64,000 nucleotides of DNA, taken from positions 651,158 through 715,157 of the forward strand of contig NZ_LN852695.1 of assembly GCF_001244545.1 (NCBI RefSeq), read 5' to 3'. This document shows positions 1-64,000 of this stretch, one piece after another. This stretch comes from Candidatus Stoquefichus sp. SB1 (GTDB taxonomy: Bacteria; Bacillota_I; Bacilli_A; Erysipelotrichales; Coprobacillaceae). Both the position numbers and the translations under genes were made by a program. The notes beneath the pieces were generated by a model. The model saw only the letters and a list, made by a program, of their open reading frames with translations. It did no database searches and was not told the origin of the DNA. How positions within the stretch are numbered: the first letter of the stretch is position 1; each line of letters starts with the position of its first letter.

Positions 1-315
1 AAAAAGTATTTTCATGATAATGCATATATCAATTGGCATAATACAAATGAACATTTTACTGTTACTGAATTTATTCAAGCAAATTGTGAATATCCGGGTA
101 AATGGAATGGTGAGGTTGAACGTATTGAATTAATAGATAATCTAATTATTACTGTTGTTCATGTTTATTCATTAGAAAAAAGATTATCATTTCATGTAAC
201 CTCATTTATAAAAACAGAAAATGATTTGATAATATCTATTGATGAATATTGGGGTGATGATGGTATAGCACCTCAATGGAGATTGGATAAGAAAATAGGA
301 GTTTCTATAAAATGA
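1..315 (+). CDS. SnoaL/NTF2-like domain protein, C-terminal part
   Basis: Open from the first base in frame 1 to the TGA at 313-315, so the start lies outside the window. The 104 visible residues have a pattern common at the end of nuclear transport factor 2/SnoaL-fold proteins: a long amphipathic strand followed by ISIDEYWGDDGIAPQWR. These small cone-shaped alpha+beta barrels bind or turn over small ligands; the ligand cannot be told here. A GNAT, lipoprotein and DUF4177 array follows. The same fold seems to recur as the sensor part of the LytTR and EAL proteins near 31-33 kb. Family assignment is moderate because half the protein is missing. Confidence 0.6.
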   Translation, partial: KKYFHDNAYINWHNTNEHFTVTEFIQANCEYPGKWNGEVERIELIDNLIITVVHVYSLEKRLSFHVTSFIKTENDLIISIDEYWGDDGIAPQWRLDKKIGVSIK

Positions 316-528
316 TAATATCTAGATTATCTAACTCAAAAAGTAAAAAATAGAACTAAATCAATTCCAATTTAAAAATAACACAAAATTAGATGCTTTA
401 TTAACTATGATAGATAGTATTATTATTTCATTATACAATTATAGAGAATGGAAGACTAGAGTTTAGAAGATTTGAGTTTAATAAAATATTTGTGTCCGTG
501 CGCAAAGCGTGGGGAAATGGAGGAATAT

Positions 529-738
529 ATGAAAAAATATGAATATAAGTTTATTGAAGTCAATGCAAAAAGAGGATTAAAAGATAAGGCTGGAGATACA
601 TTTGATGAATGTAAACGTATTATAACTGCAGAAAGTGAAAATGGTTGGAGATTGAAACAAGTAGTGACACCATTTAATGAAAAACTGGGTATAAATAGTG
701 CAATGGGGTATCAAATTATTTTTGAAAGGGAAATTTAA
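529..738 (+). CDS. DUF4177 domain protein
   Basis: A 69-residue protein starting MKKYEYKFIEV, the usual opening of DUF4177 proteins, with the family's GWRL and GYQIIFER segments near the end. I start at the ATG at 529 because GGAGG lies at 519-523. An in-frame TTG at 472 and an ATG at 517 would add an N-terminus that has no counterpart in the family. The function of DUF4177 is unknown; the fold is a small alpha/beta sandwich, probably cytosolic. It sits in a run of unrelated small genes. Confidence 0.7.
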   Translation: MKKYEYKFIEVNAKRGLKDKAGDTFDECKRIITAESENGWRLKQVVTPFNEKLGINSAMGYQIIFEREI

Positions 739-774
739 ACAAGTTAGAAAAAGGGAGTTTGAGAAGGAGATTAC

Positions 775-1284
775 ATGAAGAAAATTCTAATTATGTTTAT
801 AATGTTGATTTTACTTGTTGGTTGTAAGAAAGATGAGTTTTCTAGTTTTAAGGATAACTATATAGAAGAACACGGTATTACAGATATTGAGGAAATAACA
901 TCATATGGAGATAAATCATATATTGAAGGCATTATTTTTAAAGGACTTTTTCATGGTACTGAAGAAGAACTCTATTTTTGTGAAGGGTTGCCAGGTAAAG
1001 GGGATGGTATATTTTCAAATGGAGAGTATGGTGCTGGGCCTCTTTCTATTGAGGAAGGGATGAGATATCGAGTTTATGATGGAAAAGATTTTGGATATGA
1101 CAGAAGTTATTTTGTAGCAATGGTATATAGAAAAATGAGCGTTGTTTATTATAAGGGAGAGAGTATTGATTTTAAAACAGTAGATGTTCAGTTAAATGAT
1201 AAAGATATTACGTTAACAGTATGGTTAATGCCATTTAGTAATGGAGATGAAATAAGTTTATCTGATTTTGAATATCAAGAGTAG
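775..1284 (+). CDS. Small lipoprotein, function unknown
   Basis: A 169-residue protein with a type II signal peptide: MKK, a hydrophobic stretch, then the lipobox LVGC at residues 14-17, so Cys17 would be lipidated and the rest held on the outer face of the membrane. The mature part is acidic and beta-rich (YDGKDFGYDRSYFVAMVY) with no motif I recognise. AGAAGGAG lies just upstream of the ATG. It resembles the many orphan lipoproteins found in accessory gene arrays; an immunity or binding role is possible but not shown. Confidence 0.75.
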   Translation: MKKILIMFIMLILLVGCKKDEFSSFKDNYIEEHGITDIEEITSYGDKSYIEGIIFKGLFHGTEEELYFCEGLPGKGDGIFSNGEYGAGPLSIEEGMRYRVYDGKDFGYDRSYFVAMVYRKMSVVYYKGESIDFKTVDVQLNDKDITLTVWLMPFSNGDEISLSDFEYQE

Positions 1285-1286
1285 AT

Positions 1287-1333
1287 TGTAGTTTGTAGAA
1301 GTCATAAAGAGTGGTAAAAATGAGAATTGATAA
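1287..1333 (+). repeat. Recurrent cassette spacer, copy A
   Basis: The stretch from TAGTTTGTAGAAGTCATAAA through GAGTGGTAAAAATGAGAATT recurs with few changes at 2230-2273 and 3311-3350, and in shorter form at 2744-2773. Each copy ends a few bases before the ribosome site of the next gene. Such sequence conservation between otherwise unrelated intergenic regions is unusual. Confidence 0.55.
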
Positions 1334-1345
1334 GGAGAAAACAAA

Positions 1346-1825
1346 ATGTATATTGAAAAGTATTGGGATAATTATATTGGTGGTACAGATGACAGTCTAA
1401 CATTGCTAGATTATCTAATTGATAAACAGAAAACCGAAATATCTCTCAGCGAAATATTTGCGGACACTGGTTTAGATAAGCTAAACTGGGATTTTCACAA
1501 TACAGAGATAGATCTTGAGTACATAGACCATGATGGAAGCGCACATGAATTCGACTTTGCTATTGATTTGTTTACCGATTTAGCAGCCTTAATGTTGGAG
1601 TGTTCTATGAATGGAAGTGTGTCTTTGGGGGAACTGTTGAATGATGAGAAAGAAAATATTGTCCGTATTACTTTCACCCAAGAAGAAAAGAAAGCCATAA
1701 ACAAAGCACTGGATGACTTTGTTAAAAATCCGCTATCTTATGATCTCCATGAAATGGTTCCAGAAGATGATATGCAAGAAATGGCACAGGACTGTGAAAG
1801 TATCCGCAAGGAACTGTGTGAATAA
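1346..1825 (+). CDS. Acidic protein, function unknown
   Basis: A 159-residue, strongly acidic protein with no signal peptide or membrane segment, so probably cytosolic. I do not recognise a domain. The base and codon use (GCG, CTG and CTC present) is richer in GC than its neighbours, which hints at recent transfer. Small acidic soluble proteins among GNAT and lipoprotein genes are often immunity proteins of toxin systems, but no toxin gene is next to it. The ribosome site AAGGAG precedes the ATG. Confidence 0.6.
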   Translation: MYIEKYWDNYIGGTDDSLTLLDYLIDKQKTEISLSEIFADTGLDKLNWDFHNTEIDLEYIDHDGSAHEFDFAIDLFTDLAALMLECSMNGSVSLGELLNDEKENIVRITFTQEEKKAINKALDDFVKNPLSYDLHEMVPEDDMQEMAQDCESIRKELCE

Positions 1826-1889
1826 TTCTTATTTATTAGGGAGTTAAATTGAATGATAAATTAGAAGTTGAAGGAGGCTTGCCGATTAG

Positions 1890-2074
1890 ATGGATTATAA
1901 AATAGTCAGGCTGATAGATAGACCGGAAATAAAGGAACAGGCGGCACAATGGTTTCATGAGAAATGAAATATTCCAATAGAAGCGTATCTGGAAAGTATG
2001 GAAGAGACTGTCTGCGAAGCATAAAATCAGTTCCACAATGGTATGTGGCAATTTCTATGTGGAAAGGTACATGA
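1890..2074 (+). pseudogene. GNAT acetyltransferase remnant
   Basis: From the ATG at 1890 the frame reads MDYKIVRLIDRPEIKEQAAQ WFHEK, then a TGA where this GNAT family normally has Trp, then IPIEAYLESMEE. A frameshift and a TAA follow before PQWYVA. These match the N-terminal third of a common gut-Firmicutes GNAT family; the acetyl-CoA binding region is absent. A good AGGAGG ribosome site is still present at 1871-1877. The gene is broken by point mutations and a large deletion. Confidence 0.6.
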
Positions 2075-2213
2075 GAGGGATGAAGCAAAGTTAGTCTCTT
2101 TAAAATTAGTATTTGACTTAGATAATTCTGTTGGCATTCTAAAGGACATACCTCGTGGTTGTTATGCCGAAAGAAAAACTGAAAATGATGATTGGATAAT
2201 AAAAAAACAATAA
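2043..2213 (+). other. Short ORF, probable gene tail remnant
   Basis: An open stretch of 56 codons runs from an ATG at 2043, inside the broken GNAT gene, to a TAA at 2211-2213. The last 44 codons look like real coding sequence (FDLDNSVGILKDIPRGCYAE) but match no family I know. There is no ribosome site. I read it as the 3' end of a second gene left after a deletion that fused it to the GNAT fragment. Confidence 0.3.
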
Positions 2214-2229
2214 TGTTTAATTTTGCCAG

Positions 2230-2273
2230 TTCTGATTTGTAAAAGTCATAAAGTGTAGTAAAAATTAGAATTT
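2230..2273 (+). repeat. Recurrent cassette spacer, copy B
   Basis: TTTGTAAAAGTCATAAAGTG followed by TAGTAAAAATTAGAATTT aligns with copies A and C. It precedes the AAAGGTG ribosome site of the GNAT gene at 2292. Confidence 0.55.
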
Positions 2274-2291
2274 ATTGAAAGGTGATATAGA

Positions 2292-2741
2292 ATGAATATT
2301 AGAAAAGCAAGAATTGATGATTTATCAAGAATAGCTGAAATATATGTTTTTAACAATAGGATGAATTATTTTCCTATATTTAAAGATGAGAGTTTTTCAT
2401 TTGGTGAATTACAAGTTGTTTCATTGGCAGACAAATATTTTGGAAAAGATGAAATAATGAAAAATATATTTATATATGATGATAATGGTTTAATTAAAGG
2501 CTTTATACAAATGGATAAGACAGAAATTTGTAAAATATATGTAGATACATTTTTTCAAAGTGAAGGAATTGGCAATATGATGATAGAGTATGCAATAAAA
2601 GAATTCCATGCAGATAATCTATGGGTATTAGAAAAAAACAGTAGGGCTATTTCATTTTATCAAACGCATGGTTTCTATCCAACAGGAGAAAAAAAGTTTG
2701 AAGAGGATACTACTGAATACCTTTTAAAATTAGTAAGATAA
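2292..2741 (+). CDS. GNAT family N-acetyltransferase
   Basis: A 149-residue single-domain acetyltransferase. The N-terminus MNIRKARIDDLSRIAEIY and the acetyl-CoA pyrophosphate-binding loop near residues 90-97 (QSEGIGNMM, a variant of Q/RxxGxG/A) define the GNAT fold. The C-terminal AISFYQTHGFYPTGEKKFEE is the typical alpha4-beta7 segment. The acceptor substrate cannot be told. It lies between recurrent spacers, and a second GNAT follows 40 bases later but is not closely similar, so this is not a recent tandem duplication. Confidence 0.9.
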   Translation: MNIRKARIDDLSRIAEIYVFNNRMNYFPIFKDESFSFGELQVVSLADKYFGKDEIMKNIFIYDDNGLIKGFIQMDKTEICKIYVDTFFQSEGIGNMMIEYAIKEFHADNLWVLEKNSRAISFYQTHGFYPTGEKKFEEDTTEYLLKLVR

Positions 2742-2784
2742 ATTCCAGTTTATTAAATAGAAAAATTAGAATTTGGAGAGGATT

Positions 2785-3300
2785 ATGAAAACAATAAGTA
2801 TCGAAAAGTTGTCTAATAAGTATCAAGTACGAATGTTAAGGGAAGAGGATATTGAGGATATTTATGAATTATCTATTGGAAATCCTCTGTATTTTCATTA
2901 CTGTCCACCTACAGTTACAAAGCAAACTATTTTAGTTGATATGAATGCACTTCCTCCTGGTATGACAATTGAAGATAAGTTCTATATGGGATTTTATGAA
3001 AATGAAGTTCTTGTTGCAGTTATGGATCTAATAACAAATTATCCTAATGAACAAACAGCATTTATTGGTTTATTCATGGTAAATAATAGGTGTCAGAATA
3101 AAGGAGTTGGAAGCAAGATTATTCGAGAATTAAAAGAATATTTGAAAGTAGTGGGGTTTGATTATATACGTTTAGCATATGTGAAAGATAATCCACAAAG
3201 TAAAATATTCTGGAAAAAAAATCATTTTATGCCTACAGGAGAAGAATTTGACCACGATTTATACGTGGTTGTAGCTATGCAATATATGTTGAATCAGTAA
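2785..3300 (+). CDS. GNAT family N-acetyltransferase
   Basis: A 171-residue acetyltransferase. It opens with RMLREEDIEDIYEL and carries the acetyl-CoA loop NKGVGSKIIREL (about residues 109-120) and the late segment SKIFWKKNHFMPTGEE. I use the ATG at 2785, which has GGAGAGG four bases before it, rather than the in-frame TTG at 2773, which lies in that ribosome site. It may act on a small amine or antibiotic, but the substrate is unknown. Confidence 0.9.
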   Translation: MKTISIEKLSNKYQVRMLREEDIEDIYELSIGNPLYFHYCPPTVTKQTILVDMNALPPGMTIEDKFYMGFYENEVLVAVMDLITNYPNEQTAFIGLFMVNNRCQNKGVGSKIIRELKEYLKVVGFDYIRLAYVKDNPQSKIFWKKNHFMPTGEEFDHDLYVVVAMQYMLNQ

Positions 3301-3310
3301 CTGAAATCTC

Positions 3311-3350
3311 AGTTTGTAGAAGTAATAAAGAGTGTTAAAAATAAGCATTT
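3311..3350 (+). repeat. Recurrent cassette spacer, copy C
   Basis: CAGTTTGTAGAAGTAATAAA followed by GAGTGTTAAAAATAAGCATT matches copies A and B and precedes the CPBP protease gene. Confidence 0.5.
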
Positions 3351-3379
3351 CAAAAAATTGAGGGGAGGTTAAACAAACC

Positions 3380-4009
3380 GTGAACAAAAATATAAAAAGT
3401 AATCTATTTATTATAGGTGTTTTGTTGTTTTTAGGATTGATCTCTACTCTACTGAATACATGCACTTATATTGAAAGACGAATTCTTGGAATATTGATAA
3501 GTGTTATTGAAGTGTTAGTTGTCTTAGTTTTAGCAAAAAGACAAAATATGACTTTAAGAGATATGGGATTGAGGAGGCCTATAAAACCTATTGCATGGGT
3601 AATAGGAATTGTCGTTGCTTTAATACCAATGTTTTTAATAGTTATACTTAATAGTGGTAATCTTGAAGTTATGTTTCCTCAAAAAGTATCTTTAACAATT
3701 TGTGTGATACAAACTATTTATTATTTTGTTATTGTTGCACCAACAGAAGAAATAATATTTAGAGGATTTATTTTAGAAAATTTTAATAAAACTTTTACTG
3801 AAAATATGAGTATTTTATTAACATCATTTTTATTTGCATTTATACATATTTTTAATGGTAGTATAATGAATATTGTAATGGCTTTTATTATATCTGTACT
3901 TTATTGTAAAGCGAAGTTACTATCTCATAATCGTTCTCTTTATCCATGTATGATTGGTCATGCATTCAATGATAGTCTTAATCAATGGTTACCCTATTTC
4001 TTATTATAA
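3380..4009 (+). CDS. CPBP family intramembrane glutamic protease
   Basis: A 209-residue multi-pass membrane protein (about six helices). It has the CPBP (Abi) signature: EEIIFRGFI near residues 124-132 holds the catalytic Glu pair and Arg, and a later helix has FAFIHIFNG with the conserved His. A third conserved motif, GHAFND, lies near residue 193. The family includes prenyl-protein endopeptidases and bacteriocin self-immunity proteins. The start is GTG with AGGGGAGG eleven bases upstream. In this array a self-protection role is plausible but unproven. Confidence 0.88.
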   Translation: MNKNIKSNLFIIGVLLFLGLISTLLNTCTYIERRILGILISVIEVLVVLVLAKRQNMTLRDMGLRRPIKPIAWVIGIVVALIPMFLIVILNSGNLEVMFPQKVSLTICVIQTIYYFVIVAPTEEIIFRGFILENFNKTFTENMSILLTSFLFAFIHIFNGSIMNIVMAFIISVLYCKAKLLSHNRSLYPCMIGHAFNDSLNQWLPYFLL

Positions 4010-4107
4010 CTTTTCATTTGTGAATATTTAAGAGAGATAAAATAGTTATTTCTCTTAAACATATATTCAATAAAATCAGAAATTGCCAGAAAAGGAGGAA
4101 CCCTTTT

Positions 4108-4518
4108 ATGAAAATGCCTGAAAATATAAATGTTGTGATGTTTGCATCATGCGGTATGAATTGTAAAGTTTGTTATAAACACTGTTATCATAAAAATCCT
4201 TGTGAAGGTTGCTTGAAAAGCGATGTAGGCAAACCTGAACACTGTCGGAAATGTAAAATAAAGGATTGTGTCAAAGAAAAAGGATTAAGGTATTGTTTTG
4301 AGTGTAAAGAATATCCATGTAAATTTATAAAAAATCTTGAAAAAAGTTATAATAAGAGATATCAGACAAGCCTTATGGATAACAGTATTTTTGTCAAAAA
4401 ATATGGCTTAGATCAATTTATGGAACAACAGAAAATCAAGTACACCTGCTCTAAGTGTGGTGGCATCATTTCTATACACGATGGAGAATGTAGTGAGTGT
4501 CAAGAAAAAATGAAATAG
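4108..4518 (+). CDS. DUF3795 Cys-rich protein
   Basis: A 136-residue cytosolic protein with dense Cys motifs: CGMNCKVCYKHC, CEGC, CRKCKIKDC, CFECKEYPC and a C-terminal CSKCGG...CSEC ribbon. This is the DUF3795 pattern, thought to bind zinc, with an added zinc-ribbon tail. Function is unknown. AAAGGAGGAA precedes the ATG. The gene stands alone between the CPBP protease and a membrane protein of unknown role. Confidence 0.75.
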   Translation: MKMPENINVVMFASCGMNCKVCYKHCYHKNPCEGCLKSDVGKPEHCRKCKIKDCVKEKGLRYCFECKEYPCKFIKNLEKSYNKRYQTSLMDNSIFVKKYGLDQFMEQQKIKYTCSKCGGIISIHDGECSECQEKMK

Positions 4519-4596
4519 ATAAATAAGAATGGATGTAGTATGTTTGCATGTAAATGAATGAATTCAAAAGATGTTTAGAAAGTAAATTGCAATTAT

Positions 4597-5241
4597 TTGA
4601 AAGAAGTGATCAGAGTGAATAAACATGGTATATTAAAGACAAACGATGTTATCCATAAATATGGGAATTATATTTTACTTTGTGTACTCTTGGTTAACGT
4701 GATTTTGATGATTGTTAAAAAGTATGTATATATTGAATGTTTCACAATCTCTATGATTAGCATGATCTTATTACTTAGAAATAAAATTCATATTATAGAT
4801 TTTTATATCAAACCAATTATCATGTCAATTCTTGTTATTGTAATTGCTTTAGGATTAGGTTGTTCTCTTCTATACGATACTCATAACTTTTTATATCTTG
4901 TTAAGGGATATGTGGAATGTGTTGTTTTAGAATCAAATGAGTATTCACTTTTATCTGTTTCAGCTGCTGCTGATAATGATGGAAGATATAGTATAAATAA
5001 GTCAACACAAATGATTTATAGAAATAATGCTAGAGATTTTTATGAACGATATATGATGAAGAATAATCAATCATTGGATGAGGATTTCATGATTATAGAA
5101 AAGGTTGTTGGTCAAATAAAAGAGTATAAGCCTGTTTCAGATAATGTATATTATCTTGAATTAAAAGAGGGTGGGGGAATATTTGTTGTTATAAATAAAT
5201 ATTCAAAATTCACTATTTTCAAATTTATAGTCAACTCATAA
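4597..5241 (+). CDS. Membrane protein, function unknown
   Basis: Up to 214 residues with three hydrophobic helices in the first half (about residues 27-44, 47-62 and 73-93), then a ~120-residue soluble part ending in beta-rich sequence. No family recognised. The start is unclear: TTG 4597, GTG 4606 and GTG 4615 are all in frame and none has a strong ribosome site; AAAGAAG at 4600-4606 favours GTG 4615. Followed by about 200 bases in which I see no gene. Confidence 0.6.
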   Translation: MKEVIRVNKHGILKTNDVIHKYGNYILLCVLLVNVILMIVKKYVYIECFTISMISMILLLRNKIHIIDFYIKPIIMSILVIVIALGLGCSLLYDTHNFLYLVKGYVECVVLESNEYSLLSVSAAADNDGRYSINKSTQMIYRNNARDFYERYMMKNNQSLDEDFMIIEKVVGQIKEYKPVSDNVYYLELKEGGGIFVVINKYSKFTIFKFIVNS

Positions 5242-5447
5242 TCATATGTATGTTTATTTAAAGAAGATATCTTATAACAAACTGAATAACTCCTCAATGT
5301 TTTTCTTTCTATTTAAAATATACTCATTTATAATAATATAGGATATATCAGTAATAATTTATATTGAAAACGAATAGATGTACTCGTAGTTACATGAAAA
5401 AGTAAGAGAGATGCAGTTACAGATGAGTATATGAAGGGGGAATTTTT

Positions 5448-6245
5448 ATGCCAAAAGGAATATCAATCATGTCTCAATTATTAAGTTGTGTAAATTATGG
5501 TGATGAAAAAGAAATAAATAGAGATATTGCAAAAATTATTTTAACGAATTACTATAAAATACCAAAATTAACAATTTATGATTTAGCAGATTTATGTTAT
5601 GTATCTGCTTCATCTATCACACGTTTTATTCGTAGTATTGGCTATGACAGTTATAAAGTCTTTAAAAATGAGATTAGTAATAGTTTGGATATAGATGTTG
5701 ATTATTCTAAAAATATCAATATAGCAACATCAGAAGATTTAAAACCTATTTACCAGCGCTATACAGATAATGTGATTGAAAATATTCGTTATACATTTGA
5801 ACATATTGATTATGAACAATTTCAACGAGTTACTGAAATGATTTATCAGGCTAATGAAATTGCATTATTTGGTTTAGAATATGCAAATTATGTGGGAATT
5901 CATTTTCAAAATAAAATGGCAAGTTTAAACCGTTTTATTCAATTAGGGGTTACTGATGAAAAACAATTGGAATTAGCTAATCAGTTATCTGAGGGTTCAT
6001 TGGTTTTTATAGTAACATTAGAAGGAAGTTATTTCTTTAGACATAGTGAAGTACTTGATATTTTAGTGAAAAAGAATTGTAAAATTGTTGCTATTTCTAT
6101 GCTGACATCAGGGAAGTTTATAAATTATTGTGATGAAGTGATTTTATGTAATAAGACAAATAGTGATACAGAAGGTCGAATTACATTAATGTATATGATT
6201 GAATTAATTATTATGGTTTATTATATTAATTATAGTCATTCATAA
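5448..6245 (+). CDS. MurR/RpiR family regulator
   Basis: A 265-residue regulator with an N-terminal HTH_6 domain (about residues 1-75; DLADLCYVSASSITRFIRSIGYDSY is the recognition region) and a C-terminal SIS sugar-phosphate-binding domain (about 105-250). RpiR proteins control sugar use by sensing a phosphosugar. It lies 110 bases upstream of a GH1-PTS-GH1 operon on the same strand and is separated from it by a terminator, so it probably controls that operon. The ATG at 5448 has AAGGGGG seven bases upstream. The SIS domain is less canonical than usual. Confidence 0.88.
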   Translation: MPKGISIMSQLLSCVNYGDEKEINRDIAKIILTNYYKIPKLTIYDLADLCYVSASSITRFIRSIGYDSYKVFKNEISNSLDIDVDYSKNINIATSEDLKPIYQRYTDNVIENIRYTFEHIDYEQFQRVTEMIYQANEIALFGLEYANYVGIHFQNKMASLNRFIQLGVTDEKQLELANQLSEGSLVFIVTLEGSYFFRHSEVLDILVKKNCKIVAISMLTSGKFINYCDEVILCNKTNSDTEGRITLMYMIELIIMVYYINYSHS

Positions 6246-6266
6246 AAAATTTCATAATATGAAATT

Positions 6267-6299
6267 AAACTAGGAATTTTGAAATTTCTAGTTTTTTTT
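6267..6299 (+). terminator. Rho-independent terminator after the RpiR gene
   Basis: AACTAGGAATTT pairs with AAATTTCTAGTT (one G-U pair) followed by eight T. It ends the regulator transcript before the glycosidase operon. Confidence 0.8.
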
Positions 6300-6312
6300 G
6301 ACGAAAAATTTA

Positions 6313-6324
6313 ATGTGTTCACAT
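6313..6324. promoter_or_regulatory. Palindrome upstream of GH1-PTS operon
   Basis: ATGTGTTCACAT is a perfect 5-bp-arm palindrome, flanked by TTAA on both sides. It sits about 30 bases before the first GH1 start, at the -35 position of a TAATAT -10 box (6327-6332) that has no good -35 hexamer. This suggests an operator, perhaps for the RpiR protein encoded just upstream. Inference only. Confidence 0.4.
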
Positions 6325-6355
6325 GTTAATATAGAACTGCAAGGAGGAAAAGAAT

Positions 6356-7750
6356 ATGAATACAAAGAATCAATTTCCCGAAAACTTTTTATGGGGAGCA
6401 TCCACCAGTGCCTTTCAGGTAGAGGGGGGATTTAATGAAGGAAGAGGTGTTGCCAATAGTGATATGCGTTATGTTCCTCAGGGACTAGCAGATTATAAGG
6501 TTGCATCTGATCATTTCCATCATGTGAAAGAGGATGTTGCTTTAATGAAAGAACTTGGTATAAAGGTTTATCGTTTTTCTTTCTTTTGGTCACGTATTAT
6601 GCCAGATGGAGAAAATGTGAGTCAAGAAGGTTTACATTTCTACCATGAATTGATTGATGAACTTATTGCTAATGATATCAAACCATTTCCAACACTTTAT
6701 CATTTTGAAATGCCTTATGCATTACTTGAAAAAATGGGAGGCTGGAAAAGTAGAAAATGTGTTGATGCGTATGTTAAGTATGCGAAAATATGTTTTCAGG
6801 AATTTGGTAGTAAAGTCAAGATGTGGGCAACTATTAATGAACAAATGTGTGCGACTGCACCTGATGATATGAATGGGAATCTAGAAACAGATAATCATTT
6901 AAGACAAATGAATTTATATCAGATGAGCTATCATATGACACTTGCTGAAAAAATCGCAATCAATACATTTAAACAAATGGTACCTGATGGAAAAATAGGT
7001 CATGTTGTTGCTATGCAAGTGATTTATCCAGCGACTTCATCACCAGAAGATATTTTGGCTGCGCAAAATGCACAGGATGAACTACAATGGAGTTTTCTAG
7101 ATCTTTCAATTAAGGGAAAATATTCAGACCATTTTAAAACATTCTTGATAACACGTGATATTTATCCCAAAATATCAGCAGATGATGAACATTATCTTGT
7201 AGAAAATCATCCGGATTTTATTGGCGTTAATTATTATGCAAGTTGTACTGTCCGTGCGAAACAAACAAATGATGATGACTCTAAAATGCCACCATTTTAT
7301 CAGAGTGAACAATTTACGGTTGTCGAGAATAACTATCTTCATCCTACAGAATGGATGCACTTTGGGATTGACCCAGATGGATTGTATATTGGGTTAAGAC
7401 AATTATATGATAGATATGAATTACCAATGATTATCACTGAAAATGGGATGGCATATGCAGATAAACTTGAAAATGATGGTTCTATTCAAGATATTTATCG
7501 AATTGATTATTTACAAAAACATATACAACAGTGTTTAAAATTTGTTTTAGAAGGCTATCCATTAATTGGGTATTGTCCATGGTCACTTATGGATTTAGTG
7601 AGTTCTCATGAAGGTTTTCACAAGCGTTATGGACTTATCTATGTAGATCGTACAAACACGGATCCTAAAGCATGCGAACGATATAAAAAGAACAGTTTTT
7701 ATTGGTATCAGAATATAATTAAAAATAATGGATTTAAAGGAGAAGAATAA
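6356..7750 (+). CDS. GH1 glycosidase, probable 6-phospho-beta-glucosidase
   Basis: A 464-residue TIM-barrel glycosidase of family GH1. The opening FPENFLWGASTSAFQVEGG is typical. The acid/base Glu is in TINEQ (Glu162) and the nucleophile in ITENGM (Glu362), so the enzyme should be active. With a PTS permease immediately downstream, the likely substrate is a 6-phospho-beta-glucoside entering through that permease. The acid/base motif TINEQ differs from the usual TxNEP, as in the other two GH1 genes here. It overlaps the PTS gene by one base (TAATG), so the two are translationally coupled. The ribosome site is AAGGAGG. Confidence 0.9.
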   Translation: MNTKNQFPENFLWGASTSAFQVEGGFNEGRGVANSDMRYVPQGLADYKVASDHFHHVKEDVALMKELGIKVYRFSFFWSRIMPDGENVSQEGLHFYHELIDELIANDIKPFPTLYHFEMPYALLEKMGGWKSRKCVDAYVKYAKICFQEFGSKVKMWATINEQMCATAPDDMNGNLETDNHLRQMNLYQMSYHMTLAEKIAINTFKQMVPDGKIGHVVAMQVIYPATSSPEDILAAQNAQDELQWSFLDLSIKGKYSDHFKTFLITRDIYPKISADDEHYLVENHPDFIGVNYYASCTVRAKQTNDDDSKMPPFYQSEQFTVVENNYLHPTEWMHFGIDPDGLYIGLRQLYDRYELPMIITENGMAYADKLENDGSIQDIYRIDYLQKHIQQCLKFVLEGYPLIGYCPWSLMDLVSSHEGFHKRYGLIYVDRTNTDPKACERYKKNSFYWYQNIIKNNGFKGEE

Positions 7751-9051
7751 TGGATTTATTTATAAGTTTTATGGAAAAAAAGTTTATTCCAGTTGCAACA
7801 AAAATTTCTAATAATAGATATTTAAAAGCTATTTCTAGTGGTTCTATGTCACTGCTTGGTATTATTATGTTAGGTGCTATATTTTCAGTATTAACATCAA
7901 TTACATGGGCACCTTATCAAGAGTTTTTACAATCTACAGGTTTACTTACAATTATTAATTATGTACCAAATGTAACTACAAATCTGATTGGATTATATAT
8001 GTCATTCTCTATTGCTTACCATGGGGCAAAGATTTTTGGAATAGAAAACAATGCTTTTAATACAGGAATTGTCTCACTTGTTTCTTTTGTTTTGCTTTCA
8101 CCAATAACAGTTAACGATCAAGTTATGCCTGCTGCTAATATGTTTGATGGAACTTACTTTGGAGCAAAAGCAGTTATTTCAGCTATATTTGTTTCATTAA
8201 TTGTTATTCAAGTTATGAAATTCTTTATGAAAAAGAATATTACAATTAAGATGCCAGAAGGTGTACCACCTATGGTGAGTAATTCTTTTACTTCATTAAT
8301 TCCTGCTGTTGTGATTGTGGTTTTCTTTGGTTTGATGAAATTTGGTTTTGAAGCAACAACATACAAGACATTAAATGATTTTATTTATACAATTATTCAA
8401 ACACCATTACAATCATTAGTAGGTAGTTTCCCAGCCTTTCTTTTACTTATTATCATTGCTCAATTATTATGGTTTTTTGGTATTCATGGTTCACAAACAG
8501 TATTACCTATTTTATTACCTGTATGGTTAGGTTATATGGCAGAAAATTCAGCCGCAGTTGCAGCTGGTACGGGGGTTGTCCATACGATTAATTTTGGCTT
8601 ATGGGATTTGGCTTGTATTGGCGGATGTGGAGCGACGATTGGTTTGGTTATCGTTATGTTCTTTAAATCTAAGAGTAAGCGTTATAAGGCATTTGGTAAA
8701 TTGGCTTTACCTTGTGGAATATTTAGTATTAATGAACCCGTTATTTTTGGAATGCCTTTAATGTTAAACGTTATGACATTAATTCCATTCATATTATGTC
8801 CAGTTGTTGTTTCTTTAATAGGTTATGTATTAATAGAACTTCATATTATTGCACCATATATTGGTATTCTTGGAACAGGATCATTGCCACCTTTTATTCA
8901 TGGAATGGTAAATGGCAGTATAAGTGCAGGAATTTATGAATTATTTGCAGTTGTGATTTCAACATTGATTTGGTATCCATTCTTTAAAATTATTGATAAA
9001 CAAGCATATGAAGAAGAAATGGCATTAGAGGAGACAAAAACAAATGATTAA
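7750..9051 (+). CDS. PTS transporter subunit EIIC, lactose/cellobiose family
   Basis: A 433-residue polytopic membrane protein of the PTS EIIC (CelB-like) family. The opening FMEKKFIPVATKISNNRYL, the ~10 hydrophobic segments, the FFGIHGSQTV segment and the substrate-site motif NEPVIFGMP (about residues 335-343) are characteristic. It imports a beta-glucoside while EIIB, encoded elsewhere, phosphorylates it. No EIIA or EIIB gene lies in this window, so shared components must be supplied in trans. It is coupled to the GH1 genes on both sides by overlaps (1 base before, 8 bases after). Confidence 0.92.
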   Translation: MDLFISFMEKKFIPVATKISNNRYLKAISSGSMSLLGIIMLGAIFSVLTSITWAPYQEFLQSTGLLTIINYVPNVTTNLIGLYMSFSIAYHGAKIFGIENNAFNTGIVSLVSFVLLSPITVNDQVMPAANMFDGTYFGAKAVISAIFVSLIVIQVMKFFMKKNITIKMPEGVPPMVSNSFTSLIPAVVIVVFFGLMKFGFEATTYKTLNDFIYTIIQTPLQSLVGSFPAFLLLIIIAQLLWFFGIHGSQTVLPILLPVWLGYMAENSAAVAAGTGVVHTINFGLWDLACIGGCGATIGLVIVMFFKSKSKRYKAFGKLALPCGIFSINEPVIFGMPLMLNVMTLIPFILCPVVVSLIGYVLIELHIIAPYIGILGTGSLPPFIHGMVNGSISAGIYELFAVVISTLIWYPFFKIIDKQAYEEEMALEETKTND

Positions 9052-10312
9052 TATTCTTGAATATCATGATATAGAATTTCCAGAAGATTTTATGTGGGGA
9101 GCAACGACTGCCGGTCAGCAAATAGAAGGAAATAATCATTCGTTTTATGATGATGAACGTACTGCCCCTCAGTTTGCTTATGGTGGTGTACCTTATGTAA
9201 TGGCTAAAAAAGCATGTAATAGTTATGAAATGTATAGAGATGATATTGTGTTGCTTAAACAAATGCATCTTAATACATATCGTATGTCAATTGAATGGAG
9301 TCGTATAGAACCAAATATTGGTGAATTTAATGATGATGCTATTGAACATTATATTGATGTTTTAAAAGCATTAAAAGAAGCAAATATAAAGGTATGTCTA
9401 ACATTACATCATAATTCACATCCAGTATGGTTTCATCAATTAGGAGCATTTCAATCAATAGAGAATATGAAATACTTTTTACGATACGTCGAAAAAGTTG
9501 TACCAATTTTAGATGATTATGTTGATTATTGGTTAATCATTAATGAAATGAATATTATATTTGAATATACAATTGAAGAAAGTATTAACCTTCTACAATA
9601 TCATGCAAAGGCATATCATGTCATTAAAAAATATTCTTCTAAACCAGTATCATCACCTATGAATTATGCAGAAAAGAAGCCAATGCGAGGTGTGATGGAT
9701 AAACCAGATCAGATTATGGCTGATTATATTGATTATATGGAAAATGAATTTTTCTTACACGCTATTCGTACTGGTGAAATTGTAGTCCCTTTCCATGATG
9801 CTATTGTTATACCTGAACTCAAAGATACTTGTGACTTCTGGGCAGTCAATGTCTATACACGACAGCTTATCAATAGTCGTAAGGAAGCATTTCGTTTTGA
9901 TCGCTATGAAGCTTCAAGTATTCATGCATTAGATGTTCCTTATTTTAGTGATGATATTTGTCCAGAAGTTATTTATCATTGTTTGAATCGATTGAAAGAT
10001 AAACCTATATTGATAACAGAAAATGGGATTGCATGTAAAGATGATCAATATCGTATTATTTATATTGCCAGTATATTACAGGCAGTCCATCAGGCTATGA
10101 ATAGTGGTGTCAAAGTGATTGGTTATTTGCATTGGAGTTTATTAGATAATTGGGAATGGGGAACATATGTTCCAACCTTCGGATTAGCAAGTGTTGATCC
10201 ACATACATTTGAGAGAATTCCTAAAACGAGTGCATATTTTTATGGTGAGATTGCAGAAAATGGATGTCTTCGCCAGGATATGATTAGAAAATATTATATA
10301 AGAAAACCATAA
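9044..10312 (+). CDS. GH1 glycosidase, divergent
   Basis: A 422-residue GH1 protein, shorter than the usual ~460-480. It opens FPEDFMWGATTAGQQIEGN. The acid/base Glu is in IINEMN (Glu168) and the nucleophile in ITENGIACKDD (Glu326), so both catalytic residues are kept. The segment between them is about 40 residues shorter than in the first GH1 gene, and the C-terminus has the typical HWSLLDNWEW. It overlaps the PTS gene by eight bases, the last gene of the operon before a terminator. Divergent substrate loops suggest a different aglycone or linkage preference. Confidence 0.88.
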   Translation: MINILEYHDIEFPEDFMWGATTAGQQIEGNNHSFYDDERTAPQFAYGGVPYVMAKKACNSYEMYRDDIVLLKQMHLNTYRMSIEWSRIEPNIGEFNDDAIEHYIDVLKALKEANIKVCLTLHHNSHPVWFHQLGAFQSIENMKYFLRYVEKVVPILDDYVDYWLIINEMNIIFEYTIEESINLLQYHAKAYHVIKKYSSKPVSSPMNYAEKKPMRGVMDKPDQIMADYIDYMENEFFLHAIRTGEIVVPFHDAIVIPELKDTCDFWAVNVYTRQLINSRKEAFRFDRYEASSIHALDVPYFSDDICPEVIYHCLNRLKDKPILITENGIACKDDQYRIIYIASILQAVHQAMNSGVKVIGYLHWSLLDNWEWGTYVPTFGLASVDPHTFERIPKTSAYFYGEIAENGCLRQDMIRKYYIRKP

Positions 10313-10331
10313 CAAGGTTATATTTCATTTT

Positions 10332-10366
10332 AAAAGACTGCTTAATTTGGGTTAACAGTCTTTTTT
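10332..10366 (+). terminator. Terminator of GH1-PTS-GH1 operon
   Basis: AAAAGACTG and CAGTCTTTTTT form a stem with a 16-base loop and a run of six T. Confidence 0.75.
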
Positions 10367-10522
10367 ATTGCTCGTTTTTGTATATATTCATTTTATTTTT
10401 ATAGTCTCTATTTTGTAAGTGTTTAGACATATATTTTATAAAAAGATTAAAATTTAATTGTGGGAAGAACTTAGGTGCAGTATTATAAAATAAAGGAATA
10501 AAGATTGATAGGAGAAGATGAT

Positions 10523-11407
10523 ATGCTTATTAAAGATAAATTAAAAAAGTTAACCAATATCACTATTGTCCAAAAACAAATTATAGAATTTATGCTCAAT
10601 GAACAATATAATTTAAAACACTTAACAATGACCCAAATAGCGCATAGAACTTATACTTCTCCTGCGGCATTGAGTAGATTAGCTAAAAAAATGGGATTTA
10701 ATGGCTTTGTAGAATTTAAAACGGCTTATTTAGAAGAATTAGAGTATCTTGATTCTCAAAAAGATAGTATTGATGCTAATATTCCTTTTAAAGGTAATGA
10801 TAATATTATGACTATATTAAATAAAATTGCTCAACTTGAAGAAGAAAGTATTAAAGATACAGTTCAATTCATGAAACATGATGAATTAAGAAAAGCAGTT
10901 AATATATTGAGGGATAGTCAAATTATTCATTTATGTGGTGTCAGTTTCAATTGTTTTTTAGGAAAGAATTTTGCTTTAAAGATGTCAAGAATTGGGAAGA
11001 GAGTAGAAGTCTGTGATATTCCTAATGAATTTCTTTATACAAAACCGCTTATCCAAAAGGGTGATGTAGCTATTGTTATTTCTTATAGTGGAGGACATGA
11101 AATCATTCATCAAATGATAGATATGTATGAAAAAATGGGAATACCTATTATTGGTATCACTGCATATGGTCAATCTTATTTAAGAGATCATGCAACTGTC
11201 ACATTAACGGTTTCAACAAAAGAAAAAATGTATAGTAAAATAGCAGGATATAGTAATGAAACATCTATTAAATTTATTTTGGATACATTGTATTCATGTT
11301 ATTTTGCATTAAATTATGACTATCATTTCAAAACGAAAAAAGAATTATCAAGATATATAGAATCAGATAAGAAAACTGATATATCAGTCATAGAAGAAAA
11401 TGATTAG
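10523..11407 (+). CDS. MurR/RpiR family regulator
   Basis: A 294-residue RpiR-type regulator: HTH_6 (TMTQIAHRTYTSPAALSR near residues 33-50) and a SIS domain at about 120-240 with VISYSGGHE, the phosphosugar-binding loop. I use the ATG at 10523 with GGAGAAG five bases upstream; an in-frame TTG at 10505 lies before that site. It is followed by a terminator and then a third GH1 gene, which it probably controls. It is only distantly similar to the RpiR protein at 5.4 kb. Confidence 0.9.
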   Translation: MLIKDKLKKLTNITIVQKQIIEFMLNEQYNLKHLTMTQIAHRTYTSPAALSRLAKKMGFNGFVEFKTAYLEELEYLDSQKDSIDANIPFKGNDNIMTILNKIAQLEEESIKDTVQFMKHDELRKAVNILRDSQIIHLCGVSFNCFLGKNFALKMSRIGKRVEVCDIPNEFLYTKPLIQKGDVAIVISYSGGHEIIHQMIDMYEKMGIPIIGITAYGQSYLRDHATVTLTVSTKEKMYSKIAGYSNETSIKFILDTLYSCYFALNYDYHFKTKKELSRYIESDKKTDISVIEEND

Positions 11408-11408
11408 C

Positions 11409-11467
11409 GAAAAGACTTTTCGATAAAAGTATCTATAAAGATAAAAAATCGAAATGTCTTTTTTTTA
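11409..11467 (+). terminator. Terminator after second RpiR gene
   Basis: AAAGACTTTTCGAT pairs with ATCGAAATGTCTTT (one mismatch) followed by a T tract ending near 11466. Confidence 0.75.
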
Positions 11468-11532
11468 TGTATTCATATGATGGTGTTTATAGACTTATTA
11501 TTGTTTAATATAAAAAAGGTAGGAGGAAATAA

Positions 11533-12990
<1,458 letters not shown>

Positions 12991-12997
12991 AGTTATA

Positions 12998-13026
12998 TTG
13001 ACGAATATCGATATGTATGATAATAT
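12998..13026 (+). promoter_or_regulatory. Promoter of ars operon
   Basis: TTGACG, a 17-base spacer and TAATAT (13021-13026) form a good sigma-A promoter reading into the ArsR gene. Confidence 0.7.
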
Positions 13027-13035
13027 CATATCGAT
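13007..13035. promoter_or_regulatory. ArsR operator 1
   Basis: ATCGATATG (13007-13015) and its exact reverse complement CATATCGAT (13027-13035) bracket the -10 box. A repressor bound here would block the promoter, so autoregulation by the adjacent ArsR protein is likely. The same ATATCGAT core recurs at 13379-13400. Confidence 0.65.
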
Positions 13036-13050
13036 GATTGTGAATGTGAG

Positions 13051-13341
13051 GTGTATGAATTGGAAAAACAATATGAAGAAGAAGCAAAGAGATTTAAAGC
13101 ATTCTGTGATCCTAATCGATTGAAAATACTCGATATTTTAAAATCAGGTGAACATTGTGCATGTAAGTTACTCGATATATTGGAAGTCAGTCAGTCAACA
13201 CTATCACATCATATGAAAATACTTGCTGATGCAAAGATAGTTAATGTGAGAAAAGATGGTAAATGGTCTCATTATTCCTTATCTGAAGAAGGAATACAAT
13301 GGATGATAACATATTTGCAGCAGTTGAAAGATCATTGTTAA
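13051..13341 (+). CDS. arsR: ArsR family metalloregulator
   Basis: A 96-residue winged-helix repressor. It has FKAFCDPNRLKILDIL, then the metal-site helix with C-A-C (EHCACKLLDILEVSQSTLSHH), where two Cys sit as in arsenite-sensing ArsR proteins, and KDGKWSHYSL as the wing. It should bind its operators until arsenite or an organic arsenical binds. The start is GTG 13051 or TTG 13060; the GAGGTG at 13047-13052 favours the latter. It heads arsR-permease-thioredoxin-arsC. Zinc or another thiophilic metal is a possible alternative signal. Confidence 0.85.
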   Translation: MYELEKQYEEEAKRFKAFCDPNRLKILDILKSGEHCACKLLDILEVSQSTLSHHMKILADAKIVNVRKDGKWSHYSLSEEGIQWMITYLQQLKDHC

Positions 13342-13345
13342 AATA

Positions 13346-13364
13346 AGCTACCTACAAGGTAGCT
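13346..13364 (+). other. Intra-operon hairpin
   Basis: AGCTACCT, ACA and AGGTAGCT form a perfect 8-bp hairpin between arsR and the permease gene. There is no T tract, so it is more likely an mRNA stability or partial attenuation element than a full terminator. Confidence 0.5.
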
Positions 13365-13378
13365 ATTATGAAAGTATA

Positions 13379-13400
13379 TATATCGATATTTATCGATATA
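13379..13400. promoter_or_regulatory. ArsR-type operator 2
   Basis: TATATCGATA and its exact reverse complement are separated by two T, giving a 22-bp palindrome just before the AAGGAGG ribosome site of the permease gene. It shares the ATATCGAT core of operator 1 but with a shorter spacer. It could allow separate repression of the downstream genes. Confidence 0.55.
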
Positions 13401-13412
13401 AGAAGGAGGCTT

Positions 13413-14417
13413 ATGAATCAAATTTGGTTATTTTTTCAAGATCAGATTCTTGGTATGAAATGGTTAAACGAACTTATTGAAATGTTATTGATGAGTATAG
13501 GAATAGATATGAATCAACAGTTAGGAAAAATATTACAGTTTTTTATTTATGATACGCTTAAGATATTTGTTTTGTTGGCAGTATTAATTTATATTATTTC
13601 ATATATTCAAAGTTACTTTCCACCAGAAAGAAGTAAGACAATTTTAGGTAGGTTTCATGGAATAGGAGCGAATATTATAGGAGCATTACTTGGGACTGTG
13701 ACACCATTTTGTAGTTGTTCATCAATACCTATTTTTATGGGATTTACAAGTGCTGGATTACCATTAGGTGTTACGTTTTCATTTTTAATTTCTTCGCCCA
13801 TGGTTGATCTAGGCTCACTCGTCTTATTGATGAGTATATTTGGATGGAAGATTGCAATTGCTTATGTACTGGTTGGATTGGTTATATCAGTTGTTGGTGG
13901 AACAATGATTGAAAAGTTACATATGGATGATCAAGTTGCTGACTTTGTTAAGCAAGCTCAAAATGTAGATGCTCATTATGCCGAATTGACTTCAAAAGAA
14001 AGACATCATTTTGCTATGGAACAAGTATTGGAAACAGTCAAAAAGGTCGCAATTTATATCTTTATAGGTGTTGGAATAGGTGCGATTATCCATAACCTAA
14101 TCCCAGAACATTGGGTTCAATCAGTCCTTGGAGGTCATCGTTTTTATTCCGTTCCCCTTGCGACTTTGACAGGTGTTCCTATGTATGCTGATATCTTTGG
14201 AACAATTCCAGTCGCAGAAAGCTTATTAGCAAAAGGTGCGGGACTAGGAACGGTCTTATCATTTATGATGGCAGTAACAACTTTATCATTACCATCAATG
14301 ATTATGTTATCAAAGGCAGTTAAGAAGAAACTGATGATTGTTTTTGTGAGTATTGTGACGATTGGCATTATAGGCGTTGGGTTTTTGTTTAATATTTGTG
14401 CATTTTTATTTATTTAA
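13413..14417 (+). CDS. Permease, ArsP/UPF0718 family
   Basis: A 334-residue membrane protein of the UPF0718 (YraQ/ArsP) permease family, with eight or more predicted helices. TPFCSCSSIPIFMGFTSAG (about residues 88-106) holds the conserved Cys motif known from ArsP, the exporter of trivalent organoarsenicals. A second GVPMYADIFGTIP repeat lies near residues 250-270. I start at the ATG at 13413 (AAGGAGG, three bases spacing) and not at the upstream in-frame ATG 13368, because the intervening DNA is an operator. With ArsR and ArsC beside it, arsenic efflux is likely; copper/zinc or other metal efflux is possible. Confidence 0.8.
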   Translation: MNQIWLFFQDQILGMKWLNELIEMLLMSIGIDMNQQLGKILQFFIYDTLKIFVLLAVLIYIISYIQSYFPPERSKTILGRFHGIGANIIGALLGTVTPFCSCSSIPIFMGFTSAGLPLGVTFSFLISSPMVDLGSLVLLMSIFGWKIAIAYVLVGLVISVVGGTMIEKLHMDDQVADFVKQAQNVDAHYAELTSKERHHFAMEQVLETVKKVAIYIFIGVGIGAIIHNLIPEHWVQSVLGGHRFYSVPLATLTGVPMYADIFGTIPVAESLLAKGAGLGTVLSFMMAVTTLSLPSMIMLSKAVKKKLMIVFVSIVTIGIIGVGFLFNICAFLFI

Positions 14418-14430
14418 AGGAGAAAAGAAA

Positions 14431-14766
14431 ATGAAGTTGTTTAAGAAAAAAGAAGAGAAAAAGAATTGTTGTACTTGTAGTGAAGAATCAATGCAAAATG
14501 CATTAGAAAAGCAAGATATAGGAACGAGAATAAAAGTCTTGGGATCAGGTTGTGCTAAATGCCAAACTTTAGAACAAAATGTGAAAGATGCATTAAGTGA
14601 AATGAATAAGCAAGAAGATATAGAACATGTTACTGATTTTTCTATCATAGCAAGTTATGGTGTAATGACAACACCTGCGTTAGTTATAGATGGTAAAGTT
14701 GTATCATTTGGTAAAGTATTAAATAAAGAAGAAGTAATTCATATATTGAATGAAATAGGTTTTTAA
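14431..14766 (+). CDS. Small thioredoxin-like protein (redox-active disulfide type)
   Basis: A 111-residue protein. After a charged, Cys-containing N-terminal tail (KNCCTCSEE) comes a thioredoxin fold of the MTH895/TM0996 type: IKVLGSGCAKCQTLEQNV with the CxxC pair, YGVMTTPALVIDG with the cis-Pro, and VLNKEEV. Such proteins often sit beside UPF0718 permeases and probably pass electrons or metal. The start is the ATG at 14431 behind AAAGGAG. The extra Cys tail may bind arsenite or relay thiols. Confidence 0.82.
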   Translation: MKLFKKKEEKKNCCTCSEESMQNALEKQDIGTRIKVLGSGCAKCQTLEQNVKDALSEMNKQEDIEHVTDFSIIASYGVMTTPALVIDGKVVSFGKVLNKEEVIHILNEIGF

Positions 14767-14767
14767 A

Positions 14768-15169
14768 ATGAAAAAGAAAGTTGCATTTGTATGTGTTCAT
14801 AATTCATGTCGTTCTCAAATTGCAGAAGCATTAGGAAATCATTTCTTATCTGATAAATATCACTTCTATTCATGTGGAACACAAATAAAATCACAAATCA
14901 ATCAGGATGCTGTGAGGTTAATAAAACAAAAATATGGAATTGATATGGAAAAAACACAGTATAGTAAATTAATGAAAGATATCCCTGAAGTAGATATTGT
15001 CATTTCTATGGGATGTGAAGTAGAGTGTCCTTATATTGGAAGAGATTTTGATGACAATTGGCAGTTAGAAGATCCAACTGGAAAAGATGATATCTTTTTT
15101 GAAAAAGTGATTGAACAGATTGAGGAAAAATTAAATTCTTTAAATGATGAAAAAGTGGACTATGAATAA
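14768..15169 (+). CDS. arsC: Arsenate reductase, low-MW phosphatase fold
   Basis: A 133-residue ArsC of the thioredoxin-coupled low-molecular-weight phosphatase class. CVHNSCRSQIAEA gives the P-loop, with nucleophile Cys9, Cys14 and Arg15. Cys83 and Cys87 in MGCEVECPYIG are the pair used for the disulfide cascade, and EDPTGKDD carries the general acid Asp. It reduces arsenate to arsenite, which is then exported. It starts one base after the thioredoxin-like gene, so that protein may be its reductant. Confidence 0.87.
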   Translation: MKKKVAFVCVHNSCRSQIAEALGNHFLSDKYHFYSCGTQIKSQINQDAVRLIKQKYGIDMEKTQYSKLMKDIPEVDIVISMGCEVECPYIGRDFDDNWQLEDPTGKDDIFFEKVIEQIEEKLNSLNDEKVDYE

Positions 15170-15184
15170 ATTGTTCACTTTTTT
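15150..15184 (+). terminator. Terminator of ars operon
   Basis: AAAAGTGGAC and GTTCACTTTTTT form a stem around the arsC stop codon. Confidence 0.65.
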
Positions 15185-15251
15185 GATGTGAATTTTCATT
15201 GTGAATTAACTATGAATATAGTAACATGAAGATAGTAAAGAGGTAAAAATT

Positions 15252-16010
15252 ATGGACAATCAAAAAAGAGAACTGGAATATGATATATCTGATGAAGTAT
15301 GGCATGTTTATCAAAAAGTTTATATAAAAGACAAATGGAGTTTTTGGGGAAAGATAGATATGAGTCATCCTATATTTAAGAAAGCAAGACGTTATGCTTG
15401 TATAGATACTTCAGTAAATGATTATATTGAATTTAATGAACATAAAAGTTTTTCAATGAGTGGAGAAACTGATTTTAATTTTCATAAAAATAGTAATGGG
15501 CAAGCTCAATACAATGTATATCTTAAATACTTAAAAAGAGATTTTAAAGGTGAAGAACTTCTTCACTATATTGATGCATTGAATAGATGTAAAGAGAATT
15601 ATCATTCTATTCAAAACTGTTCTTTAATGCCTTGTAAAGGAAATTTACAAGGTGTCAAAGGAGCTATAGGAAAAGATAGGTTAGATACATTTGTATATAT
15701 ATTAAGTCTATATTATAGTCAAGAAAAAATAGAAATCGTGCTTAATAAATCAAGTTATGAAAATTGTGAATCATTAAGACTCTATCTTAATCAATTTAAA
15801 GATATCTATGATTATTGCCAAAAAATATATTTTATCTCACAATCACTTACTGATCAATTAATAGAAAATGGAAAAAAGGCTATCACTTCAGGAAAAGATG
15901 TTGTCACATATATGGAGTTAGCTAATCAGTTTTGGCAAGAAAAAGCCCAATATTATAAGAGCATGGGTATCGACATTGAATATATCGATATATATACTAG
16001 GGAGAAATAA
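15252..16010 (+). CDS. Hypothetical protein, DUF6994-like
   Basis: A 252-residue soluble protein beginning with a conserved-looking block (YDISDEVWHVYQKVY, KDKWSFWGKIDMSHPIFKK), then HKSFSMSGETDFNF and LMPCKGNLQGVKG. I associate these blocks with DUF6994 proteins from gut Firmicutes, from memory and with modest confidence. Function is unknown. A GNAT gene begins one base after its stop, so the two are probably co-transcribed. Confidence 0.55.
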   Translation: MDNQKRELEYDISDEVWHVYQKVYIKDKWSFWGKIDMSHPIFKKARRYACIDTSVNDYIEFNEHKSFSMSGETDFNFHKNSNGQAQYNVYLKYLKRDFKGEELLHYIDALNRCKENYHSIQNCSLMPCKGNLQGVKGAIGKDRLDTFVYILSLYYSQEKIEIVLNKSSYENCESLRLYLNQFKDIYDYCQKIYFISQSLTDQLIENGKKAITSGKDVVTYMELANQFWQEKAQYYKSMGIDIEYIDIYTREK

Positions 16011-16011
16011 A

Positions 16012-16467
16012 ATGATAATACAAGCAAATCTTGAACAATTAGAATTAATTAAATTCATAACTCAAAAGACAATTAAAGAAATCTATCCACACTATTATCC
16101 AAAAGGTGCAGTAGAATTTTTTCTTTCTCATCATAATGAGAGTCATATCCGAGAAGATATTGAATCTGGTCAGGTATTTATCATATTTAACGAGGAAGAA
16201 GCCATTGGAACAGTAACTATTCATAATAATGAAATATGTCGCTTATTTGTCTTACCGCAATATCAAAATCATGGTTTTGGAAGCCAACTTTTAAAGTTTG
16301 CTGAAGATAAGATTCTCAAAAATAATAAAACAATTGTATTAGATGCTTCATTACCCGCTAAAAGTCTTTATTTAAAAAGGGGATATGTGATTGTTGAAAC
16401 ACATTCTATTGAAACTGATAATCATGATTATTTGTGTTATGATGTTATGTATAAACAACCAATTTGA
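16012..16467 (+). CDS. GNAT family N-acetyltransferase
   Basis: A 151-residue acetyltransferase. IIQANLEQLELIKFI opens the domain, ICRLFVLPQYQNHGFGSQLLKFAE holds the acetyl-CoA loop (QNHGFG), and LDASLPAKSLYLKRGYVIVE closes it. The start is the ATG at 16012, seven bases after AGGGAG and one base after the preceding stop. The substrate is unknown. Confidence 0.88.
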   Translation: MIIQANLEQLELIKFITQKTIKEIYPHYYPKGAVEFFLSHHNESHIREDIESGQVFIIFNEEEAIGTVTIHNNEICRLFVLPQYQNHGFGSQLLKFAEDKILKNNKTIVLDASLPAKSLYLKRGYVIVETHSIETDNHDYLCYDVMYKQPI

Positions 16468-16479
16468 TGATATAAGATG

Positions 16480-16532
16480 TGTCAAAAACTTTTGATATGT
16501 AGATAATAAGCCAATGTCAAAGACTTTTGATA
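16480..16532 (+). repeat. Tandem dyad repeats upstream of XRE gene
   Basis: TGTCAAAAACTTTTGATA (16480-16497) and TGTCAAAGACTTTTGATA (16515-16532) are direct repeats 35 bases apart, each with a TCAAA/TTTGA dyad. They lie within 100 bases of the XRE start and are good candidates for its operators. Confidence 0.5.
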
Positions 16533-16580
16533 GCGCAAAAACCTTGAATCACTTAGAATGAAGTCAGGAGGAATACCAAC

Positions 16581-17165
16581 ATGGAAATGAGTAAACAAAT
16601 TAAGAAATACAGATTGCAACTTCATTTATCACAAGAAGAGTTAGCTGATAAGATATTTGTAACAAGACAAACAATATCCAATTGGGAAAATGGAAAAAAT
16701 TATCCTGACATCAACAGCATTGTCTTATTAAGTACACTCTTTGGTATTTCTCTAGATATTCTCGTGAAAGGAGATTTAGAGGAAATGAAAGAGTGTATTA
16801 AAAACGAAGATATTCAAAAGCTTCAAAAGGATGGCATTATTTTTTCAATATTACTGGTTGCAACAGTTGTATCTGTTGTTCCATTATTTTTAATGGTTGA
16901 TGGTTATATAGGTATTGTTGCTTGGGTCGTATTATTTGGCATATCAATGTATTATGCGTTGCGTATTGAAAAGCAAAAGAAAGTTCATGATGTTCAAACT
17001 TATAAAGAAGTGATTGCTTTTTCAGAAGGAAAACGTCTTGATGAAATTGAAAGAAATCGTGAATATGGGAAAAGACCATATCAAAAATTATTATATGCTA
17101 TTGTATCTGGAATCATAGGGTTTGTCGTGACAATGATCTTGCTAATAGTATTTGGTTATCTATAG
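16581..17165 (+). CDS. XRE family regulator with membrane domain
   Basis: A 194-residue protein. Residues 5-65 form an HTH_3 domain (LSQEELADKIFVTRQTISNWE, then GKNYPDINSIVLLSTLFGIS). Two hydrophobic helices follow at about 87-130, then a charged loop, then one C-terminal helix at about 170-193. Membrane-bound XRE regulators of this layout are common in Firmicutes, but the signal is unknown. A pair of repeated dyads lies upstream. Confidence 0.85.
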   Translation: MEMSKQIKKYRLQLHLSQEELADKIFVTRQTISNWENGKNYPDINSIVLLSTLFGISLDILVKGDLEEMKECIKNEDIQKLQKDGIIFSILLVATVVSVVPLFLMVDGYIGIVAWVVLFGISMYYALRIEKQKKVHDVQTYKEVIAFSEGKRLDEIERNREYGKRPYQKLLYAIVSGIIGFVVTMILLIVFGYL

Positions 17166-17167
17166 TT

Positions 17168-17200
17168 AAAAAGGACAATTCACACGAATTGTCTTTTTAT
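17168..17200 (+). terminator. Terminator after XRE gene
   Basis: AAAGGACAATTC, ACAC and GAATTGTCTTTTT form a near-perfect hairpin with a T tract. Confidence 0.8.
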
Positions 17201-17358
17201 CTGTCAAGGAATTTGAAAGTATAATGGATATTTCAATGTTGATGTGCTTGTTAGGATGATAATGACTGCATCAACATATAGAGAAAAATTCACTTCTTCA
17301 AGCATTGGATAAATTGATTTTGTCCTTTTTTAGAATAAAATTTTAAATTTGGTGTAAG

Positions 17359-18231
17359 TTAGAGAGTATTTTTGAATTCATCTAACAGTATTTGAGCAAT
17401 TGGGGTAAATATTTGATATTTTTTCCAAATAATATACATCTTTGTTTCAAGAGTGGGTTCAAGCGGACGAAAGCAAAGTTCACTATCATTGCTGGTATTT
17501 GCTAAATGGTTAAATGTCAGCATATATCCTAATCCTTCTTGAACGAAAACAGAACCATTATAAAATAGGTTGATTGTCCCTGAAATGTTGAGTTGATCAA
17601 CTCTTTCACCACACCATCTGGGAATATCCTCAATAAGTGATTGACCAGAACATATAAGAGGCAAACCTTTTAGATCATCAAAAACTATTTTTTCTTTACT
17701 GGCTAGAGGACTATCTTTTCTCATTAAGACACCCCACTTATCAGTCTCAGGTAGAACAATATAGTTATATTTGCTTAAATCAGGTGGTTGGACAATGACA
17801 GCAAAATCTAACAAGCCTTTATTTAAACGTTCAGTTACATGCTCAGTGTTTCCACTTGATAAGTGATATCTTAAATCTGGATATTCTTTTTTTAATTTTT
17901 GAATAACTTGTGCTAAATATTTGATTTGATAGGATTCAGCACAGCCTATCTGTACATCACCACCAGTTATATTATCTAGTGAGTTAAATTCATCTGTTGT
18001 TTTATCAACCATTTCTAAAATATCTTCAGCCCTTTTACGTAATAACATTCCTTCATCAGTAAGATTGAGACCAGAACTTGTTCGTATAAATAGTTTTTTT
18101 CCTAATTCTGATTCTAAATCAGTCATTTGTTTAGATAAAGTAGGCTGAGAGACATGGAGAACTTCAGCGGCTCTACTCATATTTCCTTCTCTTGCGATTT
18201 GAATAAAATAACGTAATACACGAATTTCCAT
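17359..18231 (-). CDS. LysR family regulator
   Basis: A 290-residue LysR regulator: winged HTH at residues 1-60 (MSRAAEVLHVSQPTLSKQMTD) and a substrate-binding domain at about 88-290. It is transcribed away from the small gene and the Fe-alcohol dehydrogenase at 18.4-19.8 kb. The gap between them holds a perfect 10-bp inverted repeat, the usual arrangement for LysR control of a divergent operon. The inducer is unknown. Confidence 0.9.
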   Translation of the reverse strand: MEIRVLRYFIQIAREGNMSRAAEVLHVSQPTLSKQMTDLESELGKKLFIRTSSGLNLTDEGMLLRKRAEDILEMVDKTTDEFNSLDNITGGDVQIGCAESYQIKYLAQVIQKLKKEYPDLRYHLSSGNTEHVTERLNKGLLDFAVIVQPPDLSKYNYIVLPETDKWGVLMRKDSPLASKEKIVFDDLKGLPLICSGQSLIEDIPRWCGERVDQLNISGTINLFYNGSVFVQEGLGYMLTFNHLANTSNDSELCFRPLEPTLETKMYIIWKKYQIFTPIAQILLDEFKNTL

Positions 18232-18266
18232 AAGTATTTCCTCTCTTTTTTCTTATTATAGCAGTC

Positions 18267-18293
18267 AGTATTATTCCTTTCAAGAATAATACT
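18267..18293. promoter_or_regulatory. Inverted repeat, likely LysR box
   Basis: AGTATTATTC, seven bases and GAATAATACT form a perfect 10-bp palindrome midway between the divergent LysR and ADH genes. The ATTC-N7-GAAT centre fits the T-N11-A rule for LysR boxes. Confidence 0.65.
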
Positions 18294-18358
18294 TTATAGA
18301 TTATAAGTATTTGCTATGATGTAGATAAGATATTAAAATGAGTACAGGAGGTGATGGA

Positions 18359-18589
18359 ATGGCTGAGGCATCAGACACATACGCGATTCTTTATCAAAAT
18401 CTCGTTGATGCAGGTTGTGATGAACAAACTATAGAAAACTGTATGATTCTTTATAAAAAAGATAGGAAACAAATGATTCCATTACTATTAAAGCGAAAAG
18501 AGTCACTACTTGATACTGTTCATGATAGCCATAAACAGATCGATTGTCTTGATTATTTGATTTATAAACTTAAGAAAAATTCAATTTAG
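18359..18589 (+). CDS. Small helical protein next to alcohol dehydrogenase
   Basis: A 76-residue, all-helical protein (MAEASDTYAILYQNLVDAGC onward). Its tail, LLLKRKESLLDTVHDSHKQI DCLDYLIYKL, resembles the C-terminal coiled-coil of MerR-type regulators but there is no DNA-binding domain. The start is the ATG at 18359 with AGGAGGTG five bases upstream; an in-frame ATG at 18338 precedes that site. It is 12 bases from the alcohol dehydrogenase gene and likely co-transcribed. Role unknown. Confidence 0.65.
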   Translation: MAEASDTYAILYQNLVDAGCDEQTIENCMILYKKDRKQMIPLLLKRKESLLDTVHDSHKQIDCLDYLIYKLKKNSI

Positions 18590-18601
18590 GAGGTACTTGA
18601 A

Positions 18602-19780
18602 ATGAATATGAATTTTAATTTTAATAATCCAACAAATATTATTTTTGGAAGTGGATCTTTATCACAATTAGGAAATCAGGAATTACCTGGGAAGAAAGCT
18701 CTTTTATTAATTTCCAATGGAAAATCTACCAAAGCGAATGGTTATCTTGATAGAACGATTGAACAATTAAATAATGCTGGAGTGACTTATGTTCTTTTTG
18801 ATAAGATCATGGAAAATCCATTAAAAGATGTCATTATGGAAGGTGCTGCTTTTGCAAGAGAAAATCAGTGTGACTTTATTGTTGCATTAGGTGGTGGTGC
18901 TGTTTTAGATTCATCTTCTGCTATTTCAGCAATGGCAACTAATGATGGAGATTTATGGGATTATCAGATGGAAGGAACAGGTGGAAGAAAACAACTAGGA
19001 CATCCAGGACTTCCAATTGTATCAATAACAACAACTTCAGGTACAGGTTCAGAAATTAATGGCTTTGGAGTTATTTCTAATCCGGAAACAAATGAAAAAA
19101 TGGGATTTGGAGGTCATCCAAGTCTAGTGCCTGTTTTAGCAATTGTTGATCCAGAGTTGATGTTAAGTGTCCCAGCACAATATACAGCTTATCAGGGATT
19201 TGATGCATTATTCCATAATACTGAAGTCATGATGAGTAAAGGTGTTAACATTTTAAGTGAAACAATTGCATTATCAGCCATTGAAAGTATTTATCAGTAT
19301 TTACCAATTGCTATAAAAGATGGCAAAAATTTAGAAGCAAGAGAACATGTTGCTTATGCTAGTACAATGGCAGGAATAACAATGCAATTAACTTCAACAA
19401 CTGCTCAACATTCAATGGAACATTCAATGAGTGCCTATCATCACAATTTACCTCATGGAGCGGGCTTAATTATGATTTCTAAAGAGTTTGCACAATTCTT
19501 TATTGAAAAACATGCTTGTGATAAACAGTTTATGAAAATGGCACGGGTTATGGGAATTCCAGATGCTAGTAAACCGGAAGATTTTATAACTGCTTTGACG
19601 GTATTGCAAGAAGCATGTGGGGTAGCGGATTTAAAAATGAGTGATTATGGATTTAAAAAAGAAGAGGCAATGACACTTGCCAAAGGAGCACGTTCAATGC
19701 AGGGAGGCTTATTCTTAGCAAACCCTTGTGAAATGAGTGATGAAGAATGTGCAGCAATCTTTGAAAAATCATTTCAATAA
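18602..19780 (+). CDS. Iron-containing alcohol dehydrogenase
   Basis: A 392-residue group III (Fe-ADH/BDH-like) dehydrogenase. The N-terminal NAD(P) domain has VALGGGAVLDSSSAISA near residue 98, and SITTTSGTGSE near 142. The metal ligands fall in FDALFHNTE and in HSMEHSMSAYHHNLPHG. It would reduce an aldehyde to an alcohol, disposing of fermentation electrons. It is divergent from a LysR gene, with a small helical protein encoded before it. Substrate not determinable. Confidence 0.92.
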   Translation: MNMNFNFNNPTNIIFGSGSLSQLGNQELPGKKALLLISNGKSTKANGYLDRTIEQLNNAGVTYVLFDKIMENPLKDVIMEGAAFARENQCDFIVALGGGAVLDSSSAISAMATNDGDLWDYQMEGTGGRKQLGHPGLPIVSITTTSGTGSEINGFGVISNPETNEKMGFGGHPSLVPVLAIVDPELMLSVPAQYTAYQGFDALFHNTEVMMSKGVNILSETIALSAIESIYQYLPIAIKDGKNLEAREHVAYASTMAGITMQLTSTTAQHSMEHSMSAYHHNLPHGAGLIMISKEFAQFFIEKHACDKQFMKMARVMGIPDASKPEDFITALTVLQEACGVADLKMSDYGFKKEEAMTLAKGARSMQGGLFLANPCEMSDEECAAIFEKSFQ

Positions 19781-19807
19781 TCAATATTATTAAAAACAGG
19801 ATATCAT

Positions 19808-20074
19808 ATGGAATATATGATATTAAACAATGATGTAAAAATGCTTCTTTTAGGTCTTAGAACATGGAACTAAAATGGAGATGGGATTATATATTAATCG
19901 TCATGAATTCTTTATAAAACGAAAATATATTGCAAAGTCATAGTTATGAACAGTTAAACTGTCAATTAATGATTTGTTGAGAATATCAATATATTTGATT
20001 TGAAATTAACACAAGAGGAAATTCAATCCATTAATAGAAATACGACATTGTTTCTTTGGATTGAATGCTTTTAG
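19808..20074 (+). pseudogene. Aldo/keto reductase remnant 1
   Basis: An ATG at 19808 opens MEYMILNNDVKMLLLGL and TW, the standard aldo/keto reductase N-terminus, then hits a TAA. The end of the stretch reads ENINIFDLKLTQEEIQSINR in another frame, the family's C-terminal segment. The ~200 central codons are deleted. A similar broken gene lies downstream at 20765-21347. Confidence 0.65.
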
Positions 20075-20087
20075 GGAGGTGTCATTA

Positions 20088-20759
20088 TTGAAAGACAAAT
20101 TAAAATATATGACAATTTTGGGTATTATAGGAATTGTCATTCTTAGTAGTATATATGTTTGTTATCGAGGAAATAGTGCTAATGATTATTCTAGTGCTGA
20201 TATAAATAAGGAGAATCAAACACACGATAACAAAATTTTAGTTGCTTATTTTTCAGCAACAGGAACAACTCAATCCATTGCATCTTATATTTCAGAATCT
20301 TTAGATGCTCAGCTTTATGAAATCGTTCCTCAAAATATGTATAGTGAAGCAGATTTAGACTATAACAATAGTCAAAGTCGAGCAACTATTGAACAAAATG
20401 ATAACAGTGTCCGACCAGCTATTGATCAACCATTAAAGAGTATAAGTGAATATGATATTGTCTTTATTGGTTATCCTATTTGGCATGGTCAGGCACCACG
20501 CATTCTTTCTAGTTTTTTAGAAAATTATGATTTTTCTCATAAAACAATTATTCCATTTTGTACTTCATATAGTAGTGGAATGGGAACAAGTGCTATTAAT
20601 CTTCATTCACTTGTGGATAAATCTGCAAAGTGGATGAAAGGAAAAAGATTTACAGGTAAAGAGAATTTACAGGACTTAAAGCAATGGACAGAAAGTTTAA
20701 ATTTAAATAGAGTGAGTTCTATTTTTGATTTATCTAAGGGTAAAATGGAAAAACTTTAA
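20088..20759 (+). CDS. Membrane-anchored flavodoxin
   Basis: A 223-residue protein with an N-terminal membrane anchor (about residues 8-27) and a flavodoxin fold. [17 protein letters not shown] carries the FMN phosphate loop; [16 protein letters not shown] and [10 protein letters not shown] are the flavin-contacting loops. I start at TTG 20088, eight bases after AGGGAGG; ATG 20109 is an alternative. It lies between two decayed aldo/keto reductase genes, and such flavodoxins often sit next to reductases of that family. Confidence 0.83.
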
Positions 20760-20764
20760 CAGTT

Positions 20765-21347
20765 AAATTAAACAGTGGTTATGATATACCGATTGTGGGA
20801 TTAGGAACTAATAGCCTTGAATGTATCAACTCAGTTGTTTCTGCTTTAAAAAGTGGATATCGTTTCATTGATACAGCGTATATATATGATAATGAAGAAA
20901 GTGTTGGAGAAGGCGATTGAAAATGACAGGATACGTTCAATTGGGTTATTGGTATATAGAAGAGATGGAAGCATTTCTTACTCAAATTACAATAACACCT
21001 ATCATTGTTCAAAATGAAATTCGTCCATATTATCAAGAAAGTGAAGTATTGATTATATGCATAAAAAAGGTAATGTTATGGAAGGGTGGTATCCATTAAG
21101 TGGTAGAGGTCATATCAAAGAACTGCTTAATGATTATAGGATTGTTGCTATAGCAAATACCCATCATCGTACAGCTGTTCAGGTGATTCTAAGATGGAAC
21201 TTACAAAAAGGTGTTATTGTTATTCCAGGGTCTAGTAACCCAGACCACATACTAGAAAATATATCTATATTTGATTTTGAATTAAGCCAAGAAGAAATGG
21301 ACAAAATGAATTTATTGAATCGTGATGAAAAGCACGATTGGTACTAA
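20765..21347 (+). pseudogene. Aldo/keto reductase remnant 2 (frameshifted)
   Basis: The first frame reads [20 protein letters not shown] and [19 protein letters not shown] with no start codon and ends at a TGA (20918). Another frame continues with WYIEEMEAFLTQITITPIIV and PYYQESEV. A third (from 21057) gives MHKKGNVMEGWYPLSGRGHI, ILRWNLQKGVIVIPGSSNPD and FDFELSQEEMDKMN. Together these cover most of an aldo/keto reductase, with at least two frameshifts and a lost start. Confidence 0.8.
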
Positions 21348-21404
21348 AAGAGTTATAAACAAGAATTTCTATGTATATAAGAATAAAAATTATGAGGAGG
21401 CAAT

Positions 21405-22340
21405 ATGTCAGCATTATCAACTTTATTTCCTGTGTTTTTTATGGTCCTGTTAGGATTTATATCAAGAGTTAAAGGATTTGTCACACCAGAACAAAAAGAA
21501 GGAGCAAATAATATAGTATTCAATGTATTATTTCCTATATTAATATTTAATATATTATTAACTTCAAAAATAGAGTCATCAGCAATTCTTATTGTTGCCT
21601 ATGTATTTATTGCATTCTGCTTAACAATGGTTATTGGTAAACTATTATCAAAATTCACTGGAAAAAAATTTTCACATATTTCCTATTTCATGTTAACAAC
21701 ATGTGAAGGAGGAAATGTTGCATTACCACTTTATACTTCAATTGTTGGAGTCGCATATGCAAGCAATACAGTTATATTTGATTTGGCTGGAACTTTAATT
21801 GCATTTGTAGTGATTCCTGTTATGGTTGCAAAAATGAGTGCAGGACATACAAGTGCAAAGCAACTTGCTAAAACTATATTTTCAAATTCATTTGTTATTG
21901 CAGTGATTTTAGGATTGGGTTTAAACTTATTAGGTTTTTATAATATGTTATCAAACACAATATTGATTGATGTATATACAAATACCATAACAATGGTAAC
22001 GGGTCCTATTGTTGGATTGATTTTATTTATTATTGGTTACAATTTAAAAATCAACTTAAGTACATTAGGATCATTATTAAAACTATTAATTGTAAGAGTT
22101 ATCTTATTTGTATTTGTTATTATTGGTTTCTTTGCTTTCTTCCCACATCTCATGGCAGATAAAATTTACATGATAGCTGTTCTTCTTTATTTTATGTGTC
22201 CAACAGGATTTGCTTTACCCATGCAGATTGCACCACTGTTTAAAAGTGAAGAAGATGGAAATTATACATCAGCATTCATTTCATTAAATATGATTATAAC
22301 TTTAATCGTATATACAATTATTGTTATTTTTATTGCTTAA
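21405..22340 (+). CDS. AEC family transporter
   Basis: A 311-residue membrane protein of the auxin efflux carrier (AEC) family, with about ten helices. The opening MSALSTLFPVFFMVLLGFIS and TTCEGGNVALPLYTSIVG in the middle are typical. Bacterial members export or import organic acids such as malate. AGGAGG lies six bases before the ATG. Monogenic, ended by a strong terminator. Confidence 0.88.
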   Translation: MSALSTLFPVFFMVLLGFISRVKGFVTPEQKEGANNIVFNVLFPILIFNILLTSKIESSAILIVAYVFIAFCLTMVIGKLLSKFTGKKFSHISYFMLTTCEGGNVALPLYTSIVGVAYASNTVIFDLAGTLIAFVVIPVMVAKMSAGHTSAKQLAKTIFSNSFVIAVILGLGLNLLGFYNMLSNTILIDVYTNTITMVTGPIVGLILFIIGYNLKINLSTLGSLLKLLIVRVILFVFVIIGFFAFFPHLMADKIYMIAVLLYFMCPTGFALPMQIAPLFKSEEDGNYTSAFISLNMIITLIVYTIIVIFIA

Positions 22341-22371
22341 TAAATTTGTATAAAACAGGATAAGTTAATAA

Positions 22372-22409
22372 AATACATTATAGTCATTTGAGGCTATAAT
22401 GTATTTTTT
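22372..22409. terminator. Terminator, probably bidirectional
   Basis: AATACATTATAG, a 10-base loop and CTATAATGTATTTTTT lie between two convergent genes (AEC transporter and acetyltransferase). A/T tracts on both sides allow use from either strand. Confidence 0.75.
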
Positions 22410-22421
22410 GAATAAAAAATC

Positions 22422-23054
22422 TTAAATATTTTTGAGTTGATCCATATTCCCTGATTGTATTGCTTCAATATTCTGAGCGATTTTCTCAGTTGGCCAGTTC
22501 CACCATTTCATATTTAATAAATCAGCAATCGTTTTATCATCGAAACGTTTTTTTATCATTTTAGCAGGTATACCACCAACAATTGTATATGGTGCTACAT
22601 CTTTGGTAACAACAGCACGTGCTCCAATAATTGCACCATCTCCAATCGTAACACCAGCAAGAATAATTGCCTCATATCCAATCCAAACATCATTTCCTAT
22701 AACGATATCACCCTTATTATCCCACGCATCTGTCACATTGTTCTTGTTTAGGTGCCATTCTTCAAAAAATAATGGAAAAGGATATGTTGATAATGAACTT
22801 AAGGTATGATTTGCACTATTAAAAAGAAACTTTGCGCCACAAGCGATTGAACAAAATTTTCCAATTATAAGATTGTCATGATTGATAGGATATTGATAGA
22901 GTACATTATTTTGTTCAAAGTCTTTGGGATCATGTACAAAGTCATTATACATAGTATAATCACCCACTTTTATATATGGTGATGAAATGACATTTTTAAG
23001 GTAAATTGTCTGTTTATCCCCTGTTCTTGGATAGATTGTCTTTGAATGAACCAT
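22422..23054 (-). CDS. CatB/Vat-like xenobiotic O-acetyltransferase
   Basis: A 210-residue left-handed beta-helix acyltransferase of the xenobiotic (XAT) class. It has [25 protein letters not shown], the catalytic-loop His in [36 protein letters not shown] and the C-terminal [12 protein letters not shown]. The class contains CatB chloramphenicol and Vat streptogramin A acetyltransferases, so antibiotic modification is possible, but many chromosomal members have unknown substrates. The start is the Met at 23054-23052, with AGGAGG before it; a longer reading from an upstream TTG would overlap that ribosome site. Confidence 0.85.
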
Positions 23055-23149
23055 TTTTGTTTTCCTCCTATTATTCAAAAGTATATATATATTTTATCAC
23101 ATCCCTTTGATTTCTCTATATACTAGATAAGACAGACGTAATGAGTATA

Positions 23150-23177
23150 AAAAGAGTTGCCTTTTAAGCAACTCCTA
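23150..23177 (-). terminator. Terminator after CD3324-type gene
   Basis: On the minus strand GAGTTGC, a 7-base loop and GCAACTC followed by TTTTT end the gene at 23175. Confidence 0.7.
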
Positions 23178-23441
23178 TGTTTTTTGATATATAATTTTCC
23201 TAATAGCATATACCGATAGACAATACTCATATGCAAGTTTATCAATAGAAACACCATTTTGATATTTAGTTATGATTGCTTCGTTGCGCATTTTGAGTTC
23301 TTCTCGATATCCAGATAATTCTCCCCATGATTTATGGTGCTTGTCTTTAGCCGGAATATAAATATATCCAGCCTGCACATAATTTTGAAGTTCTTCAACC
23401 AATGCATCAGGAAGAATTGTCGTTGCGTTGATATATTTCAT
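23175..23441 (-). CDS. CD3324 family small protein
   Basis: An 88-residue protein: MKYINATTILPDALVEELQN, YVQAGYIYIPAKDKHHKSWG, then a C-terminal helix-turn-helix-like segment VSIDKLAYEYCLSVYAIRKI. This is the conserved CD3324 family found across Clostridia and Erysipelotrichia, function unknown but with a probable DNA-binding tail. I use the Met at 23441-23439 with AGGAGG eight bases upstream. A structured element (23475-23545) lies in its leader. Confidence 0.85.
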   Translation of the reverse strand: MKYINATTILPDALVEELQNYVQAGYIYIPAKDKHHKSWGELSGYREELKMRNEAIITKYQNGVSIDKLAYEYCLSVYAIRKIIYQKT

Positions 23442-23474
23442 GTCGGCTTCCTCCTTGAATAATATTGTCAAGTA

Positions 23475-23545
23475 GCAAAGCCAGTCATTGGCGACTTACA
23501 ATTCTCCACACAAATGTCGCTGTTTAAATTGGCTTTGCGTGGAGA
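23475..23545 (-). ncRNA. Structured leader with possible pseudoknot
   Basis: Three exact complementary pairs nest here: 23475-23483 with 23530-23538 (9 bp, GCAAAGCCA), 23491-23495 with 23516-23520 (GCGAC), and 23503-23509 with 23539-23545 (7 bp, TCTCCAC). The last pairs the inner loop with sequence outside the outer stem, giving a pseudoknot. It lies about 35 bases before the ribosome site of the CD3324-type gene on the minus strand. It matches no riboswitch class I recognise. The rest of 23546-23737 shows nothing I can name. Confidence 0.5.
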
Positions 23546-23737
23546 TAAGCATCATTGCTTTGGGTTTTCTTTGAATACATACTTTCACCTCCAATTTATC
23601 AAAAGTTTATTCACTTGTATATATTATAACAAGTTCAAAATACTCCATCAACTCTACATATATATAATTTTATTGACTGAATTGAATATTGTTATTAAAG
23701 AATGTATTTTTGATATAATATAAAAAAATAAGAATAG

Positions 23738-23772
23738 AAAGAGACACATCATAATATGACATGTCTCTTTAA
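23738..23772. terminator. Terminator of ABC operon
   Basis: AAAGAGACA and TGTCTCTTT form a 9-bp stem with a 15-base loop just past the 3' end of the ABC permease gene; the minus strand then reads into a T-rich tract. Confidence 0.6.
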
Positions 23773-23787
23773 GTGTTTTTTAAGATA

Positions 23788-24975
23788 TTATAATGGTAAA
23801 TCCTTTGTCTTAAATTTCATAAATCCAGCGACATAGAAAACAATCGCAACACCTGCTAAAATTGCAAACTTCCAAATAAAAGCAGTATCCAAAGCTCCTG
23901 ATCCAATCGTTGCTATAGAATTCAAATCATATAATCCAATTAATGTGAGCTTATTAAAAATATTCAATGATTCAACACCCATTCCCATATCAACAAGTGA
24001 TGGTGAACCAAACATACCTAGTAATGATGCAATAAAAAACCAAACAGTTAAACCACCACCAAATGCCATTGAGTTACGACTACGATTAAAGAAACAACTA
24101 CCAAAATAACAAATAGCGCCAATTGCTTCTACAAGAATATACATTCCGACATAAGATACAATAATCTTTGCAACATTGACTTCATCAAAGAAAACAAATG
24201 AAGAAGCGATACGTGTTGCACACACAATCGCAACTACAAGAAGCGGAACAAAAATCATAAAAATAGCTTGCGTTAAAGCAACTGCTGAACGCTTTGTAGG
24301 TGTAGAAAGAACATAAGCCATTGAACCTTTATCAACTTGATCTACAATCAAAGCATTACCCATAATGACTATCAAAATAAATATAGGTAATAATCCCATA
24401 ACTGTAAAATACATTTGATTTAACATTGTTGTCATATCCATATTACTCATATTTTCAACCAACTCAGAAGAAACACCCATAACTTCAAACATCGTGGTCA
24501 TCATATCCTGAATATTTAAATCTTCCCCACTAAAACATCCTTTTACTTGTCCAAGTGCATAAGTATATTCAAATTGATGAATATATGTTTCAATAGGAAC
24601 ATCAGATTTTTTCATATCTTCTGATACTTGTTTGAATTGATTGACACTTAAATCCATATCTGATTTTTGTTTCATCATATCAAAAACAACTTGATATTGT
24701 TTTGTATCTTCAGAATGAATAAAATCATCATAAGATAAGTGTGTTCCTGCCATTTCATTATAAGATGCAAAAACATAGAGATAAGAATAAAAATCTTTTT
24801 GTGTTTCCTCAATATTTGTATCCTTATTTTGTTCTCCCATAACACTCATAGCCCCATTAATAACTGTACTCATCATACACATAATAAGGATAACGACAAT
24901 AATCAATATACGATTAGATTTTATATTTTGTTTCATTAATGGTTTAGAAAAGAATCTTGTTATTTTCTTATTCAT
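23788..24975 (-). CDS. ABC exporter permease
   Basis: A 395-residue ABC-2-type permease. One helix at about residues 24-44, a ~150-residue extracellular part, then five or six C-terminal helices (from about 190 onward: MYFTVMGLLPIFILIVIMGN, PLLVVAIVCATRIASSFVFF). It is coupled to the ATPase gene upstream by a 4-base overlap. With two ATPases it should form an exporter or drug-resistance pump; substrate unknown. Confidence 0.85.
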   Translation of the reverse strand: MNKKITRFFSKPLMKQNIKSNRILIIVVILIMCMMSTVINGAMSVMGEQNKDTNIEETQKDFYSYLYVFASYNEMAGTHLSYDDFIHSEDTKQYQVVFDMMKQKSDMDLSVNQFKQVSEDMKKSDVPIETYIHQFEYTYALGQVKGCFSGEDLNIQDMMTTMFEVMGVSSELVENMSNMDMTTMLNQMYFTVMGLLPIFILIVIMGNALIVDQVDKGSMAYVLSTPTKRSAVALTQAIFMIFVPLLVVAIVCATRIASSFVFFDEVNVAKIIVSYVGMYILVEAIGAICYFGSCFFNRSRNSMAFGGGLTVWFFIASLLGMFGSPSLVDMGMGVESLNIFNKLTLIGLYDLNSIATIGSGALDTAFIWKFAILAGVAIVFYVAGFMKFKTKDLPL

Positions 24976-25874
24976 TGCTGTTCCTCCTGATAAGTCTCTT
25001 TAAAATATTGTTCAAGTGTAAAATGTTCTTCTCTTAAAGAGCGTAAATGATATTTTTTTAATGTCTTAAAGAAATGATCAACAAGTTCAGTTGCCATTTT
25101 TATTTGACAATGATAATGTTCTAAATCAATACTTTCAACATTTTTCCATTCACTTGTAAAATCCATAAGATCATCATGCGACGCAAAAGTAAGATCGAAT
25201 TTTTTGGTTTTCCAATGACGAATCTGCCATAAGTCAACAATGTCTAGTATCTTACCATCTTTAATCATTGCAACACGATCACAAACTTCTTCTATTTCTT
25301 CAAAAATGTGACTAGACATAAAGATTGTTCGACCTTTTGCTTTTTCTTCTTTGACTAATTCTAAGAAAGTATCACGCATTAAGGGATCTAAACCTGTCGT
25401 TGGTTCATCTAAAACAAGGATATCTTTATCACCCATTAAAGCAGCCACAATTGCTGTTTTTTGTTTCATACCCTTTGACATACGTTTGAGATTAGCAGTT
25501 GGATCTAACTGCAGCAATTCAATCACATGATTCATATAAGTCAAATCTTCAACACCTAAATACTCAGCTTGTAATTTGAGAAAATCAGTTCCTGAGGCAA
25601 GCGAAGGAAAAGCAATTTCACCAGGGACATAACTGACTTTGTTCATAATTTCAGAGGAATGTTGCCATGAGTTTAAACCACAGATTTCACTTTCACCACA
25701 ATCTGGTTTAATAAATCCCATCATTTGCCGAATCGTGGTTGTTTTTCCACTGCCATTTGTACCAATATAACCAAACACTTCACCTTTTTTCACTTCAAAG
25801 TTAATGTCAAAGACACCTCTGTTATGACCATAGTCTTTTGTTAAATGTGAAACCTTGATAATCGTTTCTGACAT
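24972..25874 (-). CDS. ABC transporter ATPase
   Basis: A 300-residue ATPase. Walker A is GTNGSGKTT (about residues 38-46), signature MSKGMKQK, Walker B ILVLDEPTTGLDP and the switch His in SSHIFEE. A C-terminal ~80-residue regulatory domain ends FTLEQYFKETY, shared with the next gene, so the two ATPases are paralogues and probably act as a heterodimer with the single permease. It starts one base inside the stop of the upstream ATPase gene. Confidence 0.92.
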   Translation of the reverse strand: MSETIIKVSHLTKDYGHNRGVFDINFEVKKGEVFGYIGTNGSGKTTTIRQMMGFIKPDCGESEICGLNSWQHSSEIMNKVSYVPGEIAFPSLASGTDFLKLQAEYLGVEDLTYMNHVIELLQLDPTANLKRMSKGMKQKTAIVAALMGDKDILVLDEPTTGLDPLMRDTFLELVKEEKAKGRTIFMSSHIFEEIEEVCDRVAMIKDGKILDIVDLWQIRHWKTKKFDLTFASHDDLMDFTSEWKNVESIDLEHYHCQIKMATELVDHFFKTLKKYHLRSLREEHFTLEQYFKETYQEEQQ

Positions 25875-26785
25875 TATTTCACCCCCTCAAAAACACGCTC
25901 TTCTTTATAAAATTTCATAAAATATTGTTCTAAAGTAAAAGGAATTTCATGAAAATCTTCAACATTTAATTTAGCAATATCTTGAATGAGCTGATCTAAT
26001 TGTTCATCACAAATTGAAATTCTGGCACGATTTTTAGCTTCGTTTTGGGAAGTAAACTGATAAGGTAATGTAATAAATTGCTGATAAGAATCTTTATCTT
26101 GAAATGTGACACGATAAGTTTTCATTGTTGTATTTTTCAGCTCATCTGATTGAAATTCTGAAACAATCCTTCCATCTTTAATAATCGCAATCCGATCACA
26201 AGTGGCATCAATCTCATGAAATATATGTGAAGACAAGAAAATTGTTTTTCCTCTTTTTTTCTCAGAAACAATATAATCAATAAAGACCTGTTGCATAATA
26301 GGATCTAATCCTGAGGTTGGTTCATCTAAAATAAAAATATCTGGATCATGCATAAATGCTGTGACAATCGCCAGTTTACGTTTCACTCCTAAACTCATTT
26401 GCTTTGTGTCAATGTTAGGATCTAATTCAAATTTATCCAATAACATTTGGCAATAATCATCATTTTCAATTCCGCGCATCTCTTTCATCATTTTTAAAAA
26501 TTGAGATCCACTCATACCATTAGGTAATGCAATTTCACCTGGCAGATAACCAATATGACTTTGAAGATAAGCCGCATTTTGCCAGCTATTTTGACCAAGA
26601 ATAGAAGTTGTTCCAACTTGTGGCTTAGAAAAGCCCATTAAATGTCGAATTGTTGTTGTTTTTCCAGCACCATTAGGTCCAAGAAAGCCAAAACATTCAC
26701 CTTTTGAAACAGTCATATTAATATCAAAAACACCTCTGTCATGACCATAATCTTTTGTCAAATGACTCACTTCAATAATTGACAT
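25874..26785 (-). CDS. ABC transporter ATPase
   Basis: A 303-residue ATPase, first gene of the operon. It has Walker A GPNGAGKTT, signature MSLGVKRK, Walker B IFILDEPTSGLDP and SSHIFHE. The signature starts with Met and has VKRK in place of the usual GQxQR. The C-terminal tail FTLEQYFMKFY matches its neighbour. I start at the Met at 26785-26783 behind GAGGAGTG. The promoter region shared with the divergent TetR gene holds repeated palindromes. Confidence 0.92.
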   Translation of the reverse strand: MSIIEVSHLTKDYGHDRGVFDINMTVSKGECFGFLGPNGAGKTTTIRHLMGFSKPQVGTTSILGQNSWQNAAYLQSHIGYLPGEIALPNGMSGSQFLKMMKEMRGIENDDYCQMLLDKFELDPNIDTKQMSLGVKRKLAIVTAFMHDPDIFILDEPTSGLDPIMQQVFIDYIVSEKKRGKTIFLSSHIFHEIDATCDRIAIIKDGRIVSEFQSDELKNTTMKTYRVTFQDKDSYQQFITLPYQFTSQNEAKNRARISICDEQLDQLIQDIAKLNVEDFHEIPFTLEQYFMKFYKEERVFEGVK

Positions 26786-26830
26786 GAAATCACTCCTCGC
26801 TTTCATTATAAGAACATATTGTTTTAAGCA

Positions 26831-26842
26831 ACAACATGTTGT
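26831..26842. promoter_or_regulatory. Palindrome, likely TetR operator 1
   Basis: ACAACATGTTGT is a perfect 12-bp palindrome in the gap between the ABC operon and the divergent TetR gene. A related TTGTT...AACAA dyad (26819-26834) overlaps it. Confidence 0.5.
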
Positions 26843-26877
26843 ATAATATTTATACTACTAATGATATCAACATTCAA

Positions 26878-26902
26878 GCAACAATAATTTATAAATTGTT
26901 GC
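26878..26902. promoter_or_regulatory. Palindrome, likely TetR operator 2
   Basis: GCAACAAT, a 9-base spacer and ATTGTTGC sit just before the TetR ribosome site. The CAACA core repeats that of operator 1. Confidence 0.55.
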
Positions 26903-26918
26903 CTAAAGGAGAACCGCT

Positions 26919-27509
26919 ATGAATAAACATGAAGAAATGGTTATGAAGACAAGAAAAAATATTTTAAATTCATTTATTGAATTATGGAAAGAAAAAGGTT
27001 TGGAAAATATTACAATAGGTGCTTTAACAAAAAGAGCTCATCTCAATAGAGGAACATTTTATAAATACTTTGATGATATATATGATTTAATGAATCATTT
27101 AGAAGATGAAACAATTCTTTTTGTTAAAGAATCAATTAATGAAAGATTTCAAAATGGATTACCTGAAGATTTTGATGAATTTTCAGCAGGGTGTGCTCAA
27201 ATCTTTGCTCAAAATGAAAGTACTTTAATGCTATTGTTAAATCTCCCAACTTTTACAAATAAATTAAAACAAGAGCTTGTTCCCTTATTTATGGCTAAGA
27301 ATCCTTTGTTAAATAACACACCCTATCCTGAGTATATTGAAGTCTATGTTTTTTCAACTATGACAGAAATGGTTAAATATTGGTACTACCATGATCGTCA
27401 GATGGACCTTAAGGAATTATTTCATTTGATGCAATCATTAGTTTTAAATGGGATTATGTTATTTTCAGATACAAAGAGTTTTAAAGATATCCAAAAACAA
27501 TCTATATAA
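26919..27509 (+). CDS. TetR/AcrR family regulator
   Basis: A 196-residue regulator. The TetR HTH lies at about residues 10-55 (TIGALTKRAHLNRGTFYKYF is the recognition region) and the C-terminal part fits a TetR_C ligand domain. It is transcribed away from the ABC exporter operon, and the gap holds CAACA/TGTTG palindromes. The usual reading is a repressor of the pump and of itself, released by a pump substrate. Confidence 0.88.
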   Translation: MNKHEEMVMKTRKNILNSFIELWKEKGLENITIGALTKRAHLNRGTFYKYFDDIYDLMNHLEDETILFVKESINERFQNGLPEDFDEFSAGCAQIFAQNESTLMLLLNLPTFTNKLKQELVPLFMAKNPLLNNTPYPEYIEVYVFSTMTEMVKYWYYHDRQMDLKELFHLMQSLVLNGIMLFSDTKSFKDIQKQSI

Positions 27510-27631
27510 GAATATATTTTATTTCCTTTATAAAAAGAATCAAACATTATTTTTGCTGATAAGAAAAAGTAGTCAATCGGTTTTGTTTTTTGTATAATAA
27601 AACTAATAAGACAAGAAAAGGGGATAATGAT

Positions 27632-28471
27632 ATGAGTAAGATAATATTTTTAGATGTTGATGGAACATTGATTGACTATGAAACAAAATTACCTGAATCA
27701 GCAGCAAGAGCTGTTAATCAGGCCAGAGCAAATGGTCATAAAGTATATATTTGTACAGGGTGTTCTAAAGCCGAGATTGAACAAAGACATTTATGTGATT
27801 TAGATGGAATGATTGGTGGTAATGGAGCCTACGTAGAAGATGCCGGAAAGGTCATTATGCATCAGGGTTTATCAAAAGAAGATGTTCAACATATTGTTGA
27901 TTGGTGTAATGCTAGACATTTAGGTTTTTATTTAGAAGCGAATAGTGGTATGTATTGTAATGATTATATGCTGGAACAAGGACCAGAAGTGATGATAAAA
28001 TATGCGCAAGGAAAAGGTGCTAATTTATCACAGGCTAAAGAACTTTCTGAACAATTTGTTAATAGTTTTATTCATTTAAAAGGTCAGGATTTATATCGTG
28101 ATGATGTTAATAAAATCAGTTTTATTTTAAGTTCTTATCAAGATCATCTTGATTCAAAAGAAGAATTTAAGCATCTCATAGCAAATACTTGGGGTGGAAA
28201 AGGTGAAGTTGCATTATATGGGGATTTAGGACCAGCTGGAATTACAAAAAGACATGCTATTGAAGTATTATTAGAATATCTTGGAGCAGATGTTAAAGAT
28301 ACAATTTCTTTTGGTGATGCTAAAATTGATTTATCAATGTTTGAATGTTGTCATTTCAATGTTGCGATGGGGAATGGTGGCGATGAAATAAAAGCTGCAG
28401 CTAACTATATTACAACTGATGTGAATGATGATGGTTTATATAATGCTTTTCAATATTTAGGGTTAATTTAG
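27632..28471 (+). CDS. HAD-IIB (Cof-like) phosphatase
   Basis: A 279-residue HAD hydrolase. Motif I is FLDVDGTLIDYE (Asp nucleophile and acid), motif II ICTGCSK, and motif IV SFGDAKIDLSMFE. The alpha/beta cap between them marks subclass IIB. Motif II has Thr but the following residues are unusual (TGCSK for TGRS). Members dephosphorylate sugar phosphates or flavin and pyridoxal phosphates. Start is the ATG at 27632 after AAAAGGGG. Confidence 0.85.
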   Translation: MSKIIFLDVDGTLIDYETKLPESAARAVNQARANGHKVYICTGCSKAEIEQRHLCDLDGMIGGNGAYVEDAGKVIMHQGLSKEDVQHIVDWCNARHLGFYLEANSGMYCNDYMLEQGPEVMIKYAQGKGANLSQAKELSEQFVNSFIHLKGQDLYRDDVNKISFILSSYQDHLDSKEEFKHLIANTWGGKGEVALYGDLGPAGITKRHAIEVLLEYLGADVKDTISFGDAKIDLSMFECCHFNVAMGNGGDEIKAAANYITTDVNDDGLYNAFQYLGLI

Positions 28472-28515
28472 TAACTGAATATATAAAAAGATGTTATGTC
28501 ATTGTATTTTTTTAA

Positions 28516-28549
28516 TAAAAGAGGAGCTTTTTGTATGTCTCCTTTTTTA
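28516..28549 (+). terminator. Terminator after HAD gene
   Basis: AAAAGAGGAG pairs with CTCCTTTTTT across a 12-base loop, ending in a T run. Confidence 0.6.
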
Positions 28550-28641
28550 TTGTGTTTAAAATAATGAACAAGATGTTAAAGAATCTGACTTTGCGAAAGG
28601 AATAAAAAGTATATAATAGAAATAGAAAGTGAGGTATATCT

Positions 28642-29457
28642 ATGACAACAGGTGAAAAGATTAAGCAATTAAGAAAGAGGGATAATTATTCACAAGAAGA
28701 TTTGGCTGAAAAATTAAATATTTCTAGAACGACACTGTACAATTGGGAAAATGATAATGGATTACCAGATGGTAACAGTATAGCAAGATTATCAAAATTA
28801 TTTCATGTTTCGACTGACTATTTATTAGGACTTTCAACAAAGCAACCATATATTGAAAATACGTATACTTATCAACATAACATAAATAAGGAAAAGCTAT
28901 TAGAAGTCTATCGAAAACTTATAGAGATCATTAGTCTTTATGAAGAAAGTCAATGTTATAATATGATTCCAGAACGTTTTCATGTTGATAATCAAGAGGC
29001 ATGGGATTTTTATGAAAGAATGATTAATGATGTCAGGTTAGATGTGAATACTTATTTCTTAGGTGATGATGAGATATTTAATAAACTTATAACAATTATT
29101 GATGAAACAGAATACTTTTTAAAAATCTATGAAATGCCAGGAGTTTGTCAAAGATGGCAACAGTTGAATCCAGATATTATGTATTTTGATTGTACTTTTG
29201 ATATTCTTGAAAAAGAACCTGAATTATATGAACAAATTAAGGCTGGTAAATACCATAATATTAGTTTGAATTATTATCCAACAGAAGTTGAGGCATCTAA
29301 ACGAAAGAAATATTTTCAAAAACGAAAAGAAGATAATGATATTCTAAACTATCGTTATAGTAAAGAAAGATGGTTTCAAAATGAATTGTTACATACTTTA
29401 CAATGTGTATTTAAAAATGATTTTGCTGATATATTAATTTCATGGAAGAATCTATGA
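28642..29457 (+). CDS. XRE family regulator
   Basis: A 271-residue protein with an HTH_3 domain at residues 5-62 (YSQEDLAEKLNISRTTLYNW). The remaining ~200 residues are soluble, rich in Tyr and acidic residues and unfamiliar to me. An ATG overlapping its TGA (ATGA at 29454) opens a 20-codon frame, and a 39-codon frame follows. It marks the last AT-rich gene before the composition change at about 29.85 kb. Confidence 0.8.
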   Translation: MTTGEKIKQLRKRDNYSQEDLAEKLNISRTTLYNWENDNGLPDGNSIARLSKLFHVSTDYLLGLSTKQPYIENTYTYQHNINKEKLLEVYRKLIEIISLYEESQCYNMIPERFHVDNQEAWDFYERMINDVRLDVNTYFLGDDEIFNKLITIIDETEYFLKIYEMPGVCQRWQQLNPDIMYFDCTFDILEKEPELYEQIKAGKYHNISLNYYPTEVEASKRKKYFQKRKEDNDILNYRYSKERWFQNELLHTLQCVFKNDFADILISWKNL

Positions 29458-29499
29458 ATAACAAAGCAATTAAAATAAAGATTAATGAATGGATATGGT

Positions 29500-29619
29500 A
29501 TGAAGAAAATTATTGAATTTTCTGATGTGCTTATACAAGAAGAATATCCAAAATATGCAGATAAAATATTTGAGGAAAACAAGTTTTATTTTATAGATAT
29601 AATTGAGGAAGACATTTAA
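29500..29619 (+). CDS. Small ORF, possible gene fragment
   Basis: ATG to TAA, 39 codons: MKKIIEFSDVLIQEEYPKYA followed by an acidic tail. There is no good ribosome site. A 20-codon ORF overlapping the XRE stop (29454-29516) precedes it in another frame, so both may be pieces of one decayed gene. No family recognised. The rest of 29620-29846 holds an 80-codon AT-rich frame from 29699 that runs into the recombinase gene and looks like chance. Confidence 0.3.
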   Translation: MKKIIEFSDVLIQEEYPKYADKIFEENKFYFIDIIEEDI

Positions 29620-29855
29620 TTGTTAAATGAGAATCTTGGAACATTTTCTAGGATAAACAAATGATTGAAACACAGGGACAATCTCTATATTATAAATTAT
29701 GAAAATCAAAAAGGTTATTGTAGGAATAAAATTCTCATTAACCTTTTTATATTTGTTATTTTATACATTTGGAAAAAATTACCAGAAGTATTGTCATGGG
29801 GATTATGCTAATATTGAGAATATACCAACATTTAACAAAGTGAGGAATGCAACAG

Positions 29856-30728
29856 ATGAAGAAAGTCATACTAACCGAAAAAACAATCAGCAGATTCAGG
29901 ATATTCATGATGGAAGAAGAACGCAGCAAGGCGACAATTGAAAAATATATGAGAGATATTCATCACTTTTATGAATATCTTCCTGAGAATAAGACAATCA
30001 CAAAAGAAATCGTGATTGCATTTAAGCAGTCGCTTTTAGAGACATATAAGGCAACGAGTGCCAATAGTATGCTGACAGCAGTCAACAGTCTGCTTGCCTA
30101 CATGGGACTTAGTGAGTGTAAAGTAAAATTACAAAAGATTCAAAAAAGAATCTTTCAAAATGATAAATACAATTTAACAAAGCAGGAATATCAGTGTTTG
30201 CTGAATACAGCAGTAGCAGCCGGCAACATGCAGTTATTCATGCTGATGCAGACAATCTGTGCGACTGGAATACGTGTGAGTGAACATCAGTATGTCACAG
30301 TAGAGGCATTGAAGCAAGGTTCAGCCTGTGTGCATAATAAAGGAAAAATCAGAGAAATTATTTTTCCAAAAAAACTAAAAAAAGCATTATTGCAATACTG
30401 CAAGGAGCGTCATATCAGTAGTGGACCTGCCTTTGTTACAAGACACGGAAATCCATTGGATCGCAGTAATATCTGGTCTATGATGAAGAAACTGTGTGCA
30501 AAGGCAGGAGTAGATAAGGAAAAGGTGTACCCACATAATTTACGCCATCTTTTTGCGTTCACTTTTTATGCCATCGAAAAAGACCTTGTCCGTCTTGCGG
30601 ATATACTTGGTCATTCCAGTATTGAAACAACACGTATCTATACAAAAACATGTCTGAAAAAATGTCAGAATATTCTCGATCGGATGGGATTGTTGTCGAA
30701 TAATAATCTGGATTTTGCAATATCATAA
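29856..30728 (+). CDS. Tyrosine recombinase (site-specific integrase)
   Basis: A 290-residue phage-integrase-family recombinase. The N-terminal SAM-like DNA-binding domain spans about residues 5-85 and the catalytic domain about 105-275. Catalytic residues are visible: Arg in CATGIRVSE, the H-x-L-R box in PHNLRHLFAF, His in LGHSSIETTR, and the nucleophile Tyr in RIYTKT. It is XerC-sized, with no long phage-type arm domain. I prefer ATG 29856 (GTGAGG ten bases upstream) over ATG 29847. It lies four bases from an element with perfect 27-bp inverted repeats and reads toward it, so it is the obvious candidate to invert it. No excisionase or conjugation gene is nearby, arguing against an ordinary mobile element. 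Confidence 0.92.
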   Translation: MKKVILTEKTISRFRIFMMEEERSKATIEKYMRDIHHFYEYLPENKTITKEIVIAFKQSLLETYKATSANSMLTAVNSLLAYMGLSECKVKLQKIQKRIFQNDKYNLTKQEYQCLLNTAVAAGNMQLFMLMQTICATGIRVSEHQYVTVEALKQGSACVHNKGKIREIIFPKKLKKALLQYCKERHISSGPAFVTRHGNPLDRSNIWSMMKKLCAKAGVDKEKVYPHNLRHLFAFTFYAIEKDLVRLADILGHSSIETTRIYTKTCLKKCQNILDRMGLLSNNNLDFAIS

Positions 30729-30732
30729 AAAT

Positions 30733-30759
30733 ACAACATAATGAGTATTATGTTGTAGA
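30733..30759 (+). repeat. Inverted repeat left (recombinase site)
   Basis: A 27-bp repeat: arm ACAACATAAT, core GAGT, reverse-complement arm ATTATGTTGT, then AGA. Its exact reverse complement is at 31141-31167. The inner palindrome around an asymmetric core is the normal layout of a tyrosine recombinase crossover site. Confidence 0.92.
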
Positions 30760-30771
30760 ATGTTTTCATAT

Positions 30772-30801
30772 CGGCAAAAGTCCTTTTAAATCGCCGTTTT
30801 T
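30772..30801 (+). terminator. Terminator of recombinase gene, inside inverton
   Basis: CGGC (30772-30775) pairs with GCCG (30793-30796), with AAAAG/CTTTT inside, followed by five T. Confidence 0.6.
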
Positions 30802-30823
30802 CTGTATGGTTCTCTATCATAAA

Positions 30824-30852
30824 AATATAGGCAACAATTCCATGTATGTAAA
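30824..30852 (-). promoter_or_regulatory. Inverton promoter, reading leftward
   Basis: On the minus strand TTTACA (30852-30847), a 17-base spacer and TATATT (30829-30824) form a good sigma-A promoter. As sequenced it reads across the left repeat into the 3' end of the recombinase gene, antisense. After inversion it would read through the right repeat into the LytTR gene. Confidence 0.65.
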
Positions 30853-30944
30853 ATTGTAACCGTTTTACATAAAATATCTTACCATTTTGCATCATCCTCA
30901 ACAATAGATATTGGTAAACAATAAAATATTTTGGGGAAACCTCA

Positions 30945-30971
30945 TTTATATCACTTTTTATGTGATATAAA
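30945..30971. promoter_or_regulatory. Central dyad in inverton
   Basis: TTTATATCAC, seven bases and GTGATATAAA are exact reverse complements. No T tract follows, so a protein-binding site is more likely than a terminator. Confidence 0.5.
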
Positions 30972-31077
30972 TATGATAAAGCTGAAAAAAAGAGCGCAAA
31001 AAAGCCATGAAAACGGCATATTCAAAAAAACATATACTGATTCCTGATGAAGCTTTCTGTCATATAATTATTCAATC

Positions 31078-31102
31078 GGCATCCATTCGTGATGCCTTTT
31101 TT
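31078..31102 (+). terminator. Terminator facing the LytTR gene
   Basis: GGCATC, a 7-base loop and GATGCC followed by six T. In this orientation it would stop any transcript coming from the recombinase side before the LytTR gene. Confidence 0.75.
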
Positions 31103-31140
31103 GTGTTTTTTTCATGTATATTCTATCTGTCTGGATAGGG

Positions 31141-31167
31141 TCTACAACATAATACTCATTATGTTGT
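31141..31167 (-). repeat. Inverted repeat right (recombinase site)
   Basis: Exact 27-bp reverse complement of the repeat at 30733-30759; the match stops at both ends (30732 against 31168, and 30760 against 31140). Confidence 0.92.
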
Positions 31168-31189
31168 TCAAATCAGAGGGAGATAGAGT

Positions 31190-31999
31190 ATGAGAAAGGA
31201 AGACATCAGTCATTGTATAGAATTGACTAAGGAGATCATGATCCGTCATTACCGAAAGGATGATGATTTTGCAATTGGATATTTACATAGAAGCTGTATC
31301 TGGATCGGTTCCTGTGCAGAGGAATTTTATGTCGGTAAACAGACAATAGCCGAAGTCCTCAAAAAGGAATCAAAGGAACTGCCGGATATTGAACTAACCG
31401 CCTTTGATTATGTGTGCGTATCCAATGATACGCATGAATGTGTTATTACAGGAAGACACACAGGTCATACAACATGCACATCTGGTGAGATCTACAGTGA
31501 TATGCAGAGGATCACTTTCGTATGGAAAAAGATGAAAGATGAGCTCCTCATCATGCATATCCATGTATCCAATCCAATGAACAATCTGCAGGAGGGTGAG
31601 ATCTTCCCGCATAAGATAGGCAAATATACAAAGGGATATTTTGAAATGCTGGTCAATCGTGATATTAAGAAAAATGGGTCTATTACCATTAAGGATCAGA
31701 AGAACCGATACCATATCATCAATATCCATGACATCCTGTACTGTGAAGCGTTTGATATGAACTGTATCATCCACCTTGCAAAGAACGATGTCTTTGGACG
31801 CATCACGCTGCTTGACTTTGAACAGAAGCTGACTGAAAAAAACAAAGATATGTTCAAGCGAGTACATAAGAGTTACTTAGTCAATCGCTATCATACGAAG
31901 TCTTTAGCACGCTATGAGCTGATGCTGGAACATGAAATCAGAGTACCGGTATCACAGGAGCGCTATAACGATGTAAGGGATTGGCTGAATCATTGCTAA
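31190..31999 (+). CDS. LytTR regulator with NTF2/SnoaL-like sensor domain
   Basis: A 269-residue protein. Residues 1-130 look like an NTF2/SnoaL-fold domain (FAIGYLHRSCIWIGSCAEEF, ending FVWKKMKDELLIMHIHVSNP). Residues ~165-265 are a LytTR DNA-binding domain (DILYCEAFDMNCIIHLAK, MFKRVHKSYLVNR, IRVPVSQERY). There is no receiver domain, so it is a one-component regulator, possibly sensing a small ligand. It is the first gene after the invertible segment, and the SipW/TasA-like genes all follow it on the same strand, so it is the likely master switch. GC and codon use are clearly higher than at 28 kb. Confidence 0.82.
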   Translation: MRKEDISHCIELTKEIMIRHYRKDDDFAIGYLHRSCIWIGSCAEEFYVGKQTIAEVLKKESKELPDIELTAFDYVCVSNDTHECVITGRHTGHTTCTSGEIYSDMQRITFVWKKMKDELLIMHIHVSNPMNNLQEGEIFPHKIGKYTKGYFEMLVNRDIKKNGSITIKDQKNRYHIINIHDILYCEAFDMNCIIHLAKNDVFGRITLLDFEQKLTEKNKDMFKRVHKSYLVNRYHTKSLARYELMLEHEIRVPVSQERYNDVRDWLNHC

Positions 32000-32013
32000 T
32001 GGGAGGGAAATCA

Positions 32014-32205
32014 ATGAAAAGAAAGATCGTGGCAAGACTGCCGGATATGTTTACACATGAGCAGTATCGGAGTGCCGGTGTTGCACATCTGGTTAATATG
32101 GATCAGGAGATTGAATTTTACTATAGGGGAAAACCGATAACAAAGGAACAGGCAAATGAAATGGTGATAGAGCATTATAAAAGAAAGAACGCTCTGTCAA
32201 AATGA
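32014..32205 (+). CDS. Small basic protein in fibre locus
   Basis: A 63-residue protein (MKRKIVARLPDMFTHEQYRS, FYYRGKPITKEQANEMVIEH) of unknown family. The ATG at 32014 follows GGGAGGG by six bases, and it starts 14 bases after the LytTR stop, so the two are co-transcribed. A longer in-frame reading begins inside the LytTR gene and is unlikely. It could be an accessory or antirepressor peptide. Confidence 0.6.
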   Translation: MKRKIVARLPDMFTHEQYRSAGVAHLVNMDQEIEFYYRGKPITKEQANEMVIEHYKRKNALSK

Positions 32206-32235
32206 ACACAATGAGGATGGCAGGAGTGATAGGAT

Positions 32236-34008
32236 GTGGCGACAACAATAACGGATCAACTTGAGGTGTTGACAGAACGCCTGGCGGAATTATATTTCAT
32301 CAAGCGTGACTATACAGGACTTTCAGGATTCTTATCGGATCAAATCAGCTGGATAGGAACGGGAGTCAATGAGATATGCAGCAGTAAGAAAGAAGCAGTC
32401 ATGTTTTTTGAGGAGGAATCCAGAATCTATGACGGATATTTTCTGATAGAGAATGCATGGTTTCATGGCATTGAGATCAGCAGTGATCTGGGGATCGTCA
32501 TGGTAACGCTGACTGCTAAGACCCTGCCGGATGCTTCCTGCGTGATGAAGATGCCTCTGCGATTTTCTGTTGTATGGCATAAGGATAATAATCTGTGGAA
32601 GGTCATTCATGTGCATAATTCCATAGCGGATACCGACCTGAAGGAACATAACTATTTCAATATCGAGGCAGCGCAGTCGGCCTATTCACAGATGAATGAA
32701 AGACTCAGCAATGCTGTCAATACCGATCCGCTGACAGGCATCAGCAATATGACAGGATTCATCCATGATACAGAAAAGATATTCAAGAAATATCCTGATG
32801 ATTCGTATGCCATCATCAAGTTTGGCATCAAGAACTTCCGCTATATCAATCGGGTTCATGGATATGGCATGGGAGACAAGGTACTGCAGAACATTGCGAA
32901 GAATCTGAAAAAGACATGCCGGGAGGGAGAAACATGCGCAAGGATAGAGAAGGACATCTTTGCGATGACCTATCGTTTCCTTACAAAGGATGAAATGTCG
33001 TATCGAGAGAAGAAGGTACGAACGAAGCTCATTGACAGGCGTATCAGCAAGAAGATCAACATGGACATCTGCTTTGTTGCAGGCATCTATCTGCCGCAGG
33101 ACATCCGACATGAGCATGTCATTGACATGCTGGACAAGGCACTGATCGCCCAGCAGAGCGTTCCCAAGAACATCACAGGAAGCCGGTCAGTCTATTATGA
33201 TGATGCAATGATGAATAATATGATCCAGAAGAATGAACTTCTGGAATCGGCAATCCCAGCGATGCAGAACGATGAATATAAATTATACATACAGCCTCAG
33301 TTTGATATTCAGACACATCGCATCATATCGGGAGAGGCGCTGTGCCGATGGCAGAAAGATGACGGAACACTTATCCCGCCCAATGACTTCATACCGGTAT
33401 TTGAGGAATATGGAATGATCATCAGCTTTGACTTCCATATGCTGGAACTGCTCTGCAGACAGATGAGAAAGTGGATGGATGAAGGACTGGAACTGAAGCC
33501 AGTATCCATCAATCAGTCCCGACTGCACATAGAAAATGAAGCATATCTCGAAGATTTCTGTTCAACTGTGGACAGATATGGCATTCCTCATGAGGACATT
33601 GCCTTTGAACTGACAGAATCAGCGTTCGTAGAACAGCAGGACGAAATGCTGAAGCTGGCATCCAATCTGCATAAGCGTGGATTTCAGCTGGCTATCGATG
33701 ACTTTGGAACAGGGTATGCCTCCCTCAACTTCCTAAGTGTCGTATCAGCAGATATTCTGAAAATAGATAAGTGCCTGCTTGACGGGATAGAAAATAATAA
33801 GCGTTCCCGTTCGATCATAGAGAAGACAATCGAGCTGGCACATGAGATCGACATGACAGTCATCTGCGAAGGCATAGAAACAGAAGAACAATTAGAATAC
33901 CTCAGCAGAATCGGCTGTGACATCGGACAGGGCTTTCTGATTGGCAGGCCGATGGAATCCAGGCAGTTTGAAAAGCTGTGGATGCAGGATAAAGTATTAT
34001 CGAATTAA
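32236..34008 (+). CDS. EAL phosphodiesterase with degenerate GGDEF and NTF2-like sensor
   Basis: A 590-residue soluble protein. Residues 1-135 form an NTF2/SnoaL-like domain (ISWIGTGVNEICSSKKEAVM, VVWHKDNNLWKVIHVHNS) that parallels the N-terminus of the LytTR protein. The GGDEF domain (about 155-300) has IEKDIF where GGDEF should be, so no cyclase activity is expected. The EAL domain (about 335-585) keeps GEALCRW, the Asn of SINQS, ELTESAF, IDDFGTGYASL, the Lys of LKID, CEGIET and GQGFLIG, so c-di-GMP hydrolysis is likely. GTG start with GGAG upstream. It links c-di-GMP to the surface-fibre genes that follow. Confidence 0.88.
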   Translation: MATTITDQLEVLTERLAELYFIKRDYTGLSGFLSDQISWIGTGVNEICSSKKEAVMFFEEESRIYDGYFLIENAWFHGIEISSDLGIVMVTLTAKTLPDASCVMKMPLRFSVVWHKDNNLWKVIHVHNSIADTDLKEHNYFNIEAAQSAYSQMNERLSNAVNTDPLTGISNMTGFIHDTEKIFKKYPDDSYAIIKFGIKNFRYINRVHGYGMGDKVLQNIAKNLKKTCREGETCARIEKDIFAMTYRFLTKDEMSYREKKVRTKLIDRRISKKINMDICFVAGIYLPQDIRHEHVIDMLDKALIAQQSVPKNITGSRSVYYDDAMMNNMIQKNELLESAIPAMQNDEYKLYIQPQFDIQTHRIISGEALCRWQKDDGTLIPPNDFIPVFEEYGMIISFDFHMLELLCRQMRKWMDEGLELKPVSINQSRLHIENEAYLEDFCSTVDRYGIPHEDIAFELTESAFVEQQDEMLKLASNLHKRGFQLAIDDFGTGYASLNFLSVVSADILKIDKCLLDGIENNKRSRSIIEKTIELAHEIDMTVICEGIETEEQLEYLSRIGCDIGQGFLIGRPMESRQFEKLWMQDKVLSN

Positions 34009-34030
34009 AGAAAATGAAGGAGAGGAAGAA

Positions 34031-34663
34031 ATGAAAAGAATCAAGCCATCCAGCGTGATAGGAATCATAGCCTGTATCATATTTATACCGATCATCGTTG
34101 TCAATCTTGCAATCATCTTTAATGGATTTCAGGATAATGAAAATATGCCGGGGTTCATGGGCTATCGGCCTGCGATCGTCTTATCAGGATCCATGGAACC
34201 AACCTTTGATGCAGGAGATGTCATCGTCATAGAAAAAGCAGAAGATACAGGGAACCTGCAAAAAGGCGATGTCATTACATATCTGGTATCAGGCAAGGCG
34301 ACAACGCACAGGATCATCAGCGTAACGGAGCATGAAGGAAAGACAGCCTATGTGACAAAGGGAGACTACAACAATGTAGAGGATAGACTGGCAGTGTATC
34401 CGGAACAGATACAGGGTATCTATAAGGGATTTCGCATCCCCAATCTGGGAAATATCCTGATGTTCATGCAGAGCACACAGGGAATGCTGGTATGTCTGGG
34501 AATCCCATTTGCGCTCTATATCCTGTATGACATCTTCAAGCGAAGAAAAGACAGCAGGAAAGAGAATGAGGCACTGCAGGATCAGCTGAAGGAAAAGGAA
34601 AGACTGGAAGCAGAACTAGCGAAGCTGAAGGCAGAGAAGCAGCAGATAGAAGAGACAGAATAG
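34031..34663 (+). CDS. sipW: SipW-type signal peptidase I with coiled-coil tail
   Basis: A 210-residue membrane protein of the SipW (ER/archaeal-type) S26 class. A helix at about residues 9-30, then LSGSMEPTFDAGDVIVI with the catalytic Ser. TTHRIISV supplies His in place of the Lys of ordinary signal peptidases, and KGDYNNVED is the third conserved box. A second helix (about 150-170) and a charged coiled-coil tail (EALQDQLKEKERLEAELAKL) follow. SipW enzymes process TasA-type fibre proteins. ATG 34031 follows AGGAGAGGAAG. Encoded just before a TasA-like protein with a matching signal. Confidence 0.9.
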   Translation: MKRIKPSSVIGIIACIIFIPIIVVNLAIIFNGFQDNENMPGFMGYRPAIVLSGSMEPTFDAGDVIVIEKAEDTGNLQKGDVITYLVSGKATTHRIISVTEHEGKTAYVTKGDYNNVEDRLAVYPEQIQGIYKGFRIPNLGNILMFMQSTQGMLVCLGIPFALYILYDIFKRRKDSRKENEALQDQLKEKERLEAELAKLKAEKQQIEETE

Positions 34664-34757
34664 ATGAAATGAAATCGTTGTAATACACATCTGATAGGTT
34701 GGCACAGAACATTGGATGATGTTTACATATAAAAGAAAAAAATGGAGGAAAGAAGAA

Positions 34758-35396
34758 ATGAAAAGAAAGAAAAGCATAGCCGGACGATTAGGCATGGCAG
34801 CTTTTGCGCTGACTCTGGTAACGACATGCATTTCCGGAGGAACGCTTGCGAAGTATGCCAGTGAGGTAACAGGTACAGGAACTGCGGTTACTGCAAAATG
34901 GGCATTCAAGGCAGGAAGTACAGAAGGTGCAGAATCAATCACAACTTTTAAATTAGGAGAGACGGATAATTCCGCTACTATTGCCAAAGAAAGAATCGCG
35001 CCAGGCAGTACTGGGACCGTTCCACTTTACTATGATCTGAGCGGCACTGAAGTCAAGACAAATCTCAAAATTAGTATCAAGGTAGATGATGTTAGTGAAC
35101 TACCAACGAATTTCAAAATCACATGTGATGGTGTAACTAAGGGAAAAACAGATTTCACAAACGATACTTATGTAGATTTCATGTCAAAGGATATTTCTGT
35201 AGATACATCAACAGGTGTTCTGACTGCAGCGGATGCAAAAGCACAAAAAGATATCACATGGGCATGGGCATTTGAAACAGGTAATGATGACTCAGCAAAG
35301 AAAACAGGAAACACAGCTGATACAGCAGATGGAAAAGCAGCGAATACAGTCAATTTCACAGTCAAGGTAGAAGCAACACAGTTAGCAGGGTCATAA
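34758..35396 (+). CDS. TasA/camelysin-like exported protein
   Basis: A 212-residue exported protein with a SipW-type signal peptide: MKRKKSIAGRLGMAAFALTL, then CISGGTLAKYASEVTGTGTA, the conserved ending LAKY-S recognised by SipW. The mature part is a beta-rich, Thr/Asp-rich single domain with a PLYYDLSGTEVKTNLKISIK strand pattern as in TasA/camelysin. TasA proteins form biofilm amyloid or donor-strand fibres; camelysins are metalloproteases. No HExxH is visible, so a structural role is likelier. Start is ATG 34758 behind GGAGGAAAG. Confidence 0.85.
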   Translation: MKRKKSIAGRLGMAAFALTLVTTCISGGTLAKYASEVTGTGTAVTAKWAFKAGSTEGAESITTFKLGETDNSATIAKERIAPGSTGTVPLYYDLSGTEVKTNLKISIKVDDVSELPTNFKITCDGVTKGKTDFTNDTYVDFMSKDISVDTSTGVLTAADAKAQKDITWAWAFETGNDDSAKKTGNTADTADGKAANTVNFTVKVEATQLAGS

Positions 35397-35529
35397 ATAC
35401 GGTCAGTATCTTATATCAGATCAAGGCACAAAAACTAGGGAGCAGTGTCCTGTGCCAGCACTGCCCTTTAGCAAAACCCACAGAATACTCTGTGAGCTTT
35501 GCTAAGGGAAAAAGAACAGGAGAATGATT

Positions 35530-37044
35530 ATGGATGATAAATTGAAAGATCAAAGTACAACTGAACAGATCAATCAACAGGATGAAGGGAAAAAGCATAA
35601 AAAACTGATTCTTTTATTACTGTTGCTTTTACTTTTTTCCAGTGTCGGTGTCAGTCTCATGCTGAATCATCATACAGAGGAGCTTCCTACTGTCGATACC
35701 ATAACGATCGATCCTGTCGAGAAACGTAATATACACGTATCCGGTCAGGTTATGTATTCTGATGGAAGAGTCTATCAGAACGGTCGTGTACAGCTGCATT
35801 CCGACGTCATGGAAACAAAGACAGATGAGAATGGATGGTTTCTGTTCAAAGATGTCGATCCTGCAGAACATACGCTATCGGTACTTGATAAGGATGGTAA
35901 TGTCATAGCAAAAGCACTTATATCTGTGGAACAGAAACAGAAGGGACAGAATTTCAATATCACGAAGAATAAGGACGGGGAATATGTTGTCCATTTATCA
36001 GCAGCGATTCGCTACCTGGAACTGAAAGTTGAGGTCGATGGAGATAAGCTTCTGCTGATACCGGAAAGCAGCTATGCAGTAACAGATAAAGGAAATGTCT
36101 TTACACAGGATGGACAGCTAAAAGTCGATGATGGACAGATCGTACTGCCATCAGGAACCGTTGTTCTGGAAAACAATAATATCGTGCATTATCCATACAT
36201 GGTGAAGCCGGACAATACAATCATCAGCATTCCTGAAGATGGCGTCAAACTGGAAGATGGAACAGTGATACAGGGGGACGGAACGATCGTATTCCCTAAG
36301 GATGATGTAGAAATCAACGATGAAAGAGATGAAGTCACGAATGGTAATGACGGAACTACTCATGAGATACCAAAGGATAAGCCGTCAAATGTGAAGCCGG
36401 ATGGTGATGTAGAGCCAATCGTGCCTAGTGAACCAGACACACCAACGGATCCCGATAAACCAGTCGATCCGGATACTCCGATTGATCCAGACAAGCCAAC
36501 AGATCCGGATACGCCAGTAGAGCCTGATGATCCACTTTCCCCTCCAGAGGGCTATACCGTGAGAGGAAACAATAAGGCAGGCTGGACAAGTCCATGGAAT
36601 GTGACAACACCGTTAACTGCACTAGACCTTTTTGATACAGGAAAGATAAACAGTGAGAATGTGCCTGTCATACAGCCGGGATCAGAAGGCAGCTACATCT
36701 TCTGTCTGGAAAACAATCGTTCTACCAATCTCTCGGTAAAGATCTATCTTGAAAAGGTATCAAAGGTTGAGTTTCCACTGGAATACAGACTGTCTGAAAT
36801 TCAGAGCATCGACAGTGTGGTAGATGACAATGTGAAATGGCAGAGTCTGAAGGATGGAGAACTGACGCTTTCTGCAGATGGAACCATTGGTCATAAGAGT
36901 ACAGATAATCGAAAGCTATACCGTCTGGAATGGAAATGGCCATTCGATAAAACAAATAGTAAAGATACAGAACTTGGAAAGAATCAGTCAAAGTTTGAAA
37001 TCAAGCTAGGTGTCCGTGTAGAAGAACTGGTAAAAGAGAAATGA
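35530..37044 (+). CDS. Membrane-anchored fibre-locus protein, Pro-rich linker and TasA-like C-terminus
   Basis: A 504-residue protein. A short cytosolic N-terminus, one membrane helix (about residues 20-40, KKLILLLLLLLLFSSVGVSL) and then an extracellular carboxypeptidase-regulatory-like beta domain (VSGQVMYSDGRVYQNGRVQL). Next come repeats of short DGTI/DGQIV strands (about 175-255), a PxxPxDP linker (about 298-340) and a C-terminal TasA/camelysin-like domain (VIQPGSEGSYIFCLENNRST). It may be the membrane base or anchor of the fibre: inner helix, spacer, then a domain of the fibre type. The ATG at 35530 has AGGAG seven bases upstream. The last four bases overlap the next signal peptidase gene. 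Confidence 0.75.
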   Translation: MDDKLKDQSTTEQINQQDEGKKHKKLILLLLLLLLFSSVGVSLMLNHHTEELPTVDTITIDPVEKRNIHVSGQVMYSDGRVYQNGRVQLHSDVMETKTDENGWFLFKDVDPAEHTLSVLDKDGNVIAKALISVEQKQKGQNFNITKNKDGEYVVHLSAAIRYLELKVEVDGDKLLLIPESSYAVTDKGNVFTQDGQLKVDDGQIVLPSGTVVLENNNIVHYPYMVKPDNTIISIPEDGVKLEDGTVIQGDGTIVFPKDDVEINDERDEVTNGNDGTTHEIPKDKPSNVKPDGDVEPIVPSEPDTPTDPDKPVDPDTPIDPDKPTDPDTPVEPDDPLSPPEGYTVRGNNKAGWTSPWNVTTPLTALDLFDTGKINSENVPVIQPGSEGSYIFCLENNRSTNLSVKIYLEKVSKVEFPLEYRLSEIQSIDSVVDDNVKWQSLKDGELTLSADGTIGHKSTDNRKLYRLEWKWPFDKTNSKDTELGKNQSKFEIKLGVRVEELVKEK

Positions 37045-37547
37045 GAAAAATAATCACAAAAGGCGGAACATTGGTGCTTGGTATTCTCGTATGTCTGCTG
37101 ATCATCATACTTGGCATTCAGGCATACAACAAACTCATTGTTCATGATGAAACTGCCGGCATTCTGGGCTATAACTACAAGACAGTTCTGACAGGTTCCA
37201 TGGAACCTGTAATACCAGTTGGCAGCATCGTCATTACAAAAGAACAGAGCAGTTATGAAATGGAAGATATTATATCCTTTCAGGAAGAAGGAAGCGTCAT
37301 TACACATAGAATCATCAGCATAGACAGGGAACGATACATAACAAAAGGCGACGCCAACAATGTGGCAGATACAGAAGAAGTCCAGCAGAAACAGATATTA
37401 GGGAAAGTGATTCTGACGATACCGCTGCTTGGCTATCTGGTCATGTGGCTGATGTCACCAGTCGGAATCATCAGTTTATTTATCATCATGGGAATCTGGT
37501 ATATAGCGACAGGAAGAAACAGAGGTGCAGGAAATGAAAAGGAATAG
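37041..37547 (+). CDS. Second SipW-type signal peptidase I
   Basis: A 168-residue SipW-class enzyme: N-terminal helix (about 10-27), TVLTGSMEPVIPVGSIVI with the catalytic Ser, SVITHRIISIDRE with His, TKGDANNVAD, and a C-terminal helix (about 130-160). It lacks the coiled-coil tail of the first SipW. It overlaps the previous gene by four bases and the next by 14, so all are tightly coupled. Two SipW enzymes in one locus suggests each serves its own set of substrates. Confidence 0.88.
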   Translation: MRKIITKGGTLVLGILVCLLIIILGIQAYNKLIVHDETAGILGYNYKTVLTGSMEPVIPVGSIVITKEQSSYEMEDIISFQEEGSVITHRIISIDRERYITKGDANNVADTEEVQQKQILGKVILTIPLLGYLVMWLMSPVGIISLFIIMGIWYIATGRNRGAGNEKE

Positions 37548-38043
37548 GACAACATTAAGGAAAACAGCAATCGGATTAGTATTCATACTGCTGGTTATGG
37601 GTGCTGTGACACTTGCACGCTACACTTCCTCCATACAGGGACAGGGTACTGCAACGACTGCCTTATATCAGAATAATGCTACTTTTACCTTGACCGGTGA
37701 TGACATTCCTACTCATCCCAATGACAGCAGAACTATTGAATTTACCGTGTCAAATACCAAAGATAACAAAACAGCAGAAGTTGCACAGATTTATGAATTC
37801 ATGATTCAAACTGCTGAGAACATTCCATTCAAATTTGAGTTATCAAAAGATAATGGATCAACTTGGAAAGAAGCTACAGCAAATGTAAAAACAGATTATA
37901 AAGATAACATTCTTAACTTGAATGAGCAAACAGATACATGGAAATTAAAGATTACATGGCCTGATTCTGCAAGTGAAAGTACCTATACAAATGAAATTGA
38001 CTATGTACAAATAAAAGTGCTGATGGAACAGAAAACAAGTTAA
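37534..38043 (+). CDS. TasA-like exported protein, minor
   Basis: A 169-residue protein with a SipW-type signal: MKRNRTTLRKTAIGLVFILL, then GAVTLARYTSSIQGQGTATT. The mature part is a small beta domain (NATFTLTGDDIPTHPNDSRT onward) with an immunoglobulin-like strand order expected for TasA-type subunits. The ATG at 37534 lies in the tail of the signal peptidase gene behind GAGGTGCAGGA. Probably a second fibre subunit. Confidence 0.75.
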   Translation: MKRNRTTLRKTAIGLVFILLVMGAVTLARYTSSIQGQGTATTALYQNNATFTLTGDDIPTHPNDSRTIEFTVSNTKDNKTAEVAQIYEFMIQTAENIPFKFELSKDNGSTWKEATANVKTDYKDNILNLNEQTDTWKLKITWPDSASESTYTNEIDYVQIKVLMEQKTS

Positions 38044-38057
38044 AGGAGGAGCATTGC

Positions 38058-38897
38058 ATGAAAAGAAAGAAAAAATACAATAGTAAAGCAATACAGAAAA
38101 AACTCCTTAGGATACTTGTTGTTTTAGTGCTGATTGTTCTCACATTAGGCAGTCTTACTCTGGCAAAGTATATGAGCCAGTTGAATTCAGATAAGATCAT
38201 AGGCAGACCGGATGGTTTTTATTTTGAAAGTGATTATCTGACTGTGAACAATTCTCCTTATGAGATGCAGAACTGGAACAGAGATAAAGATTACAGCTTC
38301 ATTGTGGACATTCGAAATTTTCAGGACTCATTGAGAGCATCAGAAATGGATGTGTCCTATAAACTCGAAATATCTGAGCTGGGATCAAACGTGACGGCAT
38401 CATTGAATGGAGATAATGTAACAAGTAATACAACTTTTACAATGTCAGCGGATCAGACCGTTACGGATCAGTTGTTGATTACTGTACCAAAAGGAAAAAC
38501 ACCATCCAACAACAAAATTCAGATAAAAGCTACGGCAGTCCCGGAATCATCGAATGGATATTCCAAGGAAATCAGTGCTGTGTTTACACTTATAGAAAAC
38601 TCATCCACATTTGAGCTGCAGTTGGAAAATCACAAAGATTATTATGATCTGCTGATAGGTGTTGCGAAGTCAGGTCAGACCATGACAATAAACTGGCCAA
38701 GTGGCTTTACACCGGATAGCACTGTTACAGAGTTAAAAAGTGCAAGCACTACATCTGCAAGCTATACAACAAATGGGGATGATACAAGTGTCAGGCTGCG
38801 ATTCTTTGTGACAGGTACGATTGATAAAACAAAATCATTCTCTGTAAAGGACAGCAGTGGAAACGAAAAAGCTGTCAAGATCAGTAATGCACAGTAA
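38058..38897 (+). CDS. TasA-like exported protein, larger
   Basis: A 279-residue protein with the same export signal pattern: basic start MKRKKKYNSKAIQKKLLRIL, hydrophobic core and LGSLTLAKYMSQL. The mature region has two beta-rich halves; the first (SPYEMQNWNRDKDYSFIVDI) has the TasA-like pattern of a long subunit and the second (about residues 185-275) may be an added domain. It starts 14 bases after the previous stop with AAAGGAGG upstream. Fibre subunit or adaptor for the giant protein that follows; the role is inferred. Confidence 0.72.
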   Translation: MKRKKKYNSKAIQKKLLRILVVLVLIVLTLGSLTLAKYMSQLNSDKIIGRPDGFYFESDYLTVNNSPYEMQNWNRDKDYSFIVDIRNFQDSLRASEMDVSYKLEISELGSNVTASLNGDNVTSNTTFTMSADQTVTDQLLITVPKGKTPSNNKIQIKATAVPESSNGYSKEISAVFTLIENSSTFELQLENHKDYYDLLIGVAKSGQTMTINWPSGFTPDSTVTELKSASTTSASYTTNGDDTSVRLRFFVTGTIDKTKSFSVKDSSGNEKAVKISNAQ

Positions 38898-38907
38898 GGA
38901 GGAACAT

Positions 38908-41900
38908 ATGAAGAAATTAAAATTTAAAAAGGACGTATTACATAAATTAAAAGTATTTATTTCTCTCTTTATTGTAGGAACAATGATGATCCAGTTTTTG
39001 AGTAATGACTATGTACTGGCTCATACGCAGGACAATGTCATTGCAACCTATGATATTGGTGTGGATAAAGGGAATGTGACAGCTACATTAACATCGGATG
39101 GTAAATTAACGATCAGTGGAACAGGTGATATTAAAGATTATACAGAAACAACAATGCCCTTCTCTGATAACATAAAATATATTTCTAGTTTGGTTATCGA
39201 GGATGGTATCACGTCTATCGGTGATTATACATTCTTCGGATGTAAAAATCTGAACGATAAACTGGAGCTTCCTAAGACAATAACCAGCATAGGAGACTAT
39301 GCATTCAGCGGCTACAGCAAAGAGACAGCGCCAGCATTTACCTATATTACAAATGAGTTTACATCAGCAGATATTACTGTACCGATTCCAGAAACGAAAG
39401 AAGATAATGCTGAGGAACCAGTAGCAGATAAGAAAGAACAAGAACAGCAAAACAGTGAAGACACATCTCATGAAAATGCTAATGTTCAACAGAATGCAGA
39501 AAACGTCGCTTCGGATTCAACTGAACCTGCAGGCGATGATCAAGCTAATGTGAATAATGAGGAAACATCTCAAGTTGAAGATGAAAATAAAACTCCTCAG
39601 ACTTCCGGTAAAATGGAAATCAAAACAATTACAGAACAAGAAGTAGGAAAAGACATCTTCTTTCCAAATCAAACAGGTGGATATAAAGCGAAAGAAACAA
39701 ATAAAAGTTTTAGAACAGCTTCGGAGAATGCAGGGTATATTGAAGCAGATCGTTTTTTGACAGTGAAGCTTGATAATATCATCACACAACATCTTCCAGT
39801 TAAAAATGGCAAACTGATTGTGCCTAATCGACCAAATTATGGAATCGAATCACCAGTACCTGATGATGCCTATATGATACATACATTTAAGGGCTGGAGC
39901 ATAGATAACCAAATAGTGCAGCCTAAGGAAGAATATGCAATTACAGATAATTTAGATGAAATCACATTAACATCTCAGTGGAATACAGAGTGGAGCATCA
40001 ATCCTCAGATTAAGACAGAGGCAAAAGAAGATGTATCTGTTTATAGTATAATTGATGGAAATACACAGAAACCATTAGAACAAGCAGAAGGATATGTCTT
40101 ATCGGTACAGTGGCAGATCAATAGTAAGGATGAGAAAGATGATGCGGCATGGGAAGATATAGATAATGCAACCTCTCTTACCTATGAACGAAAGGTGCAG
40201 GCAAAGGATACTTCTAGCTTCTTTAGAGCAAAGATAGCAATCGCAAGACAAACAAAGTTAAGAACGGCTGCCGAAATAAATGAAATAACAACAGAAGCAG
40301 TTAATGGTATCAATTCGCTTACTCCTATTACAGTGACATATAATGCAGGAGAAGGTGGAACTGGTATTATTGAAAACAAAGATCTTAAAGATGGTGATAA
40401 CTATAAGCCAGAAGAAAACACTTTTACTCATCCAGATGGCAAAGTGTTTACAGGATGGAAAGTAAGTTTAACAAATGTTACTGCAATTAGGAATGATGGT
40501 ACTGCAATAAATGATGGAGATATTGTACACTCATATGATCCTATTACAATATCTTTATCCAATGTAGAATCAGGGTCAATCACTTTAACTGCCCAATGGG
40601 ATACACAAACAGTTATTTATGTGGATAGTACGATATCTTCTAGTGGTGATGGATCAACACCCGAGACAGCAGTGAAAACAATAAATGAAGCATATAATCT
40701 ATTGTCAAGTACGGGTACAATAGATACTAATAAAATAGTTTTATGCAGTAACTATAGTTTTAGTGGTGTTACTCAATTAGGCGATAAAGCTACCGCTATT
40801 ACCTCTTTAGATAAAATAAATCCTGTTACTTTAAATACAGGAATAACTAATGGAGCAAATAAATCTCCGACAGCAGCATTAGTAGCGCATGCAGATTTGA
40901 AATTTGATAATATCATATTATCTTCAACTAGAACTGCGTTACAACATTATGAAACTAATGCACTTTTTATGATGGGGTATCATCTTGTTATAGGTGAAAA
41001 TGTATCAAATGTGAACTATATATCTATTGTAGGTGGTGGTTATACGACAAGTCACGTTTTTGATGAAACTAATATTGACATTTATAGTGGTAATTGGGGA
41101 TATATTTTCGGCGGTGGATATGCAGGTACTATAACTGGTGATGCCAATATAAATTTATTTGGAGGAAGTGTAAGATATATATATGCTGGATGTGGTTATG
41201 GTAATCTTGGGAGTGAAAATATAAATAATGGTACAGTAAATGGATCAGCAAACACATATGTATATGCAGGAAGTGCAAGCATGTATCAAGGGGCAAGAGG
41301 TGGAAGAATAAAGGGAACAGGACATGATTATAGTAATAAGTTAATCATGTATGGTGGTGTAATAGATGGAATAAGAGGAGGACCAACACAACCTAATTAT
41401 GCTAATTTTGAGAAGAAAACGATTATTGAAATTCATGGGGGAAAGATCACTGATACTGTTTTTTTAGGTTCTGGTGATGGCTCTACAAAAATAGGTCAAA
41501 GCAATGGCGTGGATATTAGTATTTATGATGGAGCTATATTGACTAAAGATTTATATTTAGGAAGTAATGATAATATTACGGGTAGTTCAACAGGAATCAC
41601 TCTTGTTGGTGATAAAAATCTTACCATGTATGGTGGAGAAATTTATGGTGATGTTTATGGTGGATGCAATTTAGGTAGCACAAAAGATGGTAATGTTAAT
41701 ATTACTATAAAAAGCGGTGTCGTTAAGGGAAATATTTATGGAGGTGGAAGAGGAAGCGATAAATACACTGCTCAGATAATTGGCAATACTAATATAATAA
41801 TAGAAAATAATGCAATTATAGAGAAAAATGTTTATGGTGGTGGTTTCTATAGAACTCAAAACCAAGGTAATATAATCATCAATATTGATGGAAGAGTATC

Positions 41901-44900
41901 AAATGTTTATGGAGCAGGTAATGGTACATTAACAAATGTCACAGGAAACTCAACAGTGAATATATCATCAAGTGCAATAATAAGTGAAAATGTATATGGC
42001 GGTGGAGAGGAAGGAAAAGCGAATACTACTTTCATAAATATATCGGGTGGAAAGATAGGCGATACTACAGCAAAGGAAACGGGAAATCTATATGGTGGTG
42101 GAAATAAGATTGGAGTATCTGCTTCAAATATAACGGTAAAAGGTTCTCCTGTTATCAATGGTAATATCTATGGCGGAAGCAATGCTTTAGGAACAACCAC
42201 AACGTCAAATGTGAATATAGAAGGTACAGTTACAAATGATGTTTACGCCGGAGGCAAAGGTAGTGGTACTACTGTAACTACAGCAAATCTGAATATCAAT
42301 ACAGGAGCTGATATTAAAGGGAATGCCTTTGGTGGTGCTGAAGAAGGTGCTGTAGGTGCTTCTAATATTAAAATCGCTGGCGGTAAAGCAAATAGTGTTT
42401 TTGGCGGTTCCGATAAGGCAAGTATCTCAGGTGCTGTTAAGATAGAATCTAGTACAGGTTCATTTGCTAAGGATATATATGGTGGATGTAACTCTTCTGG
42501 ATCTATTGGTAGTTTATCTATGAACCTTGCAGGTAAAGCTGACAATGTATTCTTAGGTGGTAATGCAACTCCTACTGAAAGTAAAGATATAACTGGAGAA
42601 GCAAAGATAGATGTTACTACGAATGAAGCAAATAGCATCGGTAATATCTATGGTGGTTCTAATTCTACTGGATCAGTTACATCTCCTGCTATCAATATCA
42701 GTGGCTATGTTACGAATGTCTATGGTGGTGGTAAAGGTTCTTCCACAACGACTAATACTCCTAGTGTTACAATCAAATCAGGAGGTCATGTCACAGGCAG
42801 TGTTTATGGTGGTGGAGAAGAAGGTATCACACATGGAACAACTGTGACTTTAGATGATGGAAGCATCGTTAATGATGCTTTTGCCGGTGGAAATAAAGTG
42901 GGTGTTGATGGTACTGTTGCAGTCATTGCATCTACTGGCTCTAAGGCTAATAATATCTATGGTGGTTCTAATAATTCTGGAACTATGGATAAACCTACTG
43001 TCACTATCAAAGGCGAAGCAGAAAATGTATACGGTGGAGGTTATGGTGCTGATACAACAACAAGTAATCCTATCGTAAATGTAGAAACTGGAAGTAAAAT
43101 AACAGGTAGTGTATTTGGTGGTGGTAATCTAGGGCAGGTAGAAAATCCTACAGTTAACCTTAATGGTGGTACTGTGAATAATGCATTTGCTGGAGGAAAT
43201 GCAGTAGGTGTAACCGGTACTGTAGCTCTTAATGTAAAAGATGGAGTAACCGCAACAAATATTTATGGAGGATCAAATTCATCAGGCAATGTAGATAATC
43301 CTTCACTTTCAGTTAAGGGAGGAACCATTACAAATATCTATGGTGGAGGTTTTGGTGGTGCATCTAATGATGGCAATAATGGAACCATCACATCTAATCC
43401 TAATATCACTATAGAAAACGGAACAATCGATAGTGTTTATGGCGGTGGCGAACGAGGTGTTACAACAAAGACGAATACAATATCAGTAACTGGAGGAACA
43501 CTGACGAATATCTATGGTGGCGGAAACAAAGCACAAGCGGAGAATACAGTTATCAATTTGAATAATACAATGGGTTCAATCACAAATGTGTATGGAGGAT
43601 GTAACAATAGTGGTACTGTTCAAAGCTCAAAGATATATATTGATGGTACGATCACCACTGTATTTGGCGGTGGTAAAGGTCAAAATACAACCGTCAATGA
43701 ATCTTATACCAAGACAGAAGCTTCTGCGAAAGTCACAGATATTTATGGTGGTAGTGAAAAAGGTACAGTTACCAATGCAACGCTTGTGGTTCATGGGCCA
43801 GTGGAAGGCAGCATCTATGGCGGTGGTCTTGGTGCGACTTCGGTCATTAAAGGCAATACATGGGTATATGTATCTAATAGTGTCAAAGGCAATGTCTATG
43901 GCGGAGGAAATCAGGGGAAAGTTGTTGGTAATACACACGTGGATTTAGCATCTGGTACGATTGGTATAAGTACCAATGATGATGCGACAGGTAATGTTTT
44001 TGGCGGATCGAATCAAGCCAAAGTTGAAGGCAACACACTTCTTCATATTGGAAGCTATGTCGTCAAGGCTCCTGAAGGCGCTGTACTTCCAGAAGGTGAT
44101 GAGAAAAGTCTTATTGTTTATGGCACTGTGTTTGGTGGCGGGAATACCACTTCAACAGGAAAAGATTTTGATGCCTCTGATCCCTATGTAATGGGGACTG
44201 CAACAGTTGAAATTGGTGGTACAGGCTATAAAAAAGTTGATATTCAAAAGAGCATCTTTGGTGATGGAAATAAATGTGTTACCAATGGAGATAAAACCAT
44301 TGAAATCAAAGATTATAAAGCATTGACAAGCAATGCAAATAAATCTATTCAACGTGCAACAACTCTGAAAATCATAAACAGTGATATCGAACTGATTGGA
44401 GAAAAGGATACTGCTAACTTAGTGACGACGATTGATTATTCATTAAATCGTATTGATAATCTCATACTAAAAGGTGGAAGTCTATTGAAATTACAAACTC
44501 CAGTCAATCTGGTTATGGGATTTGAAAGCCAGAACGAGGATGGCTCATTACAAACGATTGAACAGGCTAATAACGATACAACAGGAAATAGACTCTATGT
44601 ACAGCAGGGACAGCATATCGAATTGAGAATAAATGAAGATGTTAGCCGTCCGGGATATGGAGATGTGAAAGGTTTTGCGCAATTAGGAAGATACTATATA
44701 GATGGTCAATCTCTTGATAAGGACGCACAGGGTGTCTATGTCATGGGTAGTTATTACAGTGATGAAACTAATAATACAAATAGTGGCTTCATTGTCGCAG
44801 AAGCAGAAAACTTTGTTGATCAGACTGAGCTTAAGAAAGGGGATGTCATTACACCTACTACAAATTCCACATCATGGAGAAACTGGTTGTTAGGTTCATC

Positions 44901-46794
44901 TATTAAAAATGTAGAAAGGAATATGGTCATTTCTGATGAACCTGCTGATGGAAAAACAGTACAGATTAAAGAAACATGGTCAGCAGATGGATCCATCTAT
45001 CGAATTGATCCAGGTAGTGTCGAAATGAGTGGAGATAAATACACGATCGTCAATCCTGATGAAATCACTTCGTCAAGTAATCAGAATACGATAGGACTTA
45101 GCATTGAAACTGGACAGACTGGTTGGCTGGAACAAGTCAAAGCAGGATATATAGATAGTGCGACGAAATCAGTTATTCCTTATAAGACAGATACGACTTT
45201 ATCTGTAAATAATAGTCTGGATATGCGTTCTCTTGTAAATCCTACTCAGGAACCTATTATTAATATAAAACTATATAATGTTGAAAGTATAACTTCAACT
45301 GATTCTGATTCTCTTGTAGTGACATTCACGATTGATCGTATCATCCAGCAGACAGATGGATCTGAAGTCAAGATGGGTTCCATCATAGTAAAATTGAACA
45401 TTACTAAGAAAGCGACACAGACATATTCTAATGTTCTTGTTTCACAAGGAAAGACCTATGATCGAGGAGAACAGTCTTATAACTATGATACTGCAAGTGA
45501 TAAGATTGCGACTACAGTATCGGGTAAAAGTTCTATTACAGCACAGTTTGCTGAGAAATCGGATACTGCAAAATCTGTTTCAAAATATGAACTTGTTTTA
45601 ACAAATGGATCGAGTGGAGGATATTCAACACTTCCTAAAGGAACAAAGGTATTGATGATAGATAAAAGTGGAAGCACTCCAGTGTATTATAACTATACCG
45701 AAGAAGCAGGAAATACATCTGTAGAATTAACCAAATTTAAAAAGAATGGTACAGATGAGTATTATAAGATTCCTACATCAGCCATTACAAAGTCAAATTT
45801 CATTTTTGTATTTGATTTTGCAGATGTTAGTAATAATGATAATGACTTTTTAGTAACATTTAAATCCACTTATTCGAATGGATCACCATCGGAAAAGAAA
45901 TTAAGATTTGCTGTAAAAGGTGATCCAAGGACATATGATCTGAATAGTCAACAGGATAACAGTTCTGCAACTGAAACTGCGATTCCTTCATATCGAATGA
46001 ATGGTTCCTTTGGAATCAATCTGAATACAACTGCAACAGCAACAGAGGGTGCTGGAACGGATACAACAGGAACTGATATGCAGATGGCAGCGAAAGTACA
46101 ACTGAAGCTGACGAATATGATCACTGGAACCGTGTTGCCAATTCCAAAAGGCTGGCTGATACAAAGCAATGGTACTCGTTATTCAACAAGTGGAGATAGT
46201 GCAACGATTATTCTAGCAAATTGTCTGACTGCAACAAGTTCTGATATTTATGTCATCATGAGTAATATGGGTGATGTATCTGCTGGTGATTATAAGTTGG
46301 AAATTTCTCTTGTTACTGGTGCAATGGCAAATTATCCATTTGCAACATTAAGCAGTAAAAACATCATTTATAAGTTTAAACTAACTGATGATCGTTATTC
46401 AATTAAATCAACTATTCAGGATGAAAGCAAACAGGTTATTACAAAGGATAGCACAGATAAGACACTTACTTATGATGTGATCCGTGTAAAAGATAATTCA
46501 TCCTCTACCTCAGATATAAAAACGAAACTAACGCTATGGAAGAAAGAAAATGGTATATATAAAGAGGTTGATTTTGCAGATTATATAGCTAATGTTAAAG
46601 ATGTGACAACAGGAAAAGACATTACAAATCAGGAAATACCTTGGTCAATCTATAAAACAATCTCTGTACAATTGAATGATAATATATCTGTAGGAACGTA
46701 TCAGTTAAGATATGATATTATTCAAAACACTACAGGTAGTGGAAAGCAGACTATAGCAACTGAAATTAATTCATTTATTATTGCTGATAATTAA
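38908..46794 (+). CDS. Giant Gly-rich repeat surface protein
   Basis: 2628 residues. A signal peptide ends near residue 36 (SNDYVLA/HTQ). Then BspA-type leucine-rich fragments (SLVIEDGITSIGDYTFFGCK, about 40-140), an acidic low-complexity linker (about 150-260), Listeria-Bacteroides/InlB-like repeats with FKGWS and FTGWKV boxes and Ig-like parts (about 300-570). Residues ~700-1800 hold dozens of short repeats around VYGGG/IYGGS/NVYGGG with alternating Thr/Asn strands, as expected of a parallel beta-helix. The last ~830 residues form several beta domains. The end (NSFIIADN) has no LPxTG motif or membrane helix. Start is ATG 38908 behind AAGGAGG. Adhesin or fibre-associated protein; last gene of the locus. 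Confidence 0.85.
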   Translation: MKKLKFKKDVLHKLKVFISLFIVGTMMIQFLSNDYVLAHTQDNVIATYDIGVDKGNVTATLTSDGKLTISGTGDIKDYTETTMPFSDNIKYISSLVIEDGITSIGDYTFFGCKNLNDKLELPKTITSIGDYAFSGYSKETAPAFTYITNEFTSADITVPIPETKEDNAEEPVADKKEQEQQNSEDTSHENANVQQNAENVASDSTEPAGDDQANVNNEETSQVEDENKTPQTSGKMEIKTITEQEVGKDIFFPNQTGGYKAKETNKSFRTASENAGYIEADRFLTVKLDNIITQHLPVKNGKLIVPNRPNYGIESPVPDDAYMIHTFKGWSIDNQIVQPKEEYAITDNLDEITLTSQWNTEWSINPQIKTEAKEDVSVYSIIDGNTQKPLEQAEGYVLSVQWQINSKDEKDDAAWEDIDNATSLTYERKVQAKDTSSFFRAKIAIARQTKLRTAAEINEITTEAVNGINSLTPITVTYNAGEGGTGIIENKDLKDGDNYKPEENTFTHPDGKVFTGWKVSLTNVTAIRNDGTAINDGDIVHSYDPITISLSNVESGSITLTAQWDTQTVIYVDSTISSSGDGSTPETAVKTINEAYNLLSSTGTIDTNKIVLCSNYSFSGVTQLGDKATAITSLDKINPVTLNTGITNGANKSPTAALVAHADLKFDNIILSSTRTALQHYETNALFMMGYHLVIGENVSNVNYISIVGGGYTTSHVFDETNIDIYSGNWGYIFGGGYAGTITGDANINLFGGSVRYIYAGCGYGNLGSENINNGTVNGSANTYVYAGSASMYQGARGGRIKGTGHDYSNKLIMYGGVIDGIRGGPTQPNYANFEKKTIIEIHGGKITDTVFLGSGDGSTKIGQSNGVDISIYDGAILTKDLYLGSNDNITGSSTGITLVGDKNLTMYGGEIYGDVYGGCNLGSTKDGNVNITIKSGVVKGNIYGGGRGSDKYTAQIIGNTNIIIENNAIIEKNVYGGGFYRTQNQGNIIINIDGRVSNVYGAGNGTLTNVTGNSTVNISSSAIISENVYGGGEEGKANTTFINISGGKIGDTTAKETGNLYGGGNKIGVSASNITVKGSPVINGNIYGGSNALGTTTTSNVNIEGTVTNDVYAGGKGSGTTVTTANLNINTGADIKGNAFGGAEEGAVGASNIKIAGGKANSVFGGSDKASISGAVKIESSTGSFAKDIYGGCNSSGSIGSLSMNLAGKADNVFLGGNATPTESKDITGEAKIDVTTNEANSIGNIYGGSNSTGSVTSPAINISGYVTNVYGGGKGSSTTTNTPSVTIKSGGHVTGSVYGGGEEGITHGTTVTLDDGSIVNDAFAGGNKVGVDGTVAVIASTGSKANNIYGGSNNSGTMDKPTVTIKGEAENVYGGGYGADTTTSNPIVNVETGSKITGSVFGGGNLGQVENPTVNLNGGTVNNAFAGGNAVGVTGTVALNVKDGVTATNIYGGSNSSGNVDNPSLSVKGGTITNIYGGGFGGASNDGNNGTITSNPNITIENGTIDSVYGGGERGVTTKTNTISVTGGTLTNIYGGGNKAQAENTVINLNNTMGSITNVYGGCNNSGTVQSSKIYIDGTITTVFGGGKGQNTTVNESYTKTEASAKVTDIYGGSEKGTVTNATLVVHGPVEGSIYGGGLGATSVIKGNTWVYVSNSVKGNVYGGGNQGKVVGNTHVDLASGTIGISTNDDATGNVFGGSNQAKVEGNTLLHIGSYVVKAPEGAVLPEGDEKSLIVYGTVFGGGNTTSTGKDFDASDPYVMGTATVEIGGTGYKKVDIQKSIFGDGNKCVTNGDKTIEIKDYKALTSNANKSIQRATTLKIINSDIELIGEKDTANLVTTIDYSLNRIDNLILKGGSLLKLQTPVNLVMGFESQNEDGSLQTIEQANNDTTGNRLYVQQGQHIELRINEDVSRPGYGDVKGFAQLGRYYIDGQSLDKDAQGVYVMGSYYSDETNNTNSGFIVAEAENFVDQTELKKGDVITPTTNSTSWRNWLLGSSIKNVERNMVISDEPADGKTVQIKETWSADGSIYRIDPGSVEMSGDKYTIVNPDEITSSSNQNTIGLSIETGQTGWLEQVKAGYIDSATKSVIPYKTDTTLSVNNSLDMRSLVNPTQEPIINIKLYNVESITSTDSDSLVVTFTIDRIIQQTDGSEVKMGSIIVKLNITKKATQTYSNVLVSQGKTYDRGEQSYNYDTASDKIATTVSGKSSITAQFAEKSDTAKSVSKYELVLTNGSSGGYSTLPKGTKVLMIDKSGSTPVYYNYTEEAGNTSVELTKFKKNGTDEYYKIPTSAITKSNFIFVFDFADVSNNDNDFLVTFKSTYSNGSPSEKKLRFAVKGDPRTYDLNSQQDNSSATETAIPSYRMNGSFGINLNTTATATEGAGTDTTGTDMQMAAKVQLKLTNMITGTVLPIPKGWLIQSNGTRYSTSGDSATIILANCLTATSSDIYVIMSNMGDVSAGDYKLEISLVTGAMANYPFATLSSKNIIYKFKLTDDRYSIKSTIQDESKQVITKDSTDKTLTYDVIRVKDNSSSTSDIKTKLTLWKKENGIYKEVDFADYIANVKDVTTGKDITNQEIPWSIYKTISVQLNDNISVGTYQLRYDIIQNTTGSGKQTIATEINSFIIADN
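41000..44200 (+). repeat. Gly-rich beta-helix repeat region in giant gene
   Basis: Within the giant gene, many units of roughly 25-45 codons centre on the motif x-Y-G-G-G/S (for example NIYGGSNSTGSV, NVYGGGKGSS, SVYGGGEEG). Units alternate between two types: GGSN-SG followed by a V-V-NI strand, and GGGKGSxTT followed by a VTI strand. They diverge at DNA level, so this is an old expansion and not a fresh slippage tract. Confidence 0.75.
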
Positions 46795-46810
46795 AATGGA
46801 ATCTAGTTGA

Positions 46811-46849
46811 AAAAACTTAATTTGATTTAAATATCAAATTAAGTTTTTT
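46811..46849 (+). terminator. Strong terminator at end of fibre locus
   Basis: AAAAACTTAATTTGAT and its exact reverse complement form a 16-bp stem with a 6-base loop and trailing T. This marks the end of the surface-protein transcript. Confidence 0.85.
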
Positions 46850-46982
46850 ATATCCATTATCTGCAGTGTATTGTTATTGATTGAATAAACGAAATATAAT
46901 ATTCTCGTTTCTAAAATTGAAAGAATATGATTCATGAAGTGAAAAATGTTATGCTATGATAAAGATGTAAGGAGGTAATGTC

Positions 46983-48122
46983 ATGAAAGTAGTTGTTGCA
47001 ATTGATTCATTAAAGGGCAGTTTAAGTTCAATTGAAGCTGGAAATGCCATTAAAGAAGGAATTCAAAGAGTAGACCGAAATGTTGAAGTTGTTGTGAGAC
47101 CTTTAGCTGATGGTGGTGAAGGTAGTGTTGAGGCACTTGTTGAAGGATGTCAAGGAAAGCTAGAGACAATTACTGTTAGTGGTCCACTAGGTAAAAGTGT
47201 CAAAGCAAGTTATGGGATACTTCCAAAAAGTCATACTGCTATTATTGAAGTGGCTTGTGCTGCTGGCATAACATTAATTGATGAAAAAGAGAAAAATCCA
47301 ATGTTAACAACAAGTTATGGTGTTGGTGAAGTTATTAAAGACGCTATTGATAAAGGAAATCGACGTTTTATTATTGGCTTAGGTGGAAGTGTAACAAATG
47401 ATGGTGGAGTTGGAATGTTACAGGCATTAGGATTTGATTTTTTAGATGAAAATAATCAGCCCATTCCACTAGGAGCACAAGGTTTAAAAAAATTAAAAAG
47501 AATTGATCAGCAACATGCTTTAGATGTTCTTAAAGAATGTGAGTTCATGATAGCTTGTGATGTGAATAATCCATTGTGTGGGAAGCAAGGTGCAAGTGCT
47601 GTATATGGCCCACAAAAAGGTGCCACTCAAGAAATGGTAGAAGAATTGGATCGGCTATTAGATCATCTTTCCATCATAACAAAACAATATTATCCATCAT
47701 CAGATGCGACTCTGCCTGGTAGTGGTGCGGCTGGTGGTTTAGGGTTTGCTTTTTCAACTTTTTTGTCAGGAAAATTACAATCAGGAATTGAATTGATTTT
47801 ACAAGAAACAGCTTTAGAATCTTATTTACAAAATACAGATATAGTTATAACTGGGGAAGGTTGTTTAGATTTTCAAACATCTATGGGAAAAGCACCTATT
47901 GGAGTTGCTAAACTTGCTAAAAAATATCATATCCCTGTTATTGCTTTTGCCGGTTGTGTAACTGAGGATGCACATGAGTGTAACCGTCATGGTATTGATG
48001 CGTTTTTTCCGATTTTAAGAAATATTATGACATTAGAAGAAGCATTGGATAAAGAACAAGCAAAAATAAATATGATAAATACAGTTGAACAAGTTTTTCG
48101 TTTATGGCAAATGAAAAAGTAA
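46983..48122 (+). CDS. glxK: Glycerate 2-kinase
   Basis: A 379-residue enzyme of the GarK/GlxK family. MKVVVAIDSLKGSLSSIEAG, DGGEGSVEALVEG, ACAAGI, GLGGSVTNDGGVGMLQALG and SGAAGGLGFAF are family hallmarks. It phosphorylates D-glycerate, feeding glycolysis. It is the first AT-rich gene after the fibre locus, with AAGGAGG seven bases before the ATG. No regulator or transporter lies next to it. Confidence 0.93.
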   Translation: MKVVVAIDSLKGSLSSIEAGNAIKEGIQRVDRNVEVVVRPLADGGEGSVEALVEGCQGKLETITVSGPLGKSVKASYGILPKSHTAIIEVACAAGITLIDEKEKNPMLTTSYGVGEVIKDAIDKGNRRFIIGLGGSVTNDGGVGMLQALGFDFLDENNQPIPLGAQGLKKLKRIDQQHALDVLKECEFMIACDVNNPLCGKQGASAVYGPQKGATQEMVEELDRLLDHLSIITKQYYPSSDATLPGSGAAGGLGFAFSTFLSGKLQSGIELILQETALESYLQNTDIVITGEGCLDFQTSMGKAPIGVAKLAKKYHIPVIAFAGCVTEDAHECNRHGIDAFFPILRNIMTLEEALDKEQAKINMINTVEQVFRLWQMKK

Positions 48123-48186
48123 TTTCAAAGTCAGAGTCACGATTGTAAGTAAAAAATGCTTGTTATATGGTAGAAACGATGATAAT

Positions 48187-48202
48187 ATATGTTTAAACAT
48201 AT
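48187..48202. promoter_or_regulatory. Palindromic operator of second ArsR gene
   Basis: ATATGTTTAAACATAT is a perfect 16-bp palindrome 25 bases before the ArsR start. A related ATGTTTAAAC sits at 48583-48592 before the hydrolase gene. Confidence 0.6.
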
Positions 48203-48226
48203 AAACCTATATTGAAAGGAGTTCTT

Positions 48227-48538
48227 ATGAGCAAAAAGACAATGCTTTATATGAAAGAGTGTGCTCCAATATTTTCAATGTTACAAGATGAAAGAAGACG
48301 GGAAATTACACAACTTCTATTTGAAAACCAAGAAATGAGTGTTTCAGCATTAACTGAACAATTATCACTTTCTCGGCCAGCAGTTTCTCATCATTTAAAA
48401 CTTCTATTAGATGCTAAGTTGGTGACTGTACGTCAAGATGGGAAAGAAAGATATTATCGTTTAGATTTAAAAAAAGCTTTAAATCTTTTAAAAGAGTTGG
48501 TTGCATCTATTGAAAATGATATAGAACAGAGTTCATAA
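48227..48538 (+). CDS. ArsR family regulator
   Basis: A 103-residue winged-helix protein. The HTH is MSVSALTEQLSLSRPAVSHH and the wing RQDGKERYYRLDL. It lacks the CxC metal site of the 13-kb ArsR, so it senses something else. ATG 48227 follows AAAGGAG. It precedes an alpha/beta hydrolase gene, and both have a GTTTAAAC palindrome upstream, so this protein probably represses both. Confidence 0.85.
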   Translation: MSKKTMLYMKECAPIFSMLQDERRREITQLLFENQEMSVSALTEQLSLSRPAVSHHLKLLLDAKLVTVRQDGKERYYRLDLKKALNLLKELVASIENDIEQSS

Positions 48539-48563
48539 CATCTCAATAATTAGAGATGTTATT
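48538..48563 (+). terminator. Hairpin after second ArsR gene
   Basis: AACATCTC, an 8-base loop and GAGATGTT overlap the stop codon; the T tract is short, so it is weak. Confidence 0.45.
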
Positions 48564-48576
48564 TCATACAACATAC

Positions 48577-48597
48577 GTTTACATGTTTAAACTTATA
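48577..48597. promoter_or_regulatory. Second copy of ArsR-type operator
   Basis: ATGTTTAAACTTAT, with a partial GTTTACA copy just before it, repeats the palindrome found upstream of the ArsR gene and lies before the hydrolase ribosome site. Confidence 0.5.
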
Positions 48598-48617
48598 AAA
48601 TTAAAGGAGCGAAATAT

Positions 48618-49559
48618 ATGAATTATTCAGAACAAACAAATTGGAAAAAGATTATGAATTATCTTCCTGAAAAGTATCATCTGACAGAAGACACATTACC
48701 TAAAGAAGAATATTGGTTATGGCATGGTCATCGTGTTCATTTAGATACATACAGAAACCCAAAAGCAGAAACAAAAATCATTTTATTTCATGGTGTAGGA
48801 ACAAATGGTCGACAAATGAGTACTATTATTGGATATCCTCTATCAAATGATGGTGTTGAAGTGATTGCTATAGATATGCCTTTATATGGTATGACAGAAG
48901 TGAATGCGAAAAAAACTGTGAGTTATGATGATTGGGTACAACTAGGTAGTGATTATATTGATTATGAATTATCAAAAGATAAGCGTCCTATTGTCCTTTA
49001 TGGTTTATCAGCTGGAGGAATGGAGACATATCATATAGCATGTAAGAATCAAAGAGTAGATGGTATTATTGGAATGACATTTCTTGATCAAAGAGATCAA
49101 CAAGTCCGAAATGAAACAACAAACAATCTCTTTTGGGCACATATGGGAACTCCTCTAGCAGGAATTTCAGTAAAATTAGGACTAGGAAGAATGCGAATGA
49201 AAATGTCAATTTGTTCTAAAATGTCAGCATTATGTAATGATACAAATTGTTTAAAAGAAATGCTCGCAGATAAAACATCAGCTGGAAATAGTGTTCCAAT
49301 GAAGTTTATTTATTCATATATGACTTATCTTCCATCAATAAAACCAGAAGATTTTCAAGTCTGTCCTATTTTATTGACACAACCTGAAAATGATCGATGG
49401 ACACCACTTCATTTAAGTCAGTCATTTTTAAATAGAATTAAAAACGTTCCTATAACAATAAAAGAACTTCAAAATGGTGGTCATTATCCTATTGAAGAAC
49501 TAGCTTTAGAACAGTTGCATCAGTATATCTTAGAATTTATTCATAAGCTAAAAAAATGA
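48618..49559 (+). CDS. Alpha/beta hydrolase
   Basis: A 313-residue alpha/beta-hydrolase. ILFHGVGTNGRQMS gives the oxyanion-hole His-Gly, GLSAGGMETYH the nucleophile Ser (G-x-S-x-G, near residue 136), LTQPENDRWTP the acid region and GGHYPIEE the catalytic His. No signal peptide, so cytosolic. Probably an esterase or lipase-like enzyme under the ArsR protein encoded upstream; AAAGGAG precedes the ATG. Confidence 0.87.
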   Translation: MNYSEQTNWKKIMNYLPEKYHLTEDTLPKEEYWLWHGHRVHLDTYRNPKAETKIILFHGVGTNGRQMSTIIGYPLSNDGVEVIAIDMPLYGMTEVNAKKTVSYDDWVQLGSDYIDYELSKDKRPIVLYGLSAGGMETYHIACKNQRVDGIIGMTFLDQRDQQVRNETTNNLFWAHMGTPLAGISVKLGLGRMRMKMSICSKMSALCNDTNCLKEMLADKTSAGNSVPMKFIYSYMTYLPSIKPEDFQVCPILLTQPENDRWTPLHLSQSFLNRIKNVPITIKELQNGGHYPIEELALEQLHQYILEFIHKLKK

Positions 49560-49773
49560 TGAAATAAACATTGTTATTATGTTTTTAACTGCCTCATATT
49601 CATATGTATTATATGGTTTTTTTGAAAATATTGAGATGATATGATGATTTATTGAATGATGGAGTAAGTTATATAAAGAATATTTCAAAAATAAAGTCAT
49701 AAAATGAATATGTTCATCTTGTATTCAAAAAACAAGGACTATAATATATACAAATAGAAAAGGAGGCAAACAA

Positions 49774-52700
49774 ATGCTTCAGATAAAAGATATACACAAA
49801 GAATATAAAACAGGGAATTTAATTCAAAAAGCACTTGATGGAGTGAGTTTGAATTTGCGTGATAATGAGTTTGTGGCTATTTTAGGGCCTAGTGGATCAG
49901 GGAAAACAACGCTTTTAAATATTATTGGTGGACTTGACCGTTATGATCAAGGGGATTTAATTATTAATGGAATTTCAACTAAAAAATATAAAGATCGTGA
50001 TTGGGACTCTTATCGTAATCATACGATTGGATTTGTTTTTCAAAGTTATAATTTAATTCCGCATCAAACAGTTTTAGCGAATGTAGAACTTGCATTAACG
50101 ATATCAGGTATTTCTAAAGCAGAACGTCGTAAAAGAGCAGAACAGGCACTTGAGCAAGTTGGATTAGGAAATCAAGGACATAAGAAGCCAAATCAAATGT
50201 CTGGTGGACAAATGCAACGTGTTGCAATTGCTCGTGCTTTAGTTAATGACCCTGATATTCTTTTGGCTGATGAACCAACAGGTGCATTAGATAGTGATAC
50301 CAGTGTACAGGTTATGGAATTATTAAAAGATGTTGCAAAAGATCGTTTGGTTGTTATGGTTACACATAATCCTGAACTAGCTGAAACATATGCAACACGT
50401 ATTGTTGAATTGCGTGATGGAACAATTCGTAGTGACACAGATCCATATGAAGTAAGTGAACATGATTTAGAGAAACCAAGACATGAAAACATGGGAAAAT
50501 CTTCAATGTCTTTTATGACTTCACTGTTGCTAAGTTTTAATAATTTAAAAACTAAGAAAGCGCGTACCATTTTAACATCTTTTGCTGGTTCGATTGGAAT
50601 TATTGGGATTGCATTAATCTTATCTCTTTCAAATGGAGTTAATGAATATATTCAATCAATAGAAGAAGAAACTTTATCTGAATATCCTTTACAGATTCAA
50701 AGTTCTGGTTTTGATATTACTTCTATGATGACGGATGTTAATCCTCATCAAAAAGAAAAAGATGATACAAAAATCCAAGTTTCACAAATGATTACCAATA
50801 TGTTTTCTAAGATTGGATCTAATGATTTAACATCATTAAAGGAATATCTTGATAGTGGTAAAAGCGATATAGCTAAGAATACAAATTCAATTGAATATAC
50901 TTACAATATTGCTCCCCAAATATATAGTGCTGATACAAATAATGTAAGACAAGTCAATCCTGATAAATCATTTTCATCTCTAGGTTTTGGTTCATCAACA
51001 AGCAGTAATAGTATGATGTCATCAATGATGAGTACAGATACTTTCTATCAAATGCCTAGTAATGCAAAACTATATGAAGATCAATATGATATGAAAGCAG
51101 GAAGATGGCCTAGCAATTATAATGAATGTGTATTGGTTTTATCAAAAAATGGAAACATTAATGATTTTATGTTATATACATTAGGACTTCGTGATTATTC
51201 TGAATTAGAAAAGATGATTCAGCAGTTTTCTAAGGAAGAAGATGTTGATGTTCCAGATAATATAGAATCATTTACTTATAATGATATGCTGGGTATTACA
51301 TTTAAGCTTGTGAATGCGACTGATTATTATCAATATGATAAGTCATATAATGTTTATAAAGATAAAACAGATGATCAAAAATATATGAAAAATCTTATTC
51401 AAAATGGAGAAGATATAAAAATCGTTGGGGTTGTTCAACCAACAGAAAGTGCTTCAGCAACAATGTTAAAAACAGGAATTGGTTATCCTGCAACATTAAC
51501 AACACATGTCATTGAACAAGCCAAATCAAGTGAAATTGTTCAAAAACAATTAGAAAATACAAATATTGATATTTTCACTGGTAAAGAATTTAGCAGTAAA
51601 GAAAATAACAAATTAGATATGAATTCATTGTTTACAGTTGATGCTAAAATGCTTCAAAAAGCTTTTACATTTGATCAAAGTAAATTAAAATTTGATATGG
51701 GTAATCTTGATTTAAGTCAATTACAATTAGATACTTCAACATTACCAGCATTAGATTTTAACAGTATCTTTAAAGATATGAAGATTAATATTTCTCAAGA
51801 ACAAGTTAATGCCATGAGTCAAAATATTATGACTCAATTTCAACAATATGTTAAAGATAATGGATTTACGAATCCAGATGAAATGAATAGCTATTTTATG
51901 AAATATTTACAAACAGAATCTGCTCAATCACTTATTCAAAGTGAAATGACAAAACTTTTACAGGAAAGTGGTTTAACAGAACAATTCCAGACTCAACTGC
52001 AAAAACAAATGCAAACAATTATGGCACAATATATGTCAACCATTACAAAATCAATGCAAGAACAAATCAGTGCTCAGATGACTAAACAAATGGGAAGTTT
52101 AGCAGCAAGTATGCAAGATGCGATTAAAATTGATGCCAGTGCATTTGGTAAAGCCATTAAAATGAATATGGATACAGATGAATTATCAGAATTAATGATG
52201 TCATTAATGACAACAGAAACATCATCTTATGATGGAAATCTGAAAAATTTAGGATATGCTGATTTTGATAAACCAAGTGGTATTAATATTTATCCAAAGG
52301 ATTTTGAAAATAAGCAGAAAGTTATTGATATTTTAGATAATTATAATGAAGATATGAAAAAAGTAGATGAAGATAAAGTGATATCATATACAGATTATGT
52401 GGGAACTCTTATGTCTTCAGTTACAGATATTATTAATGTCATTAGTTATGTTTTAATTGCTTTTGTTGCAATATCATTAGTTGTTTCTTCAATTATGATT
52501 GGAGTTATTACTTATATTAGTGTTCTTGAACGTAAAAAAGAAATTGGAATATTACGTGCAATTGGTGCATCCAAGAAAAATATATCTCAAGTCTTTAATG
52601 CAGAAACATTTATTATTGGCTTGTTAGCAGGTGTTTTAGGAATTGTGATTACTTTGATATTATTAATTCCAAGTAATATGCTTATCCATGAAATTGCTGG

Positions 52701-52845
52701 TAACGTTGATGTAAGTGCGACATTACCAGTTGCTGGTGGGGTTATTTTGATTGTCTTAAGTGTTATTTTAACATTGATAGGAGGATTAATTCCATCTAAA
52801 AAAGCGGCTCAGGAAGATCCTGTTACAGCACTTCGTACAGAATAA
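49774..52845 (+). CDS. MacB-like ABC transporter, ATPase fused to permease
   Basis: A 1023-residue protein. Residues 1-235 are a MacB/LolD-type ATPase (GPSGSGKTT, MSGGQMQR, LLADEPTGALD). The permease half has one helix at about 265-287, a very large extracellular part (about 290-885), then three helices to the end (FtsX domain, IGILRAIGASKKNISQVF). The extracellular part is enlarged and has a Gln/Met-rich helical stretch (about 690-780) likely to form a long coiled coil. This class moves peptides, lipids or antibiotics by mechanotransmission. The start follows AAAGGAGG. Followed by a terminator and a relic of a SWIM gene tail. Confidence 0.9.
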   Translation: MLQIKDIHKEYKTGNLIQKALDGVSLNLRDNEFVAILGPSGSGKTTLLNIIGGLDRYDQGDLIINGISTKKYKDRDWDSYRNHTIGFVFQSYNLIPHQTVLANVELALTISGISKAERRKRAEQALEQVGLGNQGHKKPNQMSGGQMQRVAIARALVNDPDILLADEPTGALDSDTSVQVMELLKDVAKDRLVVMVTHNPELAETYATRIVELRDGTIRSDTDPYEVSEHDLEKPRHENMGKSSMSFMTSLLLSFNNLKTKKARTILTSFAGSIGIIGIALILSLSNGVNEYIQSIEEETLSEYPLQIQSSGFDITSMMTDVNPHQKEKDDTKIQVSQMITNMFSKIGSNDLTSLKEYLDSGKSDIAKNTNSIEYTYNIAPQIYSADTNNVRQVNPDKSFSSLGFGSSTSSNSMMSSMMSTDTFYQMPSNAKLYEDQYDMKAGRWPSNYNECVLVLSKNGNINDFMLYTLGLRDYSELEKMIQQFSKEEDVDVPDNIESFTYNDMLGITFKLVNATDYYQYDKSYNVYKDKTDDQKYMKNLIQNGEDIKIVGVVQPTESASATMLKTGIGYPATLTTHVIEQAKSSEIVQKQLENTNIDIFTGKEFSSKENNKLDMNSLFTVDAKMLQKAFTFDQSKLKFDMGNLDLSQLQLDTSTLPALDFNSIFKDMKINISQEQVNAMSQNIMTQFQQYVKDNGFTNPDEMNSYFMKYLQTESAQSLIQSEMTKLLQESGLTEQFQTQLQKQMQTIMAQYMSTITKSMQEQISAQMTKQMGSLAASMQDAIKIDASAFGKAIKMNMDTDELSELMMSLMTTETSSYDGNLKNLGYADFDKPSGINIYPKDFENKQKVIDILDNYNEDMKKVDEDKVISYTDYVGTLMSSVTDIINVISYVLIAFVAISLVVSSIMIGVITYISVLERKKEIGILRAIGASKKNISQVFNAETFIIGLLAGVLGIVITLILLIPSNMLIHEIAGNVDVSATLPVAGGVILIVLSVILTLIGGLIPSKKAAQEDPVTALRTE

Positions 52846-52862
52846 TATATTTTATTATTTAT

Positions 52863-52908
52863 CAATAAGATTAAAAGCCAACAATTTTGTTGGCTTTTAA
52901 TCTTATTG
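52863..52908. terminator. 22-bp perfect hairpin terminator
   Basis: Left arm 52863-52884 and right arm 52887-52908 are exact reverse complements around AAAAGCCAACAA. The same hairpin core recurs at 58112-58143. Confidence 0.85.
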
Positions 52909-53030
52909 AAACAAAGACTTTAATTCTTATCTTCAAGAACATATTGACTCATGTTTTGATTTTTCTATCAAATCATTTAAATTCATTACTCATAAGTGAA
53001 TTCATTGAAATACGTCTTATTTTAAAGTAT
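52867..53030 (-). pseudogene. SWIM-domain gene tail, decayed copy
   Basis: Read on the minus strand, this stretch matches block by block the 3' end of the SWIM-domain remnant at 58112-58290 (shared TTTGATAGAAAAATCAAAAC, CTTGAAGATAA, CTTTGTTTCAAT, then AAAAGCCAAC). It has several deletions and stops. It forms the left direct repeat flanking the bacteriocin module. Confidence 0.75.
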
Positions 53031-53093
53031 ATAATACAACATAATCAGAACACTCATAATAAATAAAAACTTATAAGAATAAGGAGTGTTTAT

Positions 53094-53192
53094 GTGATTT
53101 TGTTTGATTTGTTGAAATATAATAGTTCATATGATAGTATAAGAGCACTAATTATTTCTGGAGGAAAAGATGAGAATAGGTATACTAGATGA
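53094..53192 (+). CDS. Small ORF upstream of response regulator
   Basis: A GTG start with AAGGAG seven bases upstream opens 32 codons (MILFDLLKYNSSYDSIRALI, then a charged tail) that overlap the start of the response regulator gene in another frame and run across its ribosome site. It could be a leader peptide coupling translation, or the precursor of a signal peptide; it has no Cys as AgrD peptides do. May also be chance. Confidence 0.3.
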   Translation: MILFDLLKYNSSYDSIRALIISGGKDENRYTR

Positions 53193-53844
53193 TGATGAAG
53201 TTTGGCAAAAAATACTTTATAAACATATTTCAAATTTATCAATCAAATTAAATATGAATATCGAAATAGAAGTATATAGAAACTATAATGAATTAAAAGA
53301 TTATCCTAAAAAAATTGACATACTTTTATTAGATATAGATATGCCTGAGTTTTCTGGAATAGAGATTAAAGAATCCCTTCCAAAATATGTATCAAGAATT
53401 ATATTCGTGACCAATTATGATAAATACATGCTAAGAGCTTTTGGAGATAAAGTTTATGGGTTTGTCAAAAAAGATCAACTTGAATTATTAGATGAATATA
53501 TTCAAAAAATATATGAACTAGGAAGTTATGCAAATAAAATACTTGTAAACAATGAGTATATAGATCTTGAATCTATATATTATTTAAAATCAGATAATAT
53601 ATACACGATTATTGGTTGCTCGGATGAAATAATGATAAGGAAAGGATTAAGTGAATTTGAAAATGAATTAAGAAAGGATATTTTTGTAAGAGTGCATAGG
53701 TCATATATTATTAATTTTCAGCATGTTGTATCTATTAGTTGCAAGGGTATTGTTTTAGATAATAATATGTGTATCAAGATAAGACGGGGATATGTTAAAG
53801 AGATAAAGAGAAAATATATTGAATATATGTTGGGGTCTCAATGA
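53170..53844 (+). CDS. LytTR response regulator (AgrA type)
   Basis: A 224-residue two-component regulator. Receiver domain at 1-115: acidic pocket LDDDE, phospho-acceptor in ILLLDIDMPEFSG and switch region IIFVTNYDKYMLRAF, GFVKK. LytTR DNA-binding domain at 125-224 (YYLKSDNIYTIIGC, VRVHRSYIINFQHV). It is followed by its GHKL kinase one base later and then the lactococcin 972-like gene, so it most likely controls bacteriocin production. GGAGGAAAAG precedes the ATG. Confidence 0.9.
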   Translation: MRIGILDDDEVWQKILYKHISNLSIKLNMNIEIEVYRNYNELKDYPKKIDILLLDIDMPEFSGIEIKESLPKYVSRIIFVTNYDKYMLRAFGDKVYGFVKKDQLELLDEYIQKIYELGSYANKILVNNEYIDLESIYYLKSDNIYTIIGCSDEIMIRKGLSEFENELRKDIFVRVHRSYIINFQHVVSISCKGIVLDNNMCIKIRRGYVKEIKRKYIEYMLGSQ

Positions 53845-53845
53845 A

Positions 53846-55099
53846 ATGTTGATTACTATTAATGTGTTTAAATACTCTATTGAATTCGTTGCTTATCTTA
53901 TTTTTATAATACATATTTTAGAATATAAGAGAATTGATTCTAAAATAAAAATAGGATTGATAATTTTGATGTTTAGTATACTCAATGTCACTTTCTCTCA
54001 ATATATTTATGGAAATTTTTTGGTTGGTTTCATATTTTTATGTCTATTGATAAATGAAAATATAATAAAACGTATTTTTAGTGCTTTGATGTCAATTATA
54101 AGTATATCTACACTTACTTTTATACCGTATTATTTTATTAAAGGGAAAAATGAAGTTATACAAATTATTGCAGAAATATTAATATATCTATTTATTATAG
54201 TGTTAGTCTATTTAGTAGAAAAGATGAAAATTGTTGAAATATTAAGAACAAGACCTCTTATTGGTACATTAAATATAATAACACTATTATTTTTTGTTTT
54301 TTCATTATATGTTTTTCTCAATAGAAACAATATTATATTTGGAAGAGTCACTTTTTTTAATCTTATGTTATCTATAATTTTGTGGTTAGCAAGTATAGTA
54401 TATTGCTTAATTTATACATCTCATGAAAAAATGAAAATAAGATTAGAAAATGAAAACTCACAAAAAGATTCTATAATATATATGCAGGAAACTTATTATC
54501 AGTCAATTTTAGAAAATTATGAAAATCTTAGAAAGTTTAAACATGACATAAGTGCATATTTGGCAACTGTTCAATATTTATTGAATAATAAGAATTACAG
54601 TGAACTTAATGATTATCTTAAAAGTTTTAATCAAGAAATATCTGAAATGCAAAATGACCATTTGACAAATAATGATATGATTAATGCTGTTATTATGCAA
54701 TTATATAATCATATAAAGGATAATAATATACGATTTGAAATTCATGATTACACAGAACGTGAAATAAAGATGGAATCTATAGAAATTGTGTCATTGTTTT
54801 ATAATTTATTGAATAATGCAATAGAGGCTGCTAAACAATCATTGAGTAAAGAAATAACAATAACAATAAAATCAAGTAAAAATAGTGTAGCAATAAAATT
54901 AGAAAATAGTGTTTCGAATGAATTTAATATTGAAGATATATATAATTATAGGACTTCTAAAAATGATAAGAAAAATCATGGGATTGGTTTGGTAAATATG
55001 AATAAGATAATAGAAAAATATGATGGTTTTATTAACTATCATGTAGAAGAACAATTAATTAGTGAAATCATAATATTTGATGGAAAAAATGCACTTTAG
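53846..55099 (+). CDS. GHKL sensor histidine kinase (AgrC type)
   Basis: A 417-residue membrane kinase. Six hydrophobic helices fill residues ~5-200, the sensor part as in AgrC-type kinases. Then the H-box FKHDISAYLATVQYLL (His near 235) and a C-terminal ATPase domain with LLNNAIEAAKQS (N-box) and KNHGIGLVNM (G-box). The start is ATG 53846, one base after the regulator's stop; a longer TTG reading overlaps that gene. Such kinases usually sense a peptide, but no AgrB/AgrD pair is beside it. Confidence 0.88.
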   Translation: MLITINVFKYSIEFVAYLIFIIHILEYKRIDSKIKIGLIILMFSILNVTFSQYIYGNFLVGFIFLCLLINENIIKRIFSALMSIISISTLTFIPYYFIKGKNEVIQIIAEILIYLFIIVLVYLVEKMKIVEILRTRPLIGTLNIITLLFFVFSLYVFLNRNNIIFGRVTFFNLMLSIILWLASIVYCLIYTSHEKMKIRLENENSQKDSIIYMQETYYQSILENYENLRKFKHDISAYLATVQYLLNNKNYSELNDYLKSFNQEISEMQNDHLTNNDMINAVIMQLYNHIKDNNIRFEIHDYTEREIKMESIEIVSLFYNLLNNAIEAAKQSLSKEITITIKSSKNSVAIKLENSVSNEFNIEDIYNYRTSKNDKKNHGIGLVNMNKIIEKYDGFINYHVEEQLISEIIIFDGKNAL

Positions 55100-55177
55100 A
55101 ACATATTTGTACGTTTAACAACAATATGATTTTTAATTACTCTTTTTTATAGTATGTTTTCTCTATAAGAAGAAAAA

Positions 55178-55459
55178 ATAATTGCATCTTTCGCAGTTGT
55201 CATGACGTTGATAACGGCAGTATCAAATGTAAATGCTTTAGTTGCTATTGATACATCAACACAGAAATGGGAAAAAGGTGTGGGAACGAATTTTTATGTT
55301 TATTATTGGCATAAAACAAAACGACACTACGCAAATGCAATGATGAATGATAAATACAGTGATAGGGTTTATGCAAATAAAAATGTATGGGCTAAGGCAT
55401 CATCTCCAGGATCATGGGGAGGGTATAGTTCAAACCATTCGAATTATGGTTATGATTAA
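55178..55459 (+). CDS. Lactococcin 972 family bacteriocin precursor, start unclear
   Basis: The mature part (from about 55241) reads TQKWEKGVGTNFYVYYWHKT, then HYANAMMND and NVWAKASSPGSWGG, the lactococcin 972 pattern (W-x-x-G-x-G, YxH, VWAKA). Such peptides bind lipid II and stop septum formation. From ATG 55202 the leader is MTLITAVSNVNALVA, too short and without a positive start. In the same frame the codons before it read KIIASFAVV, completing a normal Sec signal peptide, but no ATG, GTG or TTG lies upstream, and a TAA closes the frame at 55166. ATA 55178 or ATT 55181 would be the only starts. Either a non-standard start is used or the start codon has been lost. It lies just before its DUF1430 and ATPase genes. 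Confidence 0.75.
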   Translation: MIASFAVVMTLITAVSNVNALVAIDTSTQKWEKGVGTNFYVYYWHKTKRHYANAMMNDKYSDRVYANKNVWAKASSPGSWGGYSSNHSNYGYD

Positions 55460-55471
55460 TTAGGAGAATCT

Positions 55472-57484
55472 ATGAAAAAAACATTAAGAATTTTGGTTGC
55501 TATTTATACAATTGTTTTATTTGTTCCTCAATTTGCACAGGCAGGGATTCGTGATTTTGAAAATAAAATATATGCAGAAAAGCAGTTTGAAAATGTAATG
55601 ACAATTCAGATTGGACAAGATATTAAGACACAAAATTCTCAAAATGTTTTAAGTCATATTAAGGGTGTTATGGATGAATATCATTCTAGCATCTTTTTTA
55701 CTAAAAATGAGAGTAACAAATATCATAAATATATTTATACGAATAGTCAAGACTACTTTCAAAAATTGGGAATTAATGGATATCAATCTATTGATTTATT
55801 ACAATCACAATATAGTCTGGATATTCAGCCATTAGACAATATTGTAGAGAAGCATTCTGTAAATGGTGAAGCAGTCATTGTATGTAATCAAACTCAATCA
55901 AAAAGAATTAAAGAGGCTTTGGAAAATGTTTTAGACACTCAAATTGATATTGTTAATGATGAGATGAATACAATGGATTATTCAATGTTTGCAATATTGA
56001 TTATGATTTCATTCACAATTTTGTTATTATTAATCATTATTTATGATATGTATCAAAAATATAAATTATTTTCAGTTAAAAAACTGTGTGGTTTTTCACA
56101 TGGAGATATTTGGTTAGATGAAATAACGCGGTTATTAATGACTTGTATTTGTATTTTATTTCCAGGATATACTTTTTTGACATTTATTATGACTCAAAAG
56201 TTAAATGATGATGTTATACAATTTTTAATGACAAGTTATCAGATGGTGATTATAGCAATTGTTTTGATTTTTGTTTTTGCTTCTGTAGCGATATTGATTT
56301 TTTCTCATGTGAAAATAGGTGAATATTTAAAAGGGAAGAGTATTTCTGATTCATTTTTATATTTTAATCAATTCATAATGGCTCTTTTGATTATGGTTGG
56401 AATTATGTTATCTATGAATGCAACATCCTATATTGAATCGATTATGGCAAGAATTTATAATTCTAGTCAATGGGAAACTATGCAAAATTACTATATTATT
56501 CCTACTATTCAACAAACAGAAGGAGATGAATCAATTGCCCAATCAGAATGGTTAAAAAATAGTAAAAAAGCATTTATTGAATTAAGCCATCAAGGGACAA
56601 TATATGCGGATTTTAATGATTATTTTGATGATGGAAGTATTGAAGAGGGATATTATTATCAATCAAGGATTCCTATTGTCAATAATGAATATCTTAAAGT
56701 TAACAAAATTGTAAATAGTCAAGGAAAAGTTATTTGTATTGATGAAAAAGAAGAAAGACAAGTGCTTTTAGTTCCAGATGATGATAAATATGATAAAGTA
56801 CGACTGGCAGAAGATATTAAAAATATAGGTTATGAAAAAAATGATGATGTTATTTTTGTTTATTATAAATGTCAACAAAGTTTTTTTAGTTATAATTCAA
56901 GAGTTATTCATGACTATACCAATAGTTTAAAAAATATTGTTGTTGCAGTTCGTACAGAAAATAATGGTGATGATATAGACTATGATCGGATAATGGGATA
57001 TAAAGGAAATCCATTAAAAATAAAAGCAAAGGACAAAAATGAAGTGATATCTGTACTTAAAAAATATGGATTAGAAAAATACCCAGTCCAGGTTATATCT
57101 GCTTACGATGACATGGCGGATTTAAATAATAATGAAATGATAACAACAATATGTTTGATTTTAACTATTGGTTTGTTAATAGTGTTGATGGGTAAGGCTA
57201 TTTATCAAGGACTTTATTGCTATGTTAATATAAATCAAAAATTAATTGCTGTAAAAAAACTACATGGTTTTTCTCTATTAAAACAATATGATCGTTATTT
57301 TCTGCTTAATTTAAGTATGTTCTTTTTCATTGCATTTGCCTTAATTTTCTTACAGTATCATATATTAATGGTTTTACTTTTTGTTATGTTCGCAATTTTA
57401 TACTGGATTACGCTTTTTGTCATAAAAATAAAGAGGTCAAAAGAGTATTATACATCATCAATTTTAAAAGGAGAATCGTTATGA
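55472..57484 (+). CDS. Bacteriocin-associated integral membrane protein (DUF1430)
   Basis: A 670-residue membrane protein of the lactococcin 972 immunity/export type. A signal-like helix at 5-24, an extracellular part (~30-165), four helices (about 170-330), a second extracellular part (~335-560) and three C-terminal helices (565-660). The two-part layout with KKLCGFSHGDIWLDE and KKLHGFSLLKQYDR, a repeated motif after a helix in each half, suggests an internal duplication as in FtsX-like permeases. It pairs with the ATPase gene (4-base overlap) and gives immunity or export for the bacteriocin. AGGAG precedes the ATG. Confidence 0.87.
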   Translation: MKKTLRILVAIYTIVLFVPQFAQAGIRDFENKIYAEKQFENVMTIQIGQDIKTQNSQNVLSHIKGVMDEYHSSIFFTKNESNKYHKYIYTNSQDYFQKLGINGYQSIDLLQSQYSLDIQPLDNIVEKHSVNGEAVIVCNQTQSKRIKEALENVLDTQIDIVNDEMNTMDYSMFAILIMISFTILLLLIIIYDMYQKYKLFSVKKLCGFSHGDIWLDEITRLLMTCICILFPGYTFLTFIMTQKLNDDVIQFLMTSYQMVIIAIVLIFVFASVAILIFSHVKIGEYLKGKSISDSFLYFNQFIMALLIMVGIMLSMNATSYIESIMARIYNSSQWETMQNYYIIPTIQQTEGDESIAQSEWLKNSKKAFIELSHQGTIYADFNDYFDDGSIEEGYYYQSRIPIVNNEYLKVNKIVNSQGKVICIDEKEERQVLLVPDDDKYDKVRLAEDIKNIGYEKNDDVIFVYYKCQQSFFSYNSRVIHDYTNSLKNIVVAVRTENNGDDIDYDRIMGYKGNPLKIKAKDKNEVISVLKKYGLEKYPVQVISAYDDMADLNNNEMITTICLILTIGLLIVLMGKAIYQGLYCYVNINQKLIAVKKLHGFSLLKQYDRYFLLNLSMFFFIAFALIFLQYHILMVLLFVMFAILYWITLFVIKIKRSKEYYTSSILKGESL

Positions 57485-58113
57485 TAGAGGTAAAAAATAT
57501 ATGTAAAGCTTATGGTGAAAATATAATATTTAATCATCTCAATTTGAAGATAGAGACTGGAAGTATGAATGCGATAGTTGGTAAAAGTGGGAGTGGAAAA
57601 ACGACACTTCTAAATATTATTGGTTTGCTAGAAGATTTTGATGAAGGTGAGGTACTTATTGAGGGGCAACCTATTGTTTTTCAATCAAAAGAAGCAACTA
57701 TGACGTTAAGATTTAAGATTTCATATTTATTTCAAAATTTTGCTTTAATAGATTCTATGAGTGTCATAGATAATTTGAAAATTGCTTTAGAATATAAAGA
57801 TATGAAAAAGAAAGAGAAAATGAAGTGTATAAAAGAAGCGTTGGAGAAAGTTGGATTAGCAAATTATGAAAATAGAAAGATCTATACATTGTCAGGAGGA
57901 CAACAACAACGCGTTGCAATAGCAAGAGTTATTATTAAAGATAGTCCGATTGTTTTATGTGATGAACCCACGGGCTCTCTTGATCATGAAAATGCACAAG
58001 ATATTATGAATATTTTAAAAGAAATGTGTTATCAAGGGAAAACAGTTGTAATTGTGACACATGATAATCATATCTCTCAACAATGTGATCGCATTATTGA
58101 ATTATCTAAATGA
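57481..58113 (+). CDS. ABC ATPase for bacteriocin immunity/export
   Basis: A 210-residue ATPase of the LolD/MacB-like class: Walker A VGKSGSGKTT, signature LSGGQQQR, Walker B VLCDEPTGSLD and the switch His in VTHDN. It overlaps the DUF1430 gene by four bases (ATGA). The stop codon is part of the palindrome at 58112-58143. The partner of the membrane protein upstream, it completes the lactococcin 972-type cluster. Confidence 0.93.
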   Translation: MIEVKNICKAYGENIIFNHLNLKIETGSMNAIVGKSGSGKTTLLNIIGLLEDFDEGEVLIEGQPIVFQSKEATMTLRFKISYLFQNFALIDSMSVIDNLKIALEYKDMKKKEKMKCIKEALEKVGLANYENRKIYTLSGGQQQRVAIARVIIKDSPIVLCDEPTGSLDHENAQDIMNILKEMCYQGKTVVIVTHDNHISQQCDRIIELSK

Positions 58114-58143
58114 TTAAAAGCCAACAATTGTTGGCTTTTAATC
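58112..58143. terminator. Perfect 32-nt palindrome, shared terminator
   Basis: GATTAAAAGCCAACAA and its exact reverse complement with no spacer. It ends the ABC ATPase gene on the plus strand and the SWIM remnant on the minus strand; both stop codons fall inside it. Same core as the hairpin at 52863. Confidence 0.85.
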
Positions 58144-58685
58144 TAATTGAAACAAAGTCTTTAAATCTTTATCTTCAAGAATACGTTTAGATTTCTGTTT
58201 TGATTTTTCTATCAAATCATCTACATTTTCACCTAATGCTTTACTAATAAGTGAATCCATTGAAATGCCTCTTAATTTAAAGAATAAAGAAGGATCATTA
58301 TCTAAAATAATACTGGTAGCATAAAGAATAGATGCAGCATGTTTACATAACACAGCATAATCAGGACAGTCACAATAAATTTGAATTTGCGATGGTGATG
58401 GGAAGAGACCATGATCTTGAATGAAGAAAATATCTTTTAGTTGATTGAAAAATATCCCTGATATTAATTGTTCTAATGAATCAATATGATGTCCACAAGC
58501 TTTTTGAATTTTCTTCCAATCACAGGGTCCATAGAATCAGTTGTTATTTTAACATGATAGATTTTTCTGCCACTTCCAGATATATCACCATAAATATAGC
58601 CTTCTTCAATTCCAAAATCAAAAATAACTTCAGCTTTAATGTATTTCTTATTACGTCCTAAATGATTCTCATAATTAGCATATCT
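58138..58685 (-). pseudogene. SWIM zinc-finger protein, broken
   Basis: On the minus strand: RYANYENHLGRNKKYIKAEV, FDFGIEEGYIYGDISGSGRK, then a frameshift near 58528, then KKIQKACGHHIDSLEQLISG, then the SWIM motif CDCPDYAVLCKHAASILYA (CxCx(n)CxH), then DNDPSLFFKLRGISMDSLIS and the tail KTLFQLD. The second half is intact from the SWIM motif on. SWIM proteins of this kind are encoded beside SNF2 helicases in many Firmicutes. Confidence 0.78.
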
Positions 58686-58689
58686 AAGA

Positions 58690-58930
58690 GTTGATCATTT
58701 TTTTCTCCAATTGTTCCTTCACAGATAAACATACGGATAATGACATGTGATGCCTTTATTAAATTTAAACCAATGCCACCCGCTTTAATAGATAAAACCA
58801 TATAAGGAATATAATCATCACTTTGGAATAATTCAACAGCTTCTTTTCTGAAAAACTTTGAATGAGTTGAAATGGCTGGTAGTTATTGATGAAAGTTGTC
58901 AATAGCATTATCTGGATTTTTAAAATAGCA
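58690..58930 (-). pseudogene. SNF2 helicase C-terminal fragment
   Basis: On the minus strand: FFRKEAVELFQSDDYIPYMV, LSIKAGGIGLNLIKASHVII, then a jump straight to FICEGTIGEKNDQLL. The helicase segment normally between these (the RWWNP to RIGQ block of motif VI) is missing. This is the end of an SNF2 ATPase, next to the SWIM remnant in the usual order. Upstream stop codons confirm decay. Confidence 0.72.
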
Positions 58931-59007
58931 TTTAGAATTTGATTGCAGAATTCAGTTTTTATATTGATTGAAGAATATGATTCATGTAAGATAATGGAGA
59001 GGTGATC

Positions 59008-59442
59008 ATGGTGAATGAAATGATTAAAGTTGGAATAGGTGTCATGATTTTAAAAGAACATCACATATTATTAGGACATCGTGTGAAGAATGGTCAAGAT
59101 ACAGGCGGTATTTATGAACCGGATAGTTGGTGTTTGCCAGGAGGTAAACAGGAATATAATGAAACGATATTTGAATGTGCACAAAGAGAAGTAAAAGAAG
59201 AAACGAATTTGGATATTGATGATATGATGGTATTTGGTGCTATAGATGATATTCAGCCAAATAAACATTTTGTAACAATCTGGGTTATTGCTAAAGAGTG
59301 TCAAGGAACTTTACAGGTTATGGAAAAAGATAAGCAAGATGCTTGGGCATGGTATTCTCTTGATGAATTACCAGAATATTTATACTCACCATCACAAAAA
59401 TTTATTGATGCGTATCTTAAAAGTATGAAAAAGGAGCTATAA
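59008..59442 (+). CDS. NUDIX hydrolase
   Basis: A 144-residue NUDIX protein. The box GGKQEYNETIFECAQREVKE followed by ETNLDI fits GX5EX7REUXEEXGU except that Asn replaces the last Gly. It has PDSWCLPGGK ahead of it, as in MutT/ADP-ribose-type members; it hydrolyses a nucleoside diphosphate derivative. ATG 59008 follows GGAGAGG by five bases; GTG 59002 is in frame but lies in that site. Followed by a HAD gene one base later. Confidence 0.88.
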   Translation: MVNEMIKVGIGVMILKEHHILLGHRVKNGQDTGGIYEPDSWCLPGGKQEYNETIFECAQREVKEETNLDIDDMMVFGAIDDIQPNKHFVTIWVIAKECQGTLQVMEKDKQDAWAWYSLDELPEYLYSPSQKFIDAYLKSMKKEL

Positions 59443-59443
59443 A

Positions 59444-60283
59444 ATGAAAACACTGTATGTATCAGATTTAGATGGAACATTATTAAGAAGTGATGAGAGA
59501 ACATCTGATTATACTAATCAGATTATTAATGAATGTGTTAAAAAAGGAATGTTATTTTCATATGCAACGGCTAGATCATATCATACTTCGCAAAAGGTCA
59601 CAAAAGGACTTAATGCTAAAATACCATTGATTGTATATAATGGTGTTTTCATTAAAGATAATGTTACTGGTGAAATTATTAAAGCACATTATTTTAGTGA
59701 GGATATCAAATTATTAATAGATGAATTGCTTGAAAATCATATTTATCCGATTGTTTATGCATATATTGATAATCAGGAAAAATTCTCATTTGTAGAAGAA
59801 AAGTCAAGTCAAGGCATTATGAATTTTGTTATGACACGTAGTGGAGATTCAAGAATGAATCCTATTTTAGAACAAGGTTTATTATATGAAGGAAATATTT
59901 TCTATATTACTTGTATTGATGATTATGAAAAATTGTTACCTTTTTATAAAAAATATCAAGATCAATATCACTGTGTTTTTCAAAAAGATATTTATACTCA
60001 AGAACAATGGCTAGAATTTATGCCAAAATCAGCATCTAAAGCGAATGCAGTTCAACAATTAAAAGAATATTATCAATGTGATCATGTTGTTGTTTTTGGT
60101 GATGGATATAATGATCAAGATATGTTTCAAATTGCTGATGAATGTTATGCAGTGAGTAATGCAGTAGAGGAATTGAAACAAATGGCAACTGATGTTATAG
60201 GGCATCATGATGAAGATGGTGTGGCTAAATGGTTAAAACAACATACCATTTTAGATAAGGAGGGGCTTTTAAATGATATATAA
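59444..60283 (+). CDS. HAD-IIB (Cof-like) phosphatase
   Basis: A 279-residue HAD phosphatase. Motif I YVSDLDGTLLRSDE, motif II SYATARSYHTS, a C2-type cap, motif III Lys in FMPKSASKANA and motif IV VVFGDGYNDQDMF. Likely a sugar-phosphate or cofactor phosphatase. It starts one base after the NUDIX stop and overlaps the next gene by 11 bases, so this forms a four-gene operon with NUDIX and two MGMT-family genes. Confidence 0.9.
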   Translation: MKTLYVSDLDGTLLRSDERTSDYTNQIINECVKKGMLFSYATARSYHTSQKVTKGLNAKIPLIVYNGVFIKDNVTGEIIKAHYFSEDIKLLIDELLENHIYPIVYAYIDNQEKFSFVEEKSSQGIMNFVMTRSGDSRMNPILEQGLLYEGNIFYITCIDDYEKLLPFYKKYQDQYHCVFQKDIYTQEQWLEFMPKSASKANAVQQLKEYYQCDHVVVFGDGYNDQDMFQIADECYAVSNAVEELKQMATDVIGHHDEDGVAKWLKQHTILDKEGLLNDI

Positions 60284-60806
60284 AACAGATTATGATTCAC
60301 CCATTGGGAAAATGATTTTAGCAAGTGACGGACAAGCACTTATTGGATTGTGGTTATATAATCAAAAATATTTTTTAGGTCAATTACATGAAGAATTGGT
60401 TGAAAAAGATGATTTGAATGTTTTTCATTTAACAAAACAATGGTTAGATCAGTATTTTAATCAGCAAAAGCCATCAATCACAAATCTTCCTTTAGCCCCT
60501 AGAGGAAGTAAGTTTCAAAAAGATGTCTGGCAAATTCTTTGTGAAATCCCTTATGGAGAGGTCGTTACATATGGGAGTATCGCTAGCCAGATGGCACAAA
60601 AAATGAAGCGTGAAACAATGTCAGCACAAGCAGTAGGTGGAGCAGTTTCACATAATCCTATTTCTATTATTATTCCTTGTCATCGTGTTGTTGGATCAAA
60701 TGGGAATTTAACTGGATATGCTGGCGGAATTGATAAGAAAATCAAATTGCTAGAATTAGAAGGTCTCCATATTGTCCATGAAAAGATTTGTAAAAAAGGA
60801 CGATAA
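60273..60806 (+). CDS. ogt: Methylated-DNA-protein cysteine methyltransferase
   Basis: A 177-residue O6-alkylguanine-DNA alkyltransferase. The N-terminal domain starts MIYKTDYDSPIGKMILASDG. The C-terminal domain has FQKDVWQILCEIPYGEVVTY (wing helix), AVGGAVSHNP and IIPCHRVVG with the acceptor Cys. It removes alkyl groups from O6-guanine in a suicide reaction. Start behind AAGGAGGGG. The following gene encodes only the C-terminal half of the same fold. Confidence 0.93.
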   Translation: MIYKTDYDSPIGKMILASDGQALIGLWLYNQKYFLGQLHEELVEKDDLNVFHLTKQWLDQYFNQQKPSITNLPLAPRGSKFQKDVWQILCEIPYGEVVTYGSIASQMAQKMKRETMSAQAVGGAVSHNPISIIIPCHRVVGSNGNLTGYAGGIDKKIKLLELEGLHIVHEKICKKGR

Positions 60807-60807
60807 G

Positions 60808-61119
60808 ATGAGCACATTGAATGAAGAATTTATTTTTCAGATTTTATCTATTGTGAATGAAATTCCTTATGGCTGTGTTGCAACTTATGGTCAAATTGCA
60901 AAATTATCTGGTCATGATAAAAATGCACGATTAGTTGGAAAAGTCTTAGGTTTATCTGAATATTATGGACGTTTTCCTTGTCATCGTGTTGTTAATAGTT
61001 ATGGGCGTTTAGTCCCTGGTTGGTTAGAACAAAAGCCATTATTATTAAATGAAGGAATTACATTTAAAAACAATGGCTGTGTTAATATGACGAAACATCA
61101 ATGGAAAATTGGAGAATAG
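60808..61119 (+). CDS. MGMT-family DNA-binding protein (ATL-like, Cys retained)
   Basis: A 103-residue protein made of only the MGMT DNA-binding domain: IVNEIPYGCVATYGQIAKLS, ARLVGKVLGLS and FPCHRVVNSYGRLVPGW. ATL proteins of this size usually have Trp or Ala in place of Cys, but here PCHR is intact, so it might accept alkyl groups or just flag lesions for excision repair. ATG 60808, one base after the ogt stop; a longer reading from 60772 overlaps ogt and is unlikely. Confidence 0.85.
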   Translation: MSTLNEEFIFQILSIVNEIPYGCVATYGQIAKLSGHDKNARLVGKVLGLSEYYGRFPCHRVVNSYGRLVPGWLEQKPLLLNEGITFKNNGCVNMTKHQWKIGE

Positions 61120-61122
61120 TCA

Positions 61123-63021
61123 CTATGTATGATTTTTAATAAAATGAATTAATTCATTAGCTGGTAAAGGTTTTGAATAATAGTATCCTTGTAAGCTATC
61201 AACTTGAAGATTGCTTAAAAAATGGGCTTGTGCCTGAGTTTCTACCCCTTCTACAACAATATGATAATTTAATTTTTGAAACATAGATAAAGTTGTTGTT
61301 AAAATAATTTGAGATTTATCATTTGTCAAAGCGGTATTTAATAAGGTTTTATCAATCTTGATAATTTGAAAAGGAAGACTAAGAATATATTGCATAGATG
61401 AATAACCAGTGCCATAATCATCTAGTGAAAAACATATTCCAAAATCAACTAGCTTTTTCATATTTTCAATACATATATTTTGTTCTAATATTGATGCTGT
61501 TTCAGTTAATTCAAAACATAACCGCTTAGGATTTACATTTTTTTGCTGACAAAGCTGAATAACATCATCAGCAAAAGTTTCCTGCATACATTGAATCGCT
61601 GATAGATTGATTGAAACTTTTTGGATATCTTGAAATTGATAATGCTTCATAAAATCAAAGACTTCATTCATAATTAAATACCCTAAATCAATAATAGAGC
61701 CATTGCTTTCAGCATAATGAATAAATTCATCTGGCGGAATATACCCATATGCTGGTATATGTAATCTTGCAAGTGCTTCTAAAGAAGTATAAGTTTGTTC
61801 AATAGGTGAATAAATAGGCTGATAATGCATTTCTAATGTCTTGTTCTCAATCGCAAGATGAATTGCTTTTTCTATTTCTGTTTTGCGTTTAAGAGCCATA
61901 TTGACAGCTTCATCAACTCTTATCAGATGACCATGTTCTCTTTTTTTAGATTCAATAATAGCATAATCAATCATCTTAATGAGTTGAGTAGGATCTTGTG
62001 GGTATAGCTTTGAATAAAGCAAACAAATAGATATGCTTAAATGAATATTCATATGATTAATAAACCAAGGTTCCTGAAAACGATCTTGAATATTTTTTAA
62101 GATTTTTTCTGTTAACTGTGTTTTAGGAATAATTAAAGTAAAAATATCTCCATTAGTACGATATAGTTTTTGATGTGGTGTTACTGTCTTAAGATATTGA
62201 GCCACATTTTTTAATAACATATCGCCACTATCAACCCCAAATATATCATTGACTGATTTAAAATCATCAATTGAAATAACCAAAAGATGAAATTCATTCA
62301 TTAATAAATACATATTATTTAATTCACTAATAAACGCATTACGATTCATTGTATTAGTAAGTGCATCAGTAAAATAATCAGGATTTTCAAAACTAAAATA
62401 TAAAATCAATAATGACATGACTAAACCAATACCAGTCATTAATAATTCACGATGAAAGAATTGAATGAGTAATCCAATAACAGTAATCAGTGTAATGCTC
62501 AAGATTGTGACAAAGAGATATTTGTCCATCTTTTTTTTATAAAAAATTGAAATAACTAAACCAGCTAACATACAAAACGCACCATTAATATAAAGTAAAA
62601 TTTGCCAGTTACCTTGAGTATATACATTCATAGCATCATAATAGAAAATAGCATGAGACCAGGGGTTTGTAAATAAGAAAGCTAAAGTTATAAAAGTTGG
62701 CAAATAGAAGATCCAAATGATTTTCTTGTAATGAAAACGTGTTAAAGTAATAATATATGTCAAAAAGATCACTGGTAAAATGATTTGTAGAAATTGATAA
62801 GACCAGTTTAGTAAATAGTCAATACTATGAGGAATGATGTGGGAATAATATGAACTCAAGACAGTTAAAATATCTAAAACAATATCAAAAAAAATAAGTA
62901 AAAGATAAAGAGCATAAATTTTACTTCTTTCTTGAACATGTTGTCTTTTTATGAAAAAGTAGATAATCAAAATAGATAAGATGACTAAAGAGCTTATTTC
63001 AAAATCAATATTAAAATGCAT
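61123..63021 (-). CDS. Membrane GGDEF/EAL protein, probable c-di-GMP phosphodiesterase
   Basis: A 632-residue protein. About seven N-terminal helices (residues 5-210) form a 7TM-type sensor module. The GGDEF domain (about 220-370) has RTNGDIFTL where R-x-GGDEF should be, so cyclase activity is doubtful. The EAL domain (about 385-630) keeps SLEALARL, the Asn of SINLS, FELTETAS, LDDYGTGYSSM, the Lys of IKID, VEGVET and LQGYYYSKP, so it should hydrolyse c-di-GMP. Convergent with the ATL-like gene, three bases apart. The head-on partner gene at 63274 has a riboswitch-like leader. Confidence 0.9.
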   Translation of the reverse strand: MHFNIDFEISSLVILSILIIYFFIKRQHVQERSKIYALYLLLIFFDIVLDILTVLSSYYSHIIPHSIDYLLNWSYQFLQIILPVIFLTYIITLTRFHYKKIIWIFYLPTFITLAFLFTNPWSHAIFYYDAMNVYTQGNWQILLYINGAFCMLAGLVISIFYKKKMDKYLFVTILSITLITVIGLLIQFFHRELLMTGIGLVMSLLILYFSFENPDYFTDALTNTMNRNAFISELNNMYLLMNEFHLLVISIDDFKSVNDIFGVDSGDMLLKNVAQYLKTVTPHQKLYRTNGDIFTLIIPKTQLTEKILKNIQDRFQEPWFINHMNIHLSISICLLYSKLYPQDPTQLIKMIDYAIIESKKREHGHLIRVDEAVNMALKRKTEIEKAIHLAIENKTLEMHYQPIYSPIEQTYTSLEALARLHIPAYGYIPPDEFIHYAESNGSIIDLGYLIMNEVFDFMKHYQFQDIQKVSINLSAIQCMQETFADDVIQLCQQKNVNPKRLCFELTETASILEQNICIENMKKLVDFGICFSLDDYGTGYSSMQYILSLPFQIIKIDKTLLNTALTNDKSQIILTTTLSMFQKLNYHIVVEGVETQAQAHFLSNLQVDSLQGYYYSKPLPANELIHFIKNHT

Positions 63022-63098
63022 GATTATACCCCACCTTCTTTCTTTATTTTACTTGTGAATTGAAATGAAAGCAAATCATTTTTAAAAATGAAAAAATA

Positions 63099-63126
63099 TT
63101 GCATTAAGCAAATGATATGATATAAT
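63099..63126 (+). promoter_or_regulatory. Promoter of leader transcript
   Basis: TTGCAT, a 16-base spacer and TATAAT; transcription would start near 63133, giving a leader of ~140 bases. Confidence 0.65.
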
Positions 63127-63143
63127 AAAAATAGAAGATGACT

Positions 63144-63252
63144 TTGAGCAGAAAAGAAATGTTACAGGATGAAAAACCTGACGAGAGCTGGAATAAACCA
63201 GGGTTTCTTGGATGTTAGAGAGGTAAGGATCAATTTGATTCTTACTTTTTTT
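63144..63252 (+). ncRNA. Candidate riboswitch or attenuator leader
   Basis: Between promoter and gene lies a three-way-junction-like pattern: AAGAAA pairs with TTTCTT (closing stem), CAGG with CCTG, and CTGG with CCAG, with the conserved-looking joiner ACGAGAG between the inner hairpins. A strong terminator (63223-63252) follows directly. This is the layout of a transcription-controlling riboswitch. It does not match the classes I know (purine, TPP, SAM, lysine, FMN, glycine, c-di-GMP I/II, fluoride). Confidence 0.5.
63223..63252 (+). terminator. Leader terminator
   Basis: GTAAGGATC, a 5-base loop and GATTCTTAC (one G-U pair) followed by seven T, 22 bases before the gene start. An intrinsic terminator before a start codon points to regulated read-through. 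Confidence 0.8.
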
Positions 63253-63273
63253 AATTATAACTAGGAGGATATT

Positions 63274-63810
63274 ATGGCACAGTATGTTTATGTAACAATA
63301 GCAACCAAAATAGTAGTGAAGAAGACAGGACATTATTATTTTGGTGGAATGGAGTATACAATGGAACAAATTAGAGAAAAACTGGAAAATACTTTTAATT
63401 TATCATTGTATAATATTTATGAGAATAGTGAATATGTAGGCTTTGTTATGAAACCAGAAATTATTAAACAATATCTTTATGATTTTTTGTATGAACAATC
63501 ATTTCATTTATTGTGTGGTGATGAGATAAGAAATGAATTAGAAAATATTCGGGATCTAGATGAAGAAATGATCGTGTATATGTTAAGAAATAATCAATTA
63601 AAGTATATCCATTATATAGATTTTGATGTGATGAAGTCAGATTATATAGCATATGATCTAGAAATATATTTAGAAGGTGTTAATTATTTAAGTGATGGTA
63701 AGATAAAAATGGAGTTATATGCTGAATTATTTCAGTATATTAATCAAATGATTAGAAAAAGTTCTACGAATCCATTAAAAGATGCAGTTTATATTATGAT
63801 TGTGGGATAA
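63274..63810 (+). CDS. Unknown protein behind a leader terminator
   Basis: A 178-residue soluble protein, mixed alpha/beta at the start (MAQYVYVTIATKIVVKKTGH, YYFGGMEYTMEQIREKLENT) and helical later. I recognise no domain. CTAGGAGG precedes the ATG. Its leader has a terminator and a folded region upstream, so its expression is probably tied to a metabolite or other signal. Followed 30 bases later by another gene on the same strand. Confidence 0.7.
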   Translation: MAQYVYVTIATKIVVKKTGHYYFGGMEYTMEQIREKLENTFNLSLYNIYENSEYVGFVMKPEIIKQYLYDFLYEQSFHLLCGDEIRNELENIRDLDEEMIVYMLRNNQLKYIHYIDFDVMKSDYIAYDLEIYLEGVNYLSDGKIKMELYAELFQYINQMIRKSSTNPLKDAVYIMIVG

Positions 63811-63839
63811 TCATGATATAATATTATCGAGGTGATTTT

Positions 63840-64000
63840 ATGGATATAAAAACATTAAATATTCCTTTGCCAGAAGATTTAATGAAATTAAAGTGGAATG
63901 GACAATTTGATTTATTGAAGGAAATGATTGATATAAGAGTCAAAAAAGATATTCCTTTACAATTAAAAGAACGATTATTATTAGAAAAAGAAATTATTGA
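63840..64000 (+). CDS. N-terminus of a protein, cut by window end
   Basis: Starts MDIKTLNIPLPEDLMKLKWN (ATG 63840 behind GAGGTGATTTT) and stays open to the last base. The opening pattern IPLPEDLMKLKWNGQFDLLK and the helical LKERLLLEKEII resemble the N-terminus of some Firmicutes transglutaminase-like proteins, a weak match from memory. The end is missing. Confidence 0.6.
   Translation, partial: MDIKTLNIPLPEDLMKLKWNGQFDLLKEMIDIRVKKDIPLQLKERLLLEKEII

Follow-up and report, generated by a model that had tools for sequence, protein, structure and literature searches.

A predicted invertible promoter between a tyrosine recombinase gene and a LytTR/c-di-GMP phosphodiesterase/surface protein gene cluster in Candidatus Stoquefichus sp. 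SB1

Introduction

Invertible promoters rank among the main sources of variation between cells in gut bacteria, and which recombinase serves which switch is mostly unknown in Firmicutes. The question is raised at a single locus by a 64,000-nt stretch of the genome of Candidatus Stoquefichus sp. SB1 (contig NZ_LN852695.1, positions 651,158 to 715,157; hereafter the window), in which a short segment bounded by inverted repeats separates the gene for a tyrosine recombinase from that for a LytTR-domain regulator (Table 1). Is this segment a promoter that can be flipped, is the adjoining recombinase the enzyme that flips it, and which genes would be switched? As judged by comparison with related loci in other genomes, the segment is very probably an invertible promoter (inverton) that is flipped by the adjoining recombinase and switches a LytTR/phosphodiesterase/surface operon.

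Table 1. Features of the window and related switches in genome G003 (positions in the window unless a locus is named).
Feature	Position	Strand	Evidence or remark
Tyrosine recombinase, 293 aa, proposed invertase	29847..30728	+	PF00589 E 6.8e-23; PF02899
Putative invertible segment	30733..31167	.	perfect 27-nt inverted repeats at ends; arrangement repeated in relatives
Left inverted repeat / putative crossover site	30733..30759	+	core GAGT
Best sigma-A-like promoter in segment	30824..30852	-	TTTACA-17-TATATT; aimed away from LytTR as assembled
Weak second terminator-like hairpin, opposite strand	31004..31017	-	-5.2 kcal/mol, z -0.7
Intrinsic terminator facing LytTR as assembled	31078..31096	+	hairpin with flanks -9.1 kcal/mol, z -3.2, then T6
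Right inverted repeat / putative crossover site	31141..31167	-	core GAGT on - strand
LytTR-domain regulator, first target gene	31190..31999	+	PF04397 E 1.1e-15
63-aa ORF between LytTR and EAL gene	32014..32205	+	read from sequence
SnoaL-like + degenerate GGDEF + EAL protein, predicted c-di-GMP phosphodiesterase	32236..34008	+	PF00563 E 2e-67; PF00990; PF14534
SipW-type signal peptidase 1	34031..34663	+	TIGR02228 105 bits, cut-off 51.85
Small secreted protein, possible fibre subunit	34716..35396	+	SipW-type leader (GTLAKY) in sequence
Membrane-anchored surface protein, CarboxypepD_reg domain	35524..37044	+	PF13620
SipW-type signal peptidase 2	37041..37547	+	TIGR02228 92 bits, cut-off 51.85
Small secreted protein	37525..38043	+	SipW-type leader (TLARY) in sequence
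Small secreted protein	38058..38897	+	SipW-type leader (TLAKY) in sequence
2645-aa repetitive surface protein, BspA-type LRR	38857..46794	+	PF13306 E 2.1e-9
G003 switches	L020 9121-9444; L022 9123-9356; L023 7942-8187; L123 5486-5717		

Results and discussion

The repeats, the segment and the recombinase

The two repeats are 100% complementary over their 27 nt and have 381 nt between them, so that the segment including both is 435 bp long; it is non-coding and lies 5' of the LytTR gene. Its left end follows the recombinase ORF after 4 nt and its right end precedes the LytTR start by 22 nt, lengths and gaps that a first-pass annotation had given exactly. In a 64-kb sequence of the same composition, about 5e-8 perfect pairs of such kind would be expected by chance within 600 bp. 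Each repeat reads ACAACATAAT-GAGT-ATTATGTTGT, a palindrome made asymmetric by its core, as that annotation had also recognised. A search of the strain's own genome with the site returned no further exact copy, and no inverted pair besides that at 30733/31141. Inside the segment, at 30945-30971, there is in addition a 10-bp perfect hairpin (TTTATATCAC/GTGATATAAA) with no T run, a possible regulator site.

The recombinase is full-length with an intact reading frame. Residues R143, K167, H230, R233, H256 and Y265, which we take to be the expected catalytic residues of the tyrosine recombinase family, all fall in invariant columns of a five-member alignment of relatives. The closest solved structures are those of XerC/XerA/XerD-like enzymes, and the protein scores under the cut-off of every named NCBIfam family to which it was compared. 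No repeats adjoin a second paralogue encoded by the same genome (36% identical, C6:924895).

Pairing of recombinase and site in relatives

The nearest relatives of the recombinase are encoded by genome G003 (59% identical), G035 (52%), C. symbiosum ATCC 14940 (49%) and an Oscillospiraceae MAG (46%), and further relatives by G145, G336, G239 and one contig from a viral collection. In G035, G336, G239, C. symbiosum, the Oscillospiraceae MAG and the viral-collection contig, the same palindromic site occurs as an inverted pair directly behind the recombinase gene. The exceptions are G003, where no pair abuts the gene, and G145, where the contig stops 320 nt past the first site. No abutting site pair was found for any of 24 other tyrosine recombinases checked.

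Within the genus of C. symbiosum, a site pair behind the gene was accepted for 23 of 26 family members (24 were matched by the script; L134 is weak, L138 lies at a contig end and L152 has an unread stretch). Measured from the end of the stop codon in 27 cassettes, the site starts anywhere from 9 nt before to 130 nt after it, and most commonly exactly 4 nt past it, as in the window. The inverton-linked recombinases fall on one side of a single branch of the tree (81/98), in which the enzyme of the window stands beside those of G003 and G035 and row L149 forms a long branch. The one same-genus genome examined has no close relative of either the recombinase or the LytTR regulator, and hence no orthologous locus for comparison. 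Taken by their sequences, the recombinase and the abutting predicted switch belong to a family of recombinase-plus-switch cassettes present in many gut-type Firmicutes.

Promoters, terminators and orientation

A sigma-A-like promoter scoring 9.9 or more was identified in 9 of 18 segments, as compared with 0.39 expected from shuffles. Four of the nine clearest promoters aim at the target gene (L020, L099, L117, L122) and the other five in the opposite direction (L018, L022, L081, L116, L123), a mixture to be expected if either state can be captured in an assembly. The promoter of the window is not significant when taken alone (p 0.21), and the family pattern is in its favour. Since it is aimed away from the LytTR gene while a terminator faces that gene, the assembled copy looks to be in the OFF state. 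A general two-headed promoter/terminator design was also considered, and was rejected as opposite terminators are present in only five or six of the 18 segments.

Inversion could also act with no internal promoter at all, if readthrough from the promoter of the recombinase gene (29665-29693 region) reaches LytTR unless the terminator at 31078-31096 stands in the way. That terminator is the best-supported signal of the segment, the internal promoter match being weak on its own, and control of an inversion switch through termination is known from the C. difficile flagellar switch, where Rho is involved (PMC7446863). However, promoters are strongly enriched across the family whereas terminators are patchy, and after a flip the second, weak hairpin would still lie between recombinase and LytTR. 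A switch gated by its terminator is thus considered unlikely, though not negligibly so.

A single assembly of the strain is available and one orientation is seen in it, as would be the case if the cassette had formerly inverted but had since become fixed, through silencing of the recombinase for instance. Such a relic fits poorly with 27-nt repeats that have kept their perfect match and with a recombinase whose reading frame and catalytic residues are intact, and it is given a rather small probability. The promoter probably continues to flip in this strain.

Elsewhere in the family, a contig of genome G425 (L143 70-1477) carries the cassette twice, in opposite orientations and with 100% identity over 287 bp, which reflects either a recent inverted duplication or the assembly of a mixed population. 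Orthologous cassettes in relatives of C. symbiosum were also compared for opposite orientations; four ortholog pairs were collinear, and both orientations were found only in G425. Three G145 contigs (L124, L125 and L126) have a common inverton interior sequence, two contigs breaking close by, and may represent mixed orientations or repeated cassettes. The reversed inverton sequence on the G145 contigs was rejected as evidence of inversion because the layout is too tangled.

The site motif and its proposed crossover core

Alignment of 33 site pairs gave arms ACATAAT and ATTATGT with 1.7 to 2 bits per position around a 4-nt core with 0.03 to 0.29 bits. The cores match when inverted in all 40 of the site pairs lying 100-600 bp apart, a match that was not imposed, as compared with 2.3% among pairs over all sites; some of the loci counted are near-orthologues or overlapping stretches that cover one cassette, so that not every count is independent. 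Free variation of the core between loci, together with identity within a pair, is the mark of strand exchange by a tyrosine recombinase, and an operator would have no such need. The proposal that cores are selected for distinctness within a genome was rejected, as eight random cores would mostly differ anyway.

This bears on a reading with no inversion, in which the palindromes serve as a pair of operators bound by a regulator, LytTR for instance, or fold into mRNA hairpins. Each site is indeed palindromic and could fold, as RNA, into a hairpin close to the ribosome site of LytTR, but neither the free yet pair-identical inverted core nor the linkage to one recombinase clade is needed by an operator, and the stretch folds no more strongly than shuffled sequence (z -0.8), making this reading very improbable. 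A role of the sites in excising or integrating a mobile element, suggested by the ParB-like and serine-recombinase genes on the viral-collection contig L099 and by the element-like genes beside the G003 copy, is less credible still, given that the paired sites are inverted rather than direct and that the recombinase gene lies outside the segment they bound.

Other arrangements of the site were noted in C. symbiosum. Tandem right-hand sites with the same core occur in L119 (5428/5762/5793) and L120 (4824/5149/5192), and could provide two possible inversion ends or a small deletion. In L121, two same-core sites about 6.2 kb apart in direct orientation (G421:C229:282 and 6452) surround an ABC transporter and a two-component system, with unread sequence beside one site.

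Overall, the inverton beside a tyrosine recombinase that the first-pass annotation had proposed is strongly backed by the pairing of recombinase and site across genera, by the free but pair-matched core and by the promoters in the segments.

Proposed mechanism of switching

In an invertible promoter of this type, the recombinase made from the gene just upstream would bind both ACATAAT-N4-ATTATGT sites and exchange strands across the 4-nt core. As the two cores are identical but inverted, recombination would flip the segment with no deletion. In the assembled, presumably OFF orientation, the promoter (30852-30824, - strand) would be aimed back into the recombinase gene, which it would transcribe in antisense and whose enzyme it may thereby damp, with the terminator facing LytTR. 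After flipping, the promoter would lie at about 31048-31076 and be directed towards LytTR, the ribosome site being outside the segment and unchanged. Transcription would then start ~107 nt ahead of the LytTR start codon, an interval in which no terminator was found, and LytTR, the c-di-GMP phosphodiesterase and the two SipW peptidases with their surface substrates would be driven as one operon.

Genes behind the predicted switch

The LytTR regulator, the EAL protein and the two SipW enzymes named in the first-pass annotation are all borne out by profile matches, both peptidases scoring above the TIGR02228 cut-off. The N-terminal part of the regulator resembles that of the EAL protein (E 2e-4). 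No + strand terminator was found in a search of 33.9-39 kb, which is consistent with one operon.

The label 'TasA-like' given earlier to the small secreted proteins is backed by no Pfam or NCBIfam profile, and no homologue was found in 60 relatives. An AlphaFold model of the 34716-35396 product, made from a single sequence, had a pLDDT of 49 and was too poor to judge the fold. Of the surface-fibre locus proposed at the same time, the surface part is supported by the SipW enzymes, the SipW-type leaders, the giant BspA-repeat protein, the failure to find a forward terminator between the genes and the surface and capsule targets of related switches; the TasA fold is putative. The genes would be transcribed as an operon, and their product may be a fibre.

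Putative targets of related switches

Genome G003 encodes one close family recombinase and has four switches distant from it (Table 1), on which this single enzyme probably acts in trans. One of these switches precedes a full-length homologue of the EAL protein of the window (43% identical), and the other three precede large surface proteins. An enzyme of this EAL type thus lies behind a switch of this kind in two genera, which speaks for the phosphodiesterase as a genuine target.

About eight recombinase-plus-inverton cassettes are present in the genome of C. symbiosum ATCC 14940 (G421; L116-L122), preceding capsule operons (CpsB, three times), a NusG-like factor, a BTAD regulator, an EAL protein and others. 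The CpsB-led operons directly behind three cassettes are a possible Firmicute counterpart of capsule switching in Bacteroides.

Several further contexts were observed. The cassette of the viral-collection contig (L099 3879-4153) lies in mobile DNA and its promoter is aimed at a putative DNA methylase gene. In L019 (10858-11111 and 11121-11348), ~10 nt separate the end of an inverton from a cobalamin riboswitch, and a flipping promoter may feed the riboswitch-controlled gene. Two distant genomes encode similar-looking small proteins immediately after the switch (L065, an 84-aa ORF to the left of the inverton, and L116 5380-5667).

Comparison with known switches

Similar pairs of tyrosine recombinase and inverton have already been published for gut Clostridia (PMC11892184). 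As described in that study, inverton group 139 comprises 33 invertons, 32 of them in Clostridia, and is linked most strongly to tyrosine-type invertase group 35, which is near almost all of them; flipping was detected from reads in Clostridium sp. D5 and Intestinimonas (PMC11892184). Like the family of the window, group 139 has a tyrosine recombinase nearby, a likeness of adjacency and size that fits the present family, and the start-to-start repeat distance given for one of its invertons is 231 bp, as compared with 147 to 423 in the pairs here. Unlike the window, no LytTR locus is named for the group in the main text (PMC11892184).

In C. difficile, RecV serves several switches from afar and most switch repeats of the species are mutually unrelated (PMC5903667), and the pdcB/pdcC switches show that inversion of c-di-GMP phosphodiesterase control is already known (PMC9286219). 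These systems have in common with the window a tyrosine recombinase, an invertible regulatory region, and surface and c-di-GMP targets. In contrast to RecV, the arms in the present family are common across genera and the recombinase usually abuts its own switch. The RecV-type layout of a distant enzyme and mostly unrelated repeats is thus not that of the window; G003 alone suggests action at a distance, and there the arms are the common ones.

The Bacteroides Mpi-controlled loci had been cited in the first-pass annotation as switches of this kind, but Mpi is a serine recombinase (PMC5903667) whereas the enzyme of the window is of the PF00589 tyrosine type. Mpi does resemble what is proposed for G003 in that one enzyme serves many surface loci, and its capsule operons recall those of C. 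symbiosum. The Bacillus tapA-sipW-tasA matrix operon likewise combines SipW peptidase with small secreted candidate substrates; the window differs from it in having no TasA profile match, in its giant BspA-repeat protein, and in the LytTR and EAL genes placed upstream under a predicted inversion switch. A literature search of partial coverage returned no account of this LytTR/EAL/SipW combination, and none of SipW or TasA under an inversion switch.

Implications

The distribution of the cassettes leads to a broader proposal, offered tentatively and with somewhat less than an even chance of being correct. A portable phase-switch cassette may have spread through Firmicutes and come to lie before regulators, c-di-GMP enzymes, surface proteins, capsule operons, a DNA methylase and a riboswitch. 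Its fixed arms would allow family recombinases to act on one another's sites, and the free 4-nt core would serve as an address against recombination between loci; hence one G003 recombinase could run a four-locus regulon in trans.

Because sequence directly reveals both the recombinase clade and its site, assembled genomes can be searched for switches and their partners with no need for reads, using the single pattern MACATAATNNNNATTATGTK together with a recombinase profile. In the strain itself, the presumed surface operon behind the switch begins with genes for a LytTR regulator and a c-di-GMP phosphodiesterase, so that one flip could alter both signalling and the cell surface. The wider family picture may deserve more interest than the single locus.
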